Shown here: in pieces, positions 1 to 33,806 of the stretch
Layout: each line of letters begins with the position of its first letter
Position numbering within the stretch: position 1 is the first letter of the stretch
From: a virus
Length of the DNA stretch: 33,806 nt
Strand: one strand, 5' to 3'
Virus record (IMG/VR): IMGVR_UViG_3300032092_000128
Coordinates: 1-33,806 of that record
The notes under the pieces: model-generated
What the model was told of the DNA's origin: nothing
Seen by the model: only the letters and a program-made list of their open reading frames with translations
Database searches by the model: none
Program-made: the position numbers and the translations under genes

Positions 1-3000
1 TGTAATCGTCCACTGTCTGCTTGACCTTGGCAAACTCGTTCATACGATTGAATGTGCTGTTGATAATCTCGCCAGCATCGTTGGGCTGGAACGCCCCGCC
101 AATCAGTGCACGCTCAGACAAACGCTTGTAGGTCTTCTCAGGCGATCCTTCGGAAGAGAAGGGGGAGCTAACCACTTGCAAGAACGCCAAGCCCATAGTG
201 CCGGTGTAGCCCTTGATAAACTCCTCAACCTTGACAGGAGAAGCGCCGACCAAAGAGCCGTAAGCCTTGGCAATCTCGGTGGTGTTCTCACGGAACTGCG
301 CTTCTGGCAACAACTGTTGCTCGCCCTTAGACAGGATGTCGCGCCCTGTGTAGAACGACTTACCCAAAGAAGTCTCGATGATCGGCTTCATGGCTTGCGG
401 TATGGGCAGTAGCGTAGGAACCTTAAACCCGCCAACATCGATCGTAGCCATGCTAGTACCGCCGGGAATAGTCTGGATCAAGATTTGGTTAAACGCCTTA
501 ACCGCCTCTTCGCTACCATGCTCATTCATCATGGAGTTGTACAGCGCCTCTGGCAAAGCCTTGAAGATGTAGCCAATCTCAAACGGGATTGGTATACGAA
601 GCGGCTCTTCCACACCGGGGATACGTACAAACCAATTGCCGTACTTCTGATCTGGCGTAGCGTTCTTGTAAGCTTCATCGTCCTGCATCGAGGCGGCATA
701 CGCCAGCGTACCAGCGGCAATCATCAAGCCACGGGTCAACAACTTCTCCTGTATCTTCAAGCGCTCATTGAAAGGCAGGTTGCCTGTCAGGGCTTTGTAC
801 AGCACATTCAGACCTTGGATCTGTGCGTTGAAGAACGGGATCAGTGAGTTAGCCCAGTGGATGCTAGGTGACGCACCACGCTTGTTAAAGTTCATGGACT
901 CAAGCGCCATGTACGTGGCTTCCATCTCAGACAAGCCCTGCTTGATGTAGCTGTTGTATTGAGCGCGTCGTGTAAGCGCATCGGCTTCCATAGAGATAGC
1001 TTCTGCCCTAGACAGTAGTTCGGAAAACACGCCTCTGCCAGCCGTAATGTCACGCAAGATTTTGGTCAAGTCTTCGCTACCACCAGTAAACACCTGACCG
1101 CCTGTGATGCCTCGGCTCTCTAACGTGCCCTTGGTTGCGCTACCAATCTCTTTAAGCGCTCCAGTAACAGGGAAGAAATCAGCACCGGTCAATAGCGGGG
1201 CAGCTAAAGAATCACGGAACAACTGCCTAGCCGCATACAAAGGCGATGCCGTCACAGCCTTACGCAAGAACGTAGCGGGGGCTGCCATAGCACGCAGTGC
1301 AAACGGCATCTGGGACGGGATACCTTCCATGCCCTTGACCAAAACATCAGCAGGCACGCCTGCTTTGTCGGTAGCAATCAACGCATAGCGGTCGCCCGTG
1401 TCTTTGTCTTTCTCGTTCTTAGGATCAGGCTCAACCTTAAAACGAACCACGTTAGCGCCAGCAATAGGCTTACGGGTAATGGTTGCCAGACCTAAGTCAA
1501 CCAACTCAAAGACCGCGTTGCTAGTAGCTTGATTACGCAAAGCCATGTCAGTCAGCAAGTTTGTGTTCTGAACAGCGCTGGTCATGAAGTCAAGGATCGG
1601 TTCATCGCCACCCACCAACTCCTGCAAGTATGGCTGCTCTTTAATGTTACCAATCTTGACTGGGTTTTCTCCGCCAATCAGCAGTTCCACCACGCCGTTA
1701 CGCTGGCGGTAGTACGGGATGTAGTCCTTGGACGCAAGTAGCTTTTCCACAACAGCCCGTGGGAGCGCATGGGTCTGAGCCGCAAACCGTACCAGCCCCT
1801 CGTTGTAGGCGTTATATTCAGCCCGCGCTGTCTCAAACAGATCTTTAAGGCCGGGCGTGTTGTTAATAGCGCGGTTGGCGCTATCCAGTTCAGCCTGTGT
1901 GATCTTGCCGTTAAAGCCTAAAGTCTCCAGTCCCTTGTTCTGAGCGCGGATGCCAGCCAAATACAGCGTAAACAGACGGCTGGCGCCATCTGGACTGCCA
2001 ACCAAAGGTGATGCACGTTTGAGAATCTCAGCCACGCTACGGATGCTTGGCCCCTTGACGCTCTCAATGATGTACTCTTTACGGCCATCAGCACGGATTT
2101 TTTCTGTGCGTTGCAGTGCACCATTACCCACAGACTGCGCCACAAAGTTCATGCGCTGGTCGTACATGCGCAAGTAGTACAGCATCTGAGTGCCTTTGAG
2201 CTTTTCCATACCCTTAGACAGACGCTCAAACCCAGCAAACCGATCGACCATCTGCGTCTCAAACGCTAAACCAGAGCCGTTGGCTTTGATCTTGTCGTAC
2301 AGGTTTTTATCTTTAGCGACGACCTTGTCGACAATAGCGCCAGCCGCAGCCAACTCAGGCGTTGCGTAATTGGTACGCAAAGAAATCAAACCTGTTGGTG
2401 ACTCGTACGTGCCTGCAAACTCCTGTTGCATACGCTTGGTAGCTTGGAACATCGTGTAGTACAAGTCGCTTGTACTAACGTTAGCAAGTTTAAAGAAGCC
2501 AGTATTGCGCAACCACTGACGGATAGCGCCCAGCACAACTTTAATATAACGGCTAGCCTTCTGGACAAACGTCTCGTTGACTGTGGCCTCTTGCATGTGC
2601 GCCAGCATCTCACGCACAGACTGGATCTCACCCATACGGCGAATCTTTTGCGCAACTTCTACCTCGCCTTTTTGCTCGGCTTCAACAGCGCGTTGCTCCC
2701 ATGCAGTAGCTGACGCCACCACATCTTCTTCAACGCCCAAGGCTTTGGCCATACCGTAAATGCCGCCTTCTGTAGTACGAATGGCTTTGGTCAAGTCCAT
2801 CATACCTTGGGGGCCAAGCACCACGTCCACGCCATAGTGACCTACGGCTTCGTGAATCAAAGTCTTCTCTAAGTCCAGCGCGTCAGTGTGCTGATCGCCA
2901 ATAACAACAATCGTGCCGTCAGGTAGCACACCGCCTTTGACGGATGACTTTTCTACATTTACACCGGCGTTAGATAACGCTTTCAAATATTTAACTGGCG

Positions 3001-6000
3001 CCTGACTGAGTGTCGGGGCGTAAATAAACTTTACGTCTTTTGGTAATTTGCTTGCAAACTTGTCAGCAATAGCTTTAGCCTCTGCTTCAGCTATGGGGTT
3101 TATAACCGCCTCCGCTTCCACACGAAACACTGTGCCGTCTGTGTCATCAGAACTGTCAATCAAGCGCTTAACGTAGCCGCCAGTAACTTCTTTCAAAGCC
3201 TTGTTGTACTCAGGCGAACCCTTAGAGTACATGGTTACCAAACGGTCTTTCTTGGCAAAACCTTCAGCGGCTCTACGGACACGCTGTTCCTCAGACGACG
3301 CACTCTTAAGCTTTTGGTTTTGCTTAATCAACGGTTTAATGTCTGAGTTCTTCTCGTCACGCGCCAGTGTGCGCATGGCGCCCTTCATGTCTTTGACGTT
3401 TTCTGCAATAGGGGCACGGGTAGCGCCCTTTGTATCTTCTTCCGGCTTGCCCAGCAGAATTTCGTCAGCGGTCTTCTTAGCCGCAAAGTAACGCTTAGTC
3501 AGGTCAGCAAGGCGCTCTTCGTTCTTAACCTCCATTGGTTTCAAACGTGTTGACAGTTCAGTCAACCGAGCCTTGGTCTGGTCAAGTTGTTGCGTTAAGT
3601 CTTTAACACGGCGGTCGTAAGCCGACTCGCTGAGCGTGCTGATGTCGTACTCCTGCTTACGCTTAACTTCAGACAACTCGTAAGCAATCTTGTCGTATTG
3701 GTTTTGAGCGTTACGCACAGCAGTGCGTTGCTGGCTAATCTCTGTCTGCCCTTTAAGCGTACGTACATGCTCAATTTCTTTGCGTAGCTTCTCTTGCTCA
3801 GCACGCGCATCGGTGTACGTCTTGATGTCTTTCTTAGGCAAGCGGTTAATTTCCTGAGAAACCTGCCATTTAGTATCCAGTTCTGTAGACGTAGAACCAA
3901 CAACTTCTTTTACGGACACGTATCGAGCGCCTGCCAAGTCTTCCATGAAGAGTTCTTGGGCATCCAACTTCTCTTTGGCTACGTCAATACGGCGCTGGTC
4001 TAATGTTGTAAGCGCGTTTCTGTACGCCTTACGCGCCTTCTTAAGCGAGTCGTACGCTTTCTTAGCCGTAACGTTCTTACGTTTTTTGTCCGCGTCAGTA
4101 GCTTCTGAGTCGTTTTTGGGGTTGTAATTAAAGACGGGGCCGTCGGCTGTGTACTCCACAGTCCAGCCAGCGTTCATAGTTTGAACTTCGCGAGACTCAC
4201 CAAACCTACCAGAAGCGTAAGCTGCCTTGCGGCCTTCTTCGCTCAACGCTTTGACGCGGGTGACCTTGGTGCTGGGTATACCTGCGCCTGTTTGGATGCG
4301 TTCTTGTTGGGCTTTGGCGCTTATACGCGCGGCTTCTTTAGCGTTGTCTACAGCCTTCTGAGACAAAATAAGTGCGCTACGGCGTTTAGCTAAATCCGCT
4401 GTTTTCTTTTCATCTTTGTATGTAAGCGCTTTCTCAGCAGCTTTGAGCTTGGCCCATGCATCTTGCAATGCACTGTCGGCACGGCGAAACATTTCAACTT
4501 CGGCTTCTGTAACCTCAATAACTTTGCTTTCGGCTTCTTTAATGTTTGCGTCAATAGAAGCCAGTTGCTCACGCAACTCATACAAGTCCATGTTGAAGTC
4601 AAGAAACGCTTGCTTGTTTGTAGGGGGCGCGGCCCTAGACATCCGGTTAATAGCGTCAAACACTTCTCCGCGGCTTTCCCGCAAAGACTCAATCAAGTCT
4701 GCTTTTTCTTGCGTTTGTTTTTGTTCCTGCTCTCTTGCGCGTTCTCTGGCGCGTCCCAAAGCCGTTTTAAATGGCTCTGCTGGATCAACATCGGTGCTGT
4801 ACTCTTCCATGAAACTTTCACGGAGTTGCACCAAGCGGCCTTCAGCCGTGCGCATAAACTGCTCAGTCTCTAGCTCGGTTCTGTAAGCTTCCAAACTTTG
4901 AATTTCAAACTCAGACTGCGCACGCTGATCTGGCTCTTCGCCTTTCATGCGATTGCGCACAGCCGCAAGCTGTTTATTAACCGCGCCCATTTTTGCTTGG
5001 AATGCGTCGCCTTTGGGAATGTCCGCTGGCTTTTCTTTCACTACGGGTTCGGTCAGGCCATTTTTACGGGCTAACTCATCCATGTCAGTCATGGCAGCTT
5101 TTAAACGATCAACGTTTTTCTGCGCCATTGACAAACCAATTTCGCGGCTATCGTTTTCTACATCAAGACCTTGAATTTTGGCTTCAGCAACAATCTGTTG
5201 GAGATCTTCCGAGTATTTACTTATTTCTAACAACTTTGCGTTGTTAGCCATTTTTTCGTATAGATCGGCACGTTCTTGCAAGCGCTTGGATTCTTCTTTG
5301 TATAAATTTGCCTTACGCTCTAATACAGAATTTCCTGACGCATTAGCTTCCGCTCTAGTCTCGAACGCCTTTTCGCGCATCCTGTCCGCTTGAAACGTGT
5401 ACTGTCCTGCCAACACGCCGTAGTAATTAAACTGTGTAGCTTCTGGTCTTTTGCGTAAATCCTGCAATGCGCCAAGCGCAGTCACGTAATCAGTACGTGC
5501 TTTCTGTAAATCTTCAAACCGCACAGGCATGATGCTGGCAAGGCGATTTGCTTCTTTACGTAGCTTGGCAATCTTGCCGTATTTAGAAGAACCCAAGAAC
5601 TGTTCTGGAGTGTCAAAGATGACGCCTTGTTCGGCGGTGGGAGCGAACAGGTCAGGTGTTTCAACCTGCACGGCACGTTTTTCTCCTTCGGGGCCTTCAA
5701 ATTTAAACTGAGCAGTATCGGCACCCTTTGCGGCAAAGAGTCCGAGGTCGTCAAGCGATGCTTGATTCTGTGCAAGGCTCTTCTGTAGCGCTTCCATGCG
5801 CTTGTTGAGACGCTTGAGTTCCTGTTGCTGCTCTTCAGACAAACCACGGCGCGGGACTTTTGCACCAACTTTAACTTCTTTGCCGGGGGCAATACCCACG
5901 AGAGCGTCAAGTTCGCCTTGCGTGTCTCTGATAGCACGCTCCAGCACCCGCTGGTTGTACTCAAGATCAGTGCCAAGCTCAGACGCTAAGTCTTCGCCCA

Positions 6001-9000
6001 AATCCAACTGCTGCATACGAGCAAGCAGTTTGGCTGTCTTATCGTAGTCCTTGGCGGCAAACGCTTCCTTGATCTGGGTTTCCAGTTCAGCGGCTTCGTC
6101 GCGTCGTTCTTTAAAGTTAAGCGGTGTCTCAGGCGCTTTCTGGCGCTCACCAAGTTCTGCTTGCTGTTTGTTGTAGCGGGCGGTCAGTCCTTGGATTTCT
6201 TTAGTCAGTCTTGCACGGTTTTCGTTTTCACCTTGCTTGTTTTTCAACGCATCAAGCTGATCTTGTTTTTCTTTGATCTGCGCCAACAATCCCTGACGAC
6301 GCTCAATCTCAGACACTTCTACACGCTTGCGCTCAGGCTTAGCCAATAGTTTGGCTTCAGCCGCTTCCAACTGTTCTTTAATTGTCTCAACCGCTTTTTG
6401 GCGGTCAGCAAACGGGCGTTGGCTGGCAGGGCGTATGTCTTTTTCTTTTCTGCCTTTGGTAAGCCTAGGCTCGTCCAGACGTTTCATCAGGTCTGTAATG
6501 TCTTGCGTAACCCTAGAATCGTGCGCTGCATAATCGTCAAACTTCTTTTTACGCAACAAGTAGCGCTGTTGCATTTGATCGCGGGCAATATACGCTTGGC
6601 TACCAACTGGGCCTTCTGGCATGGCCAACCATTTTTGACGGGCAGGTTCTAAATCTTCACGACGATAGCGCTCCATCTGATCGCGTAGACGCATTGACTC
6701 CTGTTGCTTGGCCTTGATCTTGTTGCGGATTGGTTTTTGCTGGCTCTCAACTAGCTTGTTAATATCAGCTATCAGAGCATCACGTTTTGCCGTTAATGCA
6801 GGAGATTTTGCGTAATCTTTTTTACTTAACTCAGCCAACTGTTCCTGCATCTTCTGCAGTTTGTTGACTCTGGTGACAACGGTTTCTTTGACAGGCTTTG
6901 CCACATACCGAGTGCTCAACTCTTTAAGCGAGTCGTACATGTCGTTGGTAGCTTGCAGAATCTGGGCGCTAGACAGGGGTGACTGTCTCTCAGCCGCACG
7001 CAAGTGCGCCGCTTCTTTCAATGCCGCTTGTACGTACTGGGTACGCAGCTTAGACAAATACATTAAATCGTACTTGTGTGGTGCTTCCTTGGCTTTGCGT
7101 TTGGTTTCCAACGCTTCAAGCAGCTTGTCGTAAGCGTTGTCTTTGGCTTGTTTTTGACGTCTAGCTTCCAGCGTATGGCGCTGTGAACTGATTGCTTCGT
7201 TGTCTAAAGTTTTAAGTTCTGCCGCACCACTGACGCCCATAACCTGTGCCAACTCATTGGCATCTTTGGCGTTCATCTTCTCGATGGGGGTCAGCGTAGT
7301 GTCAATAGTTGCTTTACGTTCTGGTGCAGCAATTACCTTCTCGGCAAGGCGTTCTTCTCCAGCCGCAGTACGGCGACCACGCTTGCCTTCCTCAATATGC
7401 TTGAGTAGGCGCTCCAGTTCCTGCGCCTGCATATCACGCCACAGAATCTCTTTGGCTTTCTCTGACAAGTTGCCTTCTGTGTCGTACAGATTGTTTTCGG
7501 CAAAAGGATCAGCCATGTACTGATCGAGTAGTTCTTGCGCTTTCTGTTTGCTGTCATTGAGCTTGGTACGCAACTTACCTTCAACAAACTCTGCGTCTTC
7601 AATGACGTTGAGGTCAAGCTTCCTGTTGCTAAGACCTTTGAGACCAAGAATGTCTTTGACTTCTGAATTGATAATGCCTGAGTCAATGGCTTCGTCCACG
7701 CCCGTCTTGGCAACCTTTGGCTCTTGCTCTTGCAGTTCCTTGGCTTCTTTCTCTGTCAAGTCACGGCTAACACCCTTTTCATCAACGATGTAAGGTATGC
7801 GTACAGTGGGGCCTGTGGGCAGTTTGCCAGCGGCTGGCGTAGATAAAAGAGTGCGGAACTCTGCTGGCGCGCGCTCCTTGGGCACTTCGCGATACAGAAC
7901 CTTTGGTGCAGCTTTGCCTGCTTGTGCTTCGGGGCCAACAAAGTCAGGGTCAATACCGCGGCTCAGTGAATCTGCATACTCTTCAGGAGTGAGAGTCTTT
8001 TTCTTACCTTCTTCTCTAGCTTTAATACTTTCTTCGTATTCTTGCTCGGCAGTAAACAGGTCTTCGTCCCTGCTAACTTGGGACTCAGGTTGCTTCTCAG
8101 TGATCTGCTCAATGTCTTGTTGTGCTTGCCGGCGATCTCTTTGATCCAACTCTTTTTGGAATTCAGCGCCAAACATGTCTACCTGTTCAGTAGGCAGGGC
8201 TCGGAGGCTACGCGGCATCGTCTCACCGGGAACCTTACGCTCAAGCCCCGCTTGTGTAGTTTCCAGTTTTTCTAACTGTGCGGCTAGTTTTTGAGCCTTG
8301 GCAAAGTCACCATCGTCCAGAGCTTTATCCAACGCTTTGCGTACCGAGCCTAGATCCGCTTCAGCAGGGGCTAATTTGTTTAGTTGTTTAAGCGTACTTT
8401 TGAGGCTTTCTTCTGCCGGCACCATTTTCTCAAGCTGTTTGGACAGTGAGATAATTCGATCAAATCCTGCTGGTGTAGTCTGCAGTTTTTCTAATTGTGC
8501 GGATAGTGTTTGGGCTTTATCAAAGTCGCCGTCAGCCAATGCTTTATCCCGCGCTCTCTGCATGTCCTGCTTAGCCCTAACGTCTTGCAGTTGTTTCTGC
8601 AAGTCTGGGATTACACGTCTAGCTTGCTCCAAGTCCGTAGTAGCACGCTCACGCAACATGGTCTGTAGACCTTCAGGCGTCTGTCCTGAGATCTCATCAT
8701 CGGTATAGCCCAACTGCTTGGCTATGCTATTAAGCTGTTCGGTACGCGCACGCTCTGCATCAGGCAATTCAGAGTATTTACCAACAACTGTCTCGTCACC
8801 CATCTGCGCCAACAACTCAGGCGTGCCTATCTTTCTAGCTTGGGCTAAACGCTTTTCTTCTGCTTTGGCTAAACGTGCTTGTTCTTTGGCGGCTTCAGCT
8901 TGTTGCTTGGCTGTCTCTTTGTCTATGCGCTCTTGTTCTTTTCGCGTCTCTTCTTCTTGAAGCTGGCGCATCTGCTCTTCTTGACGCGCTATTTCCTGTT

Positions 9001-9967
9001 GCTGCTCTATCTCGCCCCGTGCACCGGATCGTTGGGATAAACGCGCGGCGCCCCCTACTGGTGCCAGTAGCGCAGCACTTATTGCAGTTCTGCCGTAGCC
9101 TTCAATTGCTTCAGGCGATGTAATTTCTTCCCCTGCTTGCGCACGGGTCATCATGTCTTGCAACACTTCCCCGGGTATTTCTGCTACCGTACCAATAGCA
9201 GTGCCTTTAGCCAACGTTGTAAGTATTTTTTCCTTCGCTAGCTTTTCAACTTCTGCAGCAGACTTACGGGCAAGTGACGTTTCGGTAGTGCCCAAAAGCT
9301 TGGCCAAGATACCTCTACCACCAACCAACAAACCTTGCGTAGCTGTATCAATTGCGGCTTGAGGGACAGCCGTTCCGTATGCTTTTAATCCACTGATATC
9401 TACGGGTTCACCGCGTTCAATTTGCGCTTGTGCTTGCGCTTCAATGTTTCCGCCAGCTTGGGGTAAATACGAAGCCGCAAAACGGCCAGCTAAAGCACCT
9501 ATACCAGCGCCAGCTAACCGACCAACACCGCCAAAAGGCCTGCCTAGTTTTTGACCAAGCTGAGCGCCTGCAATAGAGCTTGCTAAAGTTGGAGTTTGTT
9601 CTGCAACAGCGTACGGAACCATTTGTGCGGCTGTACCCACAGCAGGCAGTAAGCCTTTTTCTTCGTACGCTTTGATTACTTTTTCTGGGTCTGCTTGCGC
9701 CGCATACTCAGAACTAATTTTTTCACCGCGTGCAATACCGGCTCTAGCGGATTCTTCTGTTGGCCCGCTTAGTGCAGTCCTAGCCTGTGAGGTATAGGAC
9801 TCCAAGCCCTTCATCACAGCGGCGGCAAGACCTTCTTTGGGTTTACGCTCTGCGGTTTTTGCACCGCCTGTCATTTCTCGGGCTATCTGGGCCAGTCGCC
9901 TTGCCGCCTCCTTATCACCTGCTGCATCTGCGTTGCGGAGGGCTTCAAGGACTTGGCTGATTTCCAT
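1..9967 (-). CDS. Giant polyvalent/ejection-type virion protein with HExxH metallopeptidase motif and LPD38-like C-terminus (partial)
   Basis: The frame is open from the ATG at 9967 to the left edge with no stop, giving at least 3,322 residues; the C-terminus lies outside the window. Residues about 110-175 are a hydrophobic Gly/Ala-rich stretch. Residues about 316-2290 are highly charged and largely coiled-coil-like. A zincin motif HEAVGHYG sits at residues 2372-2379 (bases 2854-2831); E2453 in VREMLAHMQE is my candidate third zinc ligand. From about residue 2960 the sequence resembles large polyvalent protein-associated domain 38, including IHWANSLIPFFNAQIQG near residues 3036-3052. Such proteins are known in phages as internal or ejected virion components. 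The start is 5 nt after the previous stop, with a weak AGG about 8 nt upstream. The ejection role is inferred. The motif and length are seen directly, and peptidase activity is unproven. Confidence 0.85.
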   Translation of the reverse strand, partial: MEISQVLEALRNADAAGDKEAARRLAQIAREMTGGAKTAERKPKEGLAAAVMKGLESYTSQARTALSGPTEESARAGIARGEKISSEYAAQADPEKVIKAYEEKGLLPAVGTAAQMVPYAVAEQTPTLASSIAGAQLGQKLGRPFGGVGRLAGAGIGALAGRFAASYLPQAGGNIEAQAQAQIERGEPVDISGLKAYGTAVPQAAIDTATQGLLVGGRGILAKLLGTTETSLARKSAAEVEKLAKEKILTTLAKGTAIGTVAEIPGEVLQDMMTRAQAGEEITSPEAIEGYGRTAISAALLAPVGGAARLSQRSGARGEIEQQQEIARQEEQMRQLQEEETRKEQERIDKETAKQQAEAAKEQARLAKAEEKRLAQARKIGTPELLAQMGDETVVGKYSELPDAERARTEQLNSIAKQLGYTDDEISGQTPEGLQTMLRERATTDLEQARRVIPDLQKQLQDVRAKQDMQRARDKALADGDFDKAQTLSAQLEKLQTTPAGFDRIISLSKQLEKMVPAEESLKSTLKQLNKLAPAEADLGSVRKALDKALDDGDFAKAQKLAAQLEKLETTQAGLERKVPGETMPRSLRALPTEQVDMFGAEFQKELDQRDRRQAQQDIEQITEKQPESQVSRDEDLFTAEQEYEESIKAREEGKKKTLTPEEYADSLSRGIDPDFVGPEAQAGKAAPKVLYREVPKERAPAEFRTLLSTPAAGKLPTGPTVRIPYIVDEKGVSRDLTEKEAKELQEQEPKVAKTGVDEAIDSGIINSEVKDILGLKGLSNRKLDLNVIEDAEFVEGKLRTKLNDSKQKAQELLDQYMADPFAENNLYDTEGNLSEKAKEILWRDMQAQELERLLKHIEEGKRGRRTAAGEERLAEKVIAAPERKATIDTTLTPIEKMNAKDANELAQVMGVSGAAELKTLDNEAISSQRHTLEARRQKQAKDNAYDKLLEALETKRKAKEAPHKYDLMYLSKLRTQYVQAALKEAAHLRAAERQSPLSSAQILQATNDMYDSLKELSTRYVAKPVKETVVTRVNKLQKMQEQLAELSKKDYAKSPALTAKRDALIADINKLVESQQKPIRNKIKAKQQESMRLRDQMERYRREDLEPARQKWLAMPEGPVGSQAYIARDQMQQRYLLRKKKFDDYAAHDSRVTQDITDLMKRLDEPRLTKGRKEKDIRPASQRPFADRQKAVETIKEQLEAAEAKLLAKPERKRVEVSEIERRQGLLAQIKEKQDQLDALKNKQGENENRARLTKEIQGLTARYNKQQAELGERQKAPETPLNFKERRDEAAELETQIKEAFAAKDYDKTAKLLARMQQLDLGEDLASELGTDLEYNQRVLERAIRDTQGELDALVGIAPGKEVKVGAKVPRRGLSEEQQQELKRLNKRMEALQKSLAQNQASLDDLGLFAAKGADTAQFKFEGPEGEKRAVQVETPDLFAPTAEQGVIFDTPEQFLGSSKYGKIAKLRKEANRLASIMPVRFEDLQKARTDYVTALGALQDLRKRPEATQFNYYGVLAGQYTFQADRMREKAFETRAEANASGNSVLERKANLYKEESKRLQERADLYEKMANNAKLLEISKYSEDLQQIVAEAKIQGLDVENDSREIGLSMAQKNVDRLKAAMTDMDELARKNGLTEPVVKEKPADIPKGDAFQAKMGAVNKQLAAVRNRMKGEEPDQRAQSEFEIQSLEAYRTELETEQFMRTAEGRLVQLRESFMEEYSTDVDPAEPFKTALGRARERAREQEQKQTQEKADLIESLRESRGEVFDAINRMSRAAPPTNKQAFLDFNMDLYELREQLASIDANIKEAESKVIEVTEAEVEMFRRADSALQDAWAKLKAAEKALTYKDEKKTADLAKRRSALILSQKAVDNAKEAARISAKAQQERIQTGAGIPSTKVTRVKALSEEGRKAAYASGRFGESREVQTMNAGWTVEYTADGPVFNYNPKNDSEATDADKKRKNVTAKKAYDSLKKARKAYRNALTTLDQRRIDVAKEKLDAQELFMEDLAGARYVSVKEVVGSTSTELDTKWQVSQEINRLPKKDIKTYTDARAEQEKLRKEIEHVRTLKGQTEISQQRTAVRNAQNQYDKIAYELSEVKRKQEYDISTLSESAYDRRVKDLTQQLDQTKARLTELSTRLKPMEVKNEERLADLTKRYFAAKKTADEILLGKPEEDTKGATRAPIAENVKDMKGAMRTLARDEKNSDIKPLIKQNQKLKSASSEEQRVRRAAEGFAKKDRLVTMYSKGSPEYNKALKEVTGGYVKRLIDSSDDTDGTVFRVEAEAVINPIAEAEAKAIADKFASKLPKDVKFIYAPTLSQAPVKYLKALSNAGVNVEKSSVKGGVLPDGTIVVIGDQHTDALDLEKTLIHEAVGHYGVDVVLGPQGMMDLTKAIRTTEGGIYGMAKALGVEEDVVASATAWEQRAVEAEQKGEVEVAQKIRRMGEIQSVREMLAHMQEATVNETFVQKASRYIKVVLGAIRQWLRNTGFFKLANVSTSDLYYTMFQATKRMQQEFAGTYESPTGLISLRTNYATPELAAAGAIVDKVVAKDKNLYDKIKANGSGLAFETQMVDRFAGFERLSKGMEKLKGTQMLYYLRMYDQRMNFVAQSVGNGALQRTEKIRADGRKEYIIESVKGPSIRSVAEILKRASPLVGSPDGASRLFTLYLAGIRAQNKGLETLGFNGKITQAELDSANRAINNTPGLKDLFETARAEYNAYNEGLVRFAAQTHALPRAVVEKLLASKDYIPYYRQRNGVVELLIGGENPVKIGNIKEQPYLQELVGGDEPILDFMTSAVQNTNLLTDMALRNQATSNAVFELVDLGLATITRKPIAGANVVRFKVEPDPKNEKDKDTGDRYALIATDKAGVPADVLVKGMEGIPSQMPFALRAMAAPATFLRKAVTASPLYAARQLFRDSLAAPLLTGADFFPVTGALKEIGSATKGTLESRGITGGQVFTGGSEDLTKILRDITAGRGVFSELLSRAEAISMEADALTRRAQYNSYIKQGLSEMEATYMALESMNFNKRGASPSIHWANSLIPFFNAQIQGLNVLYKALTGNLPFNERLKIQEKLLTRGLMIAAGTLAYAASMQDDEAYKNATPDQKYGNWFVRIPGVEEPLRIPIPFEIGYIFKALPEALYNSMMNEHGSEEAVKAFNQILIQTIPGGTSMATIDVGGFKVPTLLPIPQAMKPIIETSLGKSFYTGRDILSKGEQQLLPEAQFRENTTEIAKAYGSLVGASPVKVEEFIKGYTGTMGLAFLQVVSSPFSSEGSPEKTYKRLSERALIGGAFQPNDAGEIINSTFNRMNEFAKVKQTVDDY

Positions 9968-9972
9968 GGCGG

Positions 9973-12147
9973 TTACCTAAGATATTTATTGATTAGTGCG
10001 GAGTCAGAAGCTGACAACCCAACACCCGAAGAAGCGGATGCTGATCTCATTATAGAAGGAAGTCCAAGGCTTGCATAGATAGCTGTGCGAACACGGTCTT
10101 CTTCACGTTGTTTAGCCAAACCACCATCTTGGTTTATGCCGGCAAACTTGCCTTCATTGCTCTTCATCCAATCAGACATGTGGCTTTGGATCATCTTCTC
10201 GGCTTCCAACTCCATCTTCTTCTCTTTACCACCACGCTCAATAAGCGAAGCCGCGGCTTCAGCTTCTTTGGCTTTAGCTTTTTTGTAGCCCAACTCAGCG
10301 TCAATCATAGTTTGCTCACGCGCCGTCTTCTCGCGTTCTTTCTTACCAGCAACGGTAGCCAATCCGGCTTCGCCAAGTGCGGTCATAAAGTTTGGAGATT
10401 TGCTTGCCAACAAACTTAAACCTAAAGTTAACAGATCGTCATTGCTAAAGCCCTTGCGTTCTTTGGCAGGGGTAGCTTCTTCAGCGGCTTTGACAATGTC
10501 ATTACTCGTCATCGGCGCTTGGTTAGCTTCCCGCATACGCTCAAGTTCAGCGTCGTCAATACCTTTAAACGGAATTTTTCCAGCCGCTGTATTAGCCGCA
10601 GGCGCGGCACTATCAGGAGGCAACACTGTATTTGCAAGCGATTCCACACGGCCTGCAGCTTGGGTTTTTCCGCCTGTTTGCGCTAGACGTTGAGCCGTGG
10701 CCACATCTTGTCCTTCTCGTAACAGCGAGGCTTCCGCAATCTGCGATGCTTTGCTTGGAACTTGGCTAGCGCGGTTGGCTTCTATCATCTTGCGCAAGTA
10801 CTCTTGTTCTTCCAGCGTAGCGCCAGCAGCTTGCGCTTCTTTAGTGGCTTGTTGAGTAGCTTCTAACGCTTTCAAACCGCTAGTGTCTTTTTGCAATGCC
10901 GCAATATCGGCTTTAGACATGCTTCCGGGAGGGCCTTTTAAAAGACCTAGTTTTTCGGCAACCTTTTCGCCCAAAGCAGCAATGCCAGACGACCCCGCTT
11001 TAGTTGAACCCACTACAGGCGCCAAAGGCGTGGGGGCATTTAACGTAGTACCAATCTGGCGCTGAGCTTCAAGAGGTATGCCCATCCTGTCAGCTATCCG
11101 ACCAAAGAACGAGTTAGTTTGATCGTAGTTAGACGCAGGCGCTTGTACAGACTGGCCGGGGATCTGTGCAGCCGAGCTAGTGTCGGCAGGAACCGCAGCA
11201 GGTTTGGCGGGTAGTGTGCCAGCTTCCGCAGAAGGAATGACAGACGTAGCCAAATCTGCCACACGGTCTTTCCAACCTTTAGCGTAAGGGGCAAACTTCT
11301 CTGGGTTGTCTTTGACCAAGTTATTGTAGTGCTGTTGGCGCAAGTTAAGCATTGCAGAGGGGTCGCCTTTGGACTGCGCAATAAGTTGGCTTGCTTTGCT
11401 GACGCCCATGTTGACCGCAGTATCAAATGCAATTGTAGCTAGCGCTGGATCTTTTGCAGCCAAAGCATCGCCGCCAATAGCGTCCCAATAACGTTTCTTG
11501 TAAAGCTCCCGCGCTTTTTCTTTAGTTAGATTTTTAACATCAACATCAGGGTTAGCGGACTTATTGATACCAAAGTTAGACTCACCTTTGCCTGCGTCGT
11601 CCTTAACGTAGCCGCCTTCGTACTTCAATGTTTTCTGAAGAGCCGCCTCAAACGCCGCATTAACAGCGCCTGTATTTTTAAATCCAGGCATGTAGCCAGC
11701 CATACCGCCACCAGCCATACGCACTACTGGCTCGCTTTGCTGGGCAAAGTTAAACATGCCGCCCATACCACCTGTGGCCATGCCTTCTTCGTCGTCTTCG
11801 TAACCAGCAATACCGCCGTCAGCCATACGTTGCATATTAGGTGTGGGGATCTGGGCTATGCCTTGATCTTCTGGAAGTTGTGTTTGCGCAGGTGCTGGCG
11901 CTGGTGCGGGGGTCATTGCTGCAATGTTTTGGTCTACAACAGTAGGCATAGGGCCGCCTGCCTGCATCGCTTTAGATCGCTCGGCCGCTTTTACAATGTT
12001 GTTGACATGTACTGCAGTTGCAACAACTGCGGGGTCGTTTCTGTGCTGTGCGGCATAGGCTTGCCGTCCTCGGGCATCCATGCCCGCCAGCATAGTAGTC
12101 AAAGCATCAATGCGTTCACGGCTGTAAGGGTTTTGTGTTTGAAGCAT
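9973..12147 (-). CDS. Virion-associated protein with GH108-type N-acetylmuramidase domain
   Basis: This is a 724-residue protein. Residues about 162-305 match the GH108 lysozyme-like family: the KYEGGYVKD segment contains the probable catalytic Glu177, followed by SNFGI, and the downstream RYWDAIGGDAL block is typical of the family. Before it lies a low-complexity region with an Ala-Pro run (about 79-90) and three GG-rich motifs such as RMADGGIAGY and RMAGGGMAGYMPG. After it comes a long Ala/Lys/Glu-rich region predicted to be helical. A gene of this kind between hub and giant protein fits a virion-carried muralytic enzyme that opens the wall on entry, distinct from the separate endolysin. 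An AGAGG site sits 6 nt before the ATG. The domain call is firm and the virion location is inferred. Confidence 0.75.
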   Translation of the reverse strand: MLQTQNPYSRERIDALTTMLAGMDARGRQAYAAQHRNDPAVVATAVHVNNIVKAAERSKAMQAGGPMPTVVDQNIAAMTPAPAPAPAQTQLPEDQGIAQIPTPNMQRMADGGIAGYEDDEEGMATGGMGGMFNFAQQSEPVVRMAGGGMAGYMPGFKNTGAVNAAFEAALQKTLKYEGGYVKDDAGKGESNFGINKSANPDVDVKNLTKEKARELYKKRYWDAIGGDALAAKDPALATIAFDTAVNMGVSKASQLIAQSKGDPSAMLNLRQQHYNNLVKDNPEKFAPYAKGWKDRVADLATSVIPSAEAGTLPAKPAAVPADTSSAAQIPGQSVQAPASNYDQTNSFFGRIADRMGIPLEAQRQIGTTLNAPTPLAPVVGSTKAGSSGIAALGEKVAEKLGLLKGPPGSMSKADIAALQKDTSGLKALEATQQATKEAQAAGATLEEQEYLRKMIEANRASQVPSKASQIAEASLLREGQDVATAQRLAQTGGKTQAAGRVESLANTVLPPDSAAPAANTAAGKIPFKGIDDAELERMREANQAPMTSNDIVKAAEEATPAKERKGFSNDDLLTLGLSLLASKSPNFMTALGEAGLATVAGKKEREKTAREQTMIDAELGYKKAKAKEAEAAASLIERGGKEKKMELEAEKMIQSHMSDWMKSNEGKFAGINQDGGLAKQREEDRVRTAIYASLGLPSIMRSASASSGVGLSASDSALINKYLR

Positions 12148-12156
12148 GTTTACCTC

Positions 12157-13185
12157 TTATGCCATGTTATAGATAGCCAAGTCTGCCAGACCAGCAGGAC
12201 GCTCGTCAACCGAGCCACCTTCAGCAAACACACCCAAGGCTTTACCTGTAATACCTAAACCAGCCGCTTGTTGAATCATTGATGGGGGTTGTGCGTACAT
12301 GGTCTGAGACTGTTGAGTCAAAGGCAAACCACGAATCATGTCAGACATAAAGCCCAGTTGCTTGTACGGGTAGTTCTGATAGTTCAGGAAGTCTTGGTAC
12401 TCGGTGTTTAGCTGGTTCTGTATTTGGCCTTGCTGCTGTGTACCAAACTTATTCTGAACGTCCAAGAGGCCAAGGTTCTGTCCGTACTGTGTTTGACCAA
12501 TATCAGCCAAAGACTTAGCGCCTGTCATGGCTGTTTGTAAACCTTGAAGTCCAAGACCTGCGCCAAACTGTTGTTGCTGTGCGTTTAGTTGTTGTCCAGC
12601 CAAGTTCTGCGCTTGGGATTGGTTGAACTGCCCCATGGCTTGTGTATACGCGTCTTGCAGACCCTTGGCTTGGATGTCGCCCTTTTGACGCATTAAAGAA
12701 GCGTTGAGTTGGTTATTGGCAAGAAGATTGCCGCTACCGCCAAAAGCACCGGAACGAGCAGCTTGGGCATTTTGCATTTGACGGGAAATCTCCCCCTGCC
12801 GCTGTGCGTCTGCCTGCTGGCGCTCCACTACATTTTGCGTGTAGGGATTCATGTACGCTTGAACGTTATTACCCGTAAACTGTTGTGCTTGGTATGGGTT
12901 GAACGTGTACTGCGTATTGAGTGCGCCCAAGCCTGCCAAACCCGCCATAGCTGTGGCATCACCCAACTGAGGGGCGGTCTGCATGAGCCCTGCGTTCTCA
13001 AAGGACTGTTGTTGCAGAGGAGTAAACTGTGCCTGACGATCCCGCATGTACTGCATGTATGGGGTTTCGTCGACGTCCGTTAACAGTTCCGCTTTACCTA
13101 GCAAGGTTTCTGCAAAAGGCGCTATGACAGGCGCAAAACCTGTTTGGTACTCTTGTATTGACGTTGGTGTTGGTGCTGTTGCCAT
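12157..13185 (-). CDS. Gln/Asn-rich internal virion-type protein
   Basis: This 342-residue protein is strikingly rich in Gln, Asn, Ala and Gly, with runs such as QLNAQQQQFGAGLGLQGL. The middle section (about 110-260) is a long polar, probably helical region without Cys. The C-terminus carries FAEGGSVDERPAG, a GG motif resembling those in neighbouring large proteins. No enzymatic motif is visible. It lies between the GH108 protein and the 937-residue protein, with 9-10 nt gaps and an AAGGA ribosome site, so it is part of the same translational run. Comparable Gln-rich proteins occur in the internal-virion blocks of short-tailed phages. I infer an ejection or internal core role from position and composition only. 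Confidence 0.6.
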   Translation of the reverse strand: MATAPTPTSIQEYQTGFAPVIAPFAETLLGKAELLTDVDETPYMQYMRDRQAQFTPLQQQSFENAGLMQTAPQLGDATAMAGLAGLGALNTQYTFNPYQAQQFTGNNVQAYMNPYTQNVVERQQADAQRQGEISRQMQNAQAARSGAFGGSGNLLANNQLNASLMRQKGDIQAKGLQDAYTQAMGQFNQSQAQNLAGQQLNAQQQQFGAGLGLQGLQTAMTGAKSLADIGQTQYGQNLGLLDVQNKFGTQQQGQIQNQLNTEYQDFLNYQNYPYKQLGFMSDMIRGLPLTQQSQTMYAQPPSMIQQAAGLGITGKALGVFAEGGSVDERPAGLADLAIYNMA

Positions 13186-13195
13186 GATCTATTCC

Positions 13196-16009
13196 TTACG
13201 CGGGAAGATATTTATCAGCGCGGCTGTTGGCCGCTACTTTGTTTTTGCCTGTGGTCTTACCTCGTGCGCGTTGCACACGATCCATCATGGCATAGAGCTT
13301 CTTAGCGCCTGCATCCGTAGAGCCGTTGCCCAACTCAGACACGATGCGTGCAGGCACTACAAACTCACCATCGGCAAGCCGTGCGGGTTGCTGTTTAGCG
13401 CCAATGGTTGCAGGGATGCTGTCAGACACGCCATCACCGGGGCCTTTGAGCAAACGACCACCATCAGAGTAAGAACCTAAAGAGCCGAGACCGCCACCCA
13501 TGGCGTAGCCACGAGGCATTAAACCGCCATTTTTAGCAACGGTATTACCCGCGTCGCTGTTAGCAGGGGATGTGGAATCAGCGTCAGGGCCCGGGGGAGC
13601 AGGGCCGTCCCCGCCACCGCCTGTATTAACTGCATTAGCCGCATTAGCCAAAGCAGCAGCGGTTAAATAGCCTTCGTAATCGCCAGTAAACGCACGACCG
13701 CCTGCTTTGCCGTACATCAAATAGTGCTCGTAACCAGACGTAAAGCGTGTAGGCTCACCTGTCACGGACTTGCCTGTTTTCAACTCGGCTGCAACATCAG
13801 GATTGGCCGCAAGGTACTCGGCTTCATTAAAGTAAGATTGTGGGTTACCGGGGACTCCGACAACTGTCTTTGCGGTGGTTGTTGTTTTAGCCCTTGGAAC
13901 CGCTTTCTTACCCAACACAGCCTCGTCGTACCGCGCCATCACAGGTCTATTTCTTGTCTCTGCTTTACGTTGCGTTAGATTTTTGCCCTTACCCATAAGG
14001 TAGTTGTATGCGTCCAACGAGTCATCCGTTAGCTTGTTATACATAGCGTTGTGTTCAGCCGCAGTTTTAGGTACGGGGGCTGTGTAACCCAAGCTGCCGC
14101 CACCAGCGGTGTATGCGTCTTTGACATCGTCCATGCCCGAGAAGCCGCCATATGGACGACCGGGGATGTTAGGCACAACTGTGCGTGTGCCATCGGGGTT
14201 TGTAATGATGTCGCCGGGTGTTGATGTCAGCGGGTCACCAGTGTTGTTGCCGTAGTTGCCATACGCGCCGTTGTCATAGACCGTTGCACCGGGGAGTTGT
14301 GTGCCATCGGGGACTACACTTGTGAATACGGTAGGCGTAACTACAGTAGGCGTAACTACATCAGGAACGCAAGACTTACCATCTGGGCTTAGTTTTGTTC
14401 CGGGGCCACAGGTAACAGTACCTACAATTGTTTCAGGAACGCAAGACTTACCGTCTGGGCTAAGTTTAAATCCGGCACCACAAGTTACGGTGGCAGCTTT
14501 GGCTTTAAACAAATTAGCAAAGTCTGAACCTGTTGCGCCTTTAATATCCGCTAGGTTAATTCCAAGCCGCTCCATCTCTGCAAGCGACATGTTTTGTGCT
14601 TGTTCTACCGTCAGTTTTCCTGCATTGATTTGATCTTGCAATCTGTCTGCGGCGTAGTCAATATTGGCATACAAACCTTCTAAGCCGCCTTTGTCACCGG
14701 GGGCATCACCTGCTTTGTAGCCGTAAGCATTGTAGAAATCTTGCGCTGCTTTGGGGGCAGTAGCAATTCCGGCAGTGTCGTCCAACTTATGTGTAAGCGC
14801 ATATTGCGATGCTGCCGACAATCCTGATTTTGACAAGGCATCAGCCAAGTTTTGATCTTGTAAACCCACACTCTTAGTTGCAGTCAAGAATTCAGAAGCG
14901 TCTGTTGTAGGCGTAGCCACCGCTTGAACAAAACGAGTGTTGTACTCATTCTCACGTCCTACTGTGCCAGTAGCGCGAGCAATTTGATCTGTCCCAACTT
15001 TAAACTGTTGCATTGCGTCTGCAATTTGTTGGTCAGTCGCGCCTTTATTTGTAAGGAACCAGTCTTTGACTTGCTGGTCTGTAAATCCGCCGTTAGCCAA
15101 AGCCACAATACCGCCCGATGCCATAGGAGTTGGTTGTTGCTGTTGTGGGGGCTGGTTTAAAGAACCCACGCCAAGTTGATAGGGGTTTGGGTTCTGTTGC
15201 CTAAACAGATCACGCTGGCCTTGGAATGTTTTGTTTCCAAACTCACTGGCTTTGACGGGCGTCATGGCTCGCATGCCGTACAAGGGGTCGGGCCTGCCTG
15301 TTTCTGGGTTGATGTTGTAATCAAACTGCCGAATGTAGCCAGTGTTTTTTGGGTCAGGCAACTTTGTGGTTGTGGGAACCATCATGCCTGCGGCAATTGG
15401 TGCGGCAGCGTAGGCAAGATTGCCAAGATTTTGTTTTGCAAACGCCATAGGGTTTGCTTTTGCTGCGTCAAATCCAGCAGACATTAAGTTTGACGAAGTG
15501 GTTTTACCAACAGCCTCATTAAAACCTTGGGAGATAGCGGCATCGTCAATTGCACGAGCTCTAAGCGCTTCAGACAAACCTTGTTGCGTGGCTTCCGCTC
15601 CGGCAGTAGCTCCGGCAGAAGATGCCAGACTTGCAGAACCCGCATTCATTAAGCTATCGCCCAGACCCGCCCCACCATACGCACCCAATCCGGCCATAAG
15701 GCCGCGAGACAAACTGCCGGTAGCCAATGTCGTAATACCACCCGTAGTAAGCCCGGCCATCATAGATGACATACCAAAACCAGCAGGGCCAAGGAACGCG
15801 CCAAGGGCGATAGGAGCAACCATCTTGAACAAGTCCGACAGCATGCCAGCTTCGGGTAAACCCGTAGTAGGATTGATGGTCAACGAACGACCATTTGCTT
15901 GGGCAAATTGCTGTAGGCGCTGGACTTCGTCCGGCGTCATGTGTACAAGTAAAGAGTCTTCACCGCGGCCTTGCGATGCTACTTGTTCGGCAAACTTATG
16001 CAGGCTCAT
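13196..16009 (-). CDS. Large structural/internal virion protein with Cys repeats and NPDV-type motif
   Basis: This 937-residue protein has a hydrophobic Gly/Ala/Met-rich segment at about residues 55-135 that could interact with membranes. Two 24-residue repeats (C-G-x-G-x-K-L-S-P-D-G-K-S-C-V-P) lie at bases 14467-14361. A block with EAEYLAANPDVAAEL followed by HYLMYGKAGGRAF (about bases 13830-13690) resembles a small repeat common in bacterial surface proteins. The C-terminus has GG motifs and LADGEFVVPARIVSELGNGS, a segment seen at the ends of many phage structural proteins. The ribosome site GAGAGG lies 5 nt before the ATG. It probably belongs to the internal or tail-tip complex; a tape-measure-like role is possible but unsupported because no other long-tail genes are present. 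Confidence 0.65.
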   Translation of the reverse strand: MSLHKFAEQVASQGRGEDSLLVHMTPDEVQRLQQFAQANGRSLTINPTTGLPEAGMLSDLFKMVAPIALGAFLGPAGFGMSSMMAGLTTGGITTLATGSLSRGLMAGLGAYGGAGLGDSLMNAGSASLASSAGATAGAEATQQGLSEALRARAIDDAAISQGFNEAVGKTTSSNLMSAGFDAAKANPMAFAKQNLGNLAYAAAPIAAGMMVPTTTKLPDPKNTGYIRQFDYNINPETGRPDPLYGMRAMTPVKASEFGNKTFQGQRDLFRQQNPNPYQLGVGSLNQPPQQQQPTPMASGGIVALANGGFTDQQVKDWFLTNKGATDQQIADAMQQFKVGTDQIARATGTVGRENEYNTRFVQAVATPTTDASEFLTATKSVGLQDQNLADALSKSGLSAASQYALTHKLDDTAGIATAPKAAQDFYNAYGYKAGDAPGDKGGLEGLYANIDYAADRLQDQINAGKLTVEQAQNMSLAEMERLGINLADIKGATGSDFANLFKAKAATVTCGAGFKLSPDGKSCVPETIVGTVTCGPGTKLSPDGKSCVPDVVTPTVVTPTVFTSVVPDGTQLPGATVYDNGAYGNYGNNTGDPLTSTPGDIITNPDGTRTVVPNIPGRPYGGFSGMDDVKDAYTAGGGSLGYTAPVPKTAAEHNAMYNKLTDDSLDAYNYLMGKGKNLTQRKAETRNRPVMARYDEAVLGKKAVPRAKTTTTAKTVVGVPGNPQSYFNEAEYLAANPDVAAELKTGKSVTGEPTRFTSGYEHYLMYGKAGGRAFTGDYEGYLTAAALANAANAVNTGGGGDGPAPPGPDADSTSPANSDAGNTVAKNGGLMPRGYAMGGGLGSLGSYSDGGRLLKGPGDGVSDSIPATIGAKQQPARLADGEFVVPARIVSELGNGSTDAGAKKLYAMMDRVQRARGKTTGKNKVAANSRADKYLPA
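14361..14467 (-). repeat. Two-copy coding repeat, 72-bp period, Cys-containing
   Basis: Two near-identical 35-bp DNA segments (14361-14395 and 14433-14467) encode KLSPDGKSCVP in both copies, each preceded by a Cys-Gly pair. The offset is exactly 72 bp, or 24 residues. Confidence 0.8.
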
Positions 16010-16043
16010 TTTTGCCTCTCAAAATGGGGGTTGTTTGATAATA

Positions 16044-16316
16044 TCATGTTGACGTCTTTATGCGAAGCATTTGGCTACCATCTTGTACACCGTCTTGTGT
16101 ATCTCTATAAACATCACCCAATCGCAAGCTAGCAAAGTCCGCTTCGGTTGGCAACGTGGCAAGATTCAGATTCAACGTTGTGCCGCCCATATCACCGGGA
16201 TTGTTTAACTGATTAAAGTACAGACGCAAGACGTTGCTTAACTGGCTAAAGTAGCGGCTATCGTACTCTTTTGGAGCTAGTGGTAAGCTAGGTGGGATTG
16301 CGTTTAGTTCAGCCAT
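16044..16316 (-). CDS. Small conserved phage protein, unknown function
   Basis: This is a 90-residue protein beginning MAELNAIPPSLPLAPKEYD and containing YFNQLNNPGDMGG, a pattern I associate with small proteins next to tail-hub genes in related phages. There is no membrane segment, Cys or enzymatic motif. Its ATG overlaps the TAA of the hub gene (TAATG at 16318-16314), which points to translational coupling and to a product made in proportion to the hub. A role as a minor tail or assembly protein is a guess from position. The gap to the next gene is 34 nt and contains that gene's ribosome site. Confidence 0.65.
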   Translation of the reverse strand: MAELNAIPPSLPLAPKEYDSRYFSQLSNVLRLYFNQLNNPGDMGGTTLNLNLATLPTEADFASLRLGDVYRDTQDGVQDGSQMLRIKTST

Positions 16317-18427
16317 TAGCGCCTGCCGTCCGGTCTGATGTCAATACGGGGTGCGCCCAGTTGCCACTGTGTATTGATCTGGTTTGAGCCAATCTTAAAA
16401 ATCATCTGGCGACCGCGCATGCGTGTAAATATTTGGCCTGTAAACTCTTCGGTAATTACGTACGTACTACCCTTTATAACCGTGCCGTTAGCAGTGCTTG
16501 TTGTTCCAGAACCTGAATTAGCCAGACCATACAGCGTCATGGTTACCTGCGGGGCAACGGCGGTTGGGGTATTTGTAGACGCACCAAAAGTTAAGTCAGG
16601 TAAGACGCGCCACACAAAACCAAAGTTGTGACCATCACCAATGTCAAACTCAGACGAGCTAATGTAAGCATCAATTGCAACAGCGGTGCCGTTCGTATTG
16701 TCATTTAAGCCCGTCTCGTGGTTAATTAAGTTACCTGTGTATAAACTGCTGTTGTACTTGGCAGCAATAGGAACAGTCTGCAAACCAGAGTCAAGCCAAG
16801 CCGTGCGCTCCATCGTGCCGTAGTACCATATTTTTTCCGCGTAATTGTAAATAACGTACCTGTTTACTGTTGTGCTACTCGCAGAGCAGTAAAACCACCA
16901 GACCTCATTGAAGCCCTCGCTTGTGCCAGAGAATACTTGCAGTGCCTGCTGTTGGTTAATGTCACCAAACACAAAACGACGCAGGTCGCAGTTTAAAGTA
17001 TTTACGCGGCCATCGTAGACGTAGAACTTGTCCACGCCCATCCAGTACACAATACCCGAAGCAATAATTGCCGCGTTAGTACTCATAATTGAGATATTGT
17101 CGCCAAGAAGCTGCGGTGCCCACACGTACGGGGGGCCGAGGTACTGAAGTGAGTATATGGCCGAGTCGGTGAATACTACAATCTCTTGACGGGTCTGCAC
17201 TGTAGTAACAATCTCGGATCCGTGAGAGATGCGTATAAACCCCGCTTGATTTGTGGGGTCGGGCGTCCAGTTGTAGATGTCGTCTTGCGATGACCAGCGA
17301 ATCAACATGGGGTCAAGCGTAGCCGAGCCGTAGTCGTTGCAGCCAAACGTAATTACAAAACGAGATGTGTCAGACACGGTAAATGTGTTAACTACTGTTG
17401 GGACATCCATAATTAAAGAAACATATACCCCTGTGCCTGTAGAAGATGTATTGACCGCTGCACCTGCGCTGTCCAAAAGCTTAAACGTCAAACCGTTTAC
17501 TTCAAACACATAGTACGTAGTTGCCGCAGATATGCCAGTAGGCAGAGATGTAGTAGCAGCAAATTGAAGCGCCGCACCTTCTGTAAAAAGAATGTTAGAC
17601 GTTGAAGTAACAACTGTGGGAGAGGCGCTTGTAAATGTTACGTTGCCGCCAAGTGAGTTAAGCAGTACTCCTCTGGTTGTTAACGTGGGTGCTTCCCAGT
17701 AATACAAACCACCGCCTCGGGGGTTAAAAACTAAATTTTCGCCGTAATTAACTTGATTCCACAAACGCAAGGAAGACAAACTTGCTGCACCAACACCCCA
17801 TGCACCTAAACCCCATCCACCTGCACCCCATCCAACCAAAGGAACTTGATTTGCTGGGCCAACATTAATTTGATATGCCGCTACGACAGAAGCACCGCCG
17901 CCCGCAGCAGTAGCATCTGTTGCATTGGCAGTGGCCGTGGCTATAAACGTGTAGGTGTTTATGGTAAGAACTGTAATTTGATACTCAGCGTTTAACACCG
18001 CAGCGGTGATGTTGCCACCTAGTCCCGTAGCTCCAGAAAACGTAACAAAATCTCCCGTAACCGCGCCATGACTTGTGTCTGTTACCGTTATGGTAGCGGA
18101 ACCGTCTGTAGCTACAAAGGGGTTGTTATTAATTGTGCTAGATGCCCGGATGGGCGTAATGTCATAGTAAAGGCCACCGTTTTCTAAGTAAAACTTAAGA
18201 TTTGTGCCAACACCAACGATGTTTCTGCCATCAAGCAAAACCCAGTTCCATAATGAACGGCATGCGCCTTGGTACGTAGCCGCAGAGTAAGGCTCCCACC
18301 CACCAACAACTTCGGGATTACCCTGACGAAAGCGTACCTTGTCGGCTTCGTACCAACCGCCCTCGGTGGTGTAGCGGGTGTTCTCTTTATTAACGCCCGG
18401 CTTGAACAGTATCTTCTGTAATGGCAT
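16316..18427 (-). CDS. P22 gp10-like tail hub / phage stabilisation protein
   Basis: With the start at the ATG at 18427 the protein has 703 residues. A longer reading from a GTG at 18448 would add seven residues inside the endolysin gene. I prefer 18427 because MPLQKILFKPGVNKENTRYT is the usual beginning of this family and lies 2 nt after the endolysin stop. The sequence is beta-rich, with TEGGWYEADKVRFRQG near the N-terminus and a later block (VFTDSAIYSLQY, then YWMGVDKFYVYDGR) that recalls the beta-propeller-like organisation of P22 gp10, the hub closing the tail channel after packaging. Assignment rests on this resemblance and on position between lysis and internal-virion genes. A generic tail-structural label is the safe alternative. 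Confidence 0.6.
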   Translation of the reverse strand: MPLQKILFKPGVNKENTRYTTEGGWYEADKVRFRQGNPEVVGGWEPYSAATYQGACRSLWNWVLLDGRNIVGVGTNLKFYLENGGLYYDITPIRASSTINNNPFVATDGSATITVTDTSHGAVTGDFVTFSGATGLGGNITAAVLNAEYQITVLTINTYTFIATATANATDATAAGGGASVVAAYQINVGPANQVPLVGWGAGGWGLGAWGVGAASLSSLRLWNQVNYGENLVFNPRGGGLYYWEAPTLTTRGVLLNSLGGNVTFTSASPTVVTSTSNILFTEGAALQFAATTSLPTGISAATTYYVFEVNGLTFKLLDSAGAAVNTSSTGTGVYVSLIMDVPTVVNTFTVSDTSRFVITFGCNDYGSATLDPMLIRWSSQDDIYNWTPDPTNQAGFIRISHGSEIVTTVQTRQEIVVFTDSAIYSLQYLGPPYVWAPQLLGDNISIMSTNAAIIASGIVYWMGVDKFYVYDGRVNTLNCDLRRFVFGDINQQQALQVFSGTSEGFNEVWWFYCSASSTTVNRYVIYNYAEKIWYYGTMERTAWLDSGLQTVPIAAKYNSSLYTGNLINHETGLNDNTNGTAVAIDAYISSSEFDIGDGHNFGFVWRVLPDLTFGASTNTPTAVAPQVTMTLYGLANSGSGTTSTANGTVIKGSTYVITEEFTGQIFTRMRGRQMIFKIGSNQINTQWQLGAPRIDIRPDGRR

Positions 18428-18429
18428 TT

Positions 18430-18873
18430 TTAGTCCAGCAGTGCGCACTCAGCCGTGCGGCGTTTCAACAGTCCCGGCAACACCTTGCCGCCACCTTTAG
18501 TCCAGAGCATTAGTTGTTCTTTTGCGCCTTCCCAATCATTGGCATTGATTTTCCTCTTTAACGTAGATGTTTGCAAGCGGCCTGTGCCCAAATTGTAGGC
18601 AAAGTCCACGATGGCGTTGCACCTGCGAACGTCAGTGATTAAGCCGGGGCAGTTACGCAGAACACCGGGCAGGTACGTATGCTCAAGCTCAATCATCAAA
18701 AGGGCGTGAGCCTCTTCCTGACTCATTGGTGTATCTTCCAAAGTCACCTTGCGCTTATCTGCGTAGTAGGTAGAGCCATAACCAATCGTGGCTACGTTGG
18801 CAGGGCAAAGATACGGCTTGGAGCGAAAGCCCTCAAACCGTTTACACATCTCTGCGGCTAGTGCTAGGTTCAT
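18430..18873 (-). CDS. Endolysin, GH24 lysozyme family
   Basis: This 147-residue protein is the usual size for a phage lysozyme that cleaves the beta-1,4 bond between N-acetylmuramic acid and N-acetylglucosamine. The N-terminal KRFEGFRSKPY contains the catalytic Glu14, and ATIGYGS contains Thr29. The intervening position is Cys23, giving the E-8aa-C-5aa-T arrangement reported for some members in place of Asp. The region with NAIVDFAYNLGTG is also characteristic. No signal peptide or anchor is visible at the N-terminus, so release should depend on the adjacent holin. The ATG overlaps the holin TGA (ATGA at 18873-18870). Confidence in family is high. Confidence 0.88.
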   Translation of the reverse strand: MNLALAAEMCKRFEGFRSKPYLCPANVATIGYGSTYYADKRKVTLEDTPMSQEEAHALLMIELEHTYLPGVLRNCPGLITDVRRCNAIVDFAYNLGTGRLQTSTLKRKINANDWEGAKEQLMLWTKGGGKVLPGLLKRRTAECALLD

Positions 18874-19364
18874 AACCCACGCTTGGCTAAAGTACGATCA
18901 AGGAACCAGAAGTTAATTGTTCCGGCCAGCAGTGCTGAGAAGTCAGGTGACATCATTATCTTGAACACTTCTACGGGAGGAGCGCCAGTAATCCATGCGT
19001 TCCATGCAAACCATACGTGGATGAAGCTCCACACAAACAGCACCCAGTAAGTTACGACTGGCCTGACGGATGCAGATAAAGATGCAGCCCAACCACCAGC
19101 GGCTTTGACCATTGTTGCTTGTTGTTCTATGGCAGACTGAAACGCATCCATAACACCTACGTCAATAGCGGCTTCACGTTGTGCGCCTATCTCAGCCAGC
19201 TTCTGCTGACCGCGCAGAGTTTCTAGTTCACACTGGCGTGTAAACATCAATAGTTCGTGCTGGCGCTCATTCTTTTTGTCAAAGAACTTCAACACCTCGG
19301 GGGCCATACGGAACAAGCCGCCAAACACTGAGCCTAAAATACCACCACTTAATATGTCTAACAT
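18870..19364 (-). CDS. Holin, three-transmembrane (GTA-type holin family)
   Basis: This 164-residue membrane protein has an N-terminal hydrophobic Gly-rich stretch (about 1-25), a charged middle (about 28-70), then SVRPVVTYWVLFVWSFIH (about 98-120) and FSALLAGTINFWFLDRTLAK (about 143-162). The RP-x-x-T motif before the membrane segment and the terminal DRTLAKRG resemble the three-TM holin family described in gene transfer agents. It would permeabilise the inner membrane so that the endolysin encoded immediately downstream can reach peptidoglycan. The ribosome site AAGGA lies 7 nt upstream, inside the end of the preceding gene, which overlaps by 7 nt. Confidence 0.75.
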   Translation of the reverse strand: MLDILSGGILGSVFGGLFRMAPEVLKFFDKKNERQHELLMFTRQCELETLRGQQKLAEIGAQREAAIDVGVMDAFQSAIEQQATMVKAAGGWAASLSASVRPVVTYWVLFVWSFIHVWFAWNAWITGAPPVEVFKIMMSPDFSALLAGTINFWFLDRTLAKRGL

Positions 19365-19639
19365 TTTGAATCCTTTTTAGAATCGTCATTCTGCATGAGT
19401 TTGATACCAGACAGGAACCCAATCATGCCGCCGATAAGAGTAGAAAAAGCGGGTGAAATCATCTTGAATATCTCGGCATTGTCCACTTCCTTGGCCCAAA
19501 GGCCAAGCATAAAGCTGACGACCATAGCCAAAACAGAGATGCACAGGGTGGTACTTACCATCAGCGTGACGTACAGCGTCAGCTTGTCCCTTGTGTCCGG
19601 CGATGGCTTCTTGGGTCTGGGTATCGGCTTTCTGGTCAT
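19358..19639 (-). CDS. Two-transmembrane holin-like or anti-holin-like protein
   Basis: This 93-residue protein has a basic Pro/Lys-rich N-terminus (KPIPRPKKPS), two hydrophobic segments at about 20-45 and 57-82, and a short charged tail ending in Cys. Its second hydrophobic segment (EIFKMISPAFSTLIGGMIGF) lines up with the corresponding stretch of the downstream holin (EVFKIMMSPDFSALLAGTIN), suggesting the two are related. The gene overlaps its neighbours on both sides (ATGA upstream, 7 nt downstream). A second holin or a modulator such as an antiholin is plausible but cannot be decided from sequence. Confidence 0.65.
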   Translation of the reverse strand: MTRKPIPRPKKPSPDTRDKLTLYVTLMVSTTLCISVLAMVVSFMLGLWAKEVDNAEIFKMISPAFSTLIGGMIGFLSGIKLMQNDDSKKDSKC

Positions 19640-19923
19640 TTCTTTTCCCGTTCAAGTGCATCCTTGTAGCCATGAACAACTTTATTACGCAACCATGTGG
19701 AGTCTGCCGTGCCCGCCCACTCTGCTAGGTTGTTCCAGATCACCATGTATTCGGTTGACTTGCAGTAAGGCGCATTCTTGTCGAGCCACGCCATCATTTC
19801 TCTGTGCCGTATGGTCGGGTCGTGGACTGTGTAAGCAATCCCATAGAACTCGCGCACATGGCATCCGCTCTTGGCTACGGCTCCAACTAGCCCCAACAGC
19901 AGTAACAGTATGAGCCAGCGCAT
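19636..19923 (-). CDS. Exported small protein with two cysteines, lysis cassette
   Basis: This 95-residue protein starts with MRWLILLLLLGLVGAVA, a clear signal peptide with an AVA signal peptidase site at residues 15-17. The mature part has two cysteines (C21 and C54), which could form a disulfide in the periplasm. No lipobox is convincing (KSGC), so it is not an evident Rz1-type spanin. The segment VIWNNLAEWAGTADSTW is conserved in my recollection of similar phage proteins of unknown function. It lies directly before two holin-like genes and the endolysin and is coupled to the next gene by an ATGA overlap. A role in lysis or envelope modification is inferred only from context. Confidence 0.6.
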   Translation of the reverse strand: MRWLILLLLLGLVGAVAKSGCHVREFYGIAYTVHDPTIRHREMMAWLDKNAPYCKSTEYMVIWNNLAEWAGTADSTWLRNKVVHGYKDALEREKK

Positions 19924-19928
19924 TCATT

Positions 19929-20300
19929 TTAAGATGCCGCAACCTCAACCCAAGAAGTTGTAGCTTCATCCCAGTCGTAAGTTTTTTCGTCTGTGGGGTA
20001 TGGTATTGGCGCACCCCAACGACACGTAGTTTCGTTTAACACCCAGCTTGCGTAAGGCTTGGGCGAAATAAAGGCATCACGGCCAGCGTCAAAGGTGTAG
20101 CCAATGCCAGCGTAGTTCTTACGCATATTTCCGTTATAACTAGTTTGCTTCCAATTAGAATAACCACCAGACCATGAAATCAAAAATTGAATGCCTTTTG
20201 CTTCGGATTCTTGTCCGTTCTCATCAAGAAGTTCATTGTTATGTACCACAATAACTTGTAGTACAAAGTTGTCGTCATCAAGTTGTGCAAAGTGAGCCAT
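19929..20300 (-). CDS. Conserved tail-fibre-associated phage protein
   Basis: This is a 123-residue soluble protein. It begins MAHFAQLDDDNFVLQVIVV and contains NELLDE, QTSYNGNMRKNYAGIGYTFD, and PKPYASWVLNE. These blocks recur in a protein of unknown exact function found beside tail-fibre genes of many aquatic phages, including T4-like cyanophages. An AAGGA site precedes the ATG. It follows the last glycine-rich protein by 9 nt and precedes the lysis genes. It may be a fibre accessory or assembly protein. The function is not established, but the gene itself is convincing. Confidence 0.7.
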   Translation of the reverse strand: MAHFAQLDDDNFVLQVIVVHNNELLDENGQESEAKGIQFLISWSGGYSNWKQTSYNGNMRKNYAGIGYTFDAGRDAFISPKPYASWVLNETTCRWGAPIPYPTDEKTYDWDEATTSWVEVAAS

Positions 20301-20309
20301 GTGCCATCC

Positions 20310-21143
20310 TTAAAAAGTAATTGAACCGCTGCTAGTCCAGCTATAAATACGATAACCACCAGTAACGGTAATTGTTGGAGCACCTGTTGTACTTATCGCG
20401 GCATCATACCCGTCTACGTACCGAATAAGTACAATACCAGAAGCCCCAGCAGCACCGTCTGTAGCGCCTTGACCGCCTCCGCCTCCACCGCCTCCAGTAT
20501 TTGCTGTGCCGGGACTTCCATTATTGCCAGAAGTTCCTGCATTACCGCCGCCGCCAGCACCTCCAGCACCAGCGGAACTTAAACCACCTGCACCGCCACC
20601 ACCTGCGTATGCTGTTCCATTAAATGCAGTTGAGCCAGCACCGCCAGCACCGCCATTATTGCCAACACCAGCTACACCAACAGCACTTGCTCCACCACCG
20701 CCTCCCGATGAATCGCCCGATGATGGAGATGCGCCGCCATCATTTCCTTGTCCTGCTGTACCAGTGCCCCCTGCTCGCAAGCCCCCTCCGCCGCCGCCGC
20801 CGCCTCCAGAACCGCCTGTCAGTCCGGCAGCGCGAGTTCCTCCGCCGCCACCGGCTGTAGAAGTAATGGTGCTAAACACAGAATTACTACCACTAGTGCC
20901 AGTATTACCACCGCCTCCATTACCCCCACCACCAACAGTAACCGTGATGGGCGTTCCTGATGCAACCGCAAAACCCGTGGCAGTTCTATAACCTCCCGCA
21001 CCGCCGCCGCCGCCTCCGCCGCCTCCGGCTGTTCCACCACCACCGCCACCACCGCCAGCAACTACTACATATTCAACAGTAGGTGTTTTTCCGGAAGCAA
21101 ATGAGCGTTGGTTTTGAAAAACCGCTTGTAGTGCGCCACTCAT
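20310..21143 (-). CDS. Glycine-rich tail-fibre/adhesin-like protein (copy 2)
   Basis: With the ATG at 21143 the protein has 277 residues, exactly the length of its paralogue at 21653-22486. A reading from 21170 adds nine residues but ignores two facts: the ATG at 21143 overlaps the preceding TGA (ATGA), and it gives the same MSG beginning as the paralogue. After the N-terminus come EYVVVAGGGG, long Gly-rich runs, and a shared ending with PTITVTGGYRIYSWTSSGSI. Glycine-rich domains of this kind, possibly polyglycine helix bundles, occur in phage receptor-binding and fibre-tip proteins. I infer a host-contact role. Confidence 0.72.
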   Translation of the reverse strand: MSGALQAVFQNQRSFASGKTPTVEYVVVAGGGGGGGGTAGGGGGGGGGAGGYRTATGFAVASGTPITVTVGGGGNGGGGNTGTSGSNSVFSTITSTAGGGGGTRAAGLTGGSGGGGGGGGGLRAGGTGTAGQGNDGGASPSSGDSSGGGGGASAVGVAGVGNNGGAGGAGSTAFNGTAYAGGGGAGGLSSAGAGGAGGGGNAGTSGNNGSPGTANTGGGGGGGGQGATDGAAGASGIVLIRYVDGYDAAISTTGAPTITVTGGYRIYSWTSSGSITF

Positions 21144-21643
21144 GTCAAACCACTCCCAGAGATGAGCCAATTTGTCGAGGTTATTTTAATAGCTGTTGCA
21201 GAACCATATTGAGCAAGACTTCGTGAGCCTGTAGTTCCAGAAGGAGACAAATACATTGTGTCTGTCGTTATAGCAATTGTTACCACTTGGCTTGTCATAT
21301 TTATAAATGTGATTGCCGTCCCAATTGCGTAAGCCACAGAACTGTTTGCGGGAATAGTAAATGTCCTTGCATTGGCATCAGCCGCAGGATGAAGAATTGT
21401 TTTGCCCGAATCTGCCAAGACCAATGTGTAAGCCGCACTCTGACTATTAACAGGAATATTTCTAAAGCCTACTGCGTCAGTGCCGTCAACTGTGCAAGAT
21501 GATAATACGCCACTTGCTGGCGTACCTAATGCGGGAGTTGTTAGCGTAGGCGAGGTCAGCGTTTTATTTGTTAGTGTATTTGTGCTTGTTGCCGTGACAA
21601 CATTGCTAGGGGTGATGATTGCTGATAGTGCTACTGTAGCCAT
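21140..21643 (-). CDS. Short tail-fibre domain protein (copy 2)
   Basis: This 167-residue protein corresponds to the C-terminal part of the 604-residue fibre at 22483-24297. Both contain TLTNKTLTSPTLTTP followed by LGTP-x-SG, then a CTVDGT block, a G[FY][RQ]NIP block, and a beta-rich end. It lacks the fibre's N-terminal anchoring region, so it may assemble with, or as an alternative tip of, the larger fibre. A GAGGA site lies 7 nt before the ATG. The stop overlaps the next start as ATGA, the same linkage used by the upstream pair. Confidence 0.68.
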   Translation of the reverse strand: MATVALSAIITPSNVVTATSTNTLTNKTLTSPTLTTPALGTPASGVLSSCTVDGTDAVGFRNIPVNSQSAAYTLVLADSGKTILHPAADANARTFTIPANSSVAYAIGTAITFINMTSQVVTIAITTDTMYLSPSGTTGSRSLAQYGSATAIKITSTNWLISGSGLT

Positions 21644-21652
21644 AATTTATCC

Positions 21653-22486
21653 TCAAAATGTAATTGAACCTGAACCAGTCCATCTATAGTTGCGAAAGCC
21701 GCCTGAAACTGTAATTGTTGGAGAACCCGTAGTTGATGTTGCGGCCAGAAAAGTGTCTGCATAGCGAAGAATTACGACTCCAGAACCACCACTTCCGCCT
21801 TCAACCCCAGTGTCATTACCGCCAGCACCGCCACCGCCTGTTCCAGCATCGCCGGGATCACTGCGCGTCCCACCACCTCCACCGCCTGTTCCTCCAGCGC
21901 CAGTATCATAGTTGTCACGACCAGCACCCGCGCCCCCGCCAGCATAGAAAGTACCATTTGAATATTGCTTACCAGCACCGCCAGCACCAGTTATGTTGCC
22001 CGGCGGATTTGGAAGACCGCCAGTACCGCCGACTGCACCAGCACCGCCGCCGCCGCCACCATAGTCGCCACTATTAGCGCCGCCATTATTACCAAAACCA
22101 TAAGTTCCAGAAGCGCCAGCTTGAGAGGGCTGAGTACCAGTACCGGCAGAGCCGCCACCGGGGGAGCCGCCACCAGAACCGCCAGAGTTTGAAGTGCCAG
22201 AAATAAACCCGCCGCCTCCACCAACTGCGGTTATTGATGAAAATGTAGAGTTAGTTCCATTACCGCCATTACTACCAGTGCCACCGCCACCGCCACCCAC
22301 TGCGATACTGTAAGGAGTGCCAGCGACAACAGCAAAATTTGTTTGGTTAAAATAGCCACCAGCACCACCACCGCCGCCATGACGTTCCGCGCCTGCACCT
22401 CCGCCAGCAACAACTAGCAAATCAATTGTAGGCGTGACTCCACCACCAAATGAGCCGCCAGCCAAATTAAGCATAATTCCACTCAT
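21653..22486 (-). CDS. Glycine-rich tail-fibre/adhesin-like protein (copy 1)
   Basis: This 277-residue protein begins MSGIMLNLAGGSFGGG, followed by DLLVVAGGGAGAERHGGG and a long Gly-rich body with many GGGG runs. It ends with PTITVSGGFRNYRWTGSGSI, matching the end of its paralogue at 20310-21143. The composition fits a rigid fibre-tip or adhesin, and surface-exposed Gly-rich loops would tolerate fast change. The ATG at 22486 overlaps the upstream fibre TGA (ATGA), so the two are probably translated together and may form one complex. The receptor and exact role are unknown. Confidence 0.72.
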   Translation of the reverse strand: MSGIMLNLAGGSFGGGVTPTIDLLVVAGGGAGAERHGGGGGAGGYFNQTNFAVVAGTPYSIAVGGGGGGTGSNGGNGTNSTFSSITAVGGGGGFISGTSNSGGSGGGSPGGGSAGTGTQPSQAGASGTYGFGNNGGANSGDYGGGGGGAGAVGGTGGLPNPPGNITGAGGAGKQYSNGTFYAGGGAGAGRDNYDTGAGGTGGGGGGTRSDPGDAGTGGGGAGGNDTGVEGGSGGSGVVILRYADTFLAATSTTGSPTITVSGGFRNYRWTGSGSITF

Positions 22487-24297
22487 GCTAAATTACCCGT
22501 GACTACAGCAACTGTGGCAGTAATAAACAGGATAGTAGCTACACCTCGTGTAGCCACGCTAAAAGAAGCAATATCTGAATCTGTGCCCCCCTTATAAACT
22601 GTTGTTACAGCAGAACAAGTGCAAGAAATAGACGCTGCGGTGTTGTTAAAAATACTGATTGCATCACCCGTTGTAAATACAGATGCTGGAACAACAACGG
22701 TGCCTCCAGTACCCAGTTCAATAAACTTGCCAACATCACCAGCTACCAATGTATAACTTGCCGTTTTAATTCCAGACAACGGAATGTTTTGATAGCCAAC
22801 TTTGTTTGTGCCGTCAACTGTGCAAGCAGATAGTGTTCCACTTGATGGCGTTCCAAGTACAGGGGTTGTCAGCGTTGGGCTTGTTAATGTTTTATTGGTA
22901 AGCGTCTGGGTTGCTGTTACACCTACTACGTCAGTTAACGTGTTACTTCCGTAAGCAATGGTTTTATTGGTAAGCGTCTGTGTGCCAGCTAGTGTAACCA
23001 CTGTCCCGCTATTACCACCAATTTGTGCAGAAACATTCCATCCATAAGTTGCGCCTGTGTAAACAAGCGTAACAGTTATACCCGTAATATCACAAACCAA
23101 TGTGTCGCCAGCCGTATTATTAGCAATCTTAATCAACGCCGTAGGGTTAATCGTTAAATTGTTTGTACCCCACTGACTAAATGAGTCAACGACAACAATA
23201 ATGTTACCTACTGATGGACTTGTAGGCAAAGTAACTGTAAAAGCACCGCCCGTTGTGTTGGTTAGAACACCATCATTGTTTGCGGCTGTGTAGTTTGCTG
23301 TTTTGACTGGCGTATAAGAAATGCCGCCACCTGCCGGAACAGAACTTGCCCAAGTCGTTCCATTGCTTGTCAGCACATTGCCAGCAGTACTAGGAGCTAC
23401 AAACAAAGGTGCTGATGTACCGTTGCCTAGTATGACGTTGTTTGCTGTAAGAGTTGCTAGGCTCGTACCGCCGTTGGCGACAGGCAATGTCCCAGTGACA
23501 CCTGTAGTCAACGGTAGACCCGTTAAGTTTGTTGCAACCCCTGATGTAGGTGTACCAAGTAAAGGTGCTATCAATGTCGGAGTGTTTGCAAAGACATTAG
23601 CACCACTACCAGTTTCATCGGTTAAGGCTGCCGCTAGGTTTGCACTTGATGGAGTCGCCAGAAAAGTTGCTACGTTTGTTCCCAAGCCTGATACACCTGT
23701 GCTGATTGGTAAGCCTGTAGCATTCGTTAAAGTGCCGCTTGTGGGTGTTCCAAGGATAGGGGTGACTAAGGTTGGGCTAGTTGACAAAACATTGTTGCCA
23801 GAGCCTGTGCTTGTTGTTACGCCTGTACCGCCAGAAAGTACGGGTAAAGCGGAACCTAAAGTTAAAGAAGTAAAGTAGGAAGCACCATCAACAACGTTTG
23901 TGCCATCGTTGTAAACCAGCGTTGCCTTACCCGCAGGAACAGATATGCCTGTACCTGTAGTGTTCCTAACTGTCTTGGCTCCAGTGCCTGTATTATTGAT
24001 AAGGTAAAACTTCTCAATCTGGCAACCAGAACCCAGTATCAAGTTACGTACAGAACCAATGCCAGTAGAACTTTCTGTGATGTTTAAACGCAGGTTTCTA
24101 GCTGCTTGAGTTGTAGCCGAGTCAGTGAGGGTAACCGTGACGTCTGCATCAGTTGCAAAGTTTACCGTGGCAGAGCCTGTAATAGCTTCACCTAAAATTG
24201 CATCGCCCAGATTGACGTTGGTAACCGTTCCCCATGAGCCCGAGTTATCCCCCGTCCCTTGCAACTCTACTTTAAGTGCTGACCATGTTGATGCCAT
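22483..24297 (-). CDS. Main tail fibre protein (copy 1)
   Basis: This 604-residue protein begins MASTWSALKVELQGTGDNSG and WGTVTNVNLGDAI, a pattern common at the N-terminus of tail fibres that attach to the tail. The body has repeated segments built on LGTPTSG with TNLTGLP/TNATGLP motifs (about 180-270), typical of trimeric beta-structured fibres. The last about 150 residues carry two TQTLTNKT motifs and a C-terminal domain related to the protein at 21140-21643. An AGGAG site lies 6 nt before the ATG. The protein most likely forms the shaft of the receptor-binding fibre, with the glycine-rich partner at the tip. Confidence 0.75.
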   Translation of the reverse strand: MASTWSALKVELQGTGDNSGSWGTVTNVNLGDAILGEAITGSATVNFATDADVTVTLTDSATTQAARNLRLNITESSTGIGSVRNLILGSGCQIEKFYLINNTGTGAKTVRNTTGTGISVPAGKATLVYNDGTNVVDGASYFTSLTLGSALPVLSGGTGVTTSTGSGNNVLSTSPTLVTPILGTPTSGTLTNATGLPISTGVSGLGTNVATFLATPSSANLAAALTDETGSGANVFANTPTLIAPLLGTPTSGVATNLTGLPLTTGVTGTLPVANGGTSLATLTANNVILGNGTSAPLFVAPSTAGNVLTSNGTTWASSVPAGGGISYTPVKTANYTAANNDGVLTNTTGGAFTVTLPTSPSVGNIIVVVDSFSQWGTNNLTINPTALIKIANNTAGDTLVCDITGITVTLVYTGATYGWNVSAQIGGNSGTVVTLAGTQTLTNKTIAYGSNTLTDVVGVTATQTLTNKTLTSPTLTTPVLGTPSSGTLSACTVDGTNKVGYQNIPLSGIKTASYTLVAGDVGKFIELGTGGTVVVPASVFTTGDAISIFNNTAASISCTCSAVTTVYKGGTDSDIASFSVATRGVATILFITATVAVVTGNLA

Positions 24298-24306
24298 TTT
24301 TAACTC

Positions 24307-25671
24307 CTAGTTCGTTGAAACATCAGCCCAAGCCGCTGTTTGTGTATTACCGATATTCTGCCAGTTTGCGGTCTGTGTGTCATCTATTACACTCCAAGCA
24401 ATTGCCTGTGCAATTGAGCCAACCGATCCAGTTGCTGAAACTCCTGACAACGATACCGCAATATTAAGAGAGCCTACTGAACCTGTAGCACTAACACCAG
24501 ACAACGCAACTAAAGACGTAAATGTAACCGTTCCAACACTGCCAGTTGCACTAACGCCCGTAAGCGCTACACCAACACCTACACTGCCTACCGTACCTGT
24601 AGCTTGAACACCCGACAACAGTTGCCCAACACCAAGCGATTCAACCGCGCCGGTACCCGCTACACCTGTGAGATCAACACTTTTTACACCTTCAACCAAC
24701 CCCACTTCGCCTGTACCCGCTACGCCGGAAAGTTGTATACCTACCCCAACCGACCCAACTTCGCCTGTACCCGCTACACCGGATAGGACAACACTTTCTA
24801 CAACTTCTTCAGTGCCTACCTGACCCGTAGCAGATACACCTGTAAGAGCAACGCTTTCCTCAACTCCCACCGATCCAACAAAACCTGTACCCGCTACGCC
24901 GGAAAGTTGTAACCCGGTTCCAACGGTTCCTACCGATCCTGTACCAGATACCCCAGAAAGCTGTCTACCTACTCCAACGGAACCTACCGCCCCAGTAGCA
25001 GATACCCCTGACAACGATGTTTCAATATTTAGTGTACCAACTGAGCCTGTACCAGACACCCCAGATATTGCGGCTGATGCACTATAAATAACCGATCCAA
25101 CTTGGCCTGTACTTGCCACGCCTGTAAGAGCAACGTTTTCCGCAACCCCAACCGACCCAACAGAACCTGTACCGGCTACACCGGTTAGCGCAACACTTTC
25201 CTCAACTCCTACTGATCCAACAGAACCCGTACCTGATACACCCGTAAGAGCAACACTTTCTGCAACTCCCACTGATCCAACTTGGCCTGTACCTGCCACG
25301 CCTGTAAGAGCAACACTTTCTGCAACCCCAACCGATCCAACTGAGCCAGTAGCAGCTACTCCAGTAAGAGCAACACTTTCTGCAACTCCTTCACTGCCCA
25401 CCTGACCCGTAGCAGATACCCCTGTAAGAGCAACACTTTCTGCAACTCCTACTGACCCGACTGAGCCAGTACCTGCTACGCCAGTAAGAGCTACACTTTC
25501 TGCAACTCTAACTGTCCCGACAGAACCTGTACCTGCTACTCCGGTTAGCGCAATTGAAATTACTAAAGCAACTGTCCCAACAGCGCCCGTGGCTGATACA
25601 CCTGTGAGCGCATTTTGACTACCGCCCCAAGTATTACTACCCCAAGTGCCTGCGCCCCATGCTGTGGACAT
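24307..25671 (-). CDS. Repetitive structural protein with 21 short repeats
   Basis: This 454-residue protein consists of a 20-residue N-terminus with three tryptophans (AWGAGTWGSNTWGG), exactly 21 repeats of 18 or 20 residues, and a 30-residue tail. The consensus repeat is [AQ]L[TS]GV[AS][GA]TG-x-VG[ST]VGVxxS. The tail has a Trp-containing near-repeat (WSVIDDTQTA, then NWQNIGNTQTA, then AWADV). Such regular Gly/Val/Thr repeats are compatible with a beta-solenoid or stacked-strand rod. The gene sits between minor structural proteins and the fibre, so a fibre-base, baseplate-like or decoration role is reasonable but not shown. Confidence 0.7.
   Translation of the reverse strand: MSTAWGAGTWGSNTWGGSQNALTGVSATGAVGTVALVISIALTGVAGTGSVGTVRVAESVALTGVAGTGSVGSVGVAESVALTGVSATGQVGSEGVAESVALTGVAATGSVGSVGVAESVALTGVAGTGQVGSVGVAESVALTGVSGTGSVGSVGVEESVALTGVAGTGSVGSVGVAENVALTGVASTGQVGSVIYSASAAISGVSGTGSVGTLNIETSLSGVSATGAVGSVGVGRQLSGVSGTGSVGTVGTGLQLSGVAGTGFVGSVGVEESVALTGVSATGQVGTEEVVESVVLSGVAGTGEVGSVGVGIQLSGVAGTGEVGLVEGVKSVDLTGVAGTGAVESLGVGQLLSGVQATGTVGSVGVGVALTGVSATGSVGTVTFTSLVALSGVSATGSVGSLNIAVSLSGVSATGSVGSIAQAIAWSVIDDTQTANWQNIGNTQTAAWADVSTN
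24400..25611 (-). repeat. Coding tandem repeat, 21 units of 54 or 60 bp
   Basis: Thirteen 20-residue and eight 18-residue units account exactly for the 404 residues between the N-terminal and C-terminal segments of the repeat protein. Each unit carries a GV-x-[GA]TG-x-V core. The units differ at synonymous positions, so the array is not newly expanded. Confidence 0.85.
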
Positions 25672-25681
25672 GACTTATCAA

Positions 25682-26149
25682 TTACGCAATTCGCAGCAAT
25701 CCGGTCGTTGCATCATTAGTTGGCATAGTCAGTGAAAACGTACCAGCAGCAACTGTTTGAGCCGTGAACGTGTAAACAGCCACAGATTTTTTGCCTGAGT
25801 TTGTGTCGTTATACAAAAGCATTGCATCAAACGAAGTAGACAGTGTAACTGTTGTGTATGTGATACTTGCAGAAGGCGTTAAGAACGATGTTGTTCCAGA
25901 ACTGCTTGGTGCGGTACCAAACGTAACAGTTACACCACCAGCGGTATAACCTGTTCCAGATACTTCAGTTACTGCACCCGTGTACGACGTTGTTGAAGCA
26001 CCCAAAGAGCTTGCCGCCGTGTACAAAGCCGCCTTAAACGTATCAGCAGTTGATGCTGTGTGCGCAGGGACGCCCGTACCGTTAAACGCATGAACTGCAT
26101 TAAATAAGTCGACCTTGAATGAAGTGGTCATTGCTTGTGTATTTGCCAT
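25682..26149 (-). CDS. Minor structural protein, paralogue of 26341-26763
   Basis: This is a 155-residue beta-rich protein beginning MANTQAMTTSFKVDLFNAVH. It shares with the protein at 26341-26763 the blocks TTSFK, ALYTA(A/S)S, TEV/NEV with TG, ALYN/ALIYND, and a closing TFSLTMP/TFTITMP. The pair flank a 61-residue gene. Proteins of this type occur in many phage structural modules near fibres but have no firmly assigned role in my knowledge. AAGGA precedes the ATG by about 7 nt. A tail-surface or fibre-base protein is likely. Confidence 0.65.
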   Translation of the reverse strand: MANTQAMTTSFKVDLFNAVHAFNGTGVPAHTASTADTFKAALYTAASSLGASTTSYTGAVTEVSGTGYTAGGVTVTFGTAPSSSGTTSFLTPSASITYTTVTLSTSFDAMLLYNDTNSGKKSVAVYTFTAQTVAAGTFSLTMPTNDATTGLLRIA

Positions 26150-26158
26150 GATTTTTCC

Positions 26159-26344
26159 TTAAAATTCAGCGGTTTCGCCAAAACTAACAACTGCACGTTT
26201 TAGTTGAACGTGCGCCGAACGGTGAACTAATTCACCCTCTAACCAATACTCCACCCATGTGGTAGTTTCGTTATCATTATCAATGGTTCCTTCACGCTTT
26301 TCAAGCAATGATTCGTCCATTTCGCCTTTGGTCGTAGTAATCAA
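26159..26344 (-). CDS. Small phage protein with likely TTG start
   Basis: This is a 61-residue acidic protein (MITTTKGEMDESLLEKREGT) with the segment TTWVEYWLEGELVHRSAHV. The start is most likely the TTG at 26344, because it overlaps the TGA of the preceding gene (TTGA at 26344-26341) in the way many neighbouring ATGA junctions do. The only nearby ATG, at 26320, would remove the first eight residues. The function is unknown, with no membrane segment or enzymatic motif. It lies between two paralogous structural proteins, so it may be an accessory or chaperone to them. Confidence 0.6.
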   Translation of the reverse strand: MITTTKGEMDESLLEKREGTIDNDNETTTWVEYWLEGELVHRSAHVQLKRAVVSFGETAEF

Positions 26345-26763
26345 TTTGAACTCCTGATAAGAGCCGCCGTAGCGGTGTTTGCGGGCATGGTGATTGTAAA
26401 CGTGGTTGTCGATGTTTTGTCAGACCCAAAGTCCAAAACAGCTATGGATGGATTACCGGCAACGGTATCGTTATAGATTAACGCGCATCTAGCCGTGATT
26501 GCCCCAGTCCACGAGATATTTGGAAAGCTTACGAAAGCTGTGTATCCAGAAGATGATACCGTAATAGGCGTTAGTATTGCCCCGCCATTAACGTAAGTGC
26601 CTGTATTAGCTACTTCGTTCGTAGCTGAATACGCCGTTGTGTCTTCGTTTAAATTAGCAGAAGCTGTGTACAGGGCAATCTTAATCACGTCAGTTGTCAA
26701 GTCATGTATGCCTTGATAAAGCTCTGCTTTGAAACTTGTGGTCTGGGTCTGGATGATTGACAT
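26341..26763 (-). CDS. Minor structural protein, paralogue of 25682-26149
   Basis: This is a 140-residue beta-rich protein beginning MSIIQTQTTSFKAELYQGIH, with KIALYTASANL, TGTYVNGGAIL, ARCALIYNDT and a closing TFTITMPANTATAAL. The sequence aligns along most of its length with the protein at 25682-26149, so the two arose by duplication. Its start lies 1 nt after the TGA of the adaptor gene, with no clear Shine-Dalgarno; coupled translation is likely. It could be a tail-surface protein. Family membership is visible, but function is not. Confidence 0.65.
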   Translation of the reverse strand: MSIIQTQTTSFKAELYQGIHDLTTDVIKIALYTASANLNEDTTAYSATNEVANTGTYVNGGAILTPITVSSSGYTAFVSFPNISWTGAITARCALIYNDTVAGNPSIAVLDFGSDKTSTTTFTITMPANTATAALIRSSN

Positions 26764-26764
26764 G

Positions 26765-27424
26765 TCAAGTTACCTTCTGACGGAACTGCCCAGAACGGTA
26801 AGCATCTTGACGCTCCATACCATCACCCAAACGCTTGGCCAACGCAAGAGCTTCCATGAACTTCTGGTTGTACAGAGTCATCATATCTTGTTCGCCCTTC
26901 ATGTAGGTGTAAGCCTCAACCAAAGATGCGTACAAAAGCACGGGGTCAAAGTTATCACCCAGCCACGAAGTATAGGGAGAAACAGTAATGCTTGGTGGGT
27001 AAAAGAAATAATGAAGCTCAGCACTGTATCCCGCGTCGGGTGTTGGGCCAAGAATAAAAGTTAACTCTGCCGCGTTATCCGAACGCGGGCCAAACAGCGC
27101 ATAGTACTTAGGAATTCCTGTGTCTGTGGGCTGTGGGTACGCCTGCCGGATAAAGTTAACGTCTTTGTTTAACAAGTACTCGTACTCACCACTGGCGTTA
27201 ATAACCGCCAATGAATACACCGCCAAAAAGTCCGTGGGGCACTGTAAGTACTTGTTGTTTGTAGTCATCACCCCTGTCACGTTACTGCGCAAAGACGGAA
27301 ACTGTACCGAGTTGAATATACGCTCTTCAGCTTGCTGAACGAACACGGGGATATTAGTCACGAAATCTGCTTCCGTGTTCTCCGTGTACGCTTGGATCGC
27401 GTTGCTGAGTTCAGTGTAATTCAT
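26765..27424 (-). CDS. Head-tail connector/adaptor protein
   Basis: This is a 219-residue protein beginning MNYTELSNAIQAYTENTEADF, with QQAEERIFNSVQFP, then YLQCPTDFLAVYSLAV and a helical C-terminus (about 165-219) containing YASLVEAYTYMKGE. This helix-beta-helix layout is typical of phage neck adaptors that link portal to tail in short-tailed phages (for example the SU10-type adaptor family). The gene sits between small basic proteins and fibre genes, as expected for a neck protein. The start ATG at 27424 follows the upstream stop by 3 nt. The label is a family-level inference. Confidence 0.62.
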   Translation of the reverse strand: MNYTELSNAIQAYTENTEADFVTNIPVFVQQAEERIFNSVQFPSLRSNVTGVMTTNNKYLQCPTDFLAVYSLAVINASGEYEYLLNKDVNFIRQAYPQPTDTGIPKYYALFGPRSDNAAELTFILGPTPDAGYSAELHYFFYPPSITVSPYTSWLGDNFDPVLLYASLVEAYTYMKGEQDMMTLYNQKFMEALALAKRLGDGMERQDAYRSGQFRQKVT

Positions 27425-27427
27425 ACT

Positions 27428-27673
27428 TTACGCCATTGGCCCACGAGCAATCGTGCCTTTGGTCGCCGCGCCGTTACCACGGGTGACGATACCGGATGTC
27501 TTAGTAGTTTCGTTACCAGCAGCTTTGCTGATGTTACCAACGCTCATATTAACGGTGTCGGCTTTACTGCGATTGACGCCAGAACCGGGGTTTGTAGACG
27601 CAACAACAGGCGCGCCACTCATGGTGTGTGGCTTAGCGTACGCCGAAGCGGGTAAATTGTTAACCTTGGCCAT
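27428..27673 (-). CDS. Small basic protein with degenerate C-terminal GxATKG tag
   Basis: Starting at the ATG at 27673 gives 81 residues (MAKVNNLPASAYAKPHTMSG). A longer reading from 27715 would overlap the upstream gene and lacks a ribosome site, whereas an AGGGG lies about 8 nt before 27673. The protein is low-complexity, rich in Thr, Gly, Ala and Asn, and ends RGNGAATKGTIARGPMA. This tail resembles, in weaker form, the tag shared by three proteins at 29694-31067. No domain is recognisable. It belongs to the block of small basic proteins and may be a minor capsid or neck component. Confidence 0.58.
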   Translation of the reverse strand: MAKVNNLPASAYAKPHTMSGAPVVASTNPGSGVNRSKADTVNMSVGNISKAAGNETTKTSGIVTRGNGAATKGTIARGPMA

Positions 27674-27674
27674 G

Positions 27675-27845
27675 TTATTTCCCCTGATTCTTAACTTTGG
27701 CCATACCGCGACCATACTGCATCATCATCTCATTGGTCTTACCGCCCTTGGCAAGCTTTGTAGGCGCTTTGCCCGGGTGCATATTCTTCTCGTGCTTACC
27801 GATGGCGGACTTCACCATCTTCTTGTCTTGTGTCATGTCTTTCAT
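27675..27845 (-). CDS. Small lysine-rich protein, 56 residues
   Basis: A 56-residue open frame fills the gap between neighbours: MKDMTQDKKMVKSAIGKHEK, then NMHPGKAPTKLAKGGKTNEM, then MMQYGRGMAKVKNQGK. A TAGGAG site lies about 6 nt before the ATG, and the stop lies 1 nt from the next start. The strong positive charge fits a DNA- or capsid-binding role, and similar small Lys-rich proteins accompany structural genes in related phages. This is the only substantial unassigned stretch in the block, and its start, stop and spacing all look real. Confidence 0.68.
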   Translation of the reverse strand: MKDMTQDKKMVKSAIGKHEKNMHPGKAPTKLAKGGKTNEMMMQYGRGMAKVKNQGK

Positions 27846-27854
27846 AACTAACTC

Positions 27855-28244
27855 CTAAGTAACTGTTACTGTAACTGTACCAACATTTGTTGTTGCCACC
27901 AAGTAATTCTGTGTCAAAGCAACATCAAAATTACTGGCTCCGCCCACAGGGTTCCAACCCCACTGAATATCCCGCGAACCGCCAGTCAAACTGCCACTAG
28001 CGTTAACGCCTGCCGTAACGTACGTTGTGTCCTTGCGGGGATCACGCACTGCCTGTGGATCATCCACTGGGTACATACCCAACTGCAACTGCGGCTGATC
28101 TGGATCCCAACACACTGGGCACACCATCAAATTGTAAAGCTTTGTCTTGATGACTTCTTTTTTCAAAGCCGTCAATTTAAACTGTTGGCCGCACCTATCG
28201 CACATGGCGATACTGTTCTTACCGGATGCAAAGCGATTGCCCAT
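27855..28244 (-). CDS. Zinc-ribbon-containing structural protein
   Basis: This is a 129-residue protein with two CxxC pairs (C15-x2-C18 in MCDRCGQ and C42-x2-C45 in VCPVCWD), spaced as in a zinc ribbon. It is followed by MYPVDDPQAVRDPRKDTTYV, and the last third is beta-rich and Thr/Val-rich. The zinc ribbon suggests binding to a protein or nucleic acid partner; placement among neck genes suggests a structural role. The ATG overlaps no upstream gene, lying 11 nt after the preceding stop. Function is unknown. Confidence 0.62.
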   Translation of the reverse strand: MGNRFASGKNSIAMCDRCGQQFKLTALKKEVIKTKLYNLMVCPVCWDPDQPQLQLGMYPVDDPQAVRDPRKDTTYVTAGVNASGSLTGGSRDIQWGWNPVGGASNFDVALTQNYLVATTNVGTVTVTVT

Positions 28245-28255
28245 TTACGCACCCG

Positions 28256-29176
28256 TTAGTTTATGTACATCTGACGTGGAACAAAACGAACCGAAGCCTT
28301 CTCACGATCTTCATCAGAAGCCAACTGCCAAGCTTCATCGTACTGTTGTTTCAAGACAGGTAGGCGCTCAGCGCCATTCTCAATCTTAAGAGCCAAGTAA
28401 TAAGCTAAACCTGCCACCATACAGGGCAGGAAGCGGAAAGGTACGTCCATCGTGCGTACACCCCCGCCAGCATCATCAATACGGCGCATGCGCCAGTACA
28501 CAAACTGGTATGTTGCACTACTGTCTGGGGTTGGCCAGAGGGTCACAGAGGGCAGATTCTGCGTGAATACAGACACGCCTGTTAAGTGCGTTGCAGCAGT
28601 CGTGCCGTTTTGCCCACGGAAGCAGTTATTAAGCACATTGCCAGAGATGTAGCCATATTGGATAGTCTCAGACTCAATCAACAAGAACCCTGTAGCTGGG
28701 AGTCCCGCCGCCGAAGTTAATGTGATTGTTGTATCTGTGGCCGTAATACCGCCGTTAAGCGTGGTGCCAATAGAAGAAGTCTGGCCATCCAAACGCTGAT
28801 ACCACACCTGAATAGGACGGGCTTGTTGCAGTTTGTTGGGGATCGTGGCGTAAGTAGAAACACTGATACGCGTGATGGTCAGGTCAGACTGCGTGGATGC
28901 GCTACCCGCACCTGTGCGAATCACATGCTCAAGTAGATCCACTGTATCTACGGGTAGTGCGTAGTTGTTCAGACCCGGAGTCAGGTTAATTGTCCCCTGC
29001 TCAAACGTCCACATGTTGACACCGCGGTTTGCCCAGTCAGCAAACATCAAATTCAATGAACGGCGGGCTGTACGTAAGTCGTAACCCGTACGCAACTCCG
29101 AACCGGCGCGTTCAAACGCTTCCTCAACCAACTCAGTGAGGTCAAGGTTAAACGCTGTGGTTCCTGAAGTGGTCAT
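28256..29176 (-). CDS. Head-tail connector / neck protein
   Basis: This is a 306-residue protein beginning MTTSGTTAFNLDLTELVEEA, with FERAGSELRTGYDLRTARRS and WANRGVNMWTFEQ in its helical N-terminal half, then a beta-rich middle (about 125-210), and a helical end. This combination is well known in phage neck/adaptor proteins with the ELVEEAFERAG opening. The TGA of the upstream gene overlaps its ATG (ATGA at 29176-29173). The protein likely forms part of the ring between portal and tail. The exact equivalent in P22 or SU10 cannot be decided by eye. Confidence 0.62.
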   Translation of the reverse strand: MTTSGTTAFNLDLTELVEEAFERAGSELRTGYDLRTARRSLNLMFADWANRGVNMWTFEQGTINLTPGLNNYALPVDTVDLLEHVIRTGAGSASTQSDLTITRISVSTYATIPNKLQQARPIQVWYQRLDGQTSSIGTTLNGGITATDTTITLTSAAGLPATGFLLIESETIQYGYISGNVLNNCFRGQNGTTAATHLTGVSVFTQNLPSVTLWPTPDSSATYQFVYWRMRRIDDAGGGVRTMDVPFRFLPCMVAGLAYYLALKIENGAERLPVLKQQYDEAWQLASDEDREKASVRFVPRQMYIN

Positions 29177-29409
29177 CTAAATCCTGCCGTTTTCTTTGCA
29201 ATCGTTTTGGGCTGTGCTACGAATTGTTTACCGGCGGCTTTTCCGGCTCGCTTGGCTTTGGTCGTCGCAGCGTACTCACTAGCGCTGAGACTTTTGATCG
29301 CAGCTTTTGGAAGGTATCGTTCACCAGTGTCAGAAGATTTTTTACCACTTTTAGTTGTCCAATCTTGTTTGCCCCAGTTTTTCAGGGATTGTTGTGGGGC
29401 TTTAATCAC
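29173..29409 (-). CDS. Small basic DUF5872-like phage protein with GTG start
   Basis: I start this gene at a GTG (29409), giving 78 residues: MIKAPQQSLKNWGKQDWTT onward. The longer reading from 29493 lies inside the upstream gene, and only the part from 29409 resembles known proteins (GERYLPKAAIKSLSASEY, then KQFVAQP). It is Lys-rich and resembles the small phage DUF5872-type family. The GTG overlaps the upstream gene's end by 8 nt, with an AGGTGG about 7 nt ahead. It is probably a minor structural or DNA-associated protein; function is unknown. Confidence 0.62.
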   Translation of the reverse strand: MIKAPQQSLKNWGKQDWTTKSGKKSSDTGERYLPKAAIKSLSASEYAATTKAKRAGKAAGKQFVAQPKTIAKKTAGFR

Positions 29410-29689
29410 GATACCCGCCACCTGCGGCTTTGTACCGTTTAGCCATGACCTGCGCTTTACGTGCTGACCACTGACCTGCGCCAGTACCAACAATTGCGGC
29501 AGCTTTTACGCTGTTAAAAATCCGTTTACGTAAACCGGGCTTGGTGTAGTTACCAGCTTCGTTCACCTTGGATTTTACTTTTCCACCCTCTTTGTACTGG
29601 GTAAAGTCAGTGTCGTCCCGCCGGGCTTTCTTCTTACCCTTGGGCATTTTAGAGGGGGAGATGTCCCCCATACCGCGACTGGCCATCAT
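29402..29689 (-). CDS. Small basic phage protein (MASRGMG family)
   Basis: From the ATG at 29689 the protein has 95 residues (an ATG at 29686 directly follows and is possible). It contains MASRGMGDISPSKMPKGKKK, then EAGNYTKPGLRKRIFN, and ends with AKRYKAAGGGYRD. The longer reading from 29743 would run into the upstream gene. The start is 4 nt after the upstream stop, and no strong ribosome site is visible. The combination is familiar from small, Lys/Arg-rich proteins in neck regions of aquatic phages. Function is not known. Confidence 0.65.
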   Translation of the reverse strand: MMASRGMGDISPSKMPKGKKKARRDDTDFTQYKEGGKVKSKVNEAGNYTKPGLRKRIFNSVKAAAIVGTGAGQWSARKAQVMAKRYKAAGGGYRD

Positions 29690-29693
29690 ACTA

Positions 29694-30158
29694 TCAACAC
29701 ATCTTTCCGCGGGTCTTGCCTTTAGTGGCAATACCGTCTGCACGTTTAGAAGCAGTCATACCACCGTTTTTCATGCCCATAGCAGAACGAATGCGCTCGT
29801 TAACAGAACGCTTATCGGTTGAACCGCTACCGCTTCTAGCGCTCTCACGGGTTGCCTTTGCACGCTCTGACACGGACATTTTGGTTTTATCCGCTGGGGC
29901 TATTTGTGATTCTTCAAACTCACGACGGCCACTTCTAATATTAGCGGGGTCAATAAGTTTAGGCTCAGGCTCGTCAAAACTTCTTCGTACGGCTTTAGGT
30001 TTTGTTTTAGGCTTTGTTTTAGGCTCGGCCTTTGTTGTATACGAAGTGCCAGACTCGCCATATTCTTTGGCGTTGGGGTTTTTTAACGCCATGTCTTCGC
30101 GTTTATTCGCCTCTTCCATTGCGTCTGTTTCACCGCCTTCGTTGTAACGTCGTTTCAT
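29694..30158 (-). CDS. Basic low-complexity protein with C-terminal KGKTRGK tag
   Basis: This is a 154-residue protein rich in Lys, Arg, Glu and Ser. It includes a short TKPKTKPK run, then SVSERAKATRESARSGS. The end, NGGMTASKRADGIATKGKTR followed by GKMC, contains the tag shared by neighbouring proteins. No folded domain is evident, and it is probably largely disordered. AAGGAG lies 6 nt upstream of the ATG. It could be a DNA- or capsid-associated minor protein. The C-terminal tag is what makes it distinctive, and its role is unknown. Confidence 0.62.
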   Translation of the reverse strand: MKRRYNEGGETDAMEEANKREDMALKNPNAKEYGESGTSYTTKAEPKTKPKTKPKAVRRSFDEPEPKLIDPANIRSGRREFEESQIAPADKTKMSVSERAKATRESARSGSGSTDKRSVNERIRSAMGMKNGGMTASKRADGIATKGKTRGKMC

Positions 30159-30167
30159 GTCGACTCC

Positions 30168-30569
30168 TTAGCAGGCTTTGCCGCCCATGTTCATCTTGAC
30201 CATCTTACCTTTGGTCTTGCCTTTTTCAGCAATACCGTCTTTGCTAGGGGCGGCTGTCTTGACCTTGCCCATTGCCATACCGCCTTTGTTCATGCCCTTA
30301 CCATCACCGATAAAAGCAGGTTTACCATTTTTCATGGGCATGCCGCCACCGGCCATTTTGGTTGCGCCTTTTTTCTTAGCCATCATTGCCATCATTCCGG
30401 GATTCATTTTGGAAGCCATAGTATCACCACCCTTAGAAAATTTGCGGCTTTTGTCCGCTTGGTTAAACTCTTTACCCACGGACTGTGGGACTCCTACTTT
30501 CTTAGCAAACGATGGGTTGTTAGCCACCGCAGCCATGAAATTGTGTTGCTTCTTACTCGTCGACGGCAT
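30168..30569 (-). CDS. Basic Met/Gly/Lys-rich protein with KGKTKGKM motif near the C-terminus
   Basis: This 133-residue protein begins MPSTSKKQHNFMAAVANNPS and FAKKVGVPQSVGKEF, a motif reminiscent of the DUF3008 type. The rest is Met-, Gly- and Lys-rich with repeated GG-M segments (MAGGGMPMKNG, NKGGMAMG). Near the end it has PSKDGIAEKGKTKGKM, the tag shared with two other genes, followed by an extra VKMNMGGKAC. The ATG at 30569 lies 17 nt inside the upstream gene's end. The role is probably structural, with no enzymatic motif seen. Confidence 0.62.
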   Translation of the reverse strand: MPSTSKKQHNFMAAVANNPSFAKKVGVPQSVGKEFNQADKSRKFSKGGDTMASKMNPGMMAMMAKKKGATKMAGGGMPMKNGKPAFIGDGKGMNKGGMAMGKVKTAAPSKDGIAEKGKTKGKMVKMNMGGKAC

Positions 30570-30747
30570 TATCTGCCTTCTTGCGTTTAGTCATTTCACG
30601 AACAGTATCAGACTCCCAGATGCGAAGCCCAAGATAAATGATCGTGAACAGAGAAGCCAAAGGCGGAAGCCACGTAGCCATAACACCAACAGTCGTTAAG
30701 ACTGCCGCGCCGTCTGCAATTGTTTTAGCTGTGTCATGCTGGGTCAT
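30553..30747 (-). CDS. Small membrane protein, possible holin
   Basis: This is a 64-residue protein with a hydrophobic core (about 14-44: VLTTVGVMATWLPPLASLFT, then IIYLGLRIW) that could form one or two membrane segments, followed by a charged tail REMTKRKKAD. Size and layout resemble small class II-type holins. However, another holin-like pair lies with the endolysin at 18870-19639, so this could instead be a minor membrane or virion protein. The ATG overlaps the upstream TGA (ATGA at 30747-30744), and its stop lies 17 nt past the next gene's start. Confidence 0.5.
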   Translation of the reverse strand: MTQHDTAKTIADGAAVLTTVGVMATWLPPLASLFTIIYLGLRIWESDTVREMTKRKKADNAVDE

Positions 30748-31067
30748 ACCATCCGCCCTTTTGTCTTGCCTTTTGTAGCGCAGCCATCAGCCGCAGTTAC
30801 ATAGCCGCCATCCTTACAGTTCCACGCCCTCAAAGACTTATTGATCCTTGAATCCGGATCGTTGGCTGTCTTTGCGCTGGTTAGCTTCTTCTTCATGCCT
30901 TCCATACGGGCGCAGAAGGAGTCGCGCCGTGAGCCGCCCTCGGGTTGAGGACGCTTCAATCCGGGTTTCCCGGGGTTGGCCGCGTTGTACGAAGCCCGCC
31001 CCTTGGCATTCAAGCCACCCTTTTCGGATTTGCCCTCTTTCCTCTGCCATGCTGGACTCTTAGCCAT
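30744..31067 (-). CDS. DUF6321-like basic protein with C-terminal KGKTKGR tag
   Basis: This is a 107-residue protein. Its first 80 residues (MAKSPAWQRKEGKSEKGGLN, then ASYNAANPGKPGLKRPQPEG, then RRDSFCARMEGMKKKL) match the DUF6321 family, a small phage protein of unknown function. It ends YVTAADGCATKGKTKGRMV, the clearest example of the shared tag. It overlaps the upstream gene by 8 nt, using ATGGCTAA. It is Lys-rich and Cys-containing. It probably acts in the head or neck; function is unknown. Confidence 0.72.
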   Translation of the reverse strand: MAKSPAWQRKEGKSEKGGLNAKGRASYNAANPGKPGLKRPQPEGGSRRDSFCARMEGMKKKLTSAKTANDPDSRINKSLRAWNCKDGGYVTAADGCATKGKTKGRMV

Positions 31068-31575
31068 AATAAATCTGCACCGAATCGATGTTGGTCATCA
31101 GTGCATAAATGCCGTTGACCGCCAGAACACCTTCGCCCGGAATAAACGGTGCGTTACTAAAAGTATCAGTGCCGTCTATTTCGTAAGTCATCAGCCACCG
31201 ACCACCGCCACTTACATACGAAGCCGCAGTAGAAGTAATTGTTCCGGTGTTAATGTCTGTTAGCGTAAATGTATCCGCGCCTGTGCGAGTGATAGTGTAA
31301 TTTCCATCAGTTGCTGATTGACTTGTATTGCTGTCAAAGTGAATACCAACAACAGCGCCTGTAGACAAGCCGTGAGCAGTCTTTGTCACCGTCACAGTTG
31401 TACCAGAGCGAGCATAAGTAACACTAGCCGTTACAGGTACAGAAGCGGTATCAAACAACACTACAGTGCCATCCGTGCCAGAACCAAAAAACGAAATGCC
31501 TTTAACGCGATTTCGTCCAAGAACAAAAAAACCACTTTGGTTTAAATGCCCTTGCTTAACGTCAGTTTGCATCAT
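31060..31575 (-). CDS. Structural protein (head or decoration type)
   Basis: This is 171 residues from the ATG at 31575. A longer reading would use a TTG at 31581, but an AAGGAG site 7 nt before 31575 sits only 1 nt from the TTG, so 31575 is preferred. The protein is beta-rich and Thr/Ser-rich: GHLNQSGFFVLGRNRVKGIS, then TVTVTKTAHGLSTG, a motif common in phage structural beta domains. No enzymatic motif is visible. It is the first gene after a terminator-like hairpin. Head decoration or neck is a guess. Confidence 0.62.
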   Translation of the reverse strand: MMQTDVKQGHLNQSGFFVLGRNRVKGISFFGSGTDGTVVLFDTASVPVTASVTYARSGTTVTVTKTAHGLSTGAVVGIHFDSNTSQSATDGNYTITRTGADTFTLTDINTGTITSTAASYVSGGGRWLMTYEIDGTDTFSNAPFIPGEGVLAVNGIYALMTNIDSVQIYYG

Positions 31576-31589
31576 AATCAATCTCCTTT

Positions 31590-31610
31590 AAAAAAGGGGC
31601 CGAAGCCCCT
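31590..31610 (-). terminator. Rho-independent terminator with UUCG loop
   Basis: On the minus strand a 6-bp stem AGGGGC/GCCCCT encloses a TTCG tetraloop and is followed by a TTTTTT tract, which begins with the last T of the stem. It lies 8 nt after the stop of the 31619-32167 gene and directly before the ribosome site of the next gene, so some readthrough must occur. Confidence 0.85.
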
Positions 31611-31618
31611 TGGGTTGA

Positions 31619-32167
31619 TTAGGAATCTGCAAATGGTGTAGCAACAGTGCCGGAACCAATAACGTTTCCGGTCACCATGTACTTGTTAGCCGCGATTGCA
31701 ACGATCTGAATACGTGTGCCCGCTACACCGCCAGTAGTCGTACCGTTCAAATTAATGAAATCATTGGAAGAACCGTTAGCAGAGAAGGCAACTACAGCGC
31801 CAGATGAGTCTGAATCAATAGAGATCACAGCGCCAACGTACAAATCGCTGGAAGCAGCAGTTGTACCAATCTTCAAAGAGCTTGTAGAAATGGTAGTAGG
31901 AACCCAGATTGTGTAAACAACGCCTTCGTTGTTGGCTGTGCTTGGGTCTTGACCGGGGCCAGATGTTGTGGAGTTAGCCGTTGTGTTAATTGTGGGCAAA
32001 GTCAAAGTAACTGCCGCTGCCAAAGAACCGCCAACAGCAATGATACGACCACCATGCTCTTCGGGGCTTAATGTAGTGCTTGTTGTGATATCAACGACAG
32101 TCGCTGGGCCTTGTTGATAAATGCCGCCCAATGAACGAACTGGGCCTTGAAACGTAGTGCGTGCCAT
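31619..32167 (-). CDS. Head structural / decoration-like protein
   Basis: This is a 182-residue protein beginning MARTTFQGPVRSLGGIYQQG, rich in Thr, Ser, Ala and Gly, with repeated beta-type segments (TLPTINTTANSTTSGPG, then FSANGSSNDFINLNG). The composition and layout fit a surface or decoration protein of the phage head, and proteins opening MARTTFQGPV are familiar in this position. It is the first gene after the strong promoter (32284-32256), with AAGGA 7 nt before the ATG, and is followed at once by a terminator. It is therefore probably made in the greatest amount of this block. The structural role is inferred. Confidence 0.6.
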   Translation of the reverse strand: MARTTFQGPVRSLGGIYQQGPATVVDITTSTTLSPEEHGGRIIAVGGSLAAAVTLTLPTINTTANSTTSGPGQDPSTANNEGVVYTIWVPTTISTSSLKIGTTAASSDLYVGAVISIDSDSSGAVVAFSANGSSNDFINLNGTTTGGVAGTRIQIVAIAANKYMVTGNVIGSGTVATPFADS

Positions 32168-32191
32168 GATTTTTCCTTACATACAAGTTAA

Positions 32192-32234
32192 GTGCATCAA
32201 TCTGTATGTCGTCAGCCGGGACTGTTTGATGCAC
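32192..32234. promoter_or_regulatory. Inverted repeat in 5' leader
   Basis: GTGCATCAA (32192-32200) is the exact reverse complement of TTGATGCAC (32226-32234), with a 25-nt loop. It lies between promoter and start codon in the leader of the structural operon, so it could be an RNA hairpin or a protein-binding site. Function is not demonstrated. Confidence 0.5.
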
Positions 32235-32255
32235 CGGAAAGCCCGGATTACTGTG

Positions 32256-32284
32256 TTTATATCACGGTATTTTTAAGCGTGCAA
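32256..32284 (-). promoter_or_regulatory. Sigma70-like promoter
   Basis: On the minus strand, TTGCAC (32284-32279) and TATAAA (32261-32256) are separated by exactly 17 nt. They lie about 90 nt before the head protein start at 32167 and give an untranslated leader of about 80 nt. This is the only strong promoter I see in the window and presumably drives the minus-strand structural operon. Confidence 0.7.
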
Positions 32285-32299
32285 CAATTATTTTTGTTG
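32282..32299. promoter_or_regulatory. Palindrome overlapping the -35 box
   Basis: CAACAA (32282-32287) and TTGTTG (32294-32299) form a perfect 6-bp inverted repeat with a 6-nt TTATTT spacer, overlapping the -35 element at 32279-32284. It is a candidate operator for a repressor or activator controlling divergent transcription. Confidence 0.35.
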
Positions 32300-32325
32300 T
32301 CACAATCTTTTGGCATTATGAGGGC

Positions 32326-32766
32326 ATGAAATACCGCGTTGTCCCTGTCGATACTCGCCAGCCAGAGGTGGTGCAGTTGTTGACGTTGCTTCAAAAAGCG
32401 TGTCTTCCCCACGATAAAATTTATCCAATTACAAAAGGCTACTGGTATGTCGCTTACACACAGAACGGTGAGGCTGCTGGGTTCGCTGGTGTTGTTCCCT
32501 CTAGTCGTTGGTCTGACACTATGTATCTTTGTCGGGCAGGTGTTGTACTCGCTCATCGTGGACGCGGGCTTCAGAAGAGGTTTATTAAAGCGCGGATTCG
32601 CAAAGCCAAAGCGTTAGGCATGAACTGGGTCATCACAGACACCAACCAAAACCCCGCATCTGCTAACAGTTTGATAGCTATAGGTTTCAAAATGTTTGAG
32701 CCATCTCAACCTTGGGGTTTAAAAACGGCGTTGTATTGGAAGTACCGGATCAAACATGCCGTATAA
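32326..32766 (+). CDS. GNAT-family N-acetyltransferase
   Basis: This 146-residue protein matches the GNAT fold, which transfers an acetyl group from acetyl-CoA to an amine. The acetyl-CoA-binding signature is AGVVLAHRGRGLQKR (residues 71-85), followed by a helix RKAKALG; the second motif is NPASANSLIAIGF (109-121). Residues 41-56 form the beta strand pair YVAYTQNGEAAGFAGV. It is transcribed opposite to the structural genes and coupled to the HNH gene by an 11-nt overlap. Substrate is unknown; phage GNATs can modify host proteins or small molecules. The ATG at 32326 has AGGG only one base upstream, so the translation start is not well explained. Confidence 0.82.
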   Translation: MKYRVVPVDTRQPEVVQLLTLLQKACLPHDKIYPITKGYWYVAYTQNGEAAGFAGVVPSSRWSDTMYLCRAGVVLAHRGRGLQKRFIKARIRKAKALGMNWVITDTNQNPASANSLIAIGFKMFEPSQPWGLKTALYWKYRIKHAV

Positions 32767-33136
32767 AGATAAAATTGTTAAACAAACTAAACAAAAGACG
32801 TACGCAAGTACGTACTACGCTAACAATAAAGCCGTTGTAATTGCGGCAAGCAAGGCTTCTGCCAAGGCATATAAAGATCAGTGGCGTAGCTTTAAAGCTA
32901 CATTAGCGTGCATAAAATGCGGGCAAGACCACCCTGCTACGTTTGACTTCCACCACATCGACAGCAGTACAAAAGAAGAATCTGTCAACAAGCTAATAAA
33001 AAATCGTGCATTCAAACGGGCTATGGAAGAAGTTAAGAAGTGTGTTGTGCTCTGCGCCAACTGCCACCGCATACACCACCACGACGAACGGCTTGTTAAA
33101 AAAGCTAAAAAGAAGAAGGGGGCCGAAGCCCCCTAG
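32756..33136 (+). CDS. HNH endonuclease
   Basis: This is a 126-residue protein with a basic N-terminus, the pair C52-x2-C55 (CIKCG), TFDFHHID (H66, H67, D69), and C100-x2-C103 followed by HRIHHH. This is the zinc-ribbon HNH arrangement, in which the cysteines hold structural zinc and the histidines bind a catalytic metal for DNA cleavage. It overlaps the GNAT gene and ends in KKKKGAEAP, where GAEAP is encoded by the hairpin terminator of the opposite gene. It may be a homing-type endonuclease; an additional role in packaging is possible, but none is shown. Confidence 0.85.
   Translation: MPYKDKIVKQTKQKTYASTYYANNKAVVIAASKASAKAYKDQWRSFKATLACIKCGQDHPATFDFHHIDSSTKEESVNKLIKNRAFKRAMEEVKKCVVLCANCHRIHHHDERLVKKAKKKKGAEAP
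33118..33133 (-). terminator. Rho-independent terminator with UUCG loop
   Basis: The 6-bp stem GGGGGC/GCCCCC with a TTCG loop, followed on the minus strand by TTCTTCTTTTT, lies just after the stop of the 33139-33375 gene. It is embedded in the 3' end of the convergent HNH gene. The stem is nearly identical to the one at 31590-31610. Confidence 0.75.
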
Positions 33137-33138
33137 TA

Positions 33139-33375
33139 TCACTTGTTGTCAGCAGCTTCTGCGGCAGCGTCAGCCACAGCGCCATCTAACTCTTCTTCTG
33201 TGTCGTCTTCGTCGTCAAACTCGTCGTCATCAGGCACGGCTATGTAATCGACAGCCCAGCCGTAGTTTTCTTGAAATTGCACAAATTCTTGAAAAATATG
33301 AATCATGTCAAAGTCGTTAGTCTCAATAGACAGCTTGTTGTTACCAAAGTAACCAAATTCCATTTCAAATTTCAT
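33139..33375 (-). CDS. Small acidic protein of unknown function
   Basis: This is a 78-residue protein with a first half MKFEMEFGYFGNNKLSIETN and a very acidic second half (VPDDDEFDDEDDTEEELDG), ending AVADAAAEAADNK. There is no membrane segment or known motif. It is transcribed from the same strand as the capsid gene, from which a terminator separates it, and converges with the HNH gene. A good AGGGG lies 7 nt before the ATG. The acidic tail may bind basic partners or mimic DNA, but this is speculation. Function is unknown. Confidence 0.6.
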   Translation of the reverse strand: MKFEMEFGYFGNNKLSIETNDFDMIHIFQEFVQFQENYGWAVDYIAVPDDDEFDDEDDTEEELDGAVADAAAEAADNK

Positions 33376-33441
33376 AATATGCCCCTATGTTTGTGCAACC
33401 ACAGCGGCTGCAATCTGATCGTAGTTTAACTTTATGACAAC

Positions 33442-33465
33442 AAAAAGGCCACCCGCAGGCGGCCT
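33442..33465 (-). terminator. Rho-independent terminator after capsid gene
   Basis: On the minus strand AGGCC (33465-33461) pairs with GGCCT (33450-33446), with two more inner G-C pairs after one mismatch. A TTTTT run follows (33446-33442, sharing its first T with the stem). It lies between the major capsid stop (33493) and the acidic protein start (33375). Confidence 0.75.
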
Positions 33466-33492
33466 CAAACTTACCCTTGTGGGGCTGTTTTA

Positions 33493-33806
33493 TTAGGTCG
33501 AACCGGGTGAACCGAAGACGCCCAGTGGATCGCTGAAGCCGAAGCTGTAACGCTCACGGGCTTTGTAACGAACGTTACCTGTATCAAAGTCACCGTCCAT
33601 GCCAGTAGTCAAGGCCATACGTTCAAAGTGCTTCAGGCCGTTAGGAACGTCTGTGCACAAGAACCAAGCATTGGTGTCCGTCAGGTAGTGGTTAATTGTG
33701 TAACCTTCAGGGATTGAACCGTTGTTCTTCAACGCGTTGATGTCGTTGTCAGCGGTACCAACACGAAGGTTAGTCTCGAGCAAACGAGTAGCAACGAACT
33801 GAAGTG
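33493..33806 (-). CDS. Major capsid protein, C-terminal fragment
   Basis: The open frame runs to the right edge and ends at 33493 with TAA, so only the last 104 residues are visible; the N-terminus is outside. The segments LETNLRVGTADNDINALKN, then IPEGYTINHYLTDTNAWF, then RYKARERYSFGFSDPLG are characteristic of phage major capsid proteins, most likely of HK97-type fold. This identifies the right end as the head module. A terminator with a T-tract lies 27-50 nt downstream. The apparent start at 33783 is a TTG inside the gene and not a real start. Confidence 0.8.
   Translation of the reverse strand, partial: LQFVATRLLETNLRVGTADNDINALKNNGSIPEGYTINHYLTDTNAWFLCTDVPNGLKHFERMALTTGMDGDFDTGNVRYKARERYSFGFSDPLGVFGSPGST

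Follow-up and report, generated by a model that had tools for sequence, protein, structure and literature searches.

A probably delivered giant phage protein with a predicted HEXXXH zincin-type peptidase, and the apparent in-place exchange of this domain among its relatives

The way in which proteins of 3,000-4,500 residues pass through a phage tail and then act inside the host has yet to be explained, and the reason why many such giants carry a metallopeptidase has so far been guessed at but not tested. For the class of polyvalent proteins, delivery has already been proposed by Iyer et al. 2017 (PMC5512222); that study also describes the set with HEXXXH, the rarer variant of the MPTase motif among phage polyvalent proteins, proposes processing of such chains on independent grounds and states that DdrB of phage P1 is cleaved. 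The RNA polymerase of phage N4 (vRNAP) is an ejected protein with a lipid-binding NTD, a C1 domain carrying HExxH and a large C2 domain; its recombinant full-length form shows no degradation, its C-terminal domain represses transcription, and the accessible text of the report mentions no protease activity for C1 (PMC12633501). According to the polyvalent-protein study (PMC5512222), the same polymerase, whose MPTase domain is homologous, enters the virion without having been cut. In Burkholderia phage JC1, 51 unique peptides from purified virions have been assigned to gp69, an LPD38-bearing protein of 4,515 residues (PMC9144972). The present analysis concerns a giant protein encoded in a 33,806-base IMG/VR virus record, the whole of which forms the window analysed here, and the relatives of this protein in other viral contigs.

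Extent, modules and gene neighbourhood of the giant protein

The minus strand of the window carries, from 9967 to 2, one uninterrupted open frame of 3,322 codons that is still open at the contig end, in agreement with an earlier sequence-only reading that had described a single giant frame unfinished within the window. Since the window spans the whole record, the open end of the frame is the end of the contig. For comparison, 80 relatives of the giant protein were collected from viral contigs; a search of bacterial genomes for relatives found none. The nearest relatives (L003-L007) are 77-90% identical to the giant across 3,200-3,300 residues, each in one intact frame, and in three of them (L003, L004 and L007) the stop falls 81-82 residues past the window edge. 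The 3' end of the giant gene (2..9967, minus strand; residues 1-3322) is thus cut by the contig end, and the complete protein is estimated from these relatives at about 3,404 residues. An assembly frameshift, named earlier as a possible objection, is not in evidence, since no break is seen and the full-length relatives share the same intact frame.

When compared with the relatives, the chain falls into four parts: a module at the N-terminus (residues 1-314), an interior that varies, a slot for the peptidase (residues ~2290-2490) and a C-terminal module (residue 2544 to the end). The N-terminal module (9026..9967, minus strand) is Gly-rich and conserved, with 37-55% identity to 20 relatives and 42 invariant columns in the alignment with them; a search for it in the named-phage collection gave no match. 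Glycine-zipper matches are located near residues 127-167 (131-167, E 0.08), below the Pfam cut-off, and no 19-residue stretch of the N-terminus exceeds 1.3 on the Kyte-Doolittle scale, so that the membrane-active character earlier ascribed to this end of the chain is plausible but unproven.

The interior (residues 315-2290; 3098..9025, minus strand) is charged and helix-prone and has been altered beyond recognition in most relatives. D, E, K and R constitute 32-38%, and aromatic residues 2-6%, of residues 251-2250, and the charged middle part described from the letters is real and low in aromatic residues. Scans of the interior against Pfam, PHROG, NCBIfam and PADLOC gave no family above the cut-off, and the idea that this region conceals an RNA polymerase or another enzyme of a named family was rejected, as these scans gave no match; for the giant as a whole, no T7-like single-subunit RNA polymerase domain was found in the Pfam, PHROGs and NCBIfam scans. 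Only one enzymatic domain is recognised in the entire chain. A motif of the form A-x-x-x-GD-x-x-x-A-x-x-L is present at residue 17, close to the N-terminal end, and again at residues 480 and 553 of the interior (window 9967..~8290).

The C-terminal module (2..2338, minus strand) is common to all relatives, with 46-76% identity over ~860 residues among 34 sequences. It contains the LPD38 domain (PF18857) at residues 3097-3280 (128..679, minus strand), matched at E 3.8e-30 with a score of 105.8 bits (cut-off 27), which confirms the LPD38-like end proposed previously.

Directly upstream of the giant gene lies the gene for a 724-residue protein (9973..12147, minus strand) with a GH108 muramidase domain at residues 171-248 (PF05838, E 1.4e-17; PHROG endolysin, E 8e-32), followed by that for a 342-residue ejection-like protein (12157..13185, minus strand; phrog_4287 'DNA ejection protein', E 6e-6). 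Homologues of the GH108 protein are encoded before the giant in 86 loci; the ejection-like protein has homologues in 87 loci, and among the loci listed these likewise lie upstream of the giant. Judged by this gene order, the giant gene closes a conserved cassette consisting of the ejection-like protein, the GH108 muramidase protein and the giant. In Pelagibacter phage HTVC034P, the gene of a relative is flanked by genes for an internal virion protein and for a tail fibre. Elsewhere in the window, a 454-residue protein (24307-25671, minus strand) is made up of 'ALTGV(A/S)xTGxVGSVGV' repeats and has no PHROG match, and two neighbours of 286 and 277 residues (20310-21170 and 21653-22486, minus strand) both align with one region of phrog_2295 (E 8e-35 and 1e-32) and are apparently a duplicated pair.

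The giant has LPD38 near the C-terminus, combines a zincin with LPD38 in one chain and lies adjacent to virion-type genes, as do LPD38 polyvalent proteins. It is best read as a polyvalent-class protein of the internal virion (ejection) type, its packaging and ejection being suggested by its relatives and the literature, and belongs to a known kind for which a functional proposal is available. As the interpretation of the class has already been published, the protein is less unusual than the sequence-only reading had supposed; the broad outline of that reading, namely a polyvalent protein with a zincin and LPD38 that is probably delivered and whose peptidase acts on itself or on the host, is supported by homology, synteny and literature.

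The predicted HEXXXH peptidase domain and its kinship

The zincin-like metallopeptidase domain (residues ~2290-2490; 2498..3100, minus strand), delimited with alignment A1 and AlphaFold2 models, carries the motif HEAVGH (H2372-E2373-x3-H2377; 2837..2854, minus strand). Three residues separate the E from the second H, and the motif is therefore HEXXXH and not HExxH; the zincin motif reported earlier at residues 2372-2379 (HEAVGHYG) was correctly positioned but wrongly labelled. H2372, E2373, H2377, E2453, A2456 and E2460 are invariant in the 24 relatives of alignment A1, the invariant set is the same in alignment A6 of 32 more broadly chosen sequences, and the catalytic H, E and H together with the distal E are unchanged across HEXXXH relatives at 15-93% identity. 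The Glu that had been guessed near residue 2453 is exactly E2453 (2609..2611, minus strand), the presumed third metal ligand.

The AlphaFold2 model of the domain (pLDDT 75, pTM 0.69) shows strands 44-47, 72-77 and 83-86, followed by helix 93-108 with H102/E103/H107 and then by helix 166-190 with E2453, which corresponds to the three-stranded sheet, the motif helix and the conserved helix with Glu of the HEXXXH set. Both His residues are thus predicted to lie on one helix and E2453 on a separate one, which agrees, as far as the helices go, with the structural check suggested earlier. A Foldseek search of the viral library with this model retrieved further proteins of the polyvalent and MuF types (best E 1e-7), and a search of the PDB returned helical-bundle noise and no significant match. 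A compact homologue is modelled better (pLDDT 80, core above 90), and its top PDB matches are mostly zincins (MATCAP, anthrax lethal factor and PprI), the best at E 0.07 and none significant. A sequence search of the PDB gave only 3e11, a predicted zincin-like metalloprotease, at E 0.13, and no Pfam model covers the domain. The top PDB profile match of the peptidase domain, a non-zincin protein, was disregarded. Descent of the domain from zincin-type peptidases is very probable, and much firmer than any claim about its use; metal-dependent proteolysis is predicted for it.

Profile comparison with hhalign aligned the HEXXXH family of the window with the HEXXH domain that occupies this slot in other relatives at probabilities of 92 and 96, which assigns the two domains to the same superfamily at the level of sequence profiles. 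The HEXXH domain of the relatives was in turn aligned with residues 2100-2450 (the MPTase region) of N4 vRNAP at a probability of 94, and the family of the window with N4 directly at 79 (E 1.6e-5), though at only 46 with the broader profile A6. A distant kinship thus appears to link the peptidase domain of the window with the HExxH domain in the RNA polymerase that N4 ejects. Between the C-terminal module and N4 C2 there is some likeness by eye, for which hhalign gave no support (probabilities below 1 with narrow or broad profiles), and homology of the N-terminal module with the N4 N-terminus was tested and found unsupported.

Retention and exchange of the peptidase among the relatives

The relation between size and peptidase was examined in the non-redundant complete relatives sharing the C-terminal module. 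An HEXXH or HEXXXH motif is present in all the relatives of at least 2,000 residues (74/74), as against 1.3% of shuffled upstream regions in which such a motif arises by chance. None of the five relatives shorter than 1,700 residues (908-1,678 residues) carries a zincin motif, and a relative of 1,724 residues carries one. The 908-residue case (L214, 3..6330, a relative of Vibrio phage 1.183.O) has an in-frame stop between the peptidase region (frame 3..3602) and the C-terminal module (frame from 3606), which may represent a split gene, a nonsense mutation or a sequencing error. Since its shortness is due to this stop, four of the five can fairly be counted as naturally short; these stem from Pelagibacter-type and Bacillus-type phages, and the short peptidase-free proteins represent only two or three lineages.

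On a tree built from 72 C-terminal modules, the type and position of the peptidase require a minimum of 25 changes, against a mean of 31.6 on shuffling. The tree was made quickly and contains several long branches, of which the close exchange pairs are independent. In the pairs L050/L051, L058/L060 and L022/L027, the flanks are mostly 70-96% identical on both sides while identity inside is ~20%, and the exchanged segment in close pairs comprises ~200 residues with crisp borders that correspond to the peptidase. As judged from these alignments, the peptidase cassette is swapped in place between the HEXXXH and HEXXH types.

The impression that some relatives are devoid of the peptidase proved to be wrong, the motif being located 430-630 residues upstream with another domain inserted. 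In L032, L036 and similar relatives, a conserved domain is found ~20-330 residues before the C-terminal module, downstream of the HEXXXH peptidase; it bears the motifs GIKFFDGVSR and NYVDFGDKDEGAQIIA and has no Pfam match. Some giants, among them L219, L024, L076 and L238, carry two zincin motifs per chain, of the same or different types. Culturable phages sharing the architecture of the giant include Vibrio phages 1.232.O and vB_ValP_FGH, Aeromonas phage phiARM81mr and Escherichia phage PTXU04.

A description of the in-place exchange or of the size relation was not found in the open-access literature to which the search was limited, as far as its available text extends, and the in-place exchange of the peptidase and its never-lost status in long chains are apparently new. 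A peptidase that is never lost and often swapped, together with its apparent dependence on chain length, provides a direct test of its role, for which closely related phages differing almost solely in the peptidase cassette supply the material.

Possible roles of the peptidase and comparison with known systems

In the scenario proposed here, the LPD38-bearing C-terminal module would help load the chain into the capsid, and at infection the giant chain would exit via the tail with the ejection-like and the muramidase-bearing proteins. The N-terminal module would engage the inner membrane, and the HEXXXH zincin, situated between the cargo and the C-terminal module, would cut the chain or a partner in the complex, whereby the delivered parts would separate. 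Such self- or complex-processing is put forward tentatively, as the leading reading at a little under an even chance, in which both the proteolysis and its substrate are conjectural. The distribution of the motif between long and short relatives is what one would predict for long chains that have to be cut, and the published proposal of processing fits this reading too. The uncut state of N4 vRNAP in the virion and the intactness of the recombinant protein count against self-processing, and no cleavage site was identified in the giant. As the flanks remain 75-95% identical through the swaps, a new peptidase would have to cut old sites if the cut sites are located in the flanks. It is also possible, at somewhat less than an even chance, that the peptidase constitutes an obligatory but exchangeable cassette, such that chains exceeding ~1,700-2,000 residues must carry a zincin whose types are replaced in place; if true, the peptidase would determine either how the delivered chain is processed or which host protein comes under attack.

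With the same delivery, the peptidase may instead be an effector that cuts host proteins such as defence, stress or transcription factors, the swaps reflecting an arms race over targets. The exchanges between HEXXXH and HEXXH types, with their near random scatter over the 72 modules, resemble the diversification of conflict effectors, and the lack of self-cleavage in N4 vRNAP and the extra domain that some relatives hold between the peptidase and the C-terminal module also speak for this reading. However, an effector that could be dispensed with would be expected to be missing, or replaced by a non-peptidase, in some relatives, whereas the long relatives are never without a peptidase and the short ones are; this reading is considered possible, though less likely than processing. 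That the zincin domain serves as a structural or regulatory, metal-binding part of the C-terminal region for which proteolysis is not needed is unlikely: the N4 polymerase, inhibited by its own C-terminal domain and with an HExxH in C1 for which the available text reports no protease activity (PMC12633501), offers a precedent, but the general-base Glu (E2373) and all the metal ligands are invariant in both families, which structure alone would not demand, and the catalytic set is kept through the swaps. That the motif arose by chance within a long helical chain, or the frame through an assembly error, might be suspected from the lack of a Pfam model and of a significant solved homologue in Foldseek, but is ruled out for practical purposes by the motif in every long relative against its rarity in shuffled sequences, the invariant distal Glu, the N4 profile matches and the same intact frame in the relatives.

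Read as an internal virion protein of the polyvalent class, the giant shares with N4 gp50 (vRNAP; 3,500 residues) its length and the order of N-terminal module, cargo, MPTase and large helical C-terminal module, and, as in the gp52-gp51-gp50 set of ejection proteins and vRNAP, its gene is the last of the ejection cassette. It differs from N4 gp50 in that the N4 cargo is an RNA polymerase, the N4 motif is HEXXH and the N- and C-terminal modules are not detectably homologous. Compared by position and activity with T7 gp14-gp15-gp16, the giant is the largest of three ejection proteins, like gp16, and the set includes a wall-degrading activity, although the muramidase resides here in the neighbouring protein. 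JC1 gp69 and Bcep22 gp75 (4,515 residues, called DarB-like) resemble it in giant size and in LPD38 near the C-terminus, JC1 gp69 being virion-associated by mass spectrometry, but their cargo has lytic transglycosylase, helicase and LPD3 regions (PMC9144972). Relative to the polyvalent proteins of Iyer et al. 2017 (PMC5512222), the interior of the giant is distinguished by having no recognised enzymatic domain, while the long multidomain phage chain, the HEXXXH MPTase combined with LPD38 and the location near virion genes are common to both.
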